Shown here: piece after piece, positions 1-64,000 of the stretch
Layout of the letters: each line of letters begins with the position of its first letter
Position numbering within the stretch: the stretch's first letter is position 1
From: Candidatus Vesicomyosocius sp. SY067_SCS001
GTDB lineage: Bacteria; Pseudomonadota; Gammaproteobacteria; PS1; Pseudothioglobaceae
Assembly (NCBI RefSeq): GCF_014706615.1
Contig: NZ_CP054877.1
Coordinates: forward strand, 1-64,000
DNA length: 64,000 nt
Direction: 5' to 3'
Program-made: the position numbers and the translations under genes
The notes under the pieces: generated by a model
Told to the model about the DNA's origin: nothing
The model's input: only the letters and a program-made list of their open reading frames with translations
Database searches by the model: none

Positions 1-1293
1 ATGTCTCAAACTTGGTCACAATGCCTAAACACTCTTAGAGATAGTATCCCACTTTCCCAATATAGTGTGTGGATACAACCCTTAAAAGCACTTGAAAATA
101 AAAACACATTATCTTTATTGGCGCCTAATTCACAAGTACTTAACTACATTAATAAAAATCTTAAGTCCCAAATAAAAAATGCAGTTACACAACATAATAA
201 AAATTTAAAAATTTTTATCGGTATTGCATGCAATCCAAATACACAACAACACACAACACCTTTGTTTGAAGACTATACATTTAATAATTTAGTACTAGGA
301 AATGCCAATCAAATGGCATATGGCGCTACTAAGCAAATTGCTGAAAATATAAAAACCTCACCGTACAATCCTTTTATTATTTATGGTAGCTCAGGACTAG
401 GTAAAACACACTTAATGCAGGCTGCTGGACACCTAGCAAAAGAAAAAAATCCAAATATTAAAATAATTTATGTACCATTAATGGATTTTGTTAGAAACAT
501 TACCTCTAGCTTAAGACATAACTCCATTGAAAAAATTAAAAATTTTTATCAATCTACTGATTTATTATTAGTTGATGATATACATTTAATTGCAGGCAAA
601 GAAAAATCTCAAGAAGAGTTTTTTCATATTTTTAATTTTTTATTCAGTGGTAAAAAACAAATCATATTTACATGCGACCAACCACCAAAAAATATTAAAT
701 CATTAGAAGATCGCTTAAAAACTAGATTTTCACAAGGTTTAAATTTACATCTAACTCCACCAGAACTAGAAATGCGTGCTGCTATTTTACTTAAAAAATC
801 ACAAAATAAAAGAATTAACATAAACTTAACAGAAGATACAGCATTATTTATTGCTGGCCATATTGCCTCTAATATTAGAGACCTTGAGGGAGCTCTTCTT
901 AAACTCAAAGCTTTTGTTGATTTTTCAAAAATCAATCATAGCTTTATCTCTAAAGAAATAATTGAATTAGCTTTAGGAGATCTAATAAAACCCCAAATAA
1001 AAAATATTGATATTAATGATATCCAAAAAGAAGTAGCTAAACATTATGCCTTAACTATTTCTGATTTAAGTTCAAAATCCAGAAAACAACATACAGTACT
1101 TGCTAGACAAATGGCAATGTTTATTTGCTATGAACTGAGCTCACTATCACTAACAAAAATTGGAAAACATTTTGGAAATAGAGATCATTCTACAGTCTTA
1201 CACGCTATTAAAAAAATTAAAGAAAAACATATAGAAAACATTGAAATAAAAAATGACTACGAATTAATAAAAATAAAATTAGCAAACTTATAA
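1..1293 (+). CDS. dnaA: Chromosomal replication initiator DnaA
   Basis: AAA+ ATPase that binds DnaA boxes and opens the replication origin. The 430-residue product has an N-terminal helicase-loading domain, a short linker, Walker A GSSGLGKT at residues 129-136, Walker B with VDDIH at 191-195, and the C-terminal DNA-binding signature RDHSTVLHAI starting at 394. It is slightly shorter than E. coli DnaA (467), which fits a shortened domain II. The ATG is the first base of the window, so the upstream control region cannot be seen. dnaN follows after a 216-base AT-rich gap with DnaA-box-like sequences. Identification is secure. Confidence 0.98.
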   Translation: MSQTWSQCLNTLRDSIPLSQYSVWIQPLKALENKNTLSLLAPNSQVLNYINKNLKSQIKNAVTQHNKNLKIFIGIACNPNTQQHTTPLFEDYTFNNLVLGNANQMAYGATKQIAENIKTSPYNPFIIYGSSGLGKTHLMQAAGHLAKEKNPNIKIIYVPLMDFVRNITSSLRHNSIEKIKNFYQSTDLLLVDDIHLIAGKEKSQEEFFHIFNFLFSGKKQIIFTCDQPPKNIKSLEDRLKTRFSQGLNLHLTPPELEMRAAILLKKSQNKRININLTEDTALFIAGHIASNIRDLEGALLKLKAFVDFSKINHSFISKEIIELALGDLIKPQIKNIDINDIQKEVAKHYALTISDLSSKSRKQHTVLARQMAMFICYELSSLSLTKIGKHFGNRDHSTVLHAIKKIKEKHIENIEIKNDYELIKIKLANL

Positions 1294-1509
1294 ACATATC
1301 CAAACTAAAACTTATTTTAACTGTTAATAACATTAACAACATCAACACTTTTAAAAAATTATAAACATATCCACATTTTTTTACATAAAATACTTGATAG
1401 TTATCAACAAACTAAAACTTTATTTTTAAATGAAAAACAACTCTTATTAACATAAAATAACCATACTAATAATAATAATAATATTTATTCTAAATAAAAG
1501 GATTTTCTA
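1294..1509. other. dnaA-dnaN spacer with DnaA-box-like sites, candidate origin region
   Basis: Very AT-rich 216-base spacer. Near-matches to the DnaA box TTATCCACA, each with one mismatch, are seen at 1367-1375 (ATATCCACA) and 1401-1409 (TTATCAACA). A weaker partial match lies just after the dnaA stop (around 1295-1303). A TAA-type triplet run around 1465-1485 could act as an easily melted element. In many bacteria the origin flanks dnaA, but the other flank of dnaA is outside the window, so calling this oriC is an inference. Confidence 0.4.
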
Positions 1510-2613
1510 ATGAACATACAACTTAGCGTTAAAGAACTATTAGAACCTTTACAAACTGTTATTAGTGTAATTGAAAAAAAACAAACATTACCTATTCTTG
1601 CACATGTTCTTATTCAACTTAAAAATAATTTATTAACTTTAACAACAACAGATATGGAGATTGAGATAAAAACTTCTCAAATTATAAAAAACAAAGAAAA
1701 AATTTCTTTTACAATATATGCAAAAGATTTAATTAATATTATTAATAAATTACCAGAAAATACAATTCTTAACTTTAATATTAATTTTAGAAAAATTAAT
1801 ATTAAAGTTAATAAAAATTCATTTGAACTTAATACTTTTAAACATAAAGATTTTCCTTCATTACCAAAAATAAAAAATAAAAACATAATTAAAATTAAAA
1901 GAAAAATTTTAAAAAATCTAATTGAAAATACAAGTTTCTCAATGGGTAATCAAGACATTAGAGCATATTTAAATGGATTATATTTTGAAATTAATAAAAA
2001 TAATATCATAGTTGTTGCTACTGATGGACATAGACTTTCTATCGGAAAAATAAAACAAATTAATAACTCTTTCAATAAAAAAACTGTAATTCTTCCAAGA
2101 AAATCAATACTTGAATTTAGTAAATTACTTAATAAAAATAAAAATGAAGAAATTAATATTTATACATCAAATAACTATTTTTATCTTATTACTAATAATA
2201 CAACTATAATTAGTAAGTTAATCAATAGTAAATTTCCTAATTATTTACCAGTAATCCCTACAGATTTTAATAATACTATTATTATTAATCGGCTAAATTT
2301 TTTAAATTCACTTCAACAAGCTTCAATTTTTGTTGAAAAAAGAACTAAAGGTGTTAAATTAATATTCAAAAATTCACAATTATATATTTTTTCAAATTCA
2401 GAAAGGGGACAAGCAAAAACACAAATTAAAACTAAAAATTTCAATAAAAAAATTGAAATTGAATTTAACATTAATTATTTAATCTCAATTTTAGAAAAAT
2501 TAAGTACCAACGAAATTAATATGATAATCCCTAAAGAAAAAAATAAATCATGTTTATTACATAGTATGAATGATGATATATATCAATATATTGTTATGCC
2601 TATGCGACTCTAA
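1510..2613 (+). CDS. dnaN: DNA polymerase III beta sliding clamp
   Basis: Ring-shaped processivity clamp that tethers DNA polymerase III to DNA. The 367-residue length matches the family (E. coli 366), and the three-domain clamp pattern is recognisable, including the central segment ATDGHRLS and the C-terminal ending YIVMPMRL, close to the usual VVMPMRL. Base composition is extreme: many stretches are lysine-, asparagine- and isoleucine-rich with AT-only codons. An AAAGGA ribosome site precedes the ATG. The gene sits directly between dnaA and gyrB; recF, which normally follows dnaN, is absent. Confidence 0.97.
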   Translation: MNIQLSVKELLEPLQTVISVIEKKQTLPILAHVLIQLKNNLLTLTTTDMEIEIKTSQIIKNKEKISFTIYAKDLINIINKLPENTILNFNINFRKINIKVNKNSFELNTFKHKDFPSLPKIKNKNIIKIKRKILKNLIENTSFSMGNQDIRAYLNGLYFEINKNNIIVVATDGHRLSIGKIKQINNSFNKKTVILPRKSILEFSKLLNKNKNEEINIYTSNNYFYLITNNTTIISKLINSKFPNYLPVIPTDFNNTIIINRLNFLNSLQQASIFVEKRTKGVKLIFKNSQLYIFSNSERGQAKTQIKTKNFNKKIEIEFNINYLISILEKLSTNEINMIIPKEKNKSCLLHSMNDDIYQYIVMPMRL

Positions 2614-2663
2614 TATCTTATAAATTCAAAAACATAAAAAATATGATTTATTTATTTGCATGG

Positions 2664-2669
2664 TATAAT
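2664..2669 (+). promoter_or_regulatory. -10-like TATAAT upstream of gyrB
   Basis: A perfect TATAAT lies 23 bases before the gyrB ATG in the 78-base dnaN-gyrB gap. No good -35 element is visible at the proper distance, and in DNA this AT-rich such a match may be chance. Confidence 0.25.
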
Positions 2670-2676
2670 AATTTAA

Positions 2677-5109
<2,433 letters not shown>

Positions 5110-5128
5110 TAAAAATAAGGAGATAATT

Positions 5129-6007
5129 ATGTCAAGAAAACATCCAGTTATAGTAGTAACAGGATCATCTGGCGCTGGAACAACCTTTGTAAAACGTGCT
5201 TTTGAACATATTTTTAGAAAAGAAAGTATTAATCCTTTGATTATTGAAGGAGACAGTTTTCATAAATATGATCGCGATTCAATGAAAAAAAACGTTAAAA
5301 AACAAGAAGATTTAGGAAATAATTTTTTTTCTCATTTTGGACCTGATGCTAATTTATTTGAAAAAATAGAACAATCTTTTAAAGATTATAGTGAAACAGG
5401 GAAATGTAATCGTCGTTATTATCTACATTCTGAAGAAGAAGCTAATAAACATAATCAACGCCTAAATACTAATCTAAATCCAGGTGAATTTAGCCCTTGG
5501 GAAAAAGTAGGTAATGGTACGGATTTATTATTTTACGAAGGTTTACATGGTGTTATTGTTACAGATAGTGTAAATATGGCTCAATATGGTGATTTAAAAA
5601 TTGGGGTTGTACCTAGTGTTAATCTTGAATGGATTCAAAAAATTCATCGTGACAATACAGAAAGAGGTTATTCAGCAGAAGAAACAGTTAGTACAATTTT
5701 ACGAAGAATGCCTGACTATATTAACTATATAACACCACAGTTTTCTCAAACAGATATTAATTTTCAACGTGTAGCAACAGTTGACACTTCTAATCCTTTT
5801 ATTGCTAGAGATATTCCAACACCAGATGAAAGTTTTATAGTAATTCGATTTAATGATCTAAATAAAACTTCTGTTGATTTTTCATATTTATGTAGTATGA
5901 TTAATGGTTCTTTTATGTCTAGACGTAACACCATTGTAATTCCAGGTGGAAAAATGAGTTTAGCAATGGAAATTATTCTTTATCCTATTATTAAAAAAAT
6001 GATCTAA
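5129..6007 (+). CDS. prkB: Phosphoribulokinase (Calvin cycle)
   Basis: Phosphorylates ribulose 5-phosphate to ribulose 1,5-bisphosphate, the Rubisco substrate; this is the Calvin-cycle enzyme in the window and the main evidence for autotrophy. The 292-residue product matches the proteobacterial class I enzyme. The P-loop GSSGAGTT is at residues 12-19, followed by the family segments EGDSFHKYDR and LLFYEGLHGVIVTD. A strong AAGGAGA ribosome site lies just upstream of the ATG. It is close behind gyrB and converges on leuS. Rubisco is not in the window, so the CO2-fixation genes are dispersed. The name cbbP would be equally valid. Confidence 0.95.
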   Translation: MSRKHPVIVVTGSSGAGTTFVKRAFEHIFRKESINPLIIEGDSFHKYDRDSMKKNVKKQEDLGNNFFSHFGPDANLFEKIEQSFKDYSETGKCNRRYYLHSEEEANKHNQRLNTNLNPGEFSPWEKVGNGTDLLFYEGLHGVIVTDSVNMAQYGDLKIGVVPSVNLEWIQKIHRDNTERGYSAEETVSTILRRMPDYINYITPQFSQTDINFQRVATVDTSNPFIARDIPTPDESFIVIRFNDLNKTSVDFSYLCSMINGSFMSRRNTIVIPGGKMSLAMEIILYPIIKKMI

Positions 6008-6057
6008 ACTAACTATTATTTAAATAAAAATATTGTACATGTAATCAAGTATATATA

Positions 6058-8505
6058 TTATTTAGTTACAACATTTACTAATTTATTATGAATAATAATT
6101 ATTTTAACAATATTTTTATTTTTAATAAACTTAATAATATTTTTATTTTTAAGTACTTTACTTTCAAGTACTTTACTGTCAATATTAATCATAATCATCA
6201 TTTTATCACGTAATTTACCATTAACTTGTACTATGATTTGTACTTTATTTTCCACCAATGCTTTTAAATCAACCTTAGGCCAAGTTTCATTAATAATTGC
6301 ATTCTTATTACCTAATTTAAGCCATAAATGATGACAAATATGGGGGGTTATTGGACTTAAGGTAAGTAAAATAATATTAATTGATTCAGATCTTAATGCT
6401 ATTGATTGTGTATCCATTTTGGTAAACTTATTCATTATATCAACTGATTCCATTAATATAGAAATAGCTGTATTAAAAGTGTATCTACGATTAATATCAT
6501 CAGTAATTTTTACTAAATTTTGATGAATCTTTTTTCGAATATATTTTTGTGTTTTATTAAGAAATTTAATATTTAAATGATCAACAACATATTCTTTAGT
6601 ATCATTAATATAAACACTTACTAACCGATAAACCTTTTTTAAAAATCTATGAGCACCTTCAAGACCTGAATTATTCCATTCTAAATCTTGTATTGGAGGT
6701 GCTGCAAATAAAATAAATAAACGTACCGTGTCAGCACCATATTTCTTAATCATTTTTGTAGGATCTACTGTATTCCCTTTAGATTTACTCATTTTAACAC
6801 CATTTTTTAAAACCATACCCTGAGTAAGTAAATTTTTAAATGGCTCGTCATATTTTATTAAACCTTCATCTCGTAACAGTTTATTGAAAAATCTTGCATA
6901 TAAAAGATGTAAAATAGAATGTTCAACACCCCCGATATATTGATCAACTTCTAACCAATAATCTGCACGTTTATCGAGCATAGCATTATTATTATTATTA
7001 CAGGTGTAACGTGCAAAATACCAAGAAGACTCAAAAAAAGTATCAAATGTATCCGTTTCTCGACGCGCCTTAGAACCACATTGTGGACAAATAGTTTGAT
7101 AAAAATTTGGCATTTTTTTTATCGGTGAACTAACATCATAAAATTTAACTTTTTCAGGAAGAATAACAGGTAAATCTTTAATTTTGACAGTGACTGAACC
7201 ACAATACTTACAGTTAATAATTGGGATAGGACAACCCCAATATCGTTGTCTTGATATCCCCCAATCACGTAAACGATAATTAATTTTTTTATTACCTAAA
7301 TTTTTTTCTATCAAAACTATAGCAATACTTTCACATGCTTGGTCAAAACCCATTCCATTAAATTCTCCGGAATTAAACAATTCTCCTTTATTGATAATAG
7401 GCCCTTTATCAATGTTTTCATTTTTATTAATAACTTGCTTAATAAAAATACCGTATTTTTTAGCAAATTTAAAATCTCGTTTATCATGTGCAGGTGCGCT
7501 CATAACTGCACCTGTACCGTAACTTATTAGTACAAAATTAGTAATCCAAATAGGAAGCTCTTTATTTGTGATTGGGTGTACACATTTAAATCCTGAATCA
7601 ATACCTTTTTTATCTATTATTTCATTTAAAATCTCAGAAGTTTGTATAGTTCTACATTCTTCAATAAAAGATTGAACTTGATAATTATTTTTTCCTGATT
7701 CTAATGCTAACGGATGCTCAAATGAAATAGCTAAATAGGTGACACCCATTAGTGTATCTGGTCGAGTAGTATAAATTATAAGAGAATCAGAATTCCTTCT
7801 AGAAAAAATAATTTCTAAACCAACAGATTTACCAATCCAATTTTTTTGCATAATCTTAACAGAATCAGGCCAACCATGAAGTTTATCTAAATCATTAAGT
7901 AATTCCTCTGCATAGTTAGTGATACGCATAAACCATTGTGGGATTTCTTTTTTTTCGATCAGAGCATTAGAACGCCACCCACGTCCATTAATCACTTGTT
8001 CATTTGCTAACACTGTTTGATCAACAGGATCCCAATTAACAATAGCTTTTTTCTTGTATATTAAATTTTTTTTAAATAATTTAATAAACAACCATTGTTC
8101 CCAACGATAATAATTTGGATGACAAGTCGTAATTTCACGAGACCAATCATAGCCAAAACCCAATTGATTTAATTGAGTTTTCATATAGTTAATATTTTTA
8201 TACGTCCATTTAGCTGGGGATTCTTTATTTTTTAATGCTGCATTTTCAGCTGGCAATCCAAATCCATCCCAACCAATAGGTTGCATAACATTCTTACCTT
8301 GCATTCTTTGAAAACGAGAAATAACATCACCAATACTATAATTACGTACATGTCCCATATGTAATCGTCCAGATGGATAAGGAAACATGCTAAGACAATA
8401 ATATTTTTCTTTTGAAGAATCTTCTATTACTTCAAAAGATTTTTTTTCTTGCCAATATTTTTGAGCTTGTTCTTCAATTTTTTGCACATCATATTTTAAA
8501 TTCAT
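6058..8505 (-). CDS. leuS: Leucyl-tRNA synthetase
   Basis: Class I aminoacyl-tRNA synthetase that charges tRNA-Leu. The HIGH motif appears as HMGH in [19 protein letters not shown] near the N-terminus, and the KMSKS motif is intact in [15 protein letters not shown]. The CP1 editing region is present, with the threonine-rich [13 protein letters not shown]. At 815 residues it is somewhat shorter than E. coli LeuS (860), a modest trimming common in reduced genomes; the tail is very lysine/isoleucine rich. Its ATG overlaps the stop of pyrD by four bases (ATGA), so the two genes are probably translationally coupled. In most gammaproteobacteria leuS is next to lptE and holA, which are not here. Confidence 0.97.
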
Positions 8506-9479
8506 AAAATTATTGATTTATCTAAATAAGTATCATATTGAGATGTATTAGAATTAAGTTTTAGTGTACCTATTAAATCATTAATACTGTTTAAATTATT
8601 ATTATTTAAATACTCACTAATACCATTATTAATTTTATGACAAACTAGTGGATCATAAAAAATAGCAGTACCTATACCAATAGTAGAAGCTCCTGCAATT
8701 ATAAATTCTATTGCATCATTAGCAGTCACAATACCACCTTGACCAATAATAGGAATATTATAATTTTTACTAACTTGATAAACTTCATAAACTTTTAACA
8801 AAGCCATTGGCTTAATAGCCGGTCCAGATACTCCACCTTGATTATTACCAATAATTGGTTTTTTAGTTGTAATATTAATAGCCATACCCATAAGGGTATT
8901 TATGACTGCTAAACCATCAGTACCTGCATCAATACAACGTTGGGCACTAAAAGCAATATCAGCTTGATTGGGCGATAATTTAGTAATAATAGGTTTAGTA
9001 GTATTTTTTCGGCAAATTTCTACAACTCTATAAGACATATTTGGATCATTACCAAAAGCAACTCCTCCTTTTTTAATATTAGGGCAGGAAATATTAATTT
9101 CAATTGCGTGAATATCTGTATTATCAAAACGTTTAGTAATTTCGCCATACTCTTTAAAGGATGAACCAGAAATATTGATAATAAAATTAGTTTCAGTTTT
9201 ATCTAGTTTTGGTAGGATTTTATTAATTACCACATCAGCACCAGGATTTTGTAGTCCAATAGAATTAATCATACCACAAGGTGTTTCAGTTACTCGATGT
9301 GGAATATTTCCTAAACATGGTTTTAAAGTTGTACCTTTAAGACAAATAGCACCTACATCAGAATTAGTAAATCCATCAATATTTGTATATTCTTTACCAA
9401 AACCAACACAACCTGATAAAAGAACAATAGGTGAATTAAAGAAAAGTCCACAAAATTGATTTTTTAAATTATTATTCAT
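8502..9479 (-). CDS. pyrD: Dihydroorotate dehydrogenase, class 1B-like catalytic subunit
   Basis: Oxidises dihydroorotate to orotate in pyrimidine synthesis using FMN. The 325-residue protein lacks the membrane-anchoring N-terminal extension of the quinone-linked class 2 enzyme. It has the class 1-type active-site segment [15 protein letters not shown] with a catalytic Cys, and family segments [15 protein letters not shown] and [15 protein letters not shown]. These features resemble class 1B (PyrDB), which works with an electron-transfer partner, PyrK. No pyrK is in this window. E. coli-type gammaproteobacteria use class 2, so the class call is notable. It precedes leuS in the same transcription unit. 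Confidence 0.9.
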
Positions 9480-9518
9480 GAATAATATTATACATTTTTA
9501 CTGTTAAAATTATTATTT

Positions 9519-10169
9519 ATGAAAGGACTATTCATTAGCGGCAGCGGGACTAATGTTGGTAAAACATTTATTGCCCAATATTTAATTAGATTTTTAACAA
9601 ATATTCTAAAAGTAAGTGTTAGAAAGCCAGTTGAAAGTGATTGTAAAAATAAAAATGGAAAATTGATACCAAAAGATGCTTTATTATTATCTAAAGCTTG
9701 TAATATTATTGAGTCAATTGATAAAGTATGTCGATATAAATTTAAAGCATGTAGTAGCGCACAAATAGCAAGTAAAGCTGTAGGATTAAAGCTTACTTTA
9801 GATAATTTAGTTGATGCTTGTGTAGCAGATGAATTTGTTATTGTTGAAGGGGCTGGGGGGTTACTATCTCCAATAGCAATTAAAACATTAAATAGTAATT
9901 TAATTCAATCAATTAATGTACCAGTAGTACTGGTGATTAAAGATGAGTTAGGTGCAGTTAATCAGGCATTACTTAGTATTAATGCAGCTCAGCGTTATAA
10001 GCTAAATATAAGTATGGTGGTGTTAAATCAAATCTACCCTAATTTACTAGATAATAAAAAAGCAATTAATCAATATACAAATGTTAATATTGTGGTATTT
10101 AATCACAATGATTTAAAATCTTTTGAAAGACAAATTGAAAAAATCCTACTAGGGAGTTTAATCAAGTAA
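9519..10169 (+). CDS. bioD: Dethiobiotin synthetase
   Basis: ATP-dependent closure of the ureido ring that converts 7,8-diaminopelargonic acid to dethiobiotin, the penultimate step of biotin synthesis. The 216-residue protein begins with the P-loop GSGTNVGKTF at residues 8-17, followed by RKPVESDC (substrate-binding Lys region) and VEGAGGLLSP, all characteristic of BioD. It is divergent from pyrD with a 39-base gap. Its 3' end overlaps that of sspB by 12 bases, tail to tail. Other bio genes are not adjacent. Confidence 0.94.
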   Translation: MKGLFISGSGTNVGKTFIAQYLIRFLTNILKVSVRKPVESDCKNKNGKLIPKDALLLSKACNIIESIDKVCRYKFKACSSAQIASKAVGLKLTLDNLVDACVADEFVIVEGAGGLLSPIAIKTLNSNLIQSINVPVVLVIKDELGAVNQALLSINAAQRYKLNISMVVLNQIYPNLLDNKKAINQYTNVNIVVFNHNDLKSFERQIEKILLGSLIK

Positions 10170-10493
10170 TCTTAAATTAGATTTTTCTTCAGTTTCAAAA
10201 AACATGCCTTTGCCGTTTTCACTTGCATAAATACTATTAATTGCATTAATAGGTATAAAGATATTAATTAATTTTTTAGAAAATCTTGCTTTAAAACTAA
10301 GATTATCATTACTTATAATTAAGTTATAAGTCGCGTTACTTGCAATATTGAGAACAATTTTGTTTTGTTGAATAAATTGTTTGGGTACAATAACACTTGA
10401 ATAGGTACAATCAACCAATATATGAGGAGTTAATTTAGCATCCTCTGTCCATGCGTGATAAGCCCTGATTAAATATGGAGCTATAGAAAGCAT
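10158..10493 (-). CDS. sspB: ClpXP adaptor SspB, shortened
   Basis: SspB delivers ssrA-tagged proteins to the ClpXP protease. The N-terminal part (MLSIAPYLIRAYHAWTEDA, then TPHILVD) matches the substrate-binding domain. The product is only 111 residues against about 165 in E. coli, and the long acidic linker is almost gone. It still ends with SNLRLLD, resembling the C-terminal ClpX-binding motif LRVVK. It lies five bases after sspA, in the usual petABC-sspAB order, and overlaps the end of bioD by 12 bases. Confidence 0.9.
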   Translation of the reverse strand: MLSIAPYLIRAYHAWTEDAKLTPHILVDCTYSSVIVPKQFIQQNKIVLNIASNATYNLIISNDNLSFKARFSKKLINIFIPINAINSIYASENGKGMFFETEEKSNLRLLD

Positions 10494-10498
10494 GATAC

Positions 10499-11128
10499 TT
10501 AATTATATTCTTTTTCACAATCGGTTAAACTTGCTTTAAAACTATCCCTAGTAAAAAGTCTATTTGCATAATCTATAACATATTTTCCTGGTTTTCCTAG
10601 TTCAATTTCTAGTTTTTTTAAACGCCATAATAAAGCACCTAAACAAGCATCTACAATAGTCATGTCATCACTTTTAAAAAAAGGTTTATAAGCAAATAAA
10701 GGTACTAATTCAATTAGGTTACTTTTTAAAACTTTACGTGCCTTATCAGCGTTTTTTTTACTACCTGATTCAATAATATCTGCCATCTCAAACCAACAAT
10801 TAGGTGCTCTAGTGAATCTGAAAATAAGTAATCTTTTTTCAGATTTTTCAATAGGATCTACAGATAGTAATGGGGGAAATGGGAAACGTTCATCAAGGTA
10901 TTCCATCACTACTGAAAGATCGTATAAAACAATTCCTCTGTCAAATAAAGTGGGTAATGATTGACAAGGGTTAAGTTCTAAAATTTCTTCAGGAATTTCT
11001 TCAATTTTTAAATTTATAACTTCTCTTTCAATATTTTTTTCAGCCATGATAAAACGTACTACATGAGAACGTATGTCTTTAGGTGAGGAATAAAGTGTTG
11101 TCGAAGCAGGATTAGGTTTTGTTAACAT
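10499..11128 (-). CDS. sspA: Stringent starvation protein A
   Basis: Glutathione-S-transferase-fold protein that associates with RNA polymerase in E. coli. The 209-residue product has a thioredoxin-like N-terminal domain (VRFIMAEKNIEREVINL, NPCQSLPTLFDRGIVLYD, VVMEYLDERFP) and an all-helical C-terminal domain. In the family it is catalytically inactive as a GST and acts as a regulator. It follows petC after 38 bases and precedes sspB by five bases, the standard gammaproteobacterial arrangement, probably one operon with petABC. Confidence 0.93.
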   Translation of the reverse strand: MLTKPNPASTTLYSSPKDIRSHVVRFIMAEKNIEREVINLKIEEIPEEILELNPCQSLPTLFDRGIVLYDLSVVMEYLDERFPFPPLLSVDPIEKSEKRLLIFRFTRAPNCWFEMADIIESGSKKNADKARKVLKSNLIELVPLFAYKPFFKSDDMTIVDACLGALLWRLKKLEIELGKPGKYVIDYANRLFTRDSFKASLTDCEKEYN

Positions 11129-11166
11129 AATATGTATTTACCTTTAAAAAAATCTTGATTTAAAAA

Positions 11167-11853
11167 TTAATGTTTAGCACGCCATTTTCCATATTTGATA
11201 TCTTTCCAGTATTCTTTTTTTAAAAAATAAGAAAAAATAAATAAAATAAATAAAAAACCTATTACTTTAATACCAAGATTAAATCGTACTAATTTAGACG
11301 GCTCACCAACATAATCTAAAAAGTTAGTAATATCTCTAATATCTTGATCAAATTTTTTACTAGATTTATCTTGTTTTAATTTCCATAAAACATCTGGCAT
11401 AGAAGCATTTTTTAGTATATGGTTATTTACACCAAATATACGTGAATTATCTTTATAAAAACCATGTAAGTAAGAGTATATCCAGTCTACTCCTTTTGAA
11501 CGTGATACTAAAGATAAGTCTGGACTTTGTCCAAACCATTGGTTAGCATCAGTAACTGACATAGCAGATGTAATTGTTTCGCCAATTTTTTCATTGCCTA
11601 AAATAAAATGCTTTTCAATATCTGCATAAGAAATATTTAAGTCTTTACCAATACGATTATAACGCATGAATTGGATTGAGTGACAGCCAGAACAGTAATT
11701 CATGAATAATTTTGCACCCCTTTGCAATGATTTTTTATCATTAATATTAGTATTAGCCTGATCTAGATGAAATTCATTGCCTAATACAGAAGTATTAAAA
11801 GAGAATATTAAAATTACAACCGTTATTAGTAATGTATGTACTTTATTTTTCAT
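11167..11853 (-). CDS. petC: Cytochrome c1 of the bc1 complex
   Basis: Heme c subunit that passes electrons from the Rieske protein to soluble cytochrome c. It has an N-terminal signal peptide (residues 1-25), the heme-binding CSGCH within MNYCSGCHSIQFMRYNR, and a C-terminal membrane anchor followed by a basic tail (KKEYWKDIKYGKWR). The axial methionine is probably in NASMPDVLW. The 228-residue length is normal. It starts five bases after petB ends, so all three pet genes form one minus-strand operon. Confidence 0.95.
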   Translation of the reverse strand: MKNKVHTLLITVVILIFSFNTSVLGNEFHLDQANTNINDKKSLQRGAKLFMNYCSGCHSIQFMRYNRIGKDLNISYADIEKHFILGNEKIGETITSAMSVTDANQWFGQSPDLSLVSRSKGVDWIYSYLHGFYKDNSRIFGVNNHILKNASMPDVLWKLKQDKSSKKFDQDIRDITNFLDYVGEPSKLVRFNLGIKVIGFLFILFIFSYFLKKEYWKDIKYGKWRAKH

Positions 11854-11858
11854 TAAAT

Positions 11859-13082
11859 TTACCCCGTTACTCTTATCGGTAACGACTTAGTTTTTCCAAT
11901 GGAGGTAAACCAGGGCATTAAGATAAAAAAGCTAAAATAAGTAAATGTAAACACTTTTGCTAGTAACGCATTAATTGGCGTTACCGGCTGCATACCTAAG
12001 TAACCAAGTATGATAAAACTAAGAATAAAAATCCCCAAAGCAATTTTATAAGGCCATGAACGATATCGAATTGATTTTACCTTAGATCTGTCTAACCATG
12101 GTAATGCAATTAGAATTAACAGTGAAGCAAACATACCAACAACGCCTGGGAATTGTGAACCAAACATAGGTGGTATAGCTCTTAATATTGAATAGAAAGG
12201 TGTTAAATACCAAAGTGGCGCGATGTGGTTAGGTGTTTGAAGTGGATTTGCTTCAATAAAGTTAGAACTCTCTAAAAAATATCCATTCATTGCTGGAGCA
12301 AAGAATACTACAGCTGAGAAAATCATTAGAAATACTACTACGCCTACAATATCCTTAACACTATAGTACGGATGAAATGGAACTCCATCTTTAGGAATTC
12401 CATCTTTATTTTTATTTTTTTTAATTTCTATACCGTCTGGATTATTTGAACCTACTGTGTGTAATGCAACAATATGCAAAAATACCAAAATAACTAAAAT
12501 CAATGGTAAAGCAATTACATGCAATGAAAAAAAACGGTTTAAAACAGGATCTCCAACAGCGTAGTCACCCAAGATAAAAGTTAAGATGTCAGGACCAAAT
12601 ATTGGTACTGAACCAAATAGAGAAATAATAACTTGTGCTCCCCAGTATGACATTTGCCCCCATGGTAATACATACCCCATAAAGGCTTCTGCCATCAATG
12701 CAATATATAGAACCATTCCTAAAATCCAAATTAACTCACGGGGGCTCTTGTATGAGCCATAAAGCAAACTACGATGTATATGTAAATATATAACAATAAA
12801 AAAAGCAGAGGCACCTGTTGAATGTAAATAACGAATAAGCCAACCCCAGTTAACATCACGCATTATATATTCTACTGATGCAAATGCATTGATAGCATCT
12901 GGTTTAAAGTGCATCGTCAAAAAAATTCCTGTTACAATTTGTATTACTAATACCAACATGGCTAATGAGCCAAAAAAATACCAAAAATTAAAATTTCTAG
13001 GTGTGTAATACTCTGCTAAGTGTTCATTCCAAACTTTAGTTAATGGAAATCTTTGATCAATCCAATTTTTGTTATTATTCAT
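11859..13082 (-). CDS. petB: Cytochrome b of the bc1 complex
   Basis: Membrane subunit carrying hemes bL and bH and both quinone sites. Eight transmembrane segments are predicted. Conserved segments include RYLHSTGASAFFIVIYLHIHR, GYVLPWGQMSYWGA and the Qo-site PEWY equivalent, here APLWYLTPFY. I place the start at the ATG at 13082 (407 residues, MNNNKNWIDQRFP) because AGGAG lies at the right distance; a longer frame from a TTG at 13118 would run into petA. The gap to petA is 13 bases and to petC five. Confidence 0.96.
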   Translation of the reverse strand: MNNNKNWIDQRFPLTKVWNEHLAEYYTPRNFNFWYFFGSLAMLVLVIQIVTGIFLTMHFKPDAINAFASVEYIMRDVNWGWLIRYLHSTGASAFFIVIYLHIHRSLLYGSYKSPRELIWILGMVLYIALMAEAFMGYVLPWGQMSYWGAQVIISLFGSVPIFGPDILTFILGDYAVGDPVLNRFFSLHVIALPLILVILVFLHIVALHTVGSNNPDGIEIKKNKNKDGIPKDGVPFHPYYSVKDIVGVVVFLMIFSAVVFFAPAMNGYFLESSNFIEANPLQTPNHIAPLWYLTPFYSILRAIPPMFGSQFPGVVGMFASLLILIALPWLDRSKVKSIRYRSWPYKIALGIFILSFIILGYLGMQPVTPINALLAKVFTFTYFSFFILMPWFTSIGKTKSLPIRVTG

Positions 13083-13095
13083 ATAATTCTCCTGA

Positions 13096-13692
13096 TTATG
13101 CTTTTGGATCAATGCCAATTCGAATTAAAGAATCGGCAACAAAATGATAAGGCGGGATAACTAAATTTGTTGGGGCTGGAACACCTGTATAAACCCTTCC
13201 TGCTAAATCAAATTTAGAACCATGACAAGGACAATAAAATCCACCCTTCCATGAGTCTCCCCCAAGATCAGAAGCGCCTAATTCAGGTCTATAGGTGGGC
13301 GAGCAACCTAAATGAGTACAAATGCCAATAATAACAGCAACATTAGGATTTATTGAACGATAAGGGTTTTTAGCATATTTTGGTTGTTGAGAAATTTCAT
13401 TACTATTAGGATCAGTTAAAATGCTATTTAGTGATGTCAAATTTTCAATAGTTTTTTTATCACGTTTAAAAATCCAAACAGGTTTTTTTCGCCATAAAAC
13501 TCTAACTAATTGTCCGTTGTCTAATTTACTTATATCAACATCAATAGGTGCGCCAGCAGCTTTTGCTCTTGCTGAAGGCATCCATGATGATAAAAATGGT
13601 ACTAAAACAAAACCAACGCCTATCGCACCAACAACACTTGTGGCGCTAGTTAAAAATCGCCTTTTTTTTAAGTCTATCTCTTGTTCTGACAT
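13096..13692 (-). CDS. petA: Rieske iron-sulfur protein of the bc1 complex
   Basis: [2Fe-2S] subunit that takes an electron from ubiquinol. The 198-residue protein starts with a twin-arginine-type leader (KKRRFLTSATS) followed by one membrane segment. The cluster-binding boxes CTHLGC and CPCHGS are intact, and the proline-rich loop after them is present (PAPTNLVIPPY). It is the first gene of petABC-sspAB. A promoter is expected in the 108-base AT-rich gap to the DciA-like gene, which is transcribed in the same direction. Confidence 0.96.
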   Translation of the reverse strand: MSEQEIDLKKRRFLTSATSVVGAIGVGFVLVPFLSSWMPSARAKAAGAPIDVDISKLDNGQLVRVLWRKKPVWIFKRDKKTIENLTSLNSILTDPNSNEISQQPKYAKNPYRSINPNVAVIIGICTHLGCSPTYRPELGASDLGGDSWKGGFYCPCHGSKFDLAGRVYTGVPAPTNLVIPPYHFVADSLIRIGIDPKA

Positions 13693-13800
13693 ATGGGCTA
13701 AAATCCTTTATTAAAGTTGGTAAATAAAATATAATTTTAAACCCGGATTATTATAATATATATTAACTTTATTTGATAGATAATTAATGTTAGAGTATTA

Positions 13801-14106
13801 TTAATTAATATTAATTTTAATTTCTACATGTGTTATAGATTCAAGTGCTGGTATTTGTATCAAAATTTCTAGTAATTTCACTATTTGTTTTTCAGCTCTA
13901 AAATAAATAGCATGATTATTAGTTATTAGGGTTGCTGTGTTATCTTTAATTAAGCATAATTTAATAAACGGTTTTAGTTTGTTCGGTAAAATCTTATTAA
14001 GCTCAATATTGATTTGATTATAGGATTTTGCTTTAGTAAACAATTGTCCAAGCCTACCATTAGGTACAAAATTTGCGAGATTTGTTATGGTTTTATACTG
14101 ACACAT
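13801..14106 (-). CDS. DciA-like (DUF721) protein
   Basis: The 101-residue protein resembles the DUF721/DciA family, which loads or regulates the replicative helicase DnaB in bacteria lacking DnaC. Supporting points are its size, the family-like segment LCLIKDNTATLITNNHAIYFRAEKQ, and its position divergent from and next to secA, a frequent place for this family in gammaproteobacteria. The N-terminal part is degenerate compared with what I know of the family. No catalytic motif is expected. Moderate confidence in family, lower in function. Confidence 0.65.
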   Translation of the reverse strand: MCQYKTITNLANFVPNGRLGQLFTKAKSYNQINIELNKILPNKLKPFIKLCLIKDNTATLITNNHAIYFRAEKQIVKLLEILIQIPALESITHVEIKININ

Positions 14107-14157
14107 TCATCTATCTATGAGAAAATAAGTTTTTAAGGTTTATTTAAACATATTTTA

Positions 14158-16857
14158 ATGAGTATTATAAATAACATTCTATCAAAGATAGTTGGTTCTA
14201 GAAATGATCGACTTATCAAAGTTTTATATAAAACTGTTGGTCAAATTACTGAATTAGAGTTAAATATGCAATCACTTAGTGATGAACAACTTAAGTCTAA
14301 AACTCAAGAATTTAAAGACAGATTGAATAAAAAGGAAACTTTAAACTCAATTCTTATTGAGGCATTTGCCGTGATACGAGAAGCATCAATCAGGGTATTA
14401 GATCTTAGACTTTATGATGTGCAACTAATTGGTGGCATAGTTCTAAATAATGGTAATATTGCAGAGATGGGTACAGGTGAGGGTAAAACTTTAGTAGCAA
14501 CCTTACCAGCCTATCTTAACGCTCTTAATGGTAAGGGTGTGCATATAGTCACTGTGAATGATTACTTAGCATTTCGTGATGCTCAGTGGATGGGAAAAGT
14601 ATTTAATTTTTTAAACATGAGTGTGGGTATTATTACCTCAAATATGTCATATGAAAATAAACAAGCTGCTTATTTATGTGATATTGTTTATGCAACTAAT
14701 AATGAGTTAGGTTTTGATTATCTTCGTGATAATATGGCATTTACTTCTGAAGAAAAAGTACAACGAATGCTTAATTTTGCCATTGTAGATGAGGTAGATT
14801 CAATTTTAATTGATGAGGCTAGAACACCTTTAATTATTTCTGGTCCAACGGATGATTATGCTCAAATTTACCAGGCTATTAATCATATGATTCCTAATTT
14901 TACTAAGCAAACAGAAAGAGAGTCTGGAAAAGAAATAGTTATTGAGGTAGCAGGTGATTATATTGTTGACGAAAAACATAAACAAGTATTTTTAACTGAT
15001 AATGGTCATGGTAAAGCTGAGCGTTTATTAATTGATGCGGGTGCTTTACTAGAAGGTGTTAGTCTTTATGATGCAAGTAATATTTTATTAATGCAACATA
15101 TTAACTCAGCATTGCGAGCACATATTTTATTCCAAAAAAATGTGGATTATATTATCCAAAATGATGAAATTGTGATTGTCGATGAATTTACTGGTAGAAC
15201 TATGTTGGGTCGTCGTTGGTCAGAAGGATTACATCAAGCTATTGAAGCTAAGGAAAGAGTAAGTATTAAAAAGGAAAACCAAACGCTTGCTTCAATTACT
15301 TTTCAAAACTATTTTAGGCTTTATAAAACACTCTCAGGTATGACAGGTACTGCTGATACTGAAGCTGTAGAATTTCAAGATATTTACGGATTGGAAACCG
15401 TGGTTGTTCCGCCTAATAAGCCATCTACGCGTGTAGATAAATCAGACTTAATTTATTTAACAACACAAGAAAAATTTAAAGCTATTGCTCTTGAAATTGC
15501 TAATTGTCAGAAAACTGGACAGCCAGTTTTGGTAGGCACTAGTAGTATTGAAAATTCAGAATTAATTTCCACTTTGTTAGAAAAAAATAATATCCAACAT
15601 GAAGTTTTAAATGCTAAGCAGCATGAGCGAGAAGCTATTATTATTGCTAATGCTGGTAATATTGGTGCAGTTACTATTGCAACTAATATGGCGGGTAGGG
15701 GTACGGATATTGTGCTAGGCGGTAAATTGTTTGAACAAGCAACAGGTAAGCAAAAAACTGACTGGCAGAATCGTCATAATGACGTTATTAAAGCAGGTGG
15801 GTTACATATTGTGGGTACAGAACGTAATGAGTCACGTCGAGTGGATAATCAATTACGTGGTCGTTCTGCGCGTCAAGGAGATGTAGGTTCAACTCGTTTT
15901 TACTTATCATTAGAAGATAATTTAATGCGTATTTTTGCTAGTGAGAAAATGTCATTAACGATGCAAAAGTTGGGTATGAAAAAAGGTGAATCAATTGAAC
16001 ATAAAATGGTTAATCGTGCTATTGAAAATGCTCAAAAAAAAGTAGAAGGTATGAATTATGATGCACGTAAACATCTTTTAGAATATGATGATGTTGCTAA
16101 CGATCAAAGAAAAGTCATTTATCAATTACGTGATGATTTGATGAGTGTTAATGATGTTCAAGCCCGATTTATTAGTATTAGGGAAAAAGTCATTAAACAG
16201 CTTTTTTCAGATTATATTTCATCTGAATTGATGGAAGAGGATTGTAATGTTGAAGGATTTTATAATGCTTTGAAATCAGATTATTCAGTTGATTTACCAT
16301 TGCAACAATGGCTTGATGAAGGTGTTAATATAGATGAATTGCAATCAAAAATTATTCAAGAAATGAGTACAATTTGTGATTATAAAGAAAAAATAGTTGG
16401 TACTAAGCTTATGCGTGAATTTGAAAAAGCAGTTATGCTAAAAACTATTGACCATTATTGGAAAGAGCATTTAGCAACTATGGATTATTTACGTCAAAGT
16501 GTTAATTTACGCGGTTATGCGCAAAAGAATCCGATGCAAGAGTATAAGCGTGAATCATTTGTTATGTTTACTTCGTTGTTAGACACTATTAATATTGAAA
16601 TTGTTAAATCTTTATCAAATGTTACTATTAATAAGAATACTGATATTCTCGATGTGGAACAACAAAATAATGATGATGCACAAGCAATACATAGTAACCC
16701 AAGTCAACAAATTAAACAAGCTAGTACTACTACTACTAATAATATACAAATACAAACTAACCAACAAAACACATATCAAAGAAAAGAAAAAAAAGTAGGG
16801 AGAAATGAATCTTGTCCTTGTGGATCAGGTAAAAAATATAAAAAATGTCATGGATAA
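14158..16857 (+). CDS. secA: Preprotein translocase ATPase SecA
   Basis: Motor ATPase that pushes unfolded preproteins through SecYEG. At 899 residues it is full length (E. coli 901). Walker A-type GTGEGKTLVATLPAYLNAL, DEVDSILIDEARTPL (motif II) and TNMAGRGTDIVLGG (motif V) are all visible. The C-terminal zinc-binding SEC-C motif CPCGSGKKYKKCHG is intact, after a low-complexity Gln/Asn/Thr linker, so SecB interaction is plausible. It is divergent from the DciA-like gene. It is followed by a long spacer where other gammaproteobacteria often carry mutT or argJ. Confidence 0.98.
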   Translation: MSIINNILSKIVGSRNDRLIKVLYKTVGQITELELNMQSLSDEQLKSKTQEFKDRLNKKETLNSILIEAFAVIREASIRVLDLRLYDVQLIGGIVLNNGNIAEMGTGEGKTLVATLPAYLNALNGKGVHIVTVNDYLAFRDAQWMGKVFNFLNMSVGIITSNMSYENKQAAYLCDIVYATNNELGFDYLRDNMAFTSEEKVQRMLNFAIVDEVDSILIDEARTPLIISGPTDDYAQIYQAINHMIPNFTKQTERESGKEIVIEVAGDYIVDEKHKQVFLTDNGHGKAERLLIDAGALLEGVSLYDASNILLMQHINSALRAHILFQKNVDYIIQNDEIVIVDEFTGRTMLGRRWSEGLHQAIEAKERVSIKKENQTLASITFQNYFRLYKTLSGMTGTADTEAVEFQDIYGLETVVVPPNKPSTRVDKSDLIYLTTQEKFKAIALEIANCQKTGQPVLVGTSSIENSELISTLLEKNNIQHEVLNAKQHEREAIIIANAGNIGAVTIATNMAGRGTDIVLGGKLFEQATGKQKTDWQNRHNDVIKAGGLHIVGTERNESRRVDNQLRGRSARQGDVGSTRFYLSLEDNLMRIFASEKMSLTMQKLGMKKGESIEHKMVNRAIENAQKKVEGMNYDARKHLLEYDDVANDQRKVIYQLRDDLMSVNDVQARFISIREKVIKQLFSDYISSELMEEDCNVEGFYNALKSDYSVDLPLQQWLDEGVNIDELQSKIIQEMSTICDYKEKIVGTKLMREFEKAVMLKTIDHYWKEHLATMDYLRQSVNLRGYAQKNPMQEYKRESFVMFTSLLDTINIEIVKSLSNVTINKNTDILDVEQQNNDDAQAIHSNPSQQIKQASTTTTNNIQIQTNQQNTYQRKEKKVGRNESCPCGSGKKYKKCHG

Positions 16858-17631
16858 CTATATTGATTTAATATCAGGTATTAGTCTTAATAATGTTGTT
16901 ATTAATGAAAATGGTACAAAAATATTAACCCAAGCTTGCCTTTTTTATTCTTATAAGCTAAAGTAAATTATGTTAAAGCTTACTTAAAATTCAAAGATTT
17001 TATTAGAAGATCTGGCTAAATATTGAGATTTAAGCAGCGAGTTGTTTTTCTGATACAATAAATTTATTATTACAACATACAAATCTTAAAGCAAAGAATA
17101 TTAAAACAATTATACTCACACAGTCAAAGTATTTTTTACCAAGATATGTGAATACTCAATATAAATTGAGAATGGAGTTATTATTGTTGAAAAGAATATT
17201 GTTATAATAATTTAACTTTAGTATGTAAGATGGGACTTTTGAATAAGAAAATATTTTCTTCAATTAATTTTACCATCAACATATATCTATAATGGTAAAG
17301 ATGGATTGATATATTAATTTATATTAGTTATTGTAATATTTAAATAACAATTAGCTAAATTTAATAGAACTAATAATAATGAGTTTTTCTAAAATAATTC
17401 CTCTAGGAAGAGAGGTTTATTTGTCTGATGGTTTACATGCTTTTTTGTTTAAACTGATTGGTTTATCAAAAATATTGACAGTAAAGTTATACTAATCAAT
17501 GATTTTGGCGTATTTATAAATTATTTAGGAGCTCTTACATTTTATTTTTTGATGAAAAAACTTAGTAAATTTGTCATCAAATTTACAATCAGTAAAAGGG
17601 CTGGGGATGGAAGAGTACTTGGAAGTAATTT
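16858..17631. other. Gene-poor spacer secA-pyrC, possible decayed coding DNA
   Basis: 774 bases with no intact gene. Two short reading frames hint at decay. A 38-codon frame from 16850, overlapping the secA stop, reads NNVVINENGTKILTQA, reminiscent of the first strand of a MutT/Nudix protein, a usual secA neighbour. From 17379 a frame reads FSKIIPLGREVYLSDGLHAF, and after a one-base shift continues as VILINDFGVFINYLGAL. I do not recognise the second. No RNA gene or repeat was found. Confidence 0.35.
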
Positions 17632-18660
17632 ATGCAAATTAAAATAATTCAACCAGATGACTGTCATTTACATGTTCGTTCAGGAGTAGCATTAAAATCA
17701 ATTATCGGTATGACGGTTGCGCAAATGGGTAGAGCAATTATTATGCCTAATTTAAATCCTCCTATTACTAACGTTACTCAAGCGTGCGCTTATAAAGCAG
17801 AAATTTTATCTACATTGCCAAAAGGAAATAGATTTAATCCATTGATGACCTTATATTTAACAGATAATACTACTTCTAAAGATATTCAAGAAGCTATTGA
17901 TAATAATATTATAGCAGTTAAGTTTTATCCTGCTGGAGCAACGACTAATTCCGATAGTGGTGTAACTAATATTGTTAAACTTTATCCAACGTTAGAGAGT
18001 ATGCAAAAACTGGGTATACCTCTTTTAGTGCACGGAGAAGTAACGCGTAGTGATGTGGATATTTTTGATCGAGAGGCAGTATTTATTGATGAGGTATTGA
18101 GTCAAGTAGTGAATGATTTTCCTGAGTTGAAAATTGTATTTGAGCATATCACCACTAAAAATGCTGTTGATTTTGTTTTAGCAAGTCATCATAAAATAGC
18201 AGCAACTATTACACCACATCATCTTTTGGCAAATAGAAATGATATGCTCGTTGATGGTATACATCCACACTATTTTTGCCTACCAGTTTTAAAGAGGAAA
18301 AATCCACATCAAATAGCATTATTGGACGTTGTAACTAGCGGTAATGTTAAGTTTTTTTTAGGTACAGATTCTGCGCCACATATGAAGACCGATAAAGAGT
18401 CTGCTTGTGGTTGTGCTGGTATTTTTAATGCACATTGTGCTATTGAGCTTTATGTAATGGTTTTTGAACATCAAAATGCACTAGATAAGTTAGAAGGATT
18501 TGCTTCAAAATTTGGTGCAGATTTTTATAATTTACCTTATAATAAAAAGATTATTACACTTAATAAGAAAGATTGGACTATACCAGCAAGTTACCCTTTT
18601 GCACATAGTAATATTGTGCCGTTTATGGCAACTAAAACACTTAGTTGGAAACTTGCTTAA
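17632..18660 (+). CDS. pyrC: Dihydroorotase
   Basis: Zinc enzyme that cyclises carbamoyl aspartate to dihydroorotate, the third pyrimidine step. The 342-residue product matches the E. coli-type (class II) enzyme. Metal and substrate residues are visible in DDCHLHVRSG near the N-terminus, KFYPAGATTNSDSGV (carbamylated Lys region), LVHGEV, FEHITT and GTDSAPH. A GGAAG ribosome site precedes the ATG. With pyrB and pyrD in the same window it supports complete de novo UMP synthesis, although the three genes are unlinked. Confidence 0.96.
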   Translation: MQIKIIQPDDCHLHVRSGVALKSIIGMTVAQMGRAIIMPNLNPPITNVTQACAYKAEILSTLPKGNRFNPLMTLYLTDNTTSKDIQEAIDNNIIAVKFYPAGATTNSDSGVTNIVKLYPTLESMQKLGIPLLVHGEVTRSDVDIFDREAVFIDEVLSQVVNDFPELKIVFEHITTKNAVDFVLASHHKIAATITPHHLLANRNDMLVDGIHPHYFCLPVLKRKNPHQIALLDVVTSGNVKFFLGTDSAPHMKTDKESACGCAGIFNAHCAIELYVMVFEHQNALDKLEGFASKFGADFYNLPYNKKIITLNKKDWTIPASYPFAHSNIVPFMATKTLSWKLA

Positions 18661-19049
18661 AGTAAAATATAAATTTGCTTGTTTGCATTTTATATTATGA
18701 ATAATGCTACTAACAATGCTATTATTATATAGGACATTTGTTATTAAAAGTTTTGTATTCTTTTTATCAAAATTTTTATACGATTTTATTACAACTAGTG
18801 TAAGTGTATTAAAATAGACTAATGAATTAATTTTAATATAACATACACTATTTTGAGTAAATTTTAGGTTGAAGAAATAAATAAATTAAATTTATTTAAA
18901 AGTAGCTTACTTAAAAAGTGTAAGTAGCGCTTTTATGCTTATTTTTAAGATTAAAAAAGCTTTATGAATTTATATATTTTAGGAATAATTGAATATTGTA
19001 AAAGTTTAAATAAGTCATTAATTAGTAAAAAAATTTTAAAGAAAACTAT
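18661..19049. other. Gene-free spacer pyrC-ribF
   Basis: 389 AT-rich bases between the convergent genes pyrC and ribF. Stops are frequent in all frames. I see a weak inverted repeat near 18904-18930 (CTTAC/GTAAG), but no clear terminator T-tract, RNA gene or gene remnant. Confidence 0.4.
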
Positions 19050-19952
19050 TCAGATTCCAAAAAAAAATTTAGCGTTTTTAACGTCTAATTTTATTTGTTC
19101 TTTTAATGCTAAAAAAGAATCAAACTTTTGTTCATCACGAATTTTATATTTAAATATAACTTTTGTATATTCGCCATAAACTTGTTTGTTAAAGTCAAAT
19201 AAAAAAACTTCCAATAAGACTGTTTCACCTCCAACTGTTGGGCGTTTTCCAAGATTACATACACCATTGTAAATTTTATTATTTAATTCTACATTAACTG
19301 CGAATATACCTAATAGTGGGCTTATTTTCCTTTTAATAGGAATATTAATTGTAGGAAATCCTATTGTTCTACCTTGTTTTTGGCAAGGAATGATTTTACC
19401 TGAAATTGAAAATTTTCGTCCTAACAACTGATTTGCCAAGTAAAAATTACCTTTTTTAAGTGATTGTCTAATTTTTGAACTACTTACTCTATTAAGGTTA
19501 TAAAGTACGGTTGGTGTTTTTTCTACCTCAAAATTAAAGGTTTGTAATAAAGAAAAATCACCAGTTTGATTTGATCCAAAACGAAAATCATCCCCAACTA
19601 GGCAAAGTTTAACTTTGAGTTTGTCTAGTAATATTTTATGAATAAAAGTGTTAGCAGTGAGTTGTGAAAATGAAGTATTAAAGTTAATTAATAAGTGTTC
19701 ATCTACTCCAAGGCTTGTAAGTAAGGCGTGTTTTTGTTTGAAACTACTTAGTGTGGCTTGCTCATGTCCAAAAAAGTGTTGTGGAGTTGGTGAAAATGAA
19801 ACAAGTACTGATGGTAAATTCATGATTTGTGCTTTGTTAACTAATGTTTTGATAATTTTCTGATGTCCTATATGTACACCATCAAAGTTGCCAATAGTAA
19901 CAACACTTCCTAAATGGGGTTTTAAATTTTTTAAACCACGAATGATTTTCAT
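19050..19952 (-). CDS. ribF: Bifunctional riboflavin kinase / FMN adenylyltransferase
   Basis: Makes FMN and FAD from riboflavin. The N-terminal nucleotidyltransferase domain has GNFDGVHIGHQKII (HxGH-type motif) and the LVGDDFRFG segment. The C-terminal kinase domain has GRTIGFPTINIP and ends with a lysine-rich helix. Its 300 residues are close to E. coli RibF (313). In many gammaproteobacteria it lies between murJ and ileS; here it is isolated between two gene-free spacers. Confidence 0.95.
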   Translation of the reverse strand: MKIIRGLKNLKPHLGSVVTIGNFDGVHIGHQKIIKTLVNKAQIMNLPSVLVSFSPTPQHFFGHEQATLSSFKQKHALLTSLGVDEHLLINFNTSFSQLTANTFIHKILLDKLKVKLCLVGDDFRFGSNQTGDFSLLQTFNFEVEKTPTVLYNLNRVSSSKIRQSLKKGNFYLANQLLGRKFSISGKIIPCQKQGRTIGFPTINIPIKRKISPLLGIFAVNVELNNKIYNGVCNLGKRPTVGGETVLLEVFLFDFNKQVYGEYTKVIFKYKIRDEQKFDSFLALKEQIKLDVKNAKFFFGI

Positions 19953-20454
19953 AAATGTTAATTTTAGTCTAATTAATGGATAATGTTATCGACTGGTTTT
20001 GTTCTTTTTAATTTTGAGTGTTGGTTTATTATTCTAAACAACTAGTTTAGATTTAGCAGTGTCCTATAATATGGACTTTAATTTAGTGATATCGAGATAT
20101 GGAATTATTAATAACTAAAATAGTTACTACTGTAGATTTCCCTAAACCAGTTAGAGGCATTGTTTAAATTTAGTTAGAAAACTACTTTTTAGAAGTTGTT
20201 TGTAGTTACCTGTAAGTTTATTACTTTGAGAGTAATATCCTAAGCATAACCATTGATCTAAATTTTTTTTTCAGATACATTAGTTAAAAAACCTAATATG
20301 TAAAGGTAATTATTAAAATTGTTAATAACTATTGTTATTTAAATTTACACAATATGATAAGGATTATATAGATGTTATTTTACTGTTTTTCAGTATATAT
20401 AATGATGATTAAATTAGTAAAACTACTTCAGTAGTAGTTCTGAGGTTTAGTGCA
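19953..20454. other. Gene-free spacer ribF-metA
   Basis: 502 AT-rich bases between two minus-strand genes. All six frames are broken by stops and no fragment resembles a protein I recognise. murJ often lies upstream of ribF in relatives, so this could be where it decayed, but nothing in the sequence shows that. No RNA gene or strong terminator seen. Confidence 0.35.
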
Positions 20455-21510
20455 CTATTTTAAATTAAGAGGGTCATTTGGATTAATACCGTTCATAAAT
20501 GGTTTTTCAATATCTTCATGAGTTGTTTGGTAAACACAACCAATCCAGTTGTTGATAATGACATTAGTGGCGTTTCCCCAAGTGTTGTCTAAGGTTTCTT
20601 TAATGAGTTGTTCAGGAAAATCTGAAATATTAAATTCTGAGGATAAAAGTTTAGTTTTATATTCGTTGAGAATAGCTTTACTTTGCTCGGTTAAATAGTG
20701 TTTAGGAAAAGGTGGATAGTTATTCCTAGTTTTTTTTAAATAGGCAATAATATCTCGCTTGTATTCCTTTAATAAGCTGATGGTATCGTATTCTGGATGG
20801 CCTTGAAAAAATACAATTCTTAATAAATCTTCACTAACTCCTAAGTGAACACCAATTTTACTTTCAACTAAAATTTTAACACCAGCGGCACTAAATTGCT
20901 TTTTTGAAATTTCATTAAAACGAGAGTGTGGAACGTTAAAACGTGTGTTGACTCCTCTCATTAAAGGGTGTTGTCGGTCTAGTATTTGGTGTGGAAATAC
21001 GCCCCAACATTTTTCACCAATGGCTTTGCGTTTTTGTCCATATCTAAATTCTAAAACGGCGTGAGTTGCTAAACATGAACATAGTGTTGAAGTAACATGG
21101 TCGTACGACCAATCAACAACTTCTTTTAATTCTTCATAGAAAGATGCTTTTTGTAAATCTTCTTGTTCAAGATGCGCACCTGTAATAATTAGTGCATCAA
21201 GTCCCTGTGCTTTAATATCTGTAAAAGTTTGATAATGTTGTTTTACATGTTTGTTTACTTTTTTACCACGTTTGATTGATGGTAGTGTGAATGGATGTAA
21301 ATAAAATTGTGCAATTTGATTGGAATGTCCAATAAGACGAAAAAATTGGCGTTCAGTTGCCTCAAGTGCTGCGTCTGGCATTGTATTTAATAAGCCAATA
21401 TGCAATTCACGTATGGTTTGGTTATTTGCCCTGTCTTTTGACAAAATAGTTTCACCCTCATCTTTAAGACGAGAGAAAGAAGGTAGGTTTGAATGTGCAA
21501 TTAGGGGCAT
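20455..21510 (-). CDS. metA: Homoserine O-acyltransferase (MetA family)
   Basis: Acylates homoserine at the first committed step of methionine synthesis. The 351-residue protein follows the MetA pattern: LLNTMPDAALEATERQFFRLIG, then TSTLCSCLATH with the likely nucleophile Cys146, and the His/Glu region FFQGHPEYD. The acyl-specificity position reads TGAHLE (Glu115), where E. coli MetA has TGAPLG; Glu at this site is associated with acetyl-CoA use. The name metA therefore gives the family, not proven succinyl specificity. Its ATG overlaps the stop of the upstream ATPase gene by one base (TAATG), indicating translational coupling. Confidence 0.9.
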   Translation of the reverse strand: MPLIAHSNLPSFSRLKDEGETILSKDRANNQTIRELHIGLLNTMPDAALEATERQFFRLIGHSNQIAQFYLHPFTLPSIKRGKKVNKHVKQHYQTFTDIKAQGLDALIITGAHLEQEDLQKASFYEELKEVVDWSYDHVTSTLCSCLATHAVLEFRYGQKRKAIGEKCWGVFPHQILDRQHPLMRGVNTRFNVPHSRFNEISKKQFSAAGVKILVESKIGVHLGVSEDLLRIVFFQGHPEYDTISLLKEYKRDIIAYLKKTRNNYPPFPKHYLTEQSKAILNEYKTKLLSSEFNISDFPEQLIKETLDNTWGNATNVIINNWIGCVYQTTHEDIEKPFMNGINPNDPLNLK

Positions 21511-22346
21511 TAGTTCATCGTTCTATAGATAAGTTCAAATATTTCGTTGGCACTTCTGCATTGATATAAGTCTTCATTGTCAATAATGTAACCATATTTT
21601 TTTGCAATTGCTTCATATTTTGGTTTGCGGTGTTCAAGTAGACGGGGAAATACCCAACGTACAAACTTGTTTGGGTTTATTTGTGCAATATAAATTAACT
21701 GATTTTCTTGGAGGTAAATTTCTAATTCATGTTTTAAGAAATTAGCCTGATAGTATAACGGTTTTGGATGTGTTTGTGCACGCTTAATCAAAGCGATCTC
21801 GTTAGTTTTGCTAGCTCTAATATAGAGAATCACCGTGTTGTCAGATAGAGTTTGATATACTTGTTCATTATCTAATTCACACAAACTACCACCTGCATCA
21901 TTAATAAAATGATTAAATCCTTGTGCTTTGGCTTTTTTTATAAATTTGGGTACGTCAAGCATGGTCTTTATTTCTGCGTTTAAGTGCATCATTTGACGAG
22001 CAATAAAAGTGTCAATGGATGTACCGCCTAGTTCAGGATTACCTGCTTTTCCCAAAAAAGCAGATACTGATGATAAATTATCAAAAGTAATGTGATTTTG
22101 GATACTAATAGACTCTTTATCTAGTAAGTCTTTAAGCCATTTATCTTGTTTAATGTGGTTTTTAATGTTTCCTAAAATTTTATCATTTAAATATTCAGCA
22201 CCTATGCGATAGTCACTAGAATAATGAAAGTATTTATCCTGATGACTAAGAAGTTTTGCTAAGTGTGTTTTGCCAACTCCTGACATGCCTAATAGAGTTA
22301 GGCGTTTGTGATTAGAGTTTTTAAATTCGCTGAATGATAATTTCAT
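21510..22346 (-). CDS. P-loop ATPase/kinase-like protein of unknown function
   Basis: 278 residues with Walker A GMSGVGKTHLAKLL at about 19-32, and a stretch FNHFINDAGGSLCEL that could hold an acidic Walker B-like residue. The rest is not recognised: FGYSS-type kinase signatures are absent, and there is no membrane segment or signal peptide. It is translationally coupled to metA (one-base overlap) and 28 bases from alaC. This suggests a role linked to amino-acid metabolism, but that is inference from position only. Confidence 0.8.
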   Translation of the reverse strand: MKLSFSEFKNSNHKRLTLLGMSGVGKTHLAKLLSHQDKYFHYSSDYRIGAEYLNDKILGNIKNHIKQDKWLKDLLDKESISIQNHITFDNLSSVSAFLGKAGNPELGGTSIDTFIARQMMHLNAEIKTMLDVPKFIKKAKAQGFNHFINDAGGSLCELDNEQVYQTLSDNTVILYIRASKTNEIALIKRAQTHPKPLYYQANFLKHELEIYLQENQLIYIAQINPNKFVRWVFPRLLEHRKPKYEAIAKKYGYIIDNEDLYQCRSANEIFELIYRTMN

Positions 22347-22374
22347 GATTTTGATTTTTCATCAAATCTATTTT

Positions 22375-23562
22375 TTATAACAAACCATCTTTTTTAAACA
22401 TCTCACGAATTCCTCTAATTGCTTGACGGGTGCGGTGTTCGTTTTCAATTAATCCAAAACGTACGTATTTATCACCATAACTACCAAAGCCAATACCTGG
22501 TGATACGCTAATTTTTGCAATTTTAAGAAGTTTTTTAGTAAATTCTAGAGATCCCATTTGTTGATAGAATTCAGGAATTTTTGCCCAAACAAACATTGTA
22601 GCCTTAGGTGGTGTAACTATCCATCCAATCGAATCTAAACCGTTACATAGCACATCACGCCTATCTTGGTACATGTTAGATATTTCTTTTACACAACTTT
22701 GGTCGCCTTCTAGTGCTTCAATAGCGGCAATTTGAATAGGAGTAAACATTCCATAATCTAGGTAAGATTTAATTTTAGCAAGTGCACTGACTAAGGTTGG
22801 GTTACCTACCATAAAACCTACACGCCAACCTGGCATGTTGTAGCTTTTTGAAAGCGAAAAGAACTCAACAGAAATCTTTTTAGCCCCCTCTACCTGTAAA
22901 ATACTTGGTGCTACGTAGCCATCAAATACAATATCTGCGTAAGCTAAATCTTGTACTACCCAAATTTCATGTTTTTTGGCTATTTTGATAACTTTTTCAA
23001 AAAAATACAATTCAGCACATTGTGTTGTTGGATTAGATGGATAATTTAAAACTAGCATTTTTGGTTTGGATAAAGTATTCTTAATAGAGAGCTCTAATTC
23101 TGCTAAGAAATCATCATCTGGACCACAAGGTACATACTTAATCTTTGCACCTGCAAGCACAAAACCATATGGATGAATAGGATAAGCAGGGTTAGGTACT
23201 AATACTGTATCGCCACTGTCTACAATTGCTTGTGCTAAATTATATAGTCCTTCTTTAGAGCCAATAGTTACAATGGCTTCAGTTTCTGGGTTAATATCAA
23301 CATTAAAGCGATTTTTATACCAATTACTAATCGCCTTCCGTAACCGTGGAATTCCGCGGAAAGTAGCATATCGATGTGTATCTTTACGTCGAGTTGCCTC
23401 TACTAGTTTTTCAACAATATGATTAGGCGTTGGTTGGTCAGGATTACCCATACCAAAGTCAATAATATCTTCACCACGGGCACGTGCCTTGGCTTTTAGT
23501 TTGTTAGTAACTGCAAAAACATAGTCAGGTAGTTTTTTTATTCGTGGGAAATCATTATTCAT
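22375..23562 (-). CDS. alaC: PLP aminotransferase, AlaC-like (alanine synthesis)
   Basis: Class I/II aminotransferase, best matching the AlaC (YfdZ) group that makes alanine from pyruvate with glutamate. The 395-residue product has [14 protein letters not shown] near the N-terminus, [11 protein letters not shown], the PLP-binding lysine in [16 protein letters not shown], and the C-terminal arginine in [14 protein letters not shown]-diaminopimelate aminotransferase is a related alternative, but the N-terminal signature favours AlaC. It sits in a compact minus-strand run with metA and the FKBP gene. Confidence 0.85.
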
Positions 23563-23592
23563 TGTTGTTTAGTTTGTGTTAGTTATAATAGA

Positions 23593-23919
23593 TTATTGAA
23601 TTGTTAATAATTCAACCTCAAAAATTAGTGTGGTATTGGACGGGATTAGATTACCTGAACCCATTTCACCATAAGCTAGTCTTGAGGGTATGGTGAGTTT
23701 TCGTTTGCCCCCAATACACATACCATTAATACCTTGGTCCCAGCCGAGGATTACTTGTCCAACCCCAAGTTTAAAGTTAAAAGTTTCATTTCTATCAACA
23801 CTTGAGTCAAATTTCTTACCATTAGTAAACCAGCCAGTATAGTGCATTGAAATAAAATCCCCCGTTTTACAAGTAGCCCCCGTACCTATTTCTAAATTTT
23901 GTATTTCTAAATCTTCCAT
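23593..23919 (-). CDS. FKBP-type peptidyl-prolyl isomerase
   Basis: Single-domain 108-residue FKBP that catalyses cis-trans isomerisation of prolyl bonds. Family residues are visible: SMHYTGWFTNGKKFDSS, GQVILGWDQGINGMCIGGKR, LAYGEMGSGNLIPSNTTLIF. There is no signal peptide, so it is probably cytoplasmic. It lies 11 bases after the DUF2797 gene on the minus strand and is probably co-transcribed with it. Confidence 0.93.
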   Translation of the reverse strand: MEDLEIQNLEIGTGATCKTGDFISMHYTGWFTNGKKFDSSVDRNETFNFKLGVGQVILGWDQGINGMCIGGKRKLTIPSRLAYGEMGSGNLIPSNTTLIFEVELLTIQ

Positions 23920-23930
23920 GTTTACTTTTC

Positions 23931-24731
23931 CTAATATATTATTGTAATATGATGCGAACTAAATTTTCTAATATTTAACACCCCTGTGTTAAGTAATAAA
24001 TATTGCCCTTTAATACCTTGTAAAATACCTTTAATTTTAGGGGTTTTTTCGAAATTTAATGAGCTAATTTTGCTAGGGTATTTTACCACAGGGTAGTTAA
24101 TTGTTAAAACTTCATTATCCAGTATGATTGCTCTAAAATCACTAATTAAGTGGGGTATTTTTTTAAGCAAATTATTGTTGGTTTTTTTTAGATTAGTTTG
24201 CTCTATCTCGTTTTTAAGCATTTTTCGCCAGTTAGTTTTATCATTGACATAATTTTTAAGTGCTACCTCAATTTTTCCTGATTTAAGTCGATTATCAATC
24301 TCAAGTATGGGTAATGCAGTAATTGCACCTTGGTCAATCCAACGACTAGGAATATTGCTTTTACGAGTGATTCCAACTTTTATTCCAGATGAATTAGATA
24401 AATAAACAATATGTGGATTGAAGCAATTATCTAGCCCCCACTCTGGTTCACGACAAGTTCCAAGGTGGTGATGACAGGTTTCTGGTTTTATAATGCACAA
24501 ATCACATCTTGCTAAACTTTGACAACAAGAATAGCAGAATCCTTGAGAGTAAATTTTATTGGTATATTTTTTACAATTTGAGCAAACAATTTCTCCATTA
24601 AACTGAAGACTGATTTGTTCACCTACTAAGTCGTTCATATTTAGTAATTTACTACCAATTGGTAGTTGATACTGTACCATGTTACTGATTAAATAGGTAT
24701 GCATTTTTTTAATAATTCCATTAATTTGCAT
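23931..24731 (-). CDS. DUF2797 family protein
   Basis: Conserved protein of unknown function, 266 residues. It has a cysteine/histidine-rich centre (CSNCKKYTNKIYSQGFCYSC, then RCDLC and CHHHLGTCREPEWG) that probably binds zinc. Next comes the family segment GIKVGITRKSNIPSRWIDQG, resembling a GIY-YIG-like fold core. The assignment to DUF2797 comes from recalled family features. It lies five bases downstream of purC and just before the FKBP gene. Confidence 0.8.
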   Translation of the reverse strand: MQINGIIKKMHTYLISNMVQYQLPIGSKLLNMNDLVGEQISLQFNGEIVCSNCKKYTNKIYSQGFCYSCCQSLARCDLCIIKPETCHHHLGTCREPEWGLDNCFNPHIVYLSNSSGIKVGITRKSNIPSRWIDQGAITALPILEIDNRLKSGKIEVALKNYVNDKTNWRKMLKNEIEQTNLKKTNNNLLKKIPHLISDFRAIILDNEVLTINYPVVKYPSKISSLNFEKTPKIKGILQGIKGQYLLLNTGVLNIRKFSSHHITIIY

Positions 24732-24736
24732 GGTTT

Positions 24737-25612
24737 TTAATATTGCATTAATCGTTGCTGAACTTCTTTGTATTTGTCAGCAGTTTGTTGAATGATAGAT
24801 TTTGGTAGTGTTGGTGCAGATATACTCTTATCCCAGTTTATTGTTTCTAAATAATCACGTATAATTTGTTTGTCAAAACTTTTTGGGCTATTCCCTATTT
24901 GATAATCAATCTTTGACCAAAAACGTGATGAGTCAGGTGTTAGTACTTCGTCCATTAAAATTAGTTGGTTGTTTTCATCCAACCCAAATTCAAATTTAGT
25001 ATCGGCAATGATAATGCCTCTTTCTAAGGCGTAATTACCAGCGAAGTTATAGATTTCTAGACTAACTTGTTTGATTTGTTGTGCTAATCTTTTACCTACA
25101 ATTTCAACTGTTTGAGTAAAATCAATATTTTTGTCATGCTGGCTTATAGTAGCTTTGTTTGATGGGGTGTAGAGTGCATATGATAATTTTTCTGCTAAGC
25201 GTAAGCCTTTGGGTAATTTAATACCACATATTTTTCCTAAGGTTTGATAATCCTTCCAACTAGAGCCTGTAATGTATCCACGAACAATAGCTTCAATAGC
25301 AATAGGTTTGAGTTTTTTGACAATAATACCCCGATCTTTTATTAAGTCTGCTTCTTCGTCACTTAAAATACTATTAAGTGATTCAAGTGTTAGATGATTT
25401 TTAATAATATGTCTGGTTTTTTCAAACCAGAAATTTGCCATTTTGGTTAGGATTAAACCTTTATTGTTAATGGGCTCATCAAAGATTACATCAAAAGCAC
25501 TAAGTCGATCTGTAGTCACGATCAGTATACGCTTATCATCAATATCGTAAATATCTCTAACTTTACCTTTTCGAATCAGTGGTAGACTTAAGTTTGTACT
25601 AAATAATGTCAT
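24737..25612 (-). CDS. purC: SAICAR synthase
   Basis: Joins aspartate to CAIR in purine synthesis. Conserved segments include LIRKGKVRDIYDIDDKRILI, SAFDVIFDEPINNKG, EAIVRGYITGSSWKDYQ and DEVLTPDSSRFW. I take the ATG at 25612 (291 residues, MTLFSTNLSLPLIRKGKVRD); a longer frame from a TTG at 25660 would run into the intergenic palindrome. It is the longer, Ade1-like type rather than the ~237-residue E. coli type. It is divergent from the gene at 25723. Confidence 0.94.
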   Translation of the reverse strand: MTLFSTNLSLPLIRKGKVRDIYDIDDKRILIVTTDRLSAFDVIFDEPINNKGLILTKMANFWFEKTRHIIKNHLTLESLNSILSDEEADLIKDRGIIVKKLKPIAIEAIVRGYITGSSWKDYQTLGKICGIKLPKGLRLAEKLSYALYTPSNKATISQHDKNIDFTQTVEIVGKRLAQQIKQVSLEIYNFAGNYALERGIIIADTKFEFGLDENNQLILMDEVLTPDSSRFWSKIDYQIGNSPKSFDKQIIRDYLETINWDKSISAPTLPKSIIQQTADKYKEVQQRLMQY

Positions 25613-25663
25613 TAGCTTACGTGTATATAATTTGTTTAATTTAAATGTTATTTTAATCAATTG

Positions 25664-25678
25664 TACAGCCCGGCTGTA
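25664..25678. promoter_or_regulatory. 15-base inverted repeat between purC and a divergent gene
   Basis: TACAGCC-C-GGCTGTA, a perfect 7+1+7 inverted repeat, is GC-richer than its surroundings. It lies 51 bases upstream of purC and 44 bases upstream of the gene at 25723. A TATGAT (25682-25687) follows on the plus strand. It does not resemble the PurR consensus. It could be an operator or a start-site hairpin; function unknown. Confidence 0.4.
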
Positions 25679-25722
25679 AATTATGATAACTTAAGCCATG
25701 GTAAAATAATAATTAAGTTGTT

Positions 25723-26340
25723 ATGTTAATAAAAATTCTAATTATTTGCGTGTTTGTTCATAATTTGGCAATTGCTTCAACGTTGTCAAAAAACGCATTA
25801 CAGCTTATCAAAATTGGTCATGAAATTAGCTCACGTGATGTTACGTTAAGAGGACAATATTTTTTACTAAAAAGTGCTTTTGATTTAGGTGATTTTGATG
25901 CTATGTATGAAGTTTCAAAACAAGTTAGATACGGAAGTAAGCTAATGGGATATGTTCCTTTAGAACGTGTAGCCAATGAGATTCTTATTAATTTAGTTCG
26001 TAAAAGTTATGATCCAGCCTTATATGAATATGCATTAAATTTACTTGATGGTAGTGATGGTTTTATTAAGAATGAGTTTTTGGCTTTACATTTATTTGAG
26101 GAGTCTTTTAAAGTTCATGGTAATGCTAAATCTGCATTAATGGCTGCTATTATCTGCAATGAATCTCTAGTACCAGGTGCTAAGAGATTGAATTATATTA
26201 ATGAGTTAATTACATTTGCGATATTAAATAATGTTGCAGGCGCACAAGCGTATCAGAATCAATACATAAGATTGGACTATTTATCTGATTTAAATCCACC
26301 TAATTGGCGTATTTGGGTTGATACTCAAGTTTTAAACTAG
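25723..26340 (+). CDS. Exported protein of unknown function
   Basis: 205 residues with a clear N-terminal signal peptide (MLIKILIICVFVHNLAIAS, cleavage near residue 19), so probably periplasmic. The mature part is helical, with repeated patterns such as YFLLKSAFDLGDFDAMYEV and LALHLFEESFKVHGNAKSAL that resemble Sel1/TPR-like helical repeats, but I cannot assign a family. The frame overlaps the end of the convergent M23 peptidase gene by 41 bases. It may be lineage-specific. Confidence 0.7.
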   Translation: MLIKILIICVFVHNLAIASTLSKNALQLIKIGHEISSRDVTLRGQYFLLKSAFDLGDFDAMYEVSKQVRYGSKLMGYVPLERVANEILINLVRKSYDPALYEYALNLLDGSDGFIKNEFLALHLFEESFKVHGNAKSALMAAIICNESLVPGAKRLNYINELITFAILNNVAGAQAYQNQYIRLDYLSDLNPPNWRIWVDTQVLN

Positions 26341-27472
26341 ATAAAATTTTATTAATTTTGGTTTTAAATTTTTTTATATTGATATGATCTATGCCTTTTT
26401 GCGCAGGTACTTTGTAAGTGATAGGGTTTCTTCTTTTACCTTTGTGATGTAGCTCGTAATGTAAGTGTGGACCTGTTGAGTGACCTGTTGAACCGACATA
26501 ACCAATTATTTGACCTTTTTTAATCTTTTTATCTTTGTACAGGTTATTAGCATATTCTGATAAGTGTGCATAAACAGTAGTGTAATCAAAATCGTGTTGA
26601 ATGATGATGACTTTGCCAAGTGAACCTTGTCTACCTTTGGTAGTAATTATGCCATTGGCAGTAGAATAAATAGGCGTGCCATGTTTAGCTGCATAGTCAA
26701 TTGCTCGGTGTGGACGCCAAGTTTTTAATATTGGGTGATAACGCTTGAGTTGAAATTTGGAACTAATACGCTTGTATTTTAGGGGAGCTCTTAAAAAAGA
26801 AGAGTTTAGAGAATGGCCAAAGCGATCAAAGTAACTAGTATGTCCATGTTTATTTTTGTATGCAAAGGCCTCAATAGATTTATTATTTATAATGCTTTGA
26901 TAAATAATGGCTGCTGGTTTTATACCTCCATCATTAACAATGATAAATCGGTCGCCTTTTTTAAGATCAGTATGAAGATTTAATTGCCATGAAAGTGCTT
27001 TAATAACATAGTTAATAGTACTAAAACTAATTCCTGCTTTTTGTGCATCAATACCAAAGGAATTACTTATATTAACCACAGTTGTGGATGAATTGCTAAG
27101 TATTTTTTTGGGTTGTTTATTGAGAACGGTGGAAAAGTAATTACCATTAAGCACAATATCTAGATTAATCATGTTGTTCAGTTGGTAAGTTAAAGATTTA
27201 AAATGTTGATTTTTGTGTAATCTAATAATTAATTTGTGACCAATGTTTAAATGGTTAAGTTTTTTATTATTTTTATTAGCAATAAGTAGATTGATAAGTA
27301 ATCGATTAGAAAGCCCAAGTTCGGAAAAATACTGACTTAGTGAATCACCATGTTTAATAGTGAAGTGATATGTATTGTTGTCAGTATAAGCAGGAGTGAA
27401 TATCATGCTAAAAAACATAAGTATTAGTATGGTAATTTTGTAAAATTTATCCATACTGTTTGATAATTTCAT
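26300..27472 (-). CDS. M23 family murein endopeptidase
   Basis: Periplasmic or membrane-anchored zinc peptidase that cuts peptidoglycan cross-links, related to MepM. The 390-residue protein has a signal/anchor near residues 12-30, a LysM/OapA-like segment (FTIKHGDSLSQYFSELGLS), and a C-terminal LytM domain. Metal-binding motifs are HRAIDYAAKHGTPIYS (HxxxD) and GHSTGPHLHYELH (HxH). Two starts are possible (27472 or an in-frame ATG at 27454); both overlap the end of dxr and neither has a good ribosome site. Its 3' end overlaps the convergent gene at 25723. Confidence 0.88.
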   Translation of the reverse strand: MKLSNSMDKFYKITILILMFFSMIFTPAYTDNNTYHFTIKHGDSLSQYFSELGLSNRLLINLLIANKNNKKLNHLNIGHKLIIRLHKNQHFKSLTYQLNNMINLDIVLNGNYFSTVLNKQPKKILSNSSTTVVNISNSFGIDAQKAGISFSTINYVIKALSWQLNLHTDLKKGDRFIIVNDGGIKPAAIIYQSIINNKSIEAFAYKNKHGHTSYFDRFGHSLNSSFLRAPLKYKRISSKFQLKRYHPILKTWRPHRAIDYAAKHGTPIYSTANGIITTKGRQGSLGKVIIIQHDFDYTTVYAHLSEYANNLYKDKKIKKGQIIGYVGSTGHSTGPHLHYELHHKGKRRNPITYKVPAQKGIDHINIKKFKTKINKILSSLKLEYQPKYAN

Positions 27473-28598
27473 GAGCTATTTCACGAGCAATAAGATCATT
27501 GTTAATTACCTCTTCTAAAGAGTTTAGTGTTGCGTGTTTCATAGTGCTTAGTGTTTGGTCGATGATTTTTGGTATATCTAAAAAACTAATTTTATGGTTA
27601 AGAAAATGCTTAACTGCAATTTCATTAGCTGCATTCATGGTAATCATGGCATTACCACCTTTGTTAAGTGCTTCAAATGCTAGTTTAAGGCAAGTAAATT
27701 TTTCAAAATCTGGTTGATAAAACTCTAAGGAAGCTGTGCTAGTTAAGTCAAGTTCAGAAACGCCAGAGTTCATTCGTTTTGGATAACTCATTGCATATGC
27801 AATAACTGTCCGCATATCTGGATTTCCTAGTTGAGATAGTGTTGAACCATCTTTGTAAAAGACTGATGAATGAACAATGCTTTGTGGATGTATAACCACA
27901 TCAATTTGTTTTGGTGTGAGTGAAAATAAATAATGAGCTTCAATTACTTCTAATCCTTTGTTCATCATAGTAGCAGAATCAACTGAAATTTTACGTCCCA
28001 TTGACCAGTTCGGGTGTGTACAGGCCTCATTCGGAGTGATATATTTAAATTGGCTAATTGGTGTGTGTAAGAATGGCCCCCCACTAGCAGTTAGTTGAAT
28101 TTTATTTAATCCTGATTTGCCACTTTTTAGGCACTGAAAAATTGCACTGTGTTCTGAATCAACAGGAATTAGTTCGGCATTAAATTCTTTTACTGTTTTC
28201 ATAAAAATATCACCAGCTAATACTAATGATTCTTTATTTGCAAGCATAATTCTCTTGCCAGCTTTGGCACCACAAAGTGCTGATGACATACCAATAGCGC
28301 CGACAATAGCAGCCATAACATAGTCAGTATCTTGATGGGTAACAATTTTATCCAAGGCTTGAATACTACTAAGTACTTGGGTGTCAGTAGTGATAGCATT
28401 TGATAATTTTTCAGCAGATTGTTCATCTACCATAATGGCATAACTTGGTTGATATTTGTTGCATAACTTAATCATTTGCTCCCAGTCAGTGTTAGCACTC
28501 AGAGCAAAAATATTAAATTTATCAGGATGTAGATCTACCACAGATAGCGTGGATTTTCCGATAGAACCAGTCGCTCCAAGTAAGGTTATGTTTTTCAT
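27447..28598 (-). CDS. dxr: 1-deoxy-D-xylulose 5-phosphate reductoisomerase
   Basis: Second enzyme of the MEP isoprenoid pathway, NADPH dependent. The 383-residue product starts with the nucleotide-binding GATGSIGKSTLSV, has LANKESLVLAG, the metal-binding PVDSEHSAIFQ, and MNKGLEVIEAHYLF. It lies in the conserved order uppS-cdsA-dxr, overlapping cdsA by four bases. In E. coli rseP and bamA follow; here an M23 peptidase follows instead. Confidence 0.96.
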   Translation of the reverse strand: MKNITLLGATGSIGKSTLSVVDLHPDKFNIFALSANTDWEQMIKLCNKYQPSYAIMVDEQSAEKLSNAITTDTQVLSSIQALDKIVTHQDTDYVMAAIVGAIGMSSALCGAKAGKRIMLANKESLVLAGDIFMKTVKEFNAELIPVDSEHSAIFQCLKSGKSGLNKIQLTASGGPFLHTPISQFKYITPNEACTHPNWSMGRKISVDSATMMNKGLEVIEAHYLFSLTPKQIDVVIHPQSIVHSSVFYKDGSTLSQLGNPDMRTVIAYAMSYPKRMNSGVSELDLTSTASLEFYQPDFEKFTCLKLAFEALNKGGNAMITMNAANEIAVKHFLNHKISFLDIPKIIDQTLSTMKHATLNSLEEVINNDLIAREIAHEIIKQYG

Positions 28599-29395
28599 AT
28601 TAAGCCAAGTCCTAGTAAGAAGAATGGTGCTGTTGCTGTGAGAGAATCGATTCGATCTAAGATTCCTCCATGTCCAGGAAGGATTTGTCCACTATCTTTA
28701 ATATTTGAGATACGTTTAAATAAGCTTTCGAATAAATCACCTAATACTGATATATTAGCAACAACAACCGTTAATAGTAAATAACTTAAATATTGATTAG
28801 TTGCTATATTTTGATTTTGTAAAAATATCATCATTATCACTAAAGCAACACTAATGCCACCTATTACGCCTTCAATTGATTTTCCTGGACTTAATTTTGG
28901 TGCTAATTTCCATTTACCAATTGCTTTACCAGTAAAATAAGCACCAGAGTCAGCGCCCCAAGTAATCAACATAAGTAGTAAAAAATATTTAGATCCATAT
29001 TGTTGTTTCAAAGTGATTAGCGCAATCCACATAGGTACTAATAACAATAATCCATTTATAATACGAACAATAAGTGGGTCAAACCAAAAATTAGTTTTAC
29101 TTGGATAACTTAACACCCAATATAAATTAATTGTCCACCACAAAACAGACAGGTAAAGTATAAATGGAATAACTTGTGTATTTTTTTGAATAATAAGTGC
29201 AGATACCACGATACTAAATACTAATAGTATTCTAGCGATTAAGCACTTAAATTTAATTAAACGGGAAAACTCCCATGCGCCCAATGCTGTAAAAATTAAG
29301 AGTAGTTGTGCGAAGTAATAATTAGGCATAGCGAATATAGCCCAAATTATTAGTGGTGCTAAAATGAAAGCAGTTATGATTCTTTTTGTTAGCAT
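28595..29395 (-). CDS. cdsA: Phosphatidate cytidylyltransferase (CDP-diglyceride synthase)
   Basis: Integral membrane enzyme that makes CDP-diacylglycerol for phospholipid synthesis. About seven or eight hydrophobic segments are visible, and the C-terminal family signature is intact (SLFKRISNIKDSGQILPGHG, followed by DRIDS). I prefer the ATG at 29395 (266 residues, MLTKRIITAF), eight bases after uppS. An upstream TTG at 29419 is also possible and would overlap uppS; neither start has a clear ribosome site. The stop overlaps dxr by four bases. Confidence 0.94.
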   Translation of the reverse strand: MLTKRIITAFILAPLIIWAIFAMPNYYFAQLLLIFTALGAWEFSRLIKFKCLIARILLVFSIVVSALIIQKNTQVIPFILYLSVLWWTINLYWVLSYPSKTNFWFDPLIVRIINGLLLLVPMWIALITLKQQYGSKYFLLLMLITWGADSGAYFTGKAIGKWKLAPKLSPGKSIEGVIGGISVALVIMMIFLQNQNIATNQYLSYLLLTVVVANISVLGDLFESLFKRISNIKDSGQILPGHGGILDRIDSLTATAPFFLLGLGLI

Positions 29396-29402
29396 AATTT
29401 TT

Positions 29403-30104
29403 TTAAAGTCTTGTACCAAAACGTCGATTACGATTATTAAAGCTATTAATAGCTTTTTTTAATTCAGATTTGTTAAAATCTGGCCATAGTGTTTTTGTGA
29501 AATAAAATTCACTATAAGCAATATCCCACAATAAAAAATTACTAATTCTAAGCTCGCCACTGGTACGGATTAACAAATCGACATTTGGTTCATTGGCTAA
29601 TGACAGGTATTGTGAAAAGTTTTTTACATTAATATCATTGGCTTTTATGTCTCCGGCAACAGCTGCTTTTGCTATTTTAACTGCTGCTTGAGTAATATCC
29701 CATTGGCCGCTATAATTGGCTGCAATTATTAGTGTTAATCCAGTATTGTTTGCAAGTAGAGCTTGTGTATCAAGAGCTACTTGTTGAATTTTGATAGGAA
29801 ATAAAGACATATCACCAATTATTTTTAGTTTAATGTTGTGCTTATTAAGTTTTTTTACCTTTTGTTGAAGCATATCAAGAAATAATTTAAACAATAAAGA
29901 GACTTCTTTAGTCGAACGGTTTTTATTCTCACTACTAAAAGCAAATAGAGTAAGTGTTTTAATACTGCGTATTGAACAAGCTTTAACAACATTACGTACT
30001 GCTTGAATTCCTTGTTGATGTCCTAGAATACGGGGCAAAGAGCGTTTTGATGCCCAACGACCATTACCGTCCATTATAATTGCGATGTGTTTAAGCGTAC
30101 TCAT
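29403..30104 (-). CDS. uppS: Undecaprenyl diphosphate synthase
   Basis: Cis-prenyltransferase that makes the C55 lipid carrier for cell-wall synthesis. The 233-residue protein opens with HIAIIMDGNGRWASKR (catalytic Asp) and LGHQQGI, and has the C-terminal signature LIRTSGELRISNFLLWDIAY followed by EFYFTKTLWPDF. It heads the uppS-cdsA-dxr unit on the minus strand, divergent from hisF with an 85-base gap that must hold both promoters. Confidence 0.96.
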   Translation of the reverse strand: MSTLKHIAIIMDGNGRWASKRSLPRILGHQQGIQAVRNVVKACSIRSIKTLTLFAFSSENKNRSTKEVSLLFKLFLDMLQQKVKKLNKHNIKLKIIGDMSLFPIKIQQVALDTQALLANNTGLTLIIAANYSGQWDITQAAVKIAKAAVAGDIKANDINVKNFSQYLSLANEPNVDLLIRTSGELRISNFLLWDIAYSEFYFTKTLWPDFNKSELKKAINSFNNRNRRFGTRL

Positions 30105-30189
30105 AACAAAGTTAGATTATACCTATAGCATTACAAACAGTCAGCAAACACAGTTAATATAGAACTGATATACGGTAAAATTTATAATT

Positions 30190-30957
30190 ATGAGTCTAGC
30201 AATAAGAATTATTCCCTGTCTTGATGTATGTAATGGTCGTGTAGTTAAAGGTACTAAGTTTATTGATATTAAAGATGCAGGAGACCCGGTTGAAGTAGCT
30301 AAGCGTTATGACTTAGAGGGTGCTGATGAGATTATTTTTTTAGATATTACTGCATCAATTGATGGTAGAGATACCATGATACATACGGTTGAAGCAATTG
30401 CCGAGCAAGTATTTATTCCATTGACTGTAGGTGGTGGTATTCGTAAAGCGGCAGATGTACGTGCTATATTAAATGCAGGAGCAGATAAGATTACTATTAA
30501 TTCTGCTGCTATTTTTAATCCTAATTTAATCAACCATTTAAGTGAAGAATTTGGATCACAATGTATTGTCATTGCTATTGATGCAAAGAAAATCGATAAT
30601 AATAAATGGGGAATATTTACTCATGGTGGACGAAAATATACAGGGATTGATGCTATTGAGTGGGCGAAGAAAATGACTTGTGGTAATAATGGTGCTGGTG
30701 AGGTGTTGCTTACCTCAATGGATTGTGATGGTGTTAAGACAGGTTTTGATTTGTTACTTACCAGGGCGGTTTCTGATGCAGTAGATGTACCTGTTATTGC
30801 TTCTGGTGGTGTAGGAAATTTAGAACATTTATCTGAAGGTGTTCTACAAGGAGCTGCTGATGCAGTATTGGCAGCTAGTATTTTTCATTTTGGTGAATAT
30901 ACGATACAACAAGCTAAAAAAGCTATGAAAGAAAATGGTATAGAAGTCAGACTTTAG
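30190..30957 (+). CDS. hisF: Imidazole glycerol phosphate synthase, cyclase subunit
   Basis: TIM-barrel subunit of the HisFH enzyme, which makes imidazole glycerol phosphate and AICAR in histidine synthesis. The 255-residue length is standard. Catalytic Asp residues are visible in [14 protein letters not shown] and VIAIDAKK, and phosphate-binding loops in [12 protein letters not shown] and [12 protein letters not shown]. hisH and the other his genes are not adjacent. A ~54-base gap separates it from the Sco-like gene. Confidence 0.97.
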
Positions 30958-31011
30958 AACTTTGGTTTTTTTAAGTGTATTATATAGGCACTTTATAAGC
31001 ATAAGATTTTT

Positions 31012-31542
31012 ATGAATTCTAAAAAAGAATTATGGATATTATTAGCATCTTTTGTGTTGCCAATTGCTTTTGGAACGGCTTTTTTTTACCTAAGTCCTGA
31101 GTCTTTTACTCGTCATACGATTAATTTTGGTGAGTTTGTTAATCCTATTATTGTTACTGAAAAAGAAGATATAGTATTTACAGATGTTAATAACAACCTA
31201 CAAGGTTTATGGACATTGGCTTATGTAACCAAGCAATGCGATAGTATTTGTATAAAAGCATTGCATGATATAAGAACTGTTAGAATTTTGATGAATGAAG
31301 ACATGCTTCGTATTCAATGTTTATTGTTAATTACAAGTAAAGCTAAAGCACAACAAACAGATGTATTAGTTGGATATTCTAGTGAGTCACTTAGTCGACA
31401 ATTTAACCAGTTTTCAAAAAATAGTTTATTTTTAATTGATCCATTTGGTAATGTGATGTTACGTTACGATTCAAAACAATTAGAAGTTAAACGTGTGATT
31501 AAAGATTTAAAACGCCTGTTGAAGTATTCACGTATTGGCTAA
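31012..31542 (+). CDS. Membrane-anchored Sco/thioredoxin-like protein, oxidase assembly
   Basis: 176 residues: an N-terminal membrane anchor (LWILLASFVLPIAFGTAFFY) then a periplasmic thioredoxin-like domain. A CxxxC pair in TKQCDSICIKAL matches the copper-binding/redox spacing of Sco proteins. I do not see the distal copper-binding His of canonical Sco; the equivalent region reads FLIDPFGNVMLRYD. It lies 14 bases before ctaB, in a cluster of heme A synthesis and oxidase genes, which supports a role in cytochrome oxidase maturation. A redox-only role rather than copper delivery is possible. Confidence 0.72.
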   Translation: MNSKKELWILLASFVLPIAFGTAFFYLSPESFTRHTINFGEFVNPIIVTEKEDIVFTDVNNNLQGLWTLAYVTKQCDSICIKALHDIRTVRILMNEDMLRIQCLLLITSKAKAQQTDVLVGYSSESLSRQFNQFSKNSLFLIDPFGNVMLRYDSKQLEVKRVIKDLKRLLKYSRIG

Positions 31543-31556
31543 TATAGGAGATTATA

Positions 31557-32450
31557 ATGCCTTTAATTAGTGACTTATTAGCTTTGTGTAAACTTAAAGT
31601 GGTGGCATTGATTTTGCTTACGGCAGTGGTAGGCATGTTTTTAGCCGTACCTGCACCGTATCTACCTAACGGATTATTAGTATTAAGTGCATCAATTGGT
31701 ATTAGTATGGTAGCTGCTTCAGCGGCAGTGTTTAATCATGTGGTTGATGAACAGATTGACGCCCAAATGTCTCGTACTAATCAACGCCCTTTGCCACAAG
31801 GAAGGGTGAGTAAAAATCAAGCATTAGTGTGGGGGGTATTTTTGGGATTTATTGGTCTTGGTATTTTGCAATTATTTGTTAATATTATTACTGTGGTGCT
31901 TACGTTTATTTCATTAATTGGTTACACTATCATTTATACTTTGTATCTTAAACGTGCAACCCCGCAAAATATTGTTATCGGGGGTGCGGCGGGTGCAACC
32001 CCACCTGTACTAGGATGGACAGCGGTATCTGGTACTCAGGGTATTGAATATGCTTGTTTGTTATTTTTAATTGTTTTTATCTGGACACCTCCCCACTTTT
32101 GGGCATTAGCTATTTATAGGGTTGAAGAATACAAAAAAATCGATATGCCTATGTTACCAGTAACACATGGATTAGCCTATACTAGAACGCAAATTTTATT
32201 ATATACGGTATTATTATTATTAGTTAGTTTATTGCCTTATTTATCAGGCATGTCTGGGCTTATTTATTTAGTAATAACAATTGCATTGGGAGTTAGGTTT
32301 CTAGTGTATGCGATTAAGATTTATAATAATCCAGATGATAAAATAATTGCTTGGAGTACTTTTATGTATTCAATTAATTATTTAATGTTGTTATTTATTG
32401 CACTATTATTTGACCATTACTGGCTAATATTTCTTTGGGAAATTTTTTAA
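31557..32450 (+). CDS. ctaB: Protoheme IX farnesyltransferase (heme O synthase)
   Basis: Membrane prenyltransferase that adds farnesyl to heme B, giving heme O, the precursor of heme A for the aa3 oxidase. The 297-residue protein has about nine membrane segments and the UbiA-family Asp-rich motif NHVVDEQIDAQMSRTNQRPL, with a second polar loop VEEYKKIDMPMLPV. A GGAG ribosome site precedes the ATG. The next gene begins immediately after its stop. Also called cyoE. Confidence 0.95.
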   Translation: MPLISDLLALCKLKVVALILLTAVVGMFLAVPAPYLPNGLLVLSASIGISMVAASAAVFNHVVDEQIDAQMSRTNQRPLPQGRVSKNQALVWGVFLGFIGLGILQLFVNIITVVLTFISLIGYTIIYTLYLKRATPQNIVIGGAAGATPPVLGWTAVSGTQGIEYACLLFLIVFIWTPPHFWALAIYRVEEYKKIDMPMLPVTHGLAYTRTQILLYTVLLLLVSLLPYLSGMSGLIYLVITIALGVRFLVYAIKIYNNPDDKIIAWSTFMYSINYLMLLFIALLFDHYWLIFLWEIF

Positions 32451-32642
32451 ATGAAAAGATTAGGACAAGTATTTAAAGCAGTTGTATCTGCTATGATCGG
32501 TGTTGGTAAAAAAGAAGATTTAGTAAAAGATTTTGCACGTACTGAAAAACAAGGGCCATGGCCCTATATTATTATTGGTTTAATTATGACATTTGTTTTT
32601 ATTGTTTTAATAATAGCGATTGTTAAGTTAGTATTACCATAG
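32451..32642 (+). CDS. DUF2970 small membrane protein
   Basis: 63 residues with a polar N-terminal half (SAMIGVGKKEDLVKDFAR) and one C-terminal membrane segment (YIIIGLIMTFVFIVLIIAIV). This matches the DUF2970 family, small proteins commonly found within cytochrome oxidase gene clusters. It starts right at the ctaB stop, so it is coupled to ctaB. Function is unknown; a role in oxidase assembly is inferred from position. Confidence 0.75.
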   Translation: MKRLGQVFKAVVSAMIGVGKKEDLVKDFARTEKQGPWPYIIIGLIMTFVFIVLIIAIVKLVLP

Positions 32643-32650
32643 TTAAGTGT

Positions 32651-32684
32651 TTTAATGATTACATTAAATGTTTGTTATTTTTTC
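32651..32684 (+). terminator. Possible AT-rich terminator after the DUF2970 gene
   Basis: A perfect 7-base stem TTTAATG/CATTAAA with a 4-base loop (32651-32668) is followed by a T-rich stretch (TGTTTGTTATTTTTTC). The stem has a single G:C pair, so it would be weak. It lies nine bases after the stop, between convergent genes. Confidence 0.35.
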
Positions 32685-32759
32685 TGTAGGCTAGAGGATG
32701 GTTAATATTTTGATTTATTTAATAATGGAGTATGGTAATAAATAGTTAGTTGTTATGTT

Positions 32760-33749
32760 TTATAAAAGTTCTTTATGATGATCTTTTTTGAAAATTTTGT
32801 GTACAATAGTAACAATACTAAGCAATAATAATAATGCTATTGTATTATGTAATATTGCTATTATTATTGGCAATGAAAGAACAACATTAAGAACACCAAG
32901 TGTGATTTGTATTGTTAATAGAATAACACTTAATATTAAATTAAACCTTAAGTGGTTGTAATTTTTAAATAAATAAATAAGTAATAGCATGAATATAGTT
33001 GTTATTAAGGCACCAATACGATGAAGCATTTGAATGGCAGAACGTGCTGTATTTTCTAATATACCATACTCATAATTAGTTCCTAATGATCCCCAATATA
33101 ATGCATTAGTAAAATCTAGATCAGGCGGCCACCATTTGTTTAAACAAGTTGGAAAGTATTCACCACAAGATAGCGCTGCATAGTTAGCACTTGTCCAGCC
33201 GCCTAGAATGATTTGTAAACTTAGCATGGTTAGTGTTATTAATAATACAAATTTATGTTTTTTTAAAACGTATTGGTAAGTAGTTGGTGTTTTTTTTTGA
33301 TTTAAGAACATCCAAACAAGTAATACAGTAGTTAAAAACCCCCCTATTAAATGTAAAGTAACAATACCAGGATGTACTAAAAATGTAACTGTCCACATAC
33401 CAAACGCGCCTTGTAACATAACAAAAAAAGCGCTAAATCCAGGTAGTTTTAATGATTGTTGGTGTTGTAGTTTTCCTTTTAGTGCTAAGAAAAATAGAAT
33501 AAGTATTGTCAATCCAAGTGTTGAGGCAGCATAGCGATGTAACATTTCTTTCCATCCTTTTACAATATTTATTGGACGAGAAAAACCTTGAATGGTAGTA
33601 CCATCTTTGGCGTCAGGTACACTTAATTGACCATAACATCCTGGCCAGTCTGGACAGCCTAACCCAGCATCACTTAGGCGTGTGTAAGCACCTAGAATAA
33701 CAACAATGAGTGCTAAAATAATTGAAATTTGTAGTGTTTTTCTAAACAT
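32760..33749 (-). CDS. ctaA: Heme A synthase
   Basis: Converts heme O to heme A, needed by the aa3-type oxidase. The 329-residue protein is highly hydrophobic with about eight membrane segments. Family features are TRLSDAGLGCPDWPGCYGQ near the N-terminus, a heme-ligand His in LHRYAAS, a second in LHLIGG, and QMLHRIGAL in the C-terminal half. It is on the opposite strand to ctaB and converges on the DUF2970 gene. Confidence 0.94.
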   Translation of the reverse strand: MFRKTLQISIILALIVVILGAYTRLSDAGLGCPDWPGCYGQLSVPDAKDGTTIQGFSRPINIVKGWKEMLHRYAASTLGLTILILFFLALKGKLQHQQSLKLPGFSAFFVMLQGAFGMWTVTFLVHPGIVTLHLIGGFLTTVLLVWMFLNQKKTPTTYQYVLKKHKFVLLITLTMLSLQIILGGWTSANYAALSCGEYFPTCLNKWWPPDLDFTNALYWGSLGTNYEYGILENTARSAIQMLHRIGALITTIFMLLLIYLFKNYNHLRFNLILSVILLTIQITLGVLNVVLSLPIIIAILHNTIALLLLLSIVTIVHKIFKKDHHKELL

Positions 33750-33814
33750 TTGTTTGTTAAAAACAACCTCTTTTCTATTTTGTACAAGTAATTTTTTTAG
33801 AATAAAGAACTTCT

Positions 33815-33842
33815 AAATAAGAAATTAGAGTATTTCTTATTT
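33815..33842. terminator. 11-bp hairpin between the DUF2189 gene and ctaA
   Basis: AAATAAGAAAT and ATTTCTTATTT flank a 6-base loop, giving an uninterrupted 11-base stem just seven bases past the DUF2189 stop codon on the minus strand. There is no strong T-run directly after it on that strand, so termination efficiency is doubtful. It may mark the end of the DUF2189 transcript upstream of ctaA. Confidence 0.45.
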
Positions 33843-33848
33843 GAATTG

Positions 33849-34673
33849 TTATTTTAATTTGTTAATCAAAGATTTATATGCATGCCAAGTGGCATGTGCT
33901 AATATTGGAACAGTAACCACCATACCTAAAAAATATGGTGTTAATAAACTAGCTAAAACAATAATACCAACAATTGGCACCCATATCAACATTACAATTT
34001 TATTTGCTAATGCAGTTCTAATGCTGGCATTAGCAGCTGTAAATGGATCAATATTTTGGTCTAATACCATAGGGAAAGAGAACCAACTAATCATAAAAGA
34101 TATCCAAGCAGTAACGGTAGTAAAAATACCATAAATGACTAAAAATAACGGGTTATTTAAATTGATAATATCATCTAAGATAGCTTCTATAATTGTTTGA
34201 TTTTGATTGACAAAAGTATCGGTATTTAGTATTGCATAAATAAGTGGTGTAAATACCATCCACATAATTGCTATAACAATTAAAATAATAGATAAAAACA
34301 ATGAAGGGTAAGAGCCATTGGCTTTGAAGGCAGATTTAATAACAGTTAATATAGATCTAAAAGAAAGCTCTTCTCCAGCAGATAAGCGTTTTGATGCATC
34401 ATACATAGCCATAGCGGAAATAGGACCAAATATAATTACCACCATAGCTAATAAAGGTGCTGCAATATCGCTAAGCGTGGGTGAATGTGATAAAAAATCC
34501 CAATAAAAATAAGTAAATGAAGTAAATAATGTGCCATAAAATAATGCCAATGCTGGGCATTTTGTAAAATCTTCCACACCTTGTTTTAACCATGTGAAGG
34601 GAGCGCTATAACTAATTTTCTTAGTATAAACTTTTTTGTTTATATTCTTAGTCAATCTGGGTGTTTGTAGCAT
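33849..34673 (-). CDS. DUF2189 integral membrane protein
   Basis: 274 residues with about six membrane segments. After a soluble N-terminus it has the family-like segment AFTWLKQGVEDFTKCPALAL and a C-terminal half with FSFPMVLDQNIDPFTAANAS. I set the start at 34673 (MLQTPRLTKNINKK) because AGGAGG lies seven bases before that ATG. Assignment to DUF2189 is from recalled family features; the function is unknown. It lies beside the aa3 oxidase operon, divergent from coxB across a spacer with a 30-base palindrome, so linked regulation is possible. Confidence 0.8.
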   Translation of the reverse strand: MLQTPRLTKNINKKVYTKKISYSAPFTWLKQGVEDFTKCPALALFYGTLFTSFTYFYWDFLSHSPTLSDIAAPLLAMVVIIFGPISAMAMYDASKRLSAGEELSFRSILTVIKSAFKANGSYPSLFLSIILIVIAIMWMVFTPLIYAILNTDTFVNQNQTIIEAILDDIINLNNPLFLVIYGIFTTVTAWISFMISWFSFPMVLDQNIDPFTAANASIRTALANKIVMLIWVPIVGIIVLASLLTPYFLGMVVTVPILAHATWHAYKSLINKLK

Positions 34674-34824
34674 TTTTAACCTCCTGAAATTAATGTGTAA
34701 TATCACCCATATTAAAACAGACCTTTTTATACCTGTCAAGAAGATAAGTTAAATATTTTGACTTAGAATTAAGGAAATTTATTATTATTTGTGAATGAGA
34801 AAAATAATTGTGTATCATGGTATA

Positions 34825-34854
34825 AATTTTCAATACACTAGTGTATTGAAAATT
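34825..34854. promoter_or_regulatory. 30-base perfect palindrome upstream of coxB
   Basis: Bases 34825-34854 read identically on both strands. The core is CAATACACTAGTGTATTG, flanked by A/T-rich arms, with the symmetry axis between 34839 and 34840. A TATAAT at 34854-34859 abuts it, so the palindrome covers the -35 region of a probable coxB promoter. Placement and symmetry suggest an operator for a dimeric regulator of the aa3 operon. A hairpin in RNA is the alternative. The cognate regulator is unknown. Confidence 0.55.
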
Positions 34855-34882
34855 ATAATATTTTTATATAGGGGAGAAATTT

Positions 34883-35992
34883 ATGAGTAAATTGACATCT
34901 TATTTAGGTGGTTTGATTGCAATAGTATCAGTAAATGTATTTTCTGAATATGATTTGAATATGACACGTGGAGTTACCTCGGTTAGTCGAGATATTTATG
35001 GATTACACATGATGGTTTTTTGGGTTTGTGTTGCTATTGCTATTATTGTATTTAGTGTTATGATTTACTCATTGATTGTACACCGTAAGTCTCAAGGTTC
35101 AGTAGCTGCAAATTTTCATGAAAGTACAAAAGCTGAATTGCTTTGGACAGGCATTCCTATTATCATCTTAGTATTAATGGCAATTCCTGCTTCAAGCACA
35201 TTGATTGATTTAGAAGACACTTCTAAAGCGCAAATGACCATTAAGATTACAGGCCATCAGTGGAAATGGCAATACGATTACCCTAAGGAAGGTATTAGTT
35301 TTATTTCTAATCTTAAACAAAATTCTAAAGATGCTATTTACTCTAAAAATAAACATAAGAATTATTTGTTAGAAGTGGATAATAATTTAGTGTTACCGGT
35401 AGATACTTCTATTCGTTTCTTAATCACCTCAAATGATGTTATTCATAACTGGTGGGTACCTGATTTTGGTGTGAAGCAGGATGCTAATCCAGGTTTTATT
35501 AATGATGCTTGGGCAAAGATTGATGAAATAGGTACCTATCGTGGTCAGTGTGCTGAACTTTGTGGTAAAGATCATGGTTTTATGCCTATTGTGGTTGATG
35601 TAGTCTCCAAAGCAGATTATGCTCAATGGGTATTAAAGCAACAGATAGCTAAAGCAGCAACACTTACTCAATCAAGAAAAACTTGGAGTGAGAAGGATTT
35701 AACAAGCTTGGGTAAAAAAGTTTATAACACAAATTGTTCTAGCTGTCATGGTATTGCCGGAGAAGGCATTCCTGGTGTTTTTCCAGCACTTAGAGGTAGT
35801 TCTGTTGCAACTGGTGATATCAAAAAACATATAGGAATTGTTTTGCATGGAAAGGCTGGGACTGCTATGGCTAGTTATAAAAATATACTGGGAGATGCTG
35901 ATATTGCAGCAGTAATAACCTTTGAAAGAAGTTCTTTTGGTAATCAAATGGGTGATTTGGTTCAGCCATCAGATATTAAATCTGCACGTTAA
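34883..35992 (+). CDS. coxB: Cytochrome c oxidase subunit II with fused cytochrome c domain
   Basis: Subunit II of an aa3-type oxidase, the entry point for electrons from cytochrome c. It has two N-terminal membrane segments and a periplasmic cupredoxin domain with the CuA ligands in CAELCGKDHGFMP (Cys223, Cys227, His231, Met234). It then has a C-terminal cytochrome c domain with CSSCH at 285-289, making it caa3-like. Length is 369 residues. GGGGAG precedes the ATG. It is the first gene of a coxB-coxA-small ORF-ctaG-coxC-DUF2909-surf1 run. Also called ctaC. Confidence 0.96.
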   Translation: MSKLTSYLGGLIAIVSVNVFSEYDLNMTRGVTSVSRDIYGLHMMVFWVCVAIAIIVFSVMIYSLIVHRKSQGSVAANFHESTKAELLWTGIPIIILVLMAIPASSTLIDLEDTSKAQMTIKITGHQWKWQYDYPKEGISFISNLKQNSKDAIYSKNKHKNYLLEVDNNLVLPVDTSIRFLITSNDVIHNWWVPDFGVKQDANPGFINDAWAKIDEIGTYRGQCAELCGKDHGFMPIVVDVVSKADYAQWVLKQQIAKAATLTQSRKTWSEKDLTSLGKKVYNTNCSSCHGIAGEGIPGVFPALRGSSVATGDIKKHIGIVLHGKAGTAMASYKNILGDADIAAVITFERSSFGNQMGDLVQPSDIKSAR

Positions 35993-36017
35993 TTTAGAGT
36001 AATTAAGGAGAAACAAT

Positions 36018-37619
36018 ATGACAACAATAACTGCTTACACTAACCATCACAGTCCTGAAAAAGGTTTGATGAGATGGATTAAGACAACTAACCATAAAGA
36101 TATTGGATCGTTATATTTATGGTTTGCATTTATCATGCTGTTAGTTGGTGGTGCAATGGCAATGGTTATTCGTATGGAATTATTTCAACCAGGTATGCAA
36201 TTAATTAATCCACAATTTTTTAATCAAATGACAACCATGCACGGTTTGATTATGGTTTTTGGTGCGATTATGCCAGCATTTGTTGGGTTGGGTAACTGGC
36301 TTATTCCAATGATGATAGGAGCGCCTGATATGGCATTACCAAGAATGAATAATTGGTCTTTCTGGATTCTACCATTTGCTGGTGGTATTTTACTAAGCAC
36401 ATTTTTTATGGAAGGTGGTGCACCTGCGTTTGGTTGGACATTTTATGCACCACTGTCAACAACATTTGCACCAGATAGTACCGATTTCTTTATTTTTGCA
36501 GTACACTTGTTAGGCTTTTCTTCCATTATGGGTGCGATTAATATTATTGCAACAGTCGTCAATATGCGCGCACTAGAAATGAAGCTTATGGATATGCCAT
36601 TATTTGTATGGACATGGCTAATTACCTCATTTTTACTTATTGGTGCGATGCCAGTACTTGCGGGTGCGGTAACTATGATGTTGACAGATCGTAATTTTGG
36701 CACAGCATTTTTTGATGCAGCAGGTGGTGGTGACCCTGTTATGTTTCAGCATATCTTTTGGTTTTTTGGTCATCCTGAGGTTTATATTATGATTTTGCCA
36801 GCATTTGGCGTAATTTCACATGTTATTCCAACCTTTGCTCGTAAACCTTTGTTTGGTTATTCATCAATGGTTTATGCTACTGCATCGATTGCATTTTTAT
36901 CCTATATTGTTTGGGCGCACCATATGTTTTTAACTGGCATGCCAGTTGCTGGAGAGTTATATTTCATGTACGCAACCATGTTAATTGCAGTACCAACTGG
37001 TGTTAAAGTATTTAACTGGATCTCAACTATGTGGAGAGGTTCTATGACTTTTGAGACGCCAATGTTATGGGCTGTTTCATTTGTATTTTTATTTACGATT
37101 GGCGGTTTTTCTGGCGTAATGGTAGGAATTGCACCAGCAGATATTCAGTATCATGATACTTATTTTGTAGTTGCACATTTCCATTATGTTTTAGTGACTG
37201 GTGCATTATGGTCTATTATTGCAGCAACATTTTATTGGTTGCCTAAATGGACAGGTAAAATGTACAATGAAACTTTGGCACAGGTGCACTTTTGGTGGGC
37301 AGTTATTTCAGTAAATGTTTTGTTCTTTCCTCAACACTTTTTAGGGCTTGCTGGTATGCCTAGGCGTATTCCTGATTATTCGTTACAGTTTGCTGATTTT
37401 AATATGATCTCTTCTATTGGTGGCTTTGCATTTGGTACATCATTTATTTTATTCACCTATATTATTATTGATTGTATTCGTAATGGTAAGCCAGCAGATG
37501 CTCGTCCTTGGGAAGGTGCTAAAGGTTTGGAATGGACCTTAGGTCCAAAGGCACAGTATCATAGCTTTAATAAACCACCAACAAGAGAATTAATTAAGCA
37601 AGAATCTCAGAACTCTTAA
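36018..37619 (+). CDS. coxA: Cytochrome c oxidase subunit I
   Basis: Catalytic subunit that reduces oxygen to water and pumps protons, carrying heme a, heme a3 and CuB. The 533-residue protein has 12 membrane segments. The CuB/heme a3 region is intact in WFFGHPEVYIMILPAFG (His and cross-linked Tyr), with VWAHHMFLTGMP and HFHYVLVTGA. AAGGAG precedes the ATG. A small gene overlaps its stop codon (TAATG). Also called ctaD. Confidence 0.98.
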   Translation: MTTITAYTNHHSPEKGLMRWIKTTNHKDIGSLYLWFAFIMLLVGGAMAMVIRMELFQPGMQLINPQFFNQMTTMHGLIMVFGAIMPAFVGLGNWLIPMMIGAPDMALPRMNNWSFWILPFAGGILLSTFFMEGGAPAFGWTFYAPLSTTFAPDSTDFFIFAVHLLGFSSIMGAINIIATVVNMRALEMKLMDMPLFVWTWLITSFLLIGAMPVLAGAVTMMLTDRNFGTAFFDAAGGGDPVMFQHIFWFFGHPEVYIMILPAFGVISHVIPTFARKPLFGYSSMVYATASIAFLSYIVWAHHMFLTGMPVAGELYFMYATMLIAVPTGVKVFNWISTMWRGSMTFETPMLWAVSFVFLFTIGGFSGVMVGIAPADIQYHDTYFVVAHFHYVLVTGALWSIIAATFYWLPKWTGKMYNETLAQVHFWWAVISVNVLFFPQHFLGLAGMPRRIPDYSLQFADFNMISSIGGFAFGTSFILFTYIIIDCIRNGKPADARPWEGAKGLEWTLGPKAQYHSFNKPPTRELIKQESQNS

Positions 37620-37717
37620 TGAAAAATAAAAATCAACAAGGTGTGGTAATTACTGTAGTAATTACTAGCGCTATTGCAGTAGGTGTGTTTATAGCAACCA
37701 TTGTATTGTATGGTTGA
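37619..37717 (+). CDS. Tiny single-span membrane protein, oxidase small assembly type
   Basis: A 32-residue frame, MKNKNQQGVVITVVITSAIA continuing to end VLYG, with a basic/polar N-terminus and one membrane segment. Its ATG overlaps the coxA stop (TAATG) and its stop overlaps the ctaG ATG, so it is tightly packed and probably translated. In beta- and gammaproteobacterial operons a similarly tiny membrane protein occupies this coxA-ctaG slot and is annotated as a cytochrome oxidase small assembly protein. Function inferred from position. Confidence 0.65.
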   Translation: MKNKNQQGVVITVVITSAIAVGVFIATIVLYG

Positions 37718-38243
37718 TATAAGTGTTCGGAAAAAAATAACAAAAATATTTTGGATAAAATTAATTTTATCACCAATATTAATGTTTGCTTTTGCTTATG
37801 CAATGGTACCTATTTACGATGTATTTTGTGAAATTACTGGATTTAATGGTACAACAGGTAGAATTAATAGTGAACAAACATATGCTATAGATGAATCGCG
37901 TAGGATTGAGGTAAGTTTTTTTGCTATGACAATGGGAGGTTTTCCAGTGCAGTTCAGACCTAAGATAAATTCAATGGAAGTAATACCTGGTAAGTTTTAT
38001 ACTACTAGTTATATTGCTAAGAACAATACTGATAAAGTTGTTATTGGTCAAGCAGTTCCTAGTGTTGCTCCTACAGAAGCGGCATTGTATTTTAAAAAGT
38101 TAGAGTGTTTTTGTTTTAATAAACAAGTGTTTGAACCACATCAGAAGATAGAAATGACCTTAAGATTTGTTATTGAGCCAGAATTAGACGAGCGTATTAA
38201 AGACGTGAGTTTATCTTATAATTTTTTTAAGATTAAAAATTAA
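37710..38243 (+). CDS. ctaG: Cytochrome c oxidase assembly protein CtaG (Cox11)
   Basis: Periplasmic copper chaperone that delivers CuB to subunit I. I use the ATG at 37710 (177 residues, MVDISVRKKITK), which overlaps the stop of the tiny upstream gene; an upstream TTG is less likely. There is one N-terminal membrane anchor (ILSPILMFAFAYAMVPIYDV), then the Cox11 domain with the copper motif LECFCF, preceded by AALYFKK. It is followed by coxC after 17 bases with GGGGAG. Confidence 0.95.
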   Translation: MVDISVRKKITKIFWIKLILSPILMFAFAYAMVPIYDVFCEITGFNGTTGRINSEQTYAIDESRRIEVSFFAMTMGGFPVQFRPKINSMEVIPGKFYTTSYIAKNNTDKVVIGQAVPSVAPTEAALYFKKLECFCFNKQVFEPHQKIEMTLRFVIEPELDERIKDVSLSYNFFKIKN

Positions 38244-38260
38244 AAAAGGGGAGAATAAAT

Positions 38261-39145
38261 ATGAATGAACAAGAATATTATGTACCAAGTGGTACTTATT
38301 GGCCTATTATTGGTTCAATTGGTGTTGCTACTTTATTTGTAGGTTTTGCTAATCAAATGCATGGTGCTAGTTGGGGTGCTTCAATTATGGCCTTAGGCTT
38401 TAGTATTTTGGTGTTTATGATGTTTGGTTGGTTTGGTCAAGTTGTTAATGAAAGCACTAGTGGCATGTATAACAGTCAAGTTGATCGCTCATTTCGCTGG
38501 GGTATGAGTTGGTTTATTTTTTCCGAAGTTATGTTTTTTGCCGCCTTTTTTGGTGTGTTATTTTATGCAAGGCAATTATCAGTTCCGTGGTTGGGTGGTT
38601 CAGGTAATAACCTTTTCACTCCTGATTTATGGAATGGTTTTAGTTCAACATGGAAACAAATTGCTTTTAGCACTCCTGGTTTAATATTACAATCAGGTAC
38701 ATCAATTTCTGTGCCAAGACAACTAGTTGATGCTTGGGGACTTCCAGCTTTAAATACAGCATTACTGCTTTTATCAGGCGTTACTTTGACTTTTGCACAT
38801 CATACGTTGCGTAATGGAGATCGTAATAAAGTTATTGGATGGTTGGTTGCTACTATTGTTCTTGGCGTATTGTTTCTAGGATTTCAAATTACTGAATATG
38901 GCCATGCATATCATGATGGCTTGAAGCTAACTTCTGGCATTTACGGCTCAACATTTTATATGTTAACTGGTTTTCATGGTTTCCATGTAACAGTTGGTGT
39001 AATTATGTTAACTGTTATTCTTTATCGTGTACAAAAAGGACATTTTAGTGCAGATAGCCACTTTGGCTTTGAAGGTGTTGCTTGGTATTGGCATTTTGTA
39101 GATGTAGTGTGGTTGGGTTTATTTATCTTTGTGTATTGGTTGTAG
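38261..39145 (+). CDS. coxC: Cytochrome c oxidase subunit III
   Basis: Seven-helix membrane subunit that stabilises the oxidase core. The 294-residue product has the family segments FRWGMSWFIFSEVMFFAAFF, TFAHHTLRNGDR, EYGHAYHDGLKLTSGIYGST and GFHGFHVTVG, and ends with WYWHFVDVVWLGLFIFVYWL. AAGGGGAG precedes the ATG. Also called ctaE. Confidence 0.97.
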   Translation: MNEQEYYVPSGTYWPIIGSIGVATLFVGFANQMHGASWGASIMALGFSILVFMMFGWFGQVVNESTSGMYNSQVDRSFRWGMSWFIFSEVMFFAAFFGVLFYARQLSVPWLGGSGNNLFTPDLWNGFSSTWKQIAFSTPGLILQSGTSISVPRQLVDAWGLPALNTALLLLSGVTLTFAHHTLRNGDRNKVIGWLVATIVLGVLFLGFQITEYGHAYHDGLKLTSGIYGSTFYMLTGFHGFHVTVGVIMLTVILYRVQKGHFSADSHFGFEGVAWYWHFVDVVWLGLFIFVYWL

Positions 39146-39210
39146 TTAGTTATAAAGTTGATAAAAATATTTTATATTTGGTTTTTTAGTTTATTTCATC
39201 GGAAAAACTA

Positions 39211-39438
39211 ATGACACAAATTATCATAATCATCATTATTATCGCTATCTTAATAGCACTAAGTATAGGTTTATTTGGTATGCTTAGAGGTGGGAAAACT
39301 GGTTCTAATAAAATGTTTAAATCATTAGTAATACGTGTAGTATTGTCTTTATCTTTGTTTATTATCGTTATGTTTTCTGCTTATATGGATTGGATAGAAC
39401 CCAATATAATTATTATGGATGCATTTTCTTTTCAGTGA
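39211..39438 (+). CDS. DUF2909 twin-transmembrane protein
   Basis: 75 residues with two membrane segments (an Ile-rich N-terminal one and VIRVVLSLSLFIIVMFSAYM) joined by a short basic loop (LRGGKTGSNKMFK). This is the pattern of the DUF2909 family found between coxC and surf1 in proteobacterial oxidase operons. Its stop overlaps the surf1 start (GTGA). Function unknown. Confidence 0.75.
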   Translation: MTQIIIIIIIIAILIALSIGLFGMLRGGKTGSNKMFKSLVIRVVLSLSLFIIVMFSAYMDWIEPNIIIMDAFSFQ

Positions 39439-40136
39439 TTAAGCATACTATTTTTATTCCTACGATTTTAATATCCTTAATTATTTATGGATTAGTATCG
39501 TTAGGATTTTGGCAGATTGACCGTGCTGATGAGAAGCATATTATTGAGAATAAGATTATACTAGCACAACAAAAACCTGTTCAGTTGATAACAAATGTAA
39601 AAGAGGTGTTGAGTAAAGAGCATCATCAGGTGTTATTAAAAGGTCATTATGACACTGATAAACAATTTATTTATGACAATCAAATTGTTAATGGTAATGC
39701 TGGTTATTATGTGCTTACACCTTTTGTATTAAGTAATAAAACTACTATCTTGGTTAACCGTGGTTTTGTACCCTGGCATGGAAGTCGCGGTCATCTGATT
39801 AATATTAAAGTAGATAATCTAACAAGAGTTATTAAAGTTAGACTGATTAAGCCTATTGAGCGTATTAAACTTAAGCAAGAATTAATCACATCAAATTTTC
39901 CTGTATTAATACAGTCTTTAAATTTAGATGAGTTATCCTTGTTATCTGATTATCCAATTATTGCTATGTTAGCGCGTCTTGATATTGAAGATAGTGATGG
40001 ATTTTTTAGGCAATGGGAACCTTTTTATGGTAGTGTGGATAAGCACTTAAGTTATGCATTGCAATGGTTTTTAATGGCTTTAGTGTTAGGTATTATTTCT
40101 TTAAGATTATGGATAAATAAAAATAAAAAAAATTGA
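39435..40136 (+). CDS. surf1: SURF1 family oxidase assembly protein
   Basis: Membrane protein that helps insert heme a into subunit I. The 233-residue form begins at GTG 39435, which overlaps the DUF2909 stop as GTGA. A longer frame starts at a TTG inside the DUF2909 gene and is less likely. SURF1 features: an N-terminal membrane segment ending GFWQIDRADEK, NGNAGYYVLTPF, LVNRGFVP, and a C-terminal segment SYALQWFLMALVLGIISL. Its stop codon lies within a perfect FNR-type box serving the next operon. Confidence 0.92.
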   Translation: MIKHTIFIPTILISLIIYGLVSLGFWQIDRADEKHIIENKIILAQQKPVQLITNVKEVLSKEHHQVLLKGHYDTDKQFIYDNQIVNGNAGYYVLTPFVLSNKTTILVNRGFVPWHGSRGHLINIKVDNLTRVIKVRLIKPIERIKLKQELITSNFPVLIQSLNLDELSLLSDYPIIAMLARLDIEDSDGFFRQWEPFYGSVDKHLSYALQWFLMALVLGIISLRLWINKNKKN

Positions 40137-40146
40137 TCTATATCAA
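40133..40146 (+). promoter_or_regulatory. FNR/Anr-type binding site upstream of ccoN
   Basis: TTGATCTATATCAA is an exact match to the FNR/Anr consensus TTGAT-N4-ATCAA. It overlaps the stop of surf1 and lies about 107 bases before ccoN. cbb3 oxidase operons are classically activated by FNR/Anr under low oxygen. The centre is about 58-60 bases upstream of the start expected from the promoter at 40162-40191, close to class I spacing. Confidence 0.7.
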
Positions 40147-40161
40147 AAGAGCATGATGTTG

Positions 40162-40191
40162 TTGACTGCATCATAGATGCTAGTGTAGAAT
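40162..40191 (+). promoter_or_regulatory. Candidate sigma-70 promoter of ccoNOQP
   Basis: TTGACT (40162-40167) and TAGAAT (40186-40191) are separated by 18 bases, downstream of the FNR-type box. The -35 lies in the loop of a small inverted repeat (ATGATG 40154-40159, CATCAT 40169-40174). The exact start site is inferred. Confidence 0.5.
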
Positions 40192-40253
40192 TTGAGCCTA
40201 TTTTTTTAATATAAAGAAATAGGTTATTAATCTAAAAACATAGAGGACTATTA

Positions 40254-41672
40254 ATGAATTTAACAGAAAAGTATGATTTAGGTGTTGTTAAATGGTTTGC
40301 TATTATGGCAACTGTTTACCTAGTAATAGGAACACTACTTGGTGTATACATTGCTTCTGAATTAGCTTTCCCATTTCTTAATGATTTAGGTACAGATTTA
40401 CCTTATTTTCAATTTGGTCGATTAAGACCTTTGCATACTAATTCTGTGATTTTTGCTTTTGCTGGATCATCATTAATGGCGTCAGCTTTTTATATTGTAC
40501 AACGTACTAATCAGACCCGTCTTTGGTCTAATAAAATGGCTTGGTTTACATTTTGGTCATGGAATACTGTGATTGTTTTAGCGGTCATTACTTTGCCTTT
40601 AGGTTTGACACAATCTAGGGAATATGCAGAGTTAGAATGGCCAATTGATATTTTGATTACTTTAGCATGGGTTTCGTATCTATATAATTTTATTATGACC
40701 ATTCACATTCGTAATCGTAATAAAGTACCACATGTTTATGTGGCTAATTGGTTCTTTATGGGTATGATGGTTATGGTTACTTATCTTCATGTGATTAACA
40801 ATTTATCCATTCCAGTGAGTGCGTTTAAATCTTATTCAATTTTTTCTGGTGTACAGGACGCTATGATTCAGTGGTGGTGGGGTCATAATGCTGTTGGGTT
40901 TTTTCTAACAGCAGGCTTTTTAGGTATTATGTATTATTTTGTTCCAAAACAAGCACAGCGTCCAATATATTCTTACCGTTTATCGGTGATTCACTTTTGG
41001 GCATTGATGTTTGGTTATGTTTGGTTAGGTGCTCATCATCTACAATATACAGCATTACCTGATTGGGCAGGTTCATTGGGTGCAACAATTTCATTAGCTA
41101 TGATTATTCCATCATGGGGTGGTGCGCTTAATGGTATTTTAACGTTATCAGGCGCTTGGGATCGTTTACGTGAAGACTATATTTTACGTTTTTTGATTAT
41201 GTCTTTAGCTTTCTACGCTATGAGTACATTTGAAGGACCGGTTATGGCGGCGAAGACAGTTAATGCCTTGTCGCATTATACAGATTGGACGATTGGTCAT
41301 GTACATTCTGGTGCATTAGGCTGGAATATTATGGTGGCAGCAGGTGCTATATACCACATGATTGAGAAAATTTATAACGTGAAAATGTCACAAAAACTCT
41401 TAGGTATTCATTTTTGGATACATACGATTGGAACAGTAGTTTATATTGTAGCTATGTGGGTATCAGGCATTATGCAAGGTCTTATGTGGAGAGCGTATGA
41501 TGAATATGGAACTTTGGCTTATACGTTTGCTGAATCAGTATCAGCAATGCATCCTTATTATGTTATGAGAGCTACAGGCGGTACATTGGTATTATTAGGC
41601 GCAATTATAATGTTAATTAATATTGTGATAACTATTCGTAGATCAGGTTCTGGTCAAATAGCTAATGTATAA
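40254..41672 (+). CDS. ccoN: cbb3-type cytochrome oxidase subunit I
   Basis: Catalytic subunit of the high-affinity cbb3 oxidase, with heme b, heme b3 and CuB. The 472-residue protein has about 12 membrane segments and conserved [39 protein letters not shown] (CuB His), [14 protein letters not shown] and [16 protein letters not shown] precedes the ATG. It leads the ccoNOQP operon behind an FNR-type box. Confidence 0.97.
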
Positions 41673-41686
41673 AAAGGAAACAAACC

Positions 41687-42418
41687 ATGGTAAATAGAAA
41701 CGTAAAAGAGAGTTTACAGGTTAAACTGGAGAAGAATATTTTTGGTATGTATTTGTTTATGGCGCTATCAGTGTCATTGGCTGGTATTGTAGAAATTGTT
41801 CCTTTATTTACGAATCCTGAAACAGTTAAGGACGAAGTGATTGCAGCTGATGGTAGTATAAAAAGTTTATTATGGCTTCGTTCTAAAGGTCAAAGTTTGT
41901 CTGACTGGAAGCCTGGTGATGGTGTAAGGCCTTTGACTGCTTTAGAATTGGCTGGTCGTGATATTTATCAGCGTGAAGGTTGTTATTTATGCCACTCACA
42001 AATGATACGTCCGTTTAGGGATGAGAAAGAACGTTATGGCCATTTTTCTTTAGCGGTGGAGTCAATATATGATCATCCGTTTCAGTGGGGATCTAAAAGA
42101 ACAGGACCTGATTTAGCACGACTTGGTGGTAAATATTCTGATGAATGGCATATTTTGCATTTACGTCATCCACAAGCAGTTGTACCAGAATCAGTCATGC
42201 CAAAATATCGTTTTTTAGAAAATTCTTTGGTTGATGGTGATGTAATCGCTACACACATGAGCGGTTTATCTAAAGTTGGTGTGCCTTATATAAAGGAAGA
42301 TATTGTACAAGCGTCAGCCTCCGTTAAAGGAAAGAATGAAATGGATGCAATGGTAGCTTATTTGCAATCGTTAGGTAATATGATAAAATTTGAAGATGGC
42401 GTGATTTACAGAGAATAA
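41687..42418 (+). CDS. ccoO: cbb3-type cytochrome oxidase subunit II (mono-heme)
   Basis: Membrane-anchored cytochrome c subunit, 243 residues. It has an N-terminal anchor ([20 protein letters not shown]), the heme-binding CYLCH in [15 protein letters not shown], and a later methionine in [11 protein letters not shown] as the probable axial ligand. These are hallmark CcoO segments. AAGGAA precedes the ATG. The ccoQ ATG overlaps its stop by one base. Confidence 0.96.
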
Positions 42419-42558
42419 TGACTTTGGTTGATAAAATTGGTGCTGTGATAACAGTTGTTATATTTTTATTATTAGCGATTTCTTATTTTTACGCTTTTAG
42501 ACCAAAAAATAAGAAAAAATTTGAATCCTTACGTAACTTTGTAAATGATAAAGATTGA
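42418..42558 (+). CDS. ccoQ: cbb3-type oxidase subunit CcoQ
   Basis: A 46-residue frame beginning at an ATG that overlaps the ccoO stop (TAATG). It has a single membrane segment (AVITVVIFLLLAISYFYAF) followed by a basic tail RPKNKKKFESL. Size, topology and place between ccoO and ccoP match CcoQ (FixQ), which stabilises the complex. Confidence 0.85.
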   Translation: MTLVDKIGAVITVVIFLLLAISYFYAFRPKNKKKFESLRNFVNDKD

Positions 42559-42574
42559 GTTAAGAGGGAAAACA

Positions 42575-43477
42575 ATGAGTGAACAGAAAAATTCTTTCCC
42601 AGATGAAAATAATACAGGGCATTTTTGGGATGAAGAAAATGATATTAGAGAGCTAAATAATCGTCCGCCAAGATGGTATATGTTGGCATTATATATGGGT
42701 ACATTTGCTGTTATAGTTTATACATTTTATTATCCAACCATTCCTTGGTTTGGTGAGCATAATAAAGGTTTTGCTAGCTGGACACAAGTTAGTGAAATGA
42801 ATGAAAGCGTTGCTAAATTAGAGATCTATCGTGAAGAAAGGTTTGCTGATACTGAAAAAGCTATTGCTGAAAAATCATTAGAAGAAATTGTACTTGATGA
42901 TGAATTAAGAACTTATGCTATTAAAACGTCTAAAGTATTATTTGGTGATAATTGTTCGGCTTGTCACGGTGCTGCTGGTCAGGGTAATATAGGTTTTCCT
43001 GTTTTAGCTGATGATGATTGGTTATATGGAGGAACATTAGAACAAATTAGTGCTAGTATTACAAGTGGACGAAAAGGAAGAATGCCAGCACGTATGATGG
43101 GTATTTCAGATGCTGAGGCTAGTACGTTAGCTACTTTATTGATTGAAATAGGTAAAGGTAAAAAAGTAAATTCTGATCCTGTTTCTAAAGAACTATACAT
43201 GAATAAAGGTTGTATTGCTTGTCATGGTCCTAATATGAAGGGCAATCAATTGTTAGGTAGTGTTAATTTAAGCGACGGTATTTATCGTTTTAAAGCAGAT
43301 AATCAACATTCGTCAATTGTACGTATAATTCTACATGGTGTAAATCAAGTGAACGATCCATTAACGCAAGACGCTGTTATGCCATCATTTGGCCATTCAA
43401 GTATTATCAATGCTGCGCAAATTAAAAAACTTGCTGTTTATGTGCATCAATTAGGTGGGGGTGTTTCTGTTAAATAA
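42575..43477 (+). CDS. ccoP: cbb3-type cytochrome oxidase subunit III (diheme)
   Basis: Diheme cytochrome c subunit that hands electrons to CcoN. I take the ATG at 42575 (300 residues, MSEQKNSFPDEN), which has AGAGGG at the right distance; a longer frame from 42545 overlaps ccoQ. One N-terminal membrane segment (MLALYMGTFAVIVYTFYYP) is followed by two heme sites, CSACHG and CIACHG. It is the last gene of ccoNOQP, and no ccoGHIS assembly genes follow in this window. Confidence 0.95.
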   Translation: MSEQKNSFPDENNTGHFWDEENDIRELNNRPPRWYMLALYMGTFAVIVYTFYYPTIPWFGEHNKGFASWTQVSEMNESVAKLEIYREERFADTEKAIAEKSLEEIVLDDELRTYAIKTSKVLFGDNCSACHGAAGQGNIGFPVLADDDWLYGGTLEQISASITSGRKGRMPARMMGISDAEASTLATLLIEIGKGKKVNSDPVSKELYMNKGCIACHGPNMKGNQLLGSVNLSDGIYRFKADNQHSSIVRIILHGVNQVNDPLTQDAVMPSFGHSSIINAAQIKKLAVYVHQLGGGVSVK

Positions 43478-43538
43478 AATATTTAATAATCCGTTATACT
43501 ATATTTCAAGGAAATTAAAATATTTTTTATTTAAAAGT

Positions 43539-43560
43539 CAATTTTTTTTAAAAAAAATTG
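43539..43560. repeat. 22-base perfect palindrome downstream of ccoP
   Basis: CAA, then T-run/A-run arms, then TTG: a 22-base perfect palindrome with eight T followed by eight A. It lies about 60 bases after ccoP and 32 bases before tRNA-Thr. It could serve as a weak bidirectional terminator or a bent A-tract upstream of the tRNA promoter; a -10-like TATAAT sits at 43574-43579. Confidence 0.35.
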
Positions 43561-43591
43561 TTATCTTTGTAGGTATAATTCTATTTTTAAT

Positions 43592-43667
43592 GCCGAAGTA
43601 GCATAGTTGGTAGTGCAACTGATTTGTAATCAGTAGGTCGCCAGTTCGAGTCCGGCCTTCGGCACCA
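43592..43667 (+). tRNA. tRNA-Thr (TGT anticodon)
   Basis: 76-base cloverleaf with encoded CCA. The acceptor stem GCCGAAG/CTTCGGC pairs fully. The anticodon arm ACTGA-TTTGTAA-TCAGT shows TGT, reading ACA codons. The T-arm is GCCAG-TTCGAGT-CCGGC. It stands alone between the ccoP operon and the lolA remnant. Confidence 0.97.
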
Positions 43668-43699
43668 TATTTACGAGTAGGATTACATATACATGTATG

Positions 43700-44212
43700 A
43701 TATTGTCGTAATTAGGTTGTTTTCTATTTTAAAATTGTTTGATTTAGTTTATTATTAAGACTAATAGTCTTTCAGCATGTTATTTTTAGGATAAAACTTA
43801 ATTAGTTAGTTTGTTGAGTTTTATACCAATTAATTTTATTTTTGTGTGTATATTAAGGTATGTGATTGCCATTGATAGGTCGATTAATAAACCAATATAA
43901 TGGAGTTTGTGTTAAGTTAGTTGTTGATATCAAACTAGCTTGTTCTAATTCAACATCAACTAGCCACAGTTTAGTATTGTTTAACAGTAGTATTTGCTTA
44001 TTTGGCACTAGTGTATGCCAAATTAGTTGTTGAAGGAGATTTAAATAATAATGTACCAAGAAGTTGGTTAATAGCGCATTTGTGTTGTTATAGGTGTGTT
44101 GTGTAAAGTTAGCACTTTAGATGTTCAAATGAGCCAAAAAATTAGAGAAATCATAGTTACTATTGGCAAAATTAGAAAATACAAATATTAAAGTGCTTAG
44201 AAATTTAGTCAT
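43700..44212 (-). pseudogene. lolA: Degraded outer-membrane lipoprotein chaperone lolA
   Basis: Directly downstream of ftsK, overlapping its stop, a frame starts at ATG 44212 with a signal-peptide-like MTKFLSTLIFVFSNFANS. It then reads FLAHLNI, a TAA stop (44117-44119), SANFTQHTYNN, and NNTKLWLVDVELEQAS with TPLYWFINRP. After another stop (43853-43855) the same frame still reads NKINWYKTQQTN and later ISLNNKLNQTILK, with more stops between. The order and wording match LolA, as does the ftsK-lolA neighbourhood. Nonsense mutations dominate, with no frameshift needed. LolA normally carries lipoproteins across the periplasm. The 3' limit is approximate. Confidence 0.75.
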
Positions 44213-46472
44213 TAGTAGTTGTAGGTTTAGGTGCTAATACTTGTCGATTTCCAGCGCTGTTCATACTGCTTACTATACCACTAATTTCCATATCTGCAAT
44301 AATAAGCGCTGCACGGTTGTAACTAATTTGCATACGGAGTTGTAGATTAGAAATTGAAGCACGTCGTGATAAGGTTACAATTTTAACAGCTTTATCATAT
44401 AAAACATCAAGCTTACCTGATATATTTGATATTTTATTTAATTTACTATGAGTGTGAAGAATACCATCTATATAATTAGTTTCATAGTTGTCTTTTAAAA
44501 AATTAACCACGCGTTCAATCTCACCATCGTCAACAAAAGCACCGTGCACGCGAATAAGATGTGACATACCTGGCGTCATATATAGCATGTCACCCATACC
44601 AAGTAATTGTTCAGCGCCACTTTGGTCAAGAATGGTGCGTGAATCAACTTTTGAAGAGACTTTGAAAGCAATACGTGTTGGTATATTAGATTTGATTAGA
44701 CCAGTAATAACATCTACACTTGGACGTTGTGTGGCAATAATAATGTGAATACCTGCAGCTCGTGATTTTTGTGTTAAACGTATAATAAGTGCCTCAACAC
44801 GTTTAGCCTTGGTACGATCTTCTTGGGCTAATGTGCTAAGCATATCAGCATATTCATCAATAACTATCATAATCATAGGCAATACCTCTAATTCAGTTGT
44901 TGCTTTACTTTCATTAGTAGTGTTTTGATTAAATAATGGATAAAGCAAAGGTTTTCCATTATCTTTAGATTTTTTTAGTTTTTTATTAAAGCCTTCAATA
45001 TGACGCACTCCAAATTTAGCTAATAATGAATAACGACGTTCCATTTCATTAACACACCAGCACAAGGCAGAAGCTGCTTGGTTCATATCTGTTACAACAG
45101 GTGTGAGCAAGTGTGGAATATCAGCATAACAAGCAAGTTCAACAATTTTAGGGTCAATCATAATAATACGTACTTCTTTTGGCTTAGCTTTGAAGAGTAC
45201 GCTTAGGATCATCGTATTTAGTCCAACTGATTTACCCATACCAGTTGCACCAGAAACGAGTAAGTGCGGCATTTTTGTTAGATTGGTAATAATTGGAATA
45301 CCGTTAATATCTTTACCTAAACCCATGGTTAAGACAGAATCAGATTTAATAAAATTTTCAGAAGAAAAAATTTCTTTAAGGTTGATTATTTCACGTTGTG
45401 TATTTGGGATTTCTAAGCCAATAACAGGTTTTCCAGGGATAATATCAACAATACGTACACTTTTAACTAATAAAGCACGTGCTAAGTCTTTATTAAGATT
45501 TATAATTTGACTAACTTTAATTCCAGGAGCAAGTGAAAGTTCAAATTGAGTTACGACAGGACCAGGGGTGACTTCAGTAACTAAAACATTAAAACCAAAA
45601 TCTTTAAGTTTCACTTCAACTTGGCGTGACATGTTTGCTAGTGTTTCTTTAGAGTACCCACTGGTGTTGATAGTTGGCTCATTAAGTAAGTTTAAATTCG
45701 GCAAACCAGTTATAGTTAACGTATTAAATAGATTGGAGGAAATAACTTTTTTAAAACTTTTTTTTGGTTTTTCCTTGCTTTTTTTTATTTGGTTACGTAT
45801 GTTAGTTTTAATACTTGATTGTTTAATTGGAGTAGAAATTTTTATAGCTTTTTTGGTTTTAACTTGTGTTCTAATATTACGTATTTTGCTAAAAAGATTA
45901 TTTAATATATTACTAGTAAAGGATAAAATATTAATCCATGAATAGCTACTAATAATACTAACACTAATCATTATAATACTGAGATAAATAATTAGTGATG
46001 CAGAACCAAATGCAACACTAAAATAACGATGCATACTAATGCCAATATAGCCGCCAGATGGTCCCATATCTGTAAAGTTTTGAACTAAAAATGCTGCACT
46101 AAAAGTAATTAGTGTCATTAGTGAAATAAAACGGATAGCAATTGTTAAGTATTTTGACTTCTTTTGTTCAGCATTTTTGTGGATTTTCCATCCTAACCAT
46201 ATCAGTGAGACTGGTATTAAATAAGCACTATAACCTAAATTAGATAAAGATATATCACTTAAATATGCACCAAATACACCAGCAAGGTTAGTAACTGGTG
46301 CAATTAGAGCAACGTTACCTGACCAAGGGTTTTCATTAGCAGAGTAGGTAACTAAGGCGGATAAAAAAATAAGACCTATGGTACTTAAAAAGATAAATAG
46401 TATTTCACTGGCTATTTTAGTACGAGGTTTTTCTGGGTATCTTTTTGTACTTATTTTTTTATTCTTTTTCAA
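44205..46472 (-). CDS. ftsK: DNA translocase FtsK, compact form
   Basis: Division-linked DNA pump that clears and aligns chromosomes at the septum. 755 residues against 1329 in E. coli: the N-terminal membrane domain (about four segments) is present, but the long Pro/Gln linker is replaced by a short Lys-rich one. The motor has Walker A GATGMGKS at residues 408-415 and Walker B-like MIMIVIDEYADML. The C-terminal gamma domain (ISNLQLRMQISYNRAALIIA), which reads KOPS sites, is retained. The start is TTG at 46472: a stop lies two codons upstream and there is no nearby ATG in frame. Confidence 0.95.
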   Translation of the reverse strand: MKKNKKISTKRYPEKPRTKIASEILFIFLSTIGLIFLSALVTYSANENPWSGNVALIAPVTNLAGVFGAYLSDISLSNLGYSAYLIPVSLIWLGWKIHKNAEQKKSKYLTIAIRFISLMTLITFSAAFLVQNFTDMGPSGGYIGISMHRYFSVAFGSASLIIYLSIIMISVSIISSYSWINILSFTSNILNNLFSKIRNIRTQVKTKKAIKISTPIKQSSIKTNIRNQIKKSKEKPKKSFKKVISSNLFNTLTITGLPNLNLLNEPTINTSGYSKETLANMSRQVEVKLKDFGFNVLVTEVTPGPVVTQFELSLAPGIKVSQIINLNKDLARALLVKSVRIVDIIPGKPVIGLEIPNTQREIINLKEIFSSENFIKSDSVLTMGLGKDINGIPIITNLTKMPHLLVSGATGMGKSVGLNTMILSVLFKAKPKEVRIIMIDPKIVELACYADIPHLLTPVVTDMNQAASALCWCVNEMERRYSLLAKFGVRHIEGFNKKLKKSKDNGKPLLYPLFNQNTTNESKATTELEVLPMIMIVIDEYADMLSTLAQEDRTKAKRVEALIIRLTQKSRAAGIHIIIATQRPSVDVITGLIKSNIPTRIAFKVSSKVDSRTILDQSGAEQLLGMGDMLYMTPGMSHLIRVHGAFVDDGEIERVVNFLKDNYETNYIDGILHTHSKLNKISNISGKLDVLYDKAVKIVTLSRRASISNLQLRMQISYNRAALIIADMEISGIVSSMNSAGNRQVLAPKPTTTND

Positions 46473-46511
46473 GGTGGTTTATAATGTTTCAAATGTATTA
46501 ATAAAGTATAA

Positions 46512-47465
<954 letters not shown>

Positions 47466-47486
47466 TTTACTGTTTATACTTGTTAA

Positions 47487-47562
47487 GGCCACATAGCTCA
47501 GTTGGTAGAGCAAGGGACTGAAAATCCCTGTGTCCCTAGTTCAATTCTAGGTGTGGCCACCA
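47487..47562 (+). tRNA. tRNA-Phe (GAA anticodon)
   Basis: 76 bases with encoded CCA. The acceptor stem GGCCACA/TGTGGCC pairs fully. The anticodon loop CTGAAAA shows GAA, and the T-loop is TTCAATT. It lies 21 bases after trxB, with a TATACT at 47475-47480 as a possible -10. Confidence 0.97.
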
Positions 47563-47734
47563 TATTTATTTGATTGTATTAAATGTTCTTTTATTAAGAC
47601 TAGTTAGAGAATTCTATTTTCGTAAAGCATTAATTTTGTTTTATCACGAAATTAAAGATTATTTTTTGTTTTTAAGTGGATTTGAAAGTTCAACAGTATG
47701 AGTAATTAATACTATTACTTTATGATAAAATGTT

Positions 47735-47803
47735 AGTATGTCGCCCTTAAGAAATACTCTCCTTAAGAGATAAGTTGGCGACATACTTCTTTTTAGAGTA
47801 TGT
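47735..47803 (+). terminator. Strong hairpin with U-rich tail and a competing downstream helix
   Basis: AGTATGTCGCC (47735-47745) pairs perfectly with GGCGACATACT (47777-47787). An inner CTTAAG/CTTAAG stem (47746-47751 with 47762-47767) stacks on it, leaving a 9-base bulge. TTCTTTTT (47787-47794) follows on the plus strand, as in a Rho-independent terminator. The 3' arm ACATACT (47781-47787) can instead pair with AGTATGT at 47797-47803, so the two helices exclude each other. The stem is GC-rich against its surroundings. It lies 172 bases after tRNA-Phe and about 52 bases beyond the end of pyrB. Confidence 0.55.
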
Positions 47804-47854
47804 ATTTCTATTGTTAGTTAAAATTTTAAGCTGGTTAAAATTTATGTTTTCTAA

Positions 47855-48814
47855 CTATTTGTTAGCAAGAATTTGCATAACTGCCATACGTATTGCAATT
47901 CCATCAGTAACTTGTTGCAATATGATTGATTGATTGCCATCAGCTACGATTGAGTCAATTTCAACACCACGATTAATTGGACCTGGATGCATAACAATAG
48001 AATCAGACTTTGTTAGTGCTAGACGTTTTGGCGTGAGTCCAAAACTATCAAAGTATTCTTGTTCATTAGGGATATTAGCCTCAATCATACGTTCTTTTTG
48101 TAGTCTTAATACTATCACTACATCGCAATCTTTAAGTCCTGGTTCAATCTCATCAAAACAACTGACTTCTGAACAAGGTTCTGAGTTGTATTGTAAGATT
48201 TTTGGGGCAATAAGACGAATATCAGTCGTTCCTAGAGTTTTAAGTGCTTGAATACCAGAGTGTGCCACACGTGAATGAATAATATCACCTACAATAGCGA
48301 CTGATAAGTTTTCAAATGTTTTTTTGTGTTGGCGAATACTGAGCATATCAAGTAGTGCTTGGGTTGGATGAGCGTTAATACCGTCACCTGCGTTTAGAAT
48401 GGAGACACCTTTTAGGTATTTTGCTACGTGGTGTGGTAAGCCATTTTGTTTGTGGCGAATCACAAACATGTCAATTTGCATGGCTTTAAGTGTTCGCATG
48501 GTATCAAGTAAGTCTTCATTTTTTTTGAGTGCTGAGTTAGCAAGGTCAACGTTAATAACATTAGCACTACTTCTCATTGCAGCAATTTCAAATGTGTTGC
48601 GTGTTCGTGTTGATGGCTCAAAGAATAAATTAGCAATGGACATATCATCAAGTGCTTTGGATTTTTTTAAGTTACCAGAGGCATCAATTAAGCTGTCAGC
48701 TTTATCAAGAATATGAGTTAAATGTTGTTTGGAAAGACCCTCAAGTCCTAATAGATGAATTAATTTACCAGAGTCGTTTAGTTGAATATGGTTACTAATT
48801 AAATCTTTTTTCAT
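47855..48814 (-). CDS. pyrB: Aspartate carbamoyltransferase, catalytic subunit
   Basis: Makes carbamoyl aspartate, the committed pyrimidine step. The 319-residue protein has the carbamoyl-phosphate loop FFEPSTRTRNTFEIA, HPTQALLDM and VMHPGPINRGVEI, all intact. It resembles the Pseudomonas-type enzyme that pairs with ruvX upstream rather than with pyrI. Its start overlaps the end of ruvX by 20 bases, so the two are coupled. No pyrI or pseudo-dihydroorotase gene follows. Confidence 0.96.
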   Translation of the reverse strand: MKKDLISNHIQLNDSGKLIHLLGLEGLSKQHLTHILDKADSLIDASGNLKKSKALDDMSIANLFFEPSTRTRNTFEIAAMRSSANVINVDLANSALKKNEDLLDTMRTLKAMQIDMFVIRHKQNGLPHHVAKYLKGVSILNAGDGINAHPTQALLDMLSIRQHKKTFENLSVAIVGDIIHSRVAHSGIQALKTLGTTDIRLIAPKILQYNSEPCSEVSCFDEIEPGLKDCDVVIVLRLQKERMIEANIPNEQEYFDSFGLTPKRLALTKSDSIVMHPGPINRGVEIDSIVADGNQSIILQQVTDGIAIRMAVMQILANK

Positions 48815-49223
48815 TGAGCCATGTTTGTAATATCAATTGTGATGATTGTTTGTCAACATTACCACGTTGTGCATTGTGATGATGATGATTGTATTTTAGA
48901 AGTTTTTTTGCTTCATTTGAGGATAAATATTCATCAATAAACTCAACTTCAATTTGGTAACGATTTTTTAATTTTTTTCCAAATGATTTGGCAATAAAAG
49001 TCATTATCTGTTCTTTTCCTTGTTGGTCAAATGGCAATCCTACAATAAATAGCTTAATATTATGACTATTAATAACTTCATCAAGTGCGATCCAATTAGT
49101 TGAATTGTTTTTATGATGTTTAATCACCGCAATACCTGTTGCTCGCATGGTTAAACTATTGGCTATTGCAACGCCAGTTCTTTTAGTGCCAATATCAAAT
49201 CCTAAATAAGTATTAATATTCAT
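48795..49223 (-). CDS. ruvX: Holliday junction resolvase-like protein RuvX (YqgF)
   Basis: 142-residue RNase H-fold protein linked to 16S rRNA 5' maturation and proposed as a resolvase. It begins YLGFDIGTKRTGVAIAN with the catalytic Asp, has LFIVGLPFDQQGKEQ, and FIDEYLSSNEAKKLL with the second acidic site. It lies between mltB (4-base overlap) and pyrB (20-base overlap); all three form one minus-strand unit. Confidence 0.92.
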   Translation of the reverse strand: MNINTYLGFDIGTKRTGVAIANSLTMRATGIAVIKHHKNNSTNWIALDEVINSHNIKLFIVGLPFDQQGKEQIMTFIAKSFGKKLKNRYQIEVEFIDEYLSSNEAKKLLKYNHHHHNAQRGNVDKQSSQLILQTWLNEKRFN

Positions 49224-50404
49224 CGTAGTTGTTGTAATAATTGATAGCCAACATAGCCATCAATCGGCAGGTTATTTGCTTTTTGGTATGCTCTTGTTGC
49301 GCAACGAGTTTTTTGTCCCGCTATACCATCAGGTTCACCTGCATTAAATCCAAGTTTATTTAGCGTGTTTTGAATGTATTTAATATTACTATTACTAATC
49401 GAAGGTTCGGTAATTGATTTCGCAAATAATTGATTTAAGCCTATTAAGCGATCAGATAAATGTCCTACAGATAGTGCATATAAAATTGAGCGATTCCACC
49501 TGAGAATAGCATGAAAATTTCGATAAATTAAAAATGCTGGGCCGTTATAACCCATTGGTAATATGAGAGAGGCTTGCATCATTGAGTTGGGGAGAGTAGC
49601 ACCATTTATCATACGTATACCTAGTATTTGCCATTTATTTACTGTTTTTTTAGTATTTAAACTCGCTAGTTGGTAGTTAAAATCTTTAGGAATATTAACC
49701 TCACGCCCCCAACGTTCTCCTTGATGCCAACCAATATTTTTTAGAAAATATGCTGCACTGGCAAAGATATCTTCTTGTGTATGCCATAAGTCAATTTTTC
49801 CATCAAGATTAGCATCTATACCGTAAGTATCTACATTAGTGGGCATAAATTGTATACCACCCATGGCGCTTGCCCAAGATCCTTTGGCGTTCAAAGGAAG
49901 TTTGCCTTCATCGATTAGTTTAAGTAAAGTCAATAATTCATGGGTGAAAAATTCACGTCGTCGTTTATCAAAACTCAGTGTTGCGAGTGAGCGAATTATA
50001 TTAATTTTTCCAACATTTTTACCATAATTAGTTTCCAAACCCCAAAGAGCTATAATAATATGAGGCGGTACGCCGTATTTTTTATGATTTTCTTGTAAAG
50101 ATTTCTGGTATTGTTTAAGTTTTATTAAACCTTTATCAAGCTTATTCTGATTTACTCTTGAGTTTAGATAATGCCAAAAATTAAGGTTAAATTCTGCTTG
50201 GTTGCGGTCATATTCTAAGACTTTAGGATTTGGTGTTAAATCATTAAAAGCATTGTTAATTGTAGTTTGTGAAACACCTAATTGAATTGCTTTGCGGCGA
50301 ATATCATTCAAGAATTGTGTAAAACTATGTGTATTAGATGTGTCTTTGGTATCATTTGTATACGCAGGTAATGTTAATAACAAACTGAAAATAAATTTTA
50401 ACAT
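49220..50404 (-). CDS. mltB: Lytic murein transglycosylase B family
   Basis: Cleaves peptidoglycan glycan strands. The 394-residue product has an N-terminal signal peptide with no lipobox cysteine, the catalytic glutamate in WGLETNYGKNVG, the family segment SAMGGIQFMPTNVDTYGID, and a C-terminal peptidoglycan-binding domain (NTLNKLGFNAGEPDGIAGQK). The fused binding domain and lack of a lipobox suggest a soluble periplasmic enzyme. It is divergent from apbE with a 12-base gap. Confidence 0.92.
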   Translation of the reverse strand: MLKFIFSLLLTLPAYTNDTKDTSNTHSFTQFLNDIRRKAIQLGVSQTTINNAFNDLTPNPKVLEYDRNQAEFNLNFWHYLNSRVNQNKLDKGLIKLKQYQKSLQENHKKYGVPPHIIIALWGLETNYGKNVGKINIIRSLATLSFDKRRREFFTHELLTLLKLIDEGKLPLNAKGSWASAMGGIQFMPTNVDTYGIDANLDGKIDLWHTQEDIFASAAYFLKNIGWHQGERWGREVNIPKDFNYQLASLNTKKTVNKWQILGIRMINGATLPNSMMQASLILPMGYNGPAFLIYRNFHAILRWNRSILYALSVGHLSDRLIGLNQLFAKSITEPSISNSNIKYIQNTLNKLGFNAGEPDGIAGQKTRCATRAYQKANNLPIDGYVGYQLLQQLR

Positions 50405-50416
50405 GTCAAAATTATA

Positions 50417-51340
50417 ATGTCTAAGGTGTTTATTGTTTTTATCTTTTTATTTTTAAGTTCTTGTGTTAGTGAAACAGTACAAACTATTATTGGTACAACC
50501 ATGGGTACTGATTATAGTATCAAAGTTTTGAACACTCAAATCTCAAAGTTAATTATTGATAAACGTCTTAATGAGATTGAGAAAATATTTTCCACTTGGG
50601 ATGAAAATTCCGAGCTTTCAAAATTAAACAGAGCGCCAATTAATCAATGGATAAAAGTATCAGATGAGTTGTTTTTTGTTTTACTCCAAGCAAAAGAAAT
50701 ATATAAGCAAACTCAGGGTTTTTTTGATCCTGGTATAGGTCGTTTAATTGATGTTTGGGGTTTTGGTGTTATTAAGACACAGGTAAAACCTAATAAGGAA
50801 AAGATAGATAAAGCACTAGCAATATCATCTATTGAGTATGTACATTTAGACGATTTACGAGTTAAAAAGCTTAAAGATATTTATATTAATTTATCTGCTA
50901 TTGCTAAGGGTTATAGTGTAGATATTGTGGCAAATATGCTAATTCAGCAAGGACTTAAAAATTTTATAGTGGAAATTGGTGGTGAAGTAATGGCTCAAGG
51001 TCAGTGGACAATTGGTATTGAAAAGCCAAATAATAGCATGCCAATTGCTATTGAGTTGCAAAATTTAGCTATTGCTACTTCAGGAGATTATCGTAATTAT
51101 CTTGTTTGGCAAGAAAAAAAATATCAACATATTTTAAATCCCAATACAGGATTACCTGCTAATACTGATCTAAGTTCTGTTAGCGTAATTCATAATAGCG
51201 CGATGATGGCAGATGCTTATGCAACTGCTATGATGGCAATGGGTAGTCAAAAAGCTAGAATATTAGCACAACAACTTAACTTATCAGTGGTGTTTATTTT
51301 GAATCAGTGGTACAATTTTGAAGTACTACAAATTCATTAA
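50417..51340 (+). CDS. apbE: FAD:protein FMN transferase (ApbE)
   Basis: Attaches FMN covalently to periplasmic subunits such as RnfG or NqrC. 307 residues with a lipoprotein signal (FIFLFLSSCVSE, lipobox Cys near residue 16), GTTMGTDYSIK, INLSAIAKGYSVD, LNPNTGLPA and the metal/FAD site MMADAYATAMMAMG. Rnf/Nqr genes are not adjacent. If it is a true lipoprotein it depends on the Lol system, of which lolA looks broken here; inner-membrane retention would avoid that need. Confidence 0.93.
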   Translation: MSKVFIVFIFLFLSSCVSETVQTIIGTTMGTDYSIKVLNTQISKLIIDKRLNEIEKIFSTWDENSELSKLNRAPINQWIKVSDELFFVLLQAKEIYKQTQGFFDPGIGRLIDVWGFGVIKTQVKPNKEKIDKALAISSIEYVHLDDLRVKKLKDIYINLSAIAKGYSVDIVANMLIQQGLKNFIVEIGGEVMAQGQWTIGIEKPNNSMPIAIELQNLAIATSGDYRNYLVWQEKKYQHILNPNTGLPANTDLSSVSVIHNSAMMADAYATAMMAMGSQKARILAQQLNLSVVFILNQWYNFEVLQIH

Positions 51341-52000
51341 AATATAACCTTTATTATGGTGGTGTATTTATACTAAAACTTGTCAGTATTTTTTTGTGAT
51401 TGATAAAAATAAAAATATATTTAGTCATATGTTACTTGTAGAAACGTTAAAGTTTAGAACTTTAGATGATTTTAGTTAGTTATTTTTGTTGAATATTGGT
51501 ATTCATGTTGTTAGGATATTTATAACACTTGATTGTATTATATGATTATATGAAATCTATTAGACATTGGTTAAATGATTTTAATAAAAATTATTAATGG
51601 ATATTTTACATGGTTAAGCTCTGGATTATACAAGGTAAAAGGATTACAGATAATAGTTGATAATGCTAAAAAATATAGAATATTATTAAGTAAGTGGTTA
51701 TCTATATAATTATGTAGTATATTATGTAGATTCTAACAAAGTCTAATACTATAACTATATAAGTTATGGTTAAGACCTGAAAAACAGGATATTTGCCTAA
51801 AATGAAATAAATTGTATAATATACCTAATTTGTTTGATATTAAGTAAAATCATTGCTACGCATGTATATATCATGTATTTGATGTGCTTGTATATGGATA
51901 AACATCTGACTTAATGAGTTAGAAGAACAAGTTAATTGTCTAAAAATTTTAGGTGGAAGATTAGAATTATTGAAAAATTGAAACATTTAATAGATTTTTG
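51341..52000. other. Gene-poor spacer apbE-crcB
   Basis: 660 AT-rich bases with stops in all frames. The only coding-like fragment is at 51910-51981, which reads LNELEEQVNCLKILGGRLEL then LKN and a stop. This is a heptad-like coiled coil recalling the small ZapB-like/TIGR02449 cell-division proteins. It has no start codon and may be a relic or chance. No RNA gene or terminator recognised. Confidence 0.35.
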
Positions 52001-52396
52001 ATGAGTGGTTTATTCACAATTTTTGTGATTGGTGTAGGTGCAACTATTGGCGCTAGTATGCGTTATTATTTAACCCAATTAATGAATACCACACTTATAT
52101 CTGACTTTCCTTATAGTACTTTGATTGTTAATATTTTAGGCTCGTTTTTGGCGGGTATATTGGTAGTTATTATATTAGAAAGAGCTACTTTACATGAGGC
52201 TTATCGGTTGATGTTGTTAATTGGTTTGACTGGGTCGCTAACAACTATGTCAACTTTATCTTTAGAGTCTATTAAAATGATTAGTTTTGGGAATTACAGT
52301 CAAGCAGGGTTTAACATCTTGCTTAATATTGTTTTATCTCTATCTGCTGCCGGCATAGGTGTGGTATTGGGTCGATATTTTTTGATTTCTCAGTAA
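52001..52396 (+). CDS. crcB: Fluoride ion channel CrcB (Fluc)
   Basis: Small four-helix membrane protein that exports fluoride as a dual-topology dimer. I use the ATG at 52001 (131 residues, MSGLFTIFVIGVG). Family segments: GASMRYYLTQLMN, LIVNILGSFLAGIL and LIGLTGSLTTMSTLSLE, containing the Asn and Thr-Leu residues of the pore. No fluoride riboswitch was recognised upstream. Its end overlaps that of gshB by seven bases, tail to tail. Confidence 0.93.
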   Translation: MSGLFTIFVIGVGATIGASMRYYLTQLMNTTLISDFPYSTLIVNILGSFLAGILVVIILERATLHEAYRLMLLIGLTGSLTTMSTLSLESIKMISFGNYSQAGFNILLNIVLSLSAAGIGVVLGRYFLISQ

Positions 52397-53352
52397 TGAT
52401 TAATATTAATCATTTGTTCGATAACATTAAATAATTCACCTGCAATATTAAGATTAAACTGTTTGTCTAATTCACGAATACAGGTTGGACTGGTGACGTT
52501 AATTTCAGTAATGTAGTCACCAATTACGTCTAGCCCAACAAATATTAAACCTTTAGCTTTAAGAGTGGGAGAGATTTGACTACATAAATAATAATCATGT
52601 TTGCTTAAGGGTTGTCCAATGCCAATTGCACCTGCTGCTAAGTTGCCTTTAAAGTTACCTTTTGCGGGAATACGAGCAAGTGCATAATCAATCGGTTTAC
52701 CATTAATCAATAAAATACGTTTGTCACCTTTGGTAATATCAGGCAAAAATTCTTGTACCATAATTGGTTTTTTACCATTGTTTGTTAAGCGTTTTAGCAC
52801 TATATCTATTTTTATATCGTCTATTTTGAATTTAAAAATATCATGCCCCCCCATGCCGTCAAGTGGTTTAATAATAGCGGTATTTTGTATTTTGATAAAG
52901 GTTTTGATTTGCATTTGATTACTACTAATTAGTGTTTTTGGTATACAATGTGGGAAGTTTAAGGCAAATAGTTTTTCATTGGCGTCTCGTAAAGATTGTG
53001 GTTTATTAATGATTAATGTATTTTTATTTTCAGATTGTTCTAATAAATAAGTTGCATAAATATAGCTCATATCAAATGGAGGGTCTTTACGCATTAGAAT
53101 AACGTTAAATTCATTAAGTGCCATTATTATATTTTTTTCTTTCTTAAACCAATGGTTAAGATTGTCATTAACTGTAGTTTTTGCACAATTAGCAAATACT
53201 GATCCATCTTGAGCAAATAAATCATAAGTATTAAAAGTGTAAATCTCCCAGCCTCGTTTTGATGCTTCTAGCATCATAGCCAAGGAAGAGTCTTTTTTTG
53301 GATTAATAGTGTTGATATTATCCATCAATACAGCAATTTTTATTTTTTTCAT
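52390..53352 (-). CDS. gshB: Glutathione synthetase
   Basis: ATP-grasp enzyme that joins glycine to gamma-glutamylcysteine. I place the start at the ATG at 53352 (320 residues, MKKIKIAVLMDNINTINPKK); a longer frame would cross the initiator tRNA gene. Conserved segments: VILMRKDPPFDMSYIYATYL, IIKPLDGMGGHDIF, VQEFLPDITKGDKRILLING and FVGLDVIGDYITEINVTSPT. It is divergent from the initiator tRNA with only 38 bases between, so their promoters must overlap. Confidence 0.95.
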   Translation of the reverse strand: MKKIKIAVLMDNINTINPKKDSSLAMMLEASKRGWEIYTFNTYDLFAQDGSVFANCAKTTVNDNLNHWFKKEKNIIMALNEFNVILMRKDPPFDMSYIYATYLLEQSENKNTLIINKPQSLRDANEKLFALNFPHCIPKTLISSNQMQIKTFIKIQNTAIIKPLDGMGGHDIFKFKIDDIKIDIVLKRLTNNGKKPIMVQEFLPDITKGDKRILLINGKPIDYALARIPAKGNFKGNLAAGAIGIGQPLSKHDYYLCSQISPTLKAKGLIFVGLDVIGDYITEINVTSPTCIRELDKQFNLNIAGELFNVIEQMININHY

Positions 53353-53371
53353 AATTCTTAATATTATAGTG

Positions 53372-53377
53372 TATAAT
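53372..53377 (+). promoter_or_regulatory. -10-like TATAAT for initiator tRNA
   Basis: TATAAT 13 bases before the mature 5' end of the initiator tRNA, in the gap divergent from gshB. No clear -35 is present. The position is right for a tRNA promoter. Confidence 0.35.
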
Positions 53378-53390
53378 TCACACCCTTTAG

Positions 53391-53467
<77 letters not shown>

Positions 53468-53513
53468 GTTAAGTACTTTTTTATTAACTTGGTTAATAAA
53501 AAGTTGATTTAAG

Positions 53514-53537
53514 ACCCCATTTATAGGGGTTTTTTTA
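53514..53537 (+). terminator. Rho-independent terminator between metY and rimP
   Basis: ACCCC (53514-53518), 7-base loop, GGGGT (53526-53530), then a T-run to 53536. It lies 47 bases after the tRNA and 31 bases before the rimP ATG, so read-through would control how much of the rimP operon is expressed from the tRNA promoter. Confidence 0.7.
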
Positions 53538-53567
53538 TGCATATAAAGATAAAATTAATAGAAATAT

Positions 53568-54029
53568 ATGGCAAAAGTAACTGACAAAATTACCCATTTA
53601 ATTGAACCTGTTATTGAAGGTATGGGTTATGAATTGGTGGGCATTGAATATGTTGCTATTGGTAAACATAGTATTTTGAGAATTTTTATTGATACAAATA
53701 AAAGTATTAGTGTTAATGATTGTGAAATAGTCTCTCGTCAATTGAGTAGTATTTTTGATATAGAAGAGCCGATTATTGGCCAATACAATTTGGAAGTTTC
53801 ATCTCCTGGTATTGAGCGCCCATTATTTCATAAGGGGCATTATCAGCGTTTTTTAGGTTTTAATGTTAAGTTACATATGTTTAGGCCGATTAGCGGTCAA
53901 AGCAATTTTTTTGGCGTTATTAGTAGTGTTAGTGAGATTAACAATACGATTGAGTTGGTTAGTGAATTAGGAACAATTATTTTAGATATTGATTTGATTA
54001 AAAAAGCAAATTTAGTGGTTGATTTTTAA
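53568..54029 (+). CDS. rimP: Ribosome maturation factor RimP
   Basis: Assists 30S subunit assembly. The 153-residue protein has the family segments EPVIEGMGYELVGIEYV, LRIFIDTNKSISVNDCEIVS and YNLEVSSPGIERPLF. It begins the conserved rimP-nusA-infB-rbfA-truB block, preceded by the initiator tRNA. The gap to nusA is 40 bases. Confidence 0.94.
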   Translation: MAKVTDKITHLIEPVIEGMGYELVGIEYVAIGKHSILRIFIDTNKSISVNDCEIVSRQLSSIFDIEEPIIGQYNLEVSSPGIERPLFHKGHYQRFLGFNVKLHMFRPISGQSNFFGVISSVSEINNTIELVSELGTIILDIDLIKKANLVVDF

Positions 54030-54069
54030 GCTCAATTAGGTAACTTGGGTAATGTAGGAGAGTAAAGTA

Positions 54070-55545
54070 ATGGACGGTAAAGAATTATTTTTAATGGTTG
54101 AGGCGATTTCGAACGAGAAAAATATCTCTAAAGAAGAGGTGCTTGAGTCGTTAGAAAAAGCATTAGCTATTGCGACAAAAAAACGAAATAATATTGATGC
54201 ATATGTTGAAATTAATAGACAAACAGGCGAGTTTTTAACCTTTAGACAGTGGATGGTTGTGGCAGATGGTGAATTATTTGTTGATGATGATGGCACTGAG
54301 TTTGATTTAGAATTACATATTTATGAAAAAAACACGGACGGTTTAGTGGTTAATGATTATATGTGTAAGCCAATTGAGACACAAGAGTTTGGCCGTATTG
54401 CGGCACAAATTGTTAAGCAAGTAATTATTCAAAAGGTTCGTGAAGCAGAAAGAGAAGTGATTGTTAATGATTTCTCCTCACGAATTGGAGAGGTTATTAT
54501 GGTTACGGTTAAACGTGTTGATAGAGGCAATATTTATGTTGATATGGGCGGTGTTGATGGAATGATCCCTAAATTTGACTTGATTCCTAATGAGTCAGTA
54601 CGTAAAAATGACCGTTTAAGAGCTTATATTAAAGAAGTAAAGTCTTCTATTCGTGGCGTGCAAATTTTTCTATCACGTAGTGTGTCTGAAATGATGATTG
54701 AGTTATTCAAAATGGAAGTGCCAGAAATTTCTGCAGGTGTGATTGAAATTATGGGTGGTAGTAGAGACCCAGGTTTACGTTCAAAATTAGCAGTTAGAGC
54801 TAAAGATAAACGTATAGATCCAATTGGTTCTTGTATTGGTATGCGTGGTGCGCGTGTTCAGGCGGTATCGAATGAGCTAAATGCTGAGCGTGTTGATATT
54901 ATTCTTTGGGATGAAGATCCTGCACAATTTGTTATTAATGCAATGGCACCTGCTGAGGTGAGTTCAATTATTGTTGATGAAAATAAACACTCAATGGATA
55001 TTGCAGTTGAGGATGAGCAACTAGCATTAGCTATTGGTCGTGGTGGCCAAAATATTAAGCTTGCTTCTCGTTTGACTGGTTGGAAACTAAATGTGATGTC
55101 AACAATTCAAGCTGACGAAGAGCAAGTACAGGAGATGCAAAAAATTAGCGATAAGCTTGCTGATCAATTAGGTGTTGATTCTGAAGTAGCTGGTGTATTG
55201 ATTGAAGAAGGGTTTGACAGTGTGGATGAGTTAGTTGATGCAGATGCGCAAGTTTTAGGAAATATAGAAGAATTTGACGCATCAATGGTTGAAGAACTTC
55301 AAGAGCGTGCATCAGATGCACAATTAGTACAAGCTTTGGGAGATGCAGAAGCTTCTGAAATACTTATGAGTGTTGAAGGTGTTAATGAGGATTTGGCAAG
55401 TGTATTAATTGAAGTAGACATTTTTACTGTTGATGATTTAGCGGAGTTGTCTATTGATGAATTGCTGGATATCCAAGATATGGATATTGAAATAGCATCA
55501 AGTATTATAATGACCGCAAGAGAAAATGAAGGATGGTTTGATTAA
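54070..55545 (+). CDS. nusA: Transcription elongation factor NusA
   Basis: Binds RNA polymerase and modulates pausing, termination and antitermination. The 491-residue protein has the N-terminal polymerase-binding domain, an S1 domain (GEVIMVTVKRVDRGNIYVDM), two KH domains (PIGSCIGMRGARVQAV; LAIGRGGQNIKLASRLTGW) and both C-terminal acidic helix-hairpin-helix repeats. Length matches E. coli (495). GTAGGAG precedes the ATG. Confidence 0.97.
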   Translation: MDGKELFLMVEAISNEKNISKEEVLESLEKALAIATKKRNNIDAYVEINRQTGEFLTFRQWMVVADGELFVDDDGTEFDLELHIYEKNTDGLVVNDYMCKPIETQEFGRIAAQIVKQVIIQKVREAEREVIVNDFSSRIGEVIMVTVKRVDRGNIYVDMGGVDGMIPKFDLIPNESVRKNDRLRAYIKEVKSSIRGVQIFLSRSVSEMMIELFKMEVPEISAGVIEIMGGSRDPGLRSKLAVRAKDKRIDPIGSCIGMRGARVQAVSNELNAERVDIILWDEDPAQFVINAMAPAEVSSIIVDENKHSMDIAVEDEQLALAIGRGGQNIKLASRLTGWKLNVMSTIQADEEQVQEMQKISDKLADQLGVDSEVAGVLIEEGFDSVDELVDADAQVLGNIEEFDASMVEELQERASDAQLVQALGDAEASEILMSVEGVNEDLASVLIEVDIFTVDDLAELSIDELLDIQDMDIEIASSIIMTARENEGWFD

Positions 55546-55597
55546 TTGAGAATGATAATTTATTTTAAGTTAATAATTATAAAAATAGGCAAGTATT

Positions 55598-58048
55598 ATG
55601 GCACACACGGTTCAAACACTCTCTAAACTATTGAAAAAGACACCTGATGAGGTAGTTACAATTCTAGCGAATGCTGGTGTTGATGGTAAAAATTCAGACT
55701 CTGTTATCTCAGCAGAAGAAAGAAAAATATTAATGAGTAGTCTTTCAAAGCGTCCAATTAGAAGGTCTAGTATGTCTATTTTTCGTAAAGCAGGTACTAA
55801 GCCCAATACCGTTTCAGTGAGTGATGTTAAAGTAAAAGTTAGGTCAAAACGCTTGACACAGCCAATTACAATGATTGATGAACAGTCTAAAGTTATTTCT
55901 AACGAAATGGCTAATGCTGCTTTAGCTGCCTTGGATGCTGGTCGTAATGCAGATGAAATATTATTAGCCCAAGATGCTAGGCGTTTGGAAGTGGTGCGTT
56001 TGCAAAAATCTCAAGTAGAGGAGGGGCTAGAGATCCAGAGAGAAACGATTAAAAAAGTGCAAGAGAAAGAAGCTGAAAAGAAAGTTGAAAAACTAAAAAC
56101 GGTAGACAAGCCTAAAGAAGGTAATAAACCTAAACGCTTACGTAATACTTCTAGTGATAATAATACTCGTAAGCAACTTCATGTCGCTAGACATAATCCC
56201 AATCGAAAATTAAAGAAAAAAGATAGAACACATTTATCACAAAAAATACAAGCAGAACAAGCGCAACATGCTTTTCAAAAACCTATTGAAAAAGTAATTC
56301 ATGAAGTTGCTATTGTTGGCAATATCAAGGTAACTGAACTTGCACAAAAGATGGCTACTAAAGCTGGTGAAGTGCTTAAAGTGTTAATGAGTATGGGAGT
56401 TATGGTGACATTGAATGATGTAATTGACCAAGATACTGCCCTGTTAGTTGTAGAAGAAATGGGCCATAAAGGTATTATTAGTGTTGAAGAAACCATTGAA
56501 GATGTATTAATTGAACAGTTAAAATCTAACGAGCATAAAAGTACTAGACCTCCTGTTGTAACTATTATGGGTCATGTTGATCATGGTAAGACCTCACTTC
56601 TAGATTATATTCGTCAAACCAAAGTAGCGCATGGTGAAGTTGGCGGTATTACACAACATATTGGTGCTTATCAAGTTCAGTCAGATGGTAATGTTATTAC
56701 TTTTATTGACACACCAGGACATGCGGCGTTTTCAAAAATGCGTTTTCGTGGCGCTAATGTGACTGATATTGTTATTTTAGTGGTGGCTGCTGATGATGGC
56801 GTTATGCCACAGACAATTGAGTCTATCAAACATATACAAATTGTTGGAGTACCTATGATTGTTGCAATTAATAAGATAGATAAAGAATGTATTGATGTTG
56901 ATAAAATCAAGCAAGTCCTTTCAACATATGATGTGATCTCTGAAGATTGGGGTGGTGATGTTATAATGGTTCCTGTATCAGCTCATACTGGCGAAGGTGT
57001 GGATGCTTTATTAGATGCTATTTCACTTACTGCCGAGATTTTAGAATTCTCGGCAGTAAGTGAAGGTCCAGCGCATGGTACTGTACTAGAAGCACGTCTT
57101 GAAAAAGGTCGTGGTAAGGTGACCACTATTTTAGTACAATCAGGTACATTGAATAAAGGAGATATTATGATTGCTGGATTTGAATATGGCAAAGTTAAAC
57201 AAATTTCGGATGATAAAGGTAAAATACTTAAATTAGCTATGCCGTCAATGCCTGTAGAAGTGTTAGGTTTGTCTGGTGTGCCCAACTCCGGTGATGAGGT
57301 AATAGTTGTAGGTAGTGAAAGGAAGGCTCGTGAGGTGGCTAATTTCAGAAAATCTAAAGACCGTGAAATGCAGTTGCAGAAACAGCAAGCATCGAAAATG
57401 GAAAATTTTCTAATGAAAATGGAAAAAGGTGATATTTCAACTGTTAATGTATTGCTTAAAGCGGATGTTAGAGGTTCAACGCAAGCATTAATTGAAGCAT
57501 TAGAAGAATTATCAACGGATGAGGTTAGAGTGAAAGTAGTATCAAGTGGTGTTGGCGGTATTAATAATACTGATATTACATTAGCAGCAACTTCTAGCGC
57601 TTTAGTACTTGGTTTTAATGTACGTGCTGATGCTGTTGCACGTAAAACAGCTGACAACGAAGGTGTTCGTATTGAATATTACTCAATTATTTATAACTTA
57701 ATTAATGATGTTAAGGCTATTATGAGTGGGTTACTCAGCCCAGAATTGAGTGAAAATATTATTGGTATTGCCTCTGTTAAAAATATATTTAAATCTCAAA
57801 AAATGGGTGATATTGCTGGGTGTATGGTGGACGAGGGTACGGTTAAACGTGATAGCCTAATTCGAGTATTACGTGATAGTGTAGTTATCTTTGATGGTAA
57901 ACTGGAATCATTAAGACGTTTTAAAGATGATGTTAATGAAGTTAAGTCAGGTACTGAATGTGGTATTGGTGTACTTCATTATACAGATGTACAGCCAGGT
58001 GATCAAATAGAAATCTTTGAACGTGTTGAAAAGGCACGTATACTTTAA
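55598..58048 (+). CDS. infB: Translation initiation factor IF-2
   Basis: GTPase that brings initiator tRNA to the 30S subunit. The 816-residue protein has a lysine/glutamate-rich N-terminal region, then the G domain with G1 GHVDHGKT (residues 325-332), G3 DTPGHAAF and G4 NKID, followed by domains II-IV ending in [11 protein letters not shown]. It is shorter than E. coli IF-2 alpha (890), mostly in the N-terminal part. It follows nusA by 52 bases. Confidence 0.97.
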
Positions 58049-58059
58049 GTTTTATATAA

Positions 58060-58398
58060 GTGTTAGAACAAGTTTCTTATAGAGTGGAAAGAATTAACGA
58101 ATTAATTCGTCGTGAGTTGACGTTATTGTTAAGAACTTCTATTAAAGATCCAAGGTTATGTGACATGATAATTACTGATGTATTGATAAGTCGTGATTTA
58201 AGTAGTGCTAAGGTTTTTTATACGGTTATTAAAGAAGACAAAAAAATGATTGAATTACTACTTGATAAAGCCAGTGGCTTTTTTCGTATACATTTATCTA
58301 AAACAATTGATCTTCGTCACACACCTGTACTTAGGTTTATCTTTGACTCTTCGCCTAACACAGGAATAAGAATTGAACAACTACTATCTAAATTGTAA
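58060..58398 (+). CDS. rbfA: Ribosome-binding factor A
   Basis: Small KH-fold protein for late 30S maturation and cold adaptation. 112 residues starting at GTG 58060, reading MLEQVSYRVERINELIRREL; no ATG is available nearby. Family segments: DPRLCDMIITDVLISRDLSS and FRIHLSKTIDLRHTPVLRF. It lies 11 bases after infB and 23 before truB. Confidence 0.93.
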   Translation: MLEQVSYRVERINELIRRELTLLLRTSIKDPRLCDMIITDVLISRDLSSAKVFYTVIKEDKKMIELLLDKASGFFRIHLSKTIDLRHTPVLRFIFDSSPNTGIRIEQLLSKL

Positions 58399-58421
58399 AA
58401 GACTATTACATTAACTATTAT

Positions 58422-59330
58422 ATGTTAAGGCGTAATTCAAAAGGTAGAAGTATTAATGGTATTGTTCTATTAAATAAAGATATTGGGTTGAGTTCTAACA
58501 CTGCCTTACAAAAAGTAAAACGACTTTTTTTTGCTAAAAAGGCTGGACATACAGGTGCACTAGATTTTTCTGCTAGTGGTATTTTGCCAATTTGTTTAGG
58601 ACAAGCTACTAAAATTGCACAGTTTTTACTAGAAGAAGATAAACGTTATTTTGTGCGTGGTAAGTTGGGGCAAATAAGTGATACTGGTGATTGTGAAGGT
58701 AGCATTATCAAAACCCAACCTTTTGAACATTTAAGTGATAGTGAAATTGCTAAGGTAACTGCAAGTTTTAAAGGTAATATTTTTCAGATTCCTCCTATGT
58801 ATTCAGCACTTAAAAGAGATGGACAGCCATTGTATAAGCTTGCTAGACAAGGCATAGAAGTAGAAAGAGAGTCTCGTCTAGTTACCATTTATAAAATTAT
58901 CTATCTTGGATATAAAAACGGTATACTTTCACTTGAAGTAACGTGTTCTAAAGGTACTTATATTCGTACTTTGATAGAAGATATTGGAAAAAAATTGAGT
59001 TGTGGAGCTCATGTTGTTGAGCTTAGGCGTACAGGTTTTGCACATATTGATATCAGTCAAACCTTAACATTTTCTGAACTTGAAATTTTATCATCTAATG
59101 GTTATCAAGCACTAGATGATAAAATACTTGCCAGTGAAGATATGTTATTAAACCTTGAAGGTGTTTATCTGAGTAAGGTCCAAAGTGTGGATATAAAATT
59201 TGGTAGAGAAATCCAGACAGATAAGCAAGGATTACTTAAAGTGAAGTTATTTAATGAGAAAAAACAATTTTTTGGTATTGGACAATGTCAAGGAAATGGA
59301 ATAATTTTACCAAAAAAATTATTTGTATGA
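58422..59330 (+). CDS. truB: tRNA pseudouridine-55 synthase
   Basis: Makes pseudouridine 55 in the T-loop of tRNAs. The 302-residue protein has INGIVLLNKDIGLSSN, the catalytic Asp in GHTGALDFSASGILPICLGQ (where most homologues read LDPxAxG), and the substrate-binding FKGNIFQIPPMYSALKRDG. The change from Pro to Phe after the catalytic Asp is unusual but does not remove it. It ends the conserved translation block; rpsO, the usual next gene, is absent. Confidence 0.94.
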   Translation: MLRRNSKGRSINGIVLLNKDIGLSSNTALQKVKRLFFAKKAGHTGALDFSASGILPICLGQATKIAQFLLEEDKRYFVRGKLGQISDTGDCEGSIIKTQPFEHLSDSEIAKVTASFKGNIFQIPPMYSALKRDGQPLYKLARQGIEVERESRLVTIYKIIYLGYKNGILSLEVTCSKGTYIRTLIEDIGKKLSCGAHVVELRRTGFAHIDISQTLTFSELEILSSNGYQALDDKILASEDMLLNLEGVYLSKVQSVDIKFGREIQTDKQGLLKVKLFNEKKQFFGIGQCQGNGIILPKKLFV

Positions 59331-59835
59331 GCACAAAAAAAAGATACACTAGTTGGTAGTTGCTTTAATAAAAGTTCAATATATTCCATCAAGCGCGATA
59401 AAAGTTTGCGCGAAAGTGTTTTTAATTATGAAAATTTTTTAATTATATTACTATTTAGATAGGTCATTCTATAGTTGACTGTTTTTATTGATTAAATAAA
59501 AGCATATATTGTTTGTTGATTGAGTTACATCATTGTTGTATTGTTATTTGATCCGTTTAATGTTGAGATAAATTTAGCAGATTATTTGTTAAAGTATAAA
59601 TATGTTGATTTTTATTTTAAAAAAATTAGTTTTTATGAAAAAGATAAATTTATTAAATGTATTTATTTAATGTTTACAAAAAATATTAAATTTTTGTCTT
59701 GTTCTCAATTTGTCATATAAAAATCAAAAAAATGTAATAGTTATTACATGAGATTAATTTGTATCAATGTTGATTAATGATTATAGTCTATAAATTATAG
59801 CACAACAAATTTAAGTAATTTATTACGGAATACTT
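59331..59835. other. Gene-poor, very AT-rich spacer truB-purD
   Basis: 505 bases. One 66-codon frame (59520-59720, TTG start) reads FDPFNVEINLADYLLKYKYV and similar AT-codon-driven sequence. It has no ribosome site and no family I recognise, so it is left uncalled. A short repeat with GCGCG and CGCG near 59393-59421 is the only GC-rich feature. No RNA gene seen. Confidence 0.4.
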
Positions 59836-61119
59836 ATGAAGGTTTTAGTTATTGGTGGTGGTGGTCGTGAACATGCTTTGGCTTGGCAGTGTAGCAAATT
59901 TGATACAGTAAGTAACGTGTTTGTTGCTCCTGGTAATGCCGGTACACAGTTAGAAAGTAAATTGACTAATATTAATATTCCTACGGATGATATAGTAGGT
60001 TTAATTAATTTTGTAAAAAATAATCAAGTAGATTTAACTATTGTTGGCCCTGAAGCGTCATTAGTAATAGGTGTAGTTGATCATTTTCAATACGAAGGAT
60101 TAGCAATTTTCGGACCAACTAAGGCTGCTTCTCAACTTGAGTGGTCTAAAGTATTTTGCAAGTATTTCTTAGATCGTCATAATATTCCTACAGCACATTA
60201 TGGTGTATTTACTGAAATAGATCTTGCTATCGAATATGTTAAGAGTAAAGGTACACCTATTGTAATTAAGGCTGATGGTTTAGCTTCTGGAAAGGGTGTG
60301 ATTATTGCTCATACACAATTTGAAGCTAAAAATATTATTTTTGATATGTTACAAGGTAATTGTTTCGGTAAGGCAGGTTTATGTGTGGTGATTGAGGAGT
60401 TTTTGAGTGGTGAAGAAGCAAGTTTTATTGTGATGTGTGATGGTAAAAATATTTTGCCAATGGCAACTTCACAAGATCATAAAGCTCGTGATAATGATGA
60501 TAAAGGTCCAAATACTGGTGGTATGGGTGCTTATTCTCCAGCGCCTATTGTTACTGATGAAATTTTTCAATCAGTTATGGATACCATTATTTATCCAACC
60601 GTTAATGCAATGGCAGAAGAAGGAAATATTTATATAGGATTTTTATATGTAGGGCTAATGATCGACCAAGATAATAATTTTAAAGTATTAGAGTATAATT
60701 GTCGCCTTGGTGATCCTGAAACCCAGCCGATTATGATGCGTCTCAAGTCTAATTTAGCAGATTTATGTTTATTAGCAACACAACAAAGCTTAGATCAAGC
60801 GAATATTAAGTGGGATGAGCGTATTTGTTTAGGTGTGGTTTTAGCTGCAAAAGGCTATCCAAATACTTATGATACTAATGAATTAATTATATTGCCAGAA
60901 GATAGTCAAGATACCAAAGTTTTTCACGCAGGAACAAAACTAGAAAATGGTAAAGTGTTTTCTAGTGGAGGACGTGTTTTATGTGCAACTGCTTTGGGTG
61001 AAAATATTTCTATTGCACAAACAAAGGCTTATAAGTTGGTAAAAAGAATCAATTGGAATGGTTCTTATTATCGAGATGATATTGGATGTAAAGCTATTAA
61101 AAGGCTATATTCTATTTAA
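59836..61119 (+). CDS. purD: Phosphoribosylamine-glycine ligase
   Basis: ATP-grasp enzyme of purine synthesis that makes glycinamide ribonucleotide. The 427-residue length matches E. coli (429). Visible are the N-terminal VIGGGGREHALAWQ, the ATP-binding VIKADGLASGKGVIIA, EEFLSGEEASFIVMCDG and the C-terminal EYNCRLGDPETQPIMMRL. purH, its usual partner, is not adjacent. Confidence 0.97.
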   Translation: MKVLVIGGGGREHALAWQCSKFDTVSNVFVAPGNAGTQLESKLTNINIPTDDIVGLINFVKNNQVDLTIVGPEASLVIGVVDHFQYEGLAIFGPTKAASQLEWSKVFCKYFLDRHNIPTAHYGVFTEIDLAIEYVKSKGTPIVIKADGLASGKGVIIAHTQFEAKNIIFDMLQGNCFGKAGLCVVIEEFLSGEEASFIVMCDGKNILPMATSQDHKARDNDDKGPNTGGMGAYSPAPIVTDEIFQSVMDTIIYPTVNAMAEEGNIYIGFLYVGLMIDQDNNFKVLEYNCRLGDPETQPIMMRLKSNLADLCLLATQQSLDQANIKWDERICLGVVLAAKGYPNTYDTNELIILPEDSQDTKVFHAGTKLENGKVFSSGGRVLCATALGENISIAQTKAYKLVKRINWNGSYYRDDIGCKAIKRLYSI

Positions 61120-61505
61120 GTATTAGAATAATATTTAAATCTTTTTAAAAGGTTATCTTTTAGATAAGTTGATTAGAAGTTATAGTAACAAGTTTTAGTT
61201 TTTGCTTGGAAAACCGTTGTATTGAAATAATATATGTATTGATTTTGACTATTATAAAGATAATGTAATTAAGCTTTAGATTAGTAGTATCGTTATCGTA
61301 ATAACATGATAAAAAAATGATTGAATTAGATTAAATCTAGATTAGATATGTTTTATTCAATGTATGAACTTTGCTAAATATAAATGAACGCTGCTAATAA
61401 TTAACTCTGGTGAATATTTTTATTTAAAAACTTTATTTGGTGTTTTAGATTATCTTTTTAGTTTTTTTTATTTCAACTTTAGCTTTTGTTTAATTTTATC
61501 ACACT
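61120..61505. other. Gene-free spacer purD to dolP-like gene
   Basis: 386 AT-rich bases between convergent genes. All frames are broken. T-rich stretches near the end of the dolP-like gene could aid termination, but no clear stem-loop plus T-run was found. Confidence 0.4.
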
Positions 61506-62120
61506 TTATTTCAGCTTTTTAATCTCAGCCTTGGGGCGAGTTTTTATGTAATCAAATAATTTAATAACTTTGTAAACACCTCTGGCTTTAGCGGCAGTTT
61601 TGGCGGCCATATCAGCCTCTCGTTTAGTTACGGCTCCCATAAGATAAACTACCTGATCTTCCGTCATCACCTGAACGTGAGTTGGATGAAATACCTCTTG
61701 ATTCTGAAATAGGAATTCAACCTGTATAGTGATGGTTGAATCTTTAGCTCTACTAAGTAGTCCATTTGAAGGGCTTAATTTAATTTCATTAAATATTTTT
61801 GAAATTTTTGGTACTTGAAGTTGTGCTTGTTTACTTGCATAAATACGTATCTTAGGTGTTTCTACTTCTCCAGTAATTAGTACTGTTTTGTTATAAACCA
61901 TGAAATTAAGATGTGCATTGTTTAATGTTAAATCTTTTCTAGACCAGTTAAATAACCTTAGAGTAATGGTTTTATCATCTAACACTTCTCCAGCACTACG
62001 TCTGTCATTACTTATTGAGATAATTGAGCTAACAGTTGAAACACCTTGAATAGCTGATACACAAGCTGTTAGAAGTAAGAAGTTTGTCATTAGAAGTGTC
62101 GATAGAACGAATTTTTTCAT
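61506..62120 (-). CDS. BON-domain lipoprotein, DolP (YraP)-like
   Basis: 204 residues with a lipoprotein signal (LLMTNFLLLTACVS, lipobox Cys near 20) and two BON domains, the second ending in YLMGAVTKREADMAAKTAAK and YKVIKLFDYI. This matches DolP/YraP, an outer-membrane lipoprotein for envelope integrity. It is divergent from rsmI; in E. coli rsmI-yraN-diaA-dolP are neighbours, so yraN and diaA appear lost. How such a lipoprotein reaches the outer membrane is unclear if lolA is broken. Confidence 0.85.
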   Translation of the reverse strand: MKKFVLSTLLMTNFLLLTACVSAIQGVSTVSSIISISNDRRSAGEVLDDKTITLRLFNWSRKDLTLNNAHLNFMVYNKTVLITGEVETPKIRIYASKQAQLQVPKISKIFNEIKLSPSNGLLSRAKDSTITIQVEFLFQNQEVFHPTHVQVMTEDQVVYLMGAVTKREADMAAKTAAKARGVYKVIKLFDYIKTRPKAEIKKLK

Positions 62121-62160
62121 GATGTTATATTTTTCAAGGAGTCTGTACTTTATAGACTAT

Positions 62161-62178
62161 ATTTAAAATATTTTAAAT
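62161..62178. repeat. 18-base AT palindrome upstream of the dolP-like gene
   Basis: ATTTAAAATATTTTAAAT is a perfect palindrome 41 bases before the dolP-like ATG. It contains no G or C, so it could easily be chance in this DNA. The rest of the 285-base spacer to rsmI shows no other feature. Confidence 0.2.
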
Positions 62179-62405
62179 CAAATTTGTATAGATAATTTTG
62201 ATATTTTTTTTGAGTAATTATTTATAGTATAGAACTAAAATAAGTGTTAGAACGATATATATTTTCAATAAAAACTAGTATTTAGTTGATTTTATCAAGC
62301 ATAATAATATCTAATTTCACTCAATCATAGTATTAATATGTTATTTGAATAAATATGTTAATACAATTTCTTTCATCCAATATCTAATTTTTTGTAAAAC
62401 TGAAT

Positions 62406-63248
62406 ATGAATGGAACACTTTATATTATCGCTACACCAATTGGAAATTTAAATGATATCACTTTTAGGGCTATTAAAACGTTGAAAACAGTTGATATTAT
62501 TCTAGCAGAAGATATATGTCACTCTAAACACTTGCTTAATCATTATGATATTAAAACACCAATGCATACTTTTCATGAACATAATGAAATATGTAAAACT
62601 CCTGATGTAATTAATAAATTATTAGAAGGAAAGCATATTGCATTGATTAGTGATGCAGGAACACCACTTATTAGTGACCCAGGCCATGTATTAGTGATAG
62701 AAGCGAAGAAAGTAGGTATTAATGTATCCCCTATCCCTGGGTCTAATGCAATGATTAGTGCAATTAGTGTATCAGGAATTGCCAGTAATAAATTCAGTTT
62801 TTTTGGTTTTTTACCTAGTAAACAATCGGCTCGTCTTAAAGTGATTCAATCTATTGTAAATATCAATGAAATGGCTATTTTTTATGAATCACCTAATCGT
62901 ATTCTTTCTTGTGCACAAGATTTACAAGCAGTATTAGGTGATGAACGCATTGTTTGCTTTGCTAAAGAACTGACTAAGTTGTTTGAGACCATTAAGACAA
63001 ATACATTGCCACAATTGATTGATTATTTACAAGCAGATCATACACACCAAAAAGGTGAATTTGTGATTCTTATTTCTGCAGTAAAGAAAAACAATAAAGT
63101 CTCAGGAGAGGAAATGTTGAATAAAGTATTACCAATTTTGCTCATTGAGATGGGTACGGCAAAAGCAGCTAGACTTGTAGCTAAAATGACTGGTTTTGAT
63201 AAAAGATACTGCTATCAAAGAGCTATTGAGTTTAAGTATCCTTTATGA
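62406..63248 (+). CDS. rsmI: 16S rRNA 2'-O-ribose C1402 methyltransferase
   Basis: SAM-dependent methylation of C1402 in the ribosomal P site. The 280-residue protein has IIATPIGNLNDITFRAIKTL, EDICHSKHLL, ALISDAGTPLISDPG and PIPGSNAMISAISVSG, all standard for RsmI. It is divergent from the dolP-like gene, a relic of the rsmI-dolP neighbourhood. Confidence 0.96.
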   Translation: MNGTLYIIATPIGNLNDITFRAIKTLKTVDIILAEDICHSKHLLNHYDIKTPMHTFHEHNEICKTPDVINKLLEGKHIALISDAGTPLISDPGHVLVIEAKKVGINVSPIPGSNAMISAISVSGIASNKFSFFGFLPSKQSARLKVIQSIVNINEMAIFYESPNRILSCAQDLQAVLGDERIVCFAKELTKLFETIKTNTLPQLIDYLQADHTHQKGEFVILISAVKKNNKVSGEEMLNKVLPILLIEMGTAKAARLVAKMTGFDKRYCYQRAIEFKYPL

Positions 63249-63470
63249 ACTTTTATACAAAGGATGTTTTAACACTAGTTAAAGACGTTAAAGTCTATTG
63301 TCTATAATTTATTAAAAAATGTATCGTTATATATAAGAATAGATTTTGTATAAAAATGTATTATAGGCGAGGAAGTAAGAAGTTATGCTATTTAAGATGT
63401 TGTATAGATAATATTGACGAAGAAGAACATATTAATAATATATCCAATAAACAGTAATATTGTTAAGAGA

Positions 63471-64000
63471 TTATAAGTTAATTAGTTTTTTGTACAACTG
63501 ATTAGTTTTATGGGCTAAATCAGTAATTTCTAGGTTATTTTTAATGATATCAGTAGGTAATTTGTAACGCAATTTTAAGCGTAATGAATGACTAAATTGT
63601 GCAGAAACCATATTTTTTGCTTCCTTTGTATTAATATTATCACGATTAATTAATCTTTTCAATTGTTGTTTTTTATTGCAGCTAATAATAATTGCTCTAT
63701 TAAATAAATGAGTAAGATTCTTCTCAGCCAATAGTGGCACTTCAACTACCACTAATTTGGCTTTTAGTTTTCCAATTTCATTTTCCATACGTATTAATAT
63801 TCTTGGATGTAGTATTGCTTCAATCAATTTTTGATTAGATTTTCTTTCTAATAAAATTTTTCTTAAAATACTACGGTTAAGACTTTTATTAGTATTAATA
63901 ATACCATCACCAAAGTGTTTGATTAATTCTTTAAGTTCAATCGTATTAGGTCTAACAATTTTTTGTGCAAGTTTATCAAGGCTTATAATATTTAAGCCTA
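63471..64000 (-). CDS. coaE: Dephospho-CoA kinase, partial (N-terminus outside window)
   Basis: Phosphorylates dephospho-CoA in the last CoA step. The frame is open from 63471 to the window edge (about 175 residues seen), so the start codon and P-loop are beyond base 64000. Visible CoaE features are LNIISLDKLAQKIV (matching the VIDADIIARQVV region), LIEAILHPRI, LVVVEVPLLAEKNL and QLKRLINRD. The canonical DAD pair reads SLD here, with only the second Asp kept. A TTG or other start near 63827 is not needed because the reading frame continues upstream. Confidence 0.85.
   Translation of the reverse strand, partial: GLNIISLDKLAQKIVRPNTIELKELIKHFGDGIINTNKSLNRSILRKILLERKSNQKLIEAILHPRILIRMENEIGKLKAKLVVVEVPLLAEKNLTHLFNRAIIISCNKKQQLKRLINRDNINTKEAKNMVSAQFSHSLRLKLRYKLPTDIIKNNLEITDLAHKTNQLYKKLINL

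Follow-up and report, generated by a model that had tools for sequence, protein, structure and literature searches.

A lolA pseudogene next to intact ftsK in Candidatus Vesicomyosocius, and the probable loss of the LolA-LolB shuttle with the lipoprotein export pump retained

The lolA remnant downstream of ftsK

The window is the whole stretch of DNA that was analysed, 64,000 nucleotides from Candidatus Vesicomyosocius sp. SY067_SCS001, which is very probably a clam symbiont with vertical transmission and whose genome (G000 below) is a single contig of 1,032,764 bp. At the locus under study, an intact ftsK is followed on the same strand by the remnant of a lolA gene, and a tRNA-Thr gene lies just past the truncated end of the remnant (Table 1). 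The lolA frame opens with an ATG at 44212-44210, on top of the ftsK stop codon at 44205-44207, as an earlier note made from the sequence alone had stated, and the layout is the same in relatives with an intact gene. The place directly after ftsK is the ancestral place of lolA, the order is identical in E. coli, and ftsK is open in all 12 genomes of the genus.

Table 1. Coordinates of the lolA locus and of two putative lipoprotein genes in the window
Feature	Position	Strand	Remarks
lolA pseudogene	43724..44212	-	remnant matched over 43730-44212; relatives' LolA profile, stops, indels, dN/dS
first lolA stop, TAA, codon 32	44117..44119	-	within a stretch shifted out of frame
second lolA stop, TAA, codon 120	43853..43855	-	point change compared with intact relatives
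ftsK, intact	44205..46472	-	end overlaps the lolA start, same in intact relatives
tRNA-Thr (TGT)	43592..43667	+	just past the truncated lolA 3' end
ApbE-family protein, putative lipoprotein	50417..51340	+	lipobox-like LSSC; PF02424, E 2.6e-81
DolP-like BON-domain protein, putative outer-membrane lipoprotein	61506..62120	-	lipobox-like LTAC; PF04972

In-frame stops occur at codons 32, 120, 137, and 147 of the matched part, and further stops at codons 163 and 167 lie at or beyond the lost 3' end. The earlier note was right about both of the stops that it named and about the presence of later ones, but not in placing most of the LolA fold in one reading frame. Compared with the intact lolA of the sister genome G002, the remnant carries six 1-base indels, which form three compensating pairs, located in part within short A/T runs, and leave three stretches out of frame, one per pair. 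An in-frame 3-base deletion was also found, and about 27 C-terminal codons are missing. At codons 120 and 137, the stop arose by a C-to-T change compared with G002, while the stop at codon 32 falls inside the first shifted stretch and thus stems from an indel instead of a point mutation. At 43668-43724, the 3' end of lolA is deleted to close to the tRNA-Thr gene. A tRNA sequence likewise lies close behind the lolA remnant of the sister genome G009, and none was seen in the downstream translations of G001 and G002.

PF03548 matched the remnant with 26 bits (E 4e-6) and with a stop inside the match, and a profile built from the LolA of 18 relatives matched it with 182 bits (E 3.7e-54), with four stops read through. 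This was the single match in the whole genome. No second lolA was found with PF03548 and the relatives' profile in the single contig, which has a completeness of 99.99, and the suggestion that another LolA copy exists is unsupported. The remnant is like LolA (PF03548, TIGR00547) in its sequence and in the ftsK-lolA order, but there is no open gene with a complete fold, and due to the stops, the indels, and the lost C-terminus it was filed as a lolA pseudogene and not as LolA. The dN/dS of lolA was 0.80 for the pair of G002 and G000 and 0.30 for the pair of G002 and G001, compared with 0.15 in both pairs for 15 other genes, concatenated. These values bear out the description of the pseudogene as recent. 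The remnant is a real dead gene adjoining an intact ftsK, as the earlier note had proposed.

Sequencing or assembly errors in a lolA that is really intact would match the six 1-base indels, as such indels are a common long-read error. The point stops, the lost 3' end, and the dN/dS of 0.80 argue against this, and other lolA lesions are present in the sisters G001 and G009, with ftsK open next door and the completeness given above, which makes error extremely improbable. Expression of the broken gene by slippage of the polymerase or ribosome together with stop readthrough is scarcely credible either: the compensating indel pairs, partly in A/T runs, would suit slippage, but decoding would have to get past two point stops and two stops in the shifted stretches, and even then the C-terminus would be missing. 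With the stops, the indels, the lost 3' end, and the high dN/dS taken together, it is very unlikely that the stops are tolerated, as had been considered before.

Order of loss in the sister genomes and retained export genes

Four sister genomes of about 1.0 Mb (G000, G001, G002, and G009) were compared within the genus. A full-length lolA occurred in nine of the twelve genus genomes, the exceptions being G000, G001, and G009, and G002 is the sister of about 1.0 Mb in which the gene is intact. In G001 (1,022,154 bp), the lolA frame is split by one 4-base deletion that neither G000 nor G009 has. The lolA of G009 is a remnant with three stops. None of the lesions of G000 and G009 was found in G001, while one 1-base indel may be common to G000 and G009. 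Comparison with related symbionts, which the earlier note had proposed, has yielded both an intact sister gene and two copies broken by other lesions.

The lolB gene, with neighbours that we take to be hemA-like and tol-like from gene order and sequence, is open in eight of the twelve genomes (the LolB of G004 was confirmed by Pfam) and a stop-riddled remnant in all four of about 1.0 Mb. A 6-base deletion and two 1-base insertions recur in all four remnants, from which the lipobox Cys codon is missing as well, though not through one identical change. The shared lesions indicate that lolB died in the common ancestor of these four genomes, and since lolB is dead in all four and lolA is intact in G002, lolB was lost before lolA.

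In the tree of the four sisters, eight of eleven tested orders were not rejected at 0.05, in a test whose replicates the program flagged as too few, and one of these orders joins the three genomes with a dead lolA. As the sister order is unsettled, the count of lolA losses rests on the lesions, which suggest at least two and probably three events. A single origin of the losses was considered and set aside; it is allowed by the tree, but the lesions of G001 and those of G000 and G009 do not overlap.

The genes of the export pump are retained in the window genome, where open genes for LolF (TIGR02212, 406.5 bits) and LolD (TIGR02211, 309.4 bits) lie side by side. A search of the whole genome for lolA, lolB, and the pump, also proposed in the earlier note, found lolA only as a wreck, lolB as a wreck, and LolD-LolF intact. 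Pairwise dN/dS among the four sisters ranged from 0.11 to 0.21 for LolF, from 0.09 to 0.20 for LolD, and from 0.14 to 0.20 for BamD, and as judged from these ratios, LolD-LolF and BamD remain under purifying selection. The lipobox-like Cys of BamD was present in eight out of eight genomes read. The two lipoprotein candidates of the window, ApbE and the DolP-like protein, had been named before as probable lipoproteins that are still encoded, and both have lipobox-like starts, while the DolP-like protein scored 118.8 bits against NF008247, below the cut-off of 184. The DNA read from this genome also encodes BamE and an M23 peptidase, each with a lipobox-like start; together, these give a partial inventory of its lipoproteins. 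In its gene content, the window genome would match LolAB-independent trafficking, with no functional LolA, no functional LolB, an intact LolDF, and lipobox lipoproteins still encoded.

On contig C1 of the window genome, fragmented tol-like genes were observed near 706-708 kb (L083) and near 496-497 kb (L127). The fragmented genes are presumably tolQ and tolA in G000 and, in G002, tolQ, tolR, and tolA. Neither of these two genomes showed an open tolB or pal, while G001 and G009 keep tol-like genes and genes at the pal position open. The protein at the pal position of G001 and G009 carries a lipobox although lolA is dead in both, and that of G001 matches OmpA.

These observations bear on the possibility that sorting to the outer membrane has been abandoned altogether, with lipoproteins including BamD staying in the inner membrane and LolDF serving another substrate or being on its way to loss. 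The fragmented tol-like genes of G000 and G002, together with the lack of an open tolB or pal seen there, are in line with a shedding of envelope genes, and a broader role has been proposed for the leftover LolCD of Buchnera in the available part of PMC3246468. However, the low dN/dS of LolF, LolD, and BamD (0.09-0.21), the persistence of lipobox-like starts, and the open frame for a lipobox protein that two genomes with a dead lolA keep at the pal position stand against it, and we consider it rather doubtful. The earlier note had named the giving up of lipoprotein sorting as one option, and this appears to be only half right: the LolA-LolB shuttle is lost, LolB having gone earlier, but LolD-LolF, BamD, BamE, the DolP-like protein, and ApbE are kept. 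Its overall interpretation is partly supported, and what was given up is probably the shuttle, with lipoprotein export kept. The lolB wreck, the stepwise loss among the sisters, and the free-living relatives that have neither protein do not figure in the note.

Shuttle genes and the LolF docking motif across the family

The survey covered 83 genomes of the family, of which 49 have a completeness of at least 90% and a contamination of no more than 5%. Among these 49, LolA was not visibly broken in 35, a wreck in three (G000, G001, and G009), and not found in 11, all of which belong to genus g5. For LolB, 32 genomes showed no visible break and four a wreck, and it was not found in 13, comprising the same 11 genomes of g5 and the drafts G050 and G081 of about 520 and 80 contigs, respectively. 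A LolCE match occurred in all 49, some of them as fragments, and a BamD match likewise in all 49, although it was weak and below the cut-off in G022 and split over contigs in G016. All 14 genomes of this set without an unbroken LolA were also without an unbroken LolB, while LolA occurred without LolB in three of 35 (G002, G050, and G081). This distribution fits an order in which LolB is lost first and LolA second.

Genus g5 holds two finished genomes that we take to be those of cultured, free-living strains, Ca. Thioglobus singularis PS1 (1,714,148 bp) and strain NP1 (1,689,404 bp). LolA and LolB were not found in either genome, while LolF, a lipobox-bearing BamD, and a LolD-like ATPase are kept; LolF was assigned by family and LolD only as the adjacent LolD-like frame. 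With LolA and LolB absent, LolDF present, and the lipobox of BamD retained, their gene content would also match LolAB-independent trafficking. That free-living strains keep a lipobox-bearing BamD and LolF without the shuttle speaks further against abandoned sorting. No lolA was found downstream of ftsK among the open frames of the readable loci of g5 (the flanks are unreadable in G016 and G042 and only 544 and 321 bases long in G041 and G029). The genomes of genera g7 and g11 are 86-87% complete, and those of g5 besides PS1 and NP1 are in several contigs. The genome G061 (1,512,449 bp), which we take to be that of strain EF1, is LolA-bearing. The monophyly of g5, g7, and g11 was also considered and is not settled by the FtsK or LolF trees.

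A LolA-like gene was observed in G041 (L169, 2752-3420, contig C38), the only such match in genus g5. It sits among genes that we take to be ketosynthase-, acyl-carrier-, and acyltransferase-like, in what presumably resembles an aryl-polyene cluster. The gene was not counted as LolA, as it scored 32 bits with the relatives' profile and thus less than the 60.8 bits with Pfam.

In the available text of PMC10865981, LolC of E. coli is described to recruit LolA via the Hook (residues 167-179), aided by the Pad residues 163, 181, and 182. In an alignment with E. coli LolC, the sequence P-...-GIQ-P-RFKRF, with minor variation, is seen in the LolF of genomes that have LolA, and this motif falls on the C-terminal side of the Hook and over Pad residues 181-182. 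PRFKRF is also present in three solved LolF sequences, which suggests that it is the older state. The pattern [RK]FK[RK]F occurred in 41 of 41 LolA-bearing genomes and in none of the 29 LolA-lacking ones (26 of g5, two of g7, and one of g11), a count in which the motif was picked after seeing the alignment and the related genomes are not independent trials. A single deep loss may be common to g5, g7, and g11, in which case few independent events would underlie the contrast. For this count, 76 of the 83 genomes were usable; the seven left out had no LolCE match (G024, G031, G045, and G068), only a weak hit, to a longer permease (G020), or a split or fragmented one (G054 and G076), and the 41 include three with partial lolA matches only (G014, G049, and G053).

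Among the genomes with a broken lolA, G000 and G001 keep the motif, while G009 and G060, in which lolA is heavily decayed, show an R-to-S change. The incomplete genomes G074 and G079, in which LolB was found and LolA was not, keep the motif as well, and we predict that their LolA is merely missing from the assemblies. The genome G060 (1.1 Mb, genus g8) carries its own lolA wreck right after ftsK (L168, contig C45) together with the changed LolF Pad. No LolB match was found in G060.

To rank the excess divergence of the Hook window, 46 LolF sequences were compared in sliding stretches of 17 residues. The Hook window ranked 4 in g5, 2 in g7, and 2 in g11 out of 395, moderately in G060 (20), and unremarkably in G009 (214), G000 (331), and G001 (335). 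Two Hook prolines persist in 28 and 29 of the 29 LolA-lacking genomes, respectively, and the stretch between them in g5 is new and fairly uniform, reading P-x-x-N-x-x-G-x-L-x-P.

The retained prolines and the uniform new sequence of g5 could reflect a new partner, such as a periplasmic chaperone unrelated to LolA (in the clam, a protein supplied by the host) that replaced LolA and docks on the altered Hook; searches based on LolA would miss a protein of this kind. We regard such a replacement as quite unlikely, as the pump loci of PS1 and NP1 hold lolF, then only a LolD-like open frame, and then a gene on the opposite strand, the Hook of LolF is unchanged in G000 and G001, and the free-living relatives have no host to supply a replacement protein.

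Possible route of lipoprotein export and comparison with known systems

The reading that we prefer, at a probability of roughly 0.7, is that the dead lolA marks a late step in the dismantling of the LolA-LolB shuttle, with the pump and its cargo kept and export presumably carried out by LolDF only. LolB, the acceptor on the membrane side, was lost first, in the ancestor of the four genomes of about 1.0 Mb, and the LolA chaperone was then broken in three of the four descendants. LolDF would still lift lipoproteins from the inner membrane, and these would reach the outer membrane without LolA and LolB, comparable to the alternate route of engineered E. coli, for which LolCDE is all that is required. 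To judge from the relatives, the same state would be old in the free-living genus, where the Pad motif of LolF that docks LolA would have been lost. The window genome would stand at the start of this path, with lolA dead and the docking motif of LolF still ancestral.

A wider reading, which has slightly better than even odds in our view, extends this to the family (Thioglobaceae by its named members). Export would repeatedly have become LolDF-only, by the loss of LolB, then LolA, and then the Pad, with one long-standing lineage that includes free-living members; the shuttle would be dispensable and the sequence of LolF would reveal the status of LolA.

A LolA/LolB-independent lipoprotein route in engineered E. 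coli was reportedly described by Grabowicz and Silhavy in 2017. According to the available text of PMC10865981, E. coli cannot do without LolA, antibacterial research is targeting the Lol pathway, an alternate route delivers lipoproteins without LolA and LolB, and LolCDE is needed for all routes; the LolA/LolB-independent route is described there only for cells that lack both. The genomes studied here appear to be like this engineered case, as presented in the available parts of PMC10865981 and PMC11784454, in that LolA and LolB are missing, the pump is kept, and outer-membrane lipoproteins are encoded. They differ from it in that the state is natural and stepwise, involves LolF instead of LolC plus LolE, and also occurs in free-living strains.

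The available text of PMC3246468 reports that Buchnera BAp and BSg keep LolC and LolD, with lolE a pseudogene and LolA and LolB absent. Like the Buchnera described there, the window genome is that of an endosymbiont in which a Lol pump is left over and the shuttle is gone; it differs in that the order of loss is visible, the pump is complete, the lipobox Cys of BamD is kept, and the state is shared with free-living relatives. Caulobacter is described as LolB-less with a bifunctional LolA (Smith et al. 2023, cited in the available part of PMC11784454). By their gene content, G002 and possibly the drafts G050 and G081 would be like Caulobacter in having LolA without LolB, but LolA is also broken in G000, which therefore differs from the bifunctional-LolA case as described there.

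In the literature library searched, judged mostly from its listings, we came across no account of LolA or LolB being lost in vesicomyid symbionts or Thioglobus. The term "lol" is absent from the main texts of PMC3202245 and PMC2642828, and the sole "lol" displayed from PMC7826175 is an author name in the reference list.

On its own, the pseudogene would be ordinary endosymbiont decay. Together with the lolB wreck, the staged sisters, the free-living relatives without LolA and LolB, and the eroded LolF motif, it makes a good natural test case for LolA-independent export. The genomes represent successive stages of shuttle loss and include cultured free-living strains that allow a direct test, a short LolF motif tracks the presence of LolA (41/41 versus 0/29), and the supposedly essential LolA-LolB route may be dispensable in nature.

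The absence of LolA is uncommon in Gammaproteobacteria. PF03548 matched in 356 of 377 sampled gammaproteobacterial genomes, a count in which broken copies such as those of G000 and G001 are included as matches, and ten of the 20 listed misses were genomes of 1.3 Mb or less.

A full-score LolCE match, above the cut-off, occurred at most once per genome, in 74 of the 83 family genomes, and corresponds to LolF. The species that tolerate the loss of lnt are those with LolDF, according to the available part of PMC11784454. The family's lipoproteins may be naturally diacylated. Lnt was considered as the missing piece and rejected as the cause, as it passes in two of 83 genomes whatever the LolA state. 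The two genomes with Lnt above the cut-off are G012 and G058, while G006 carries a near-complete lnt with a stop and G005 carries lnt fragments.
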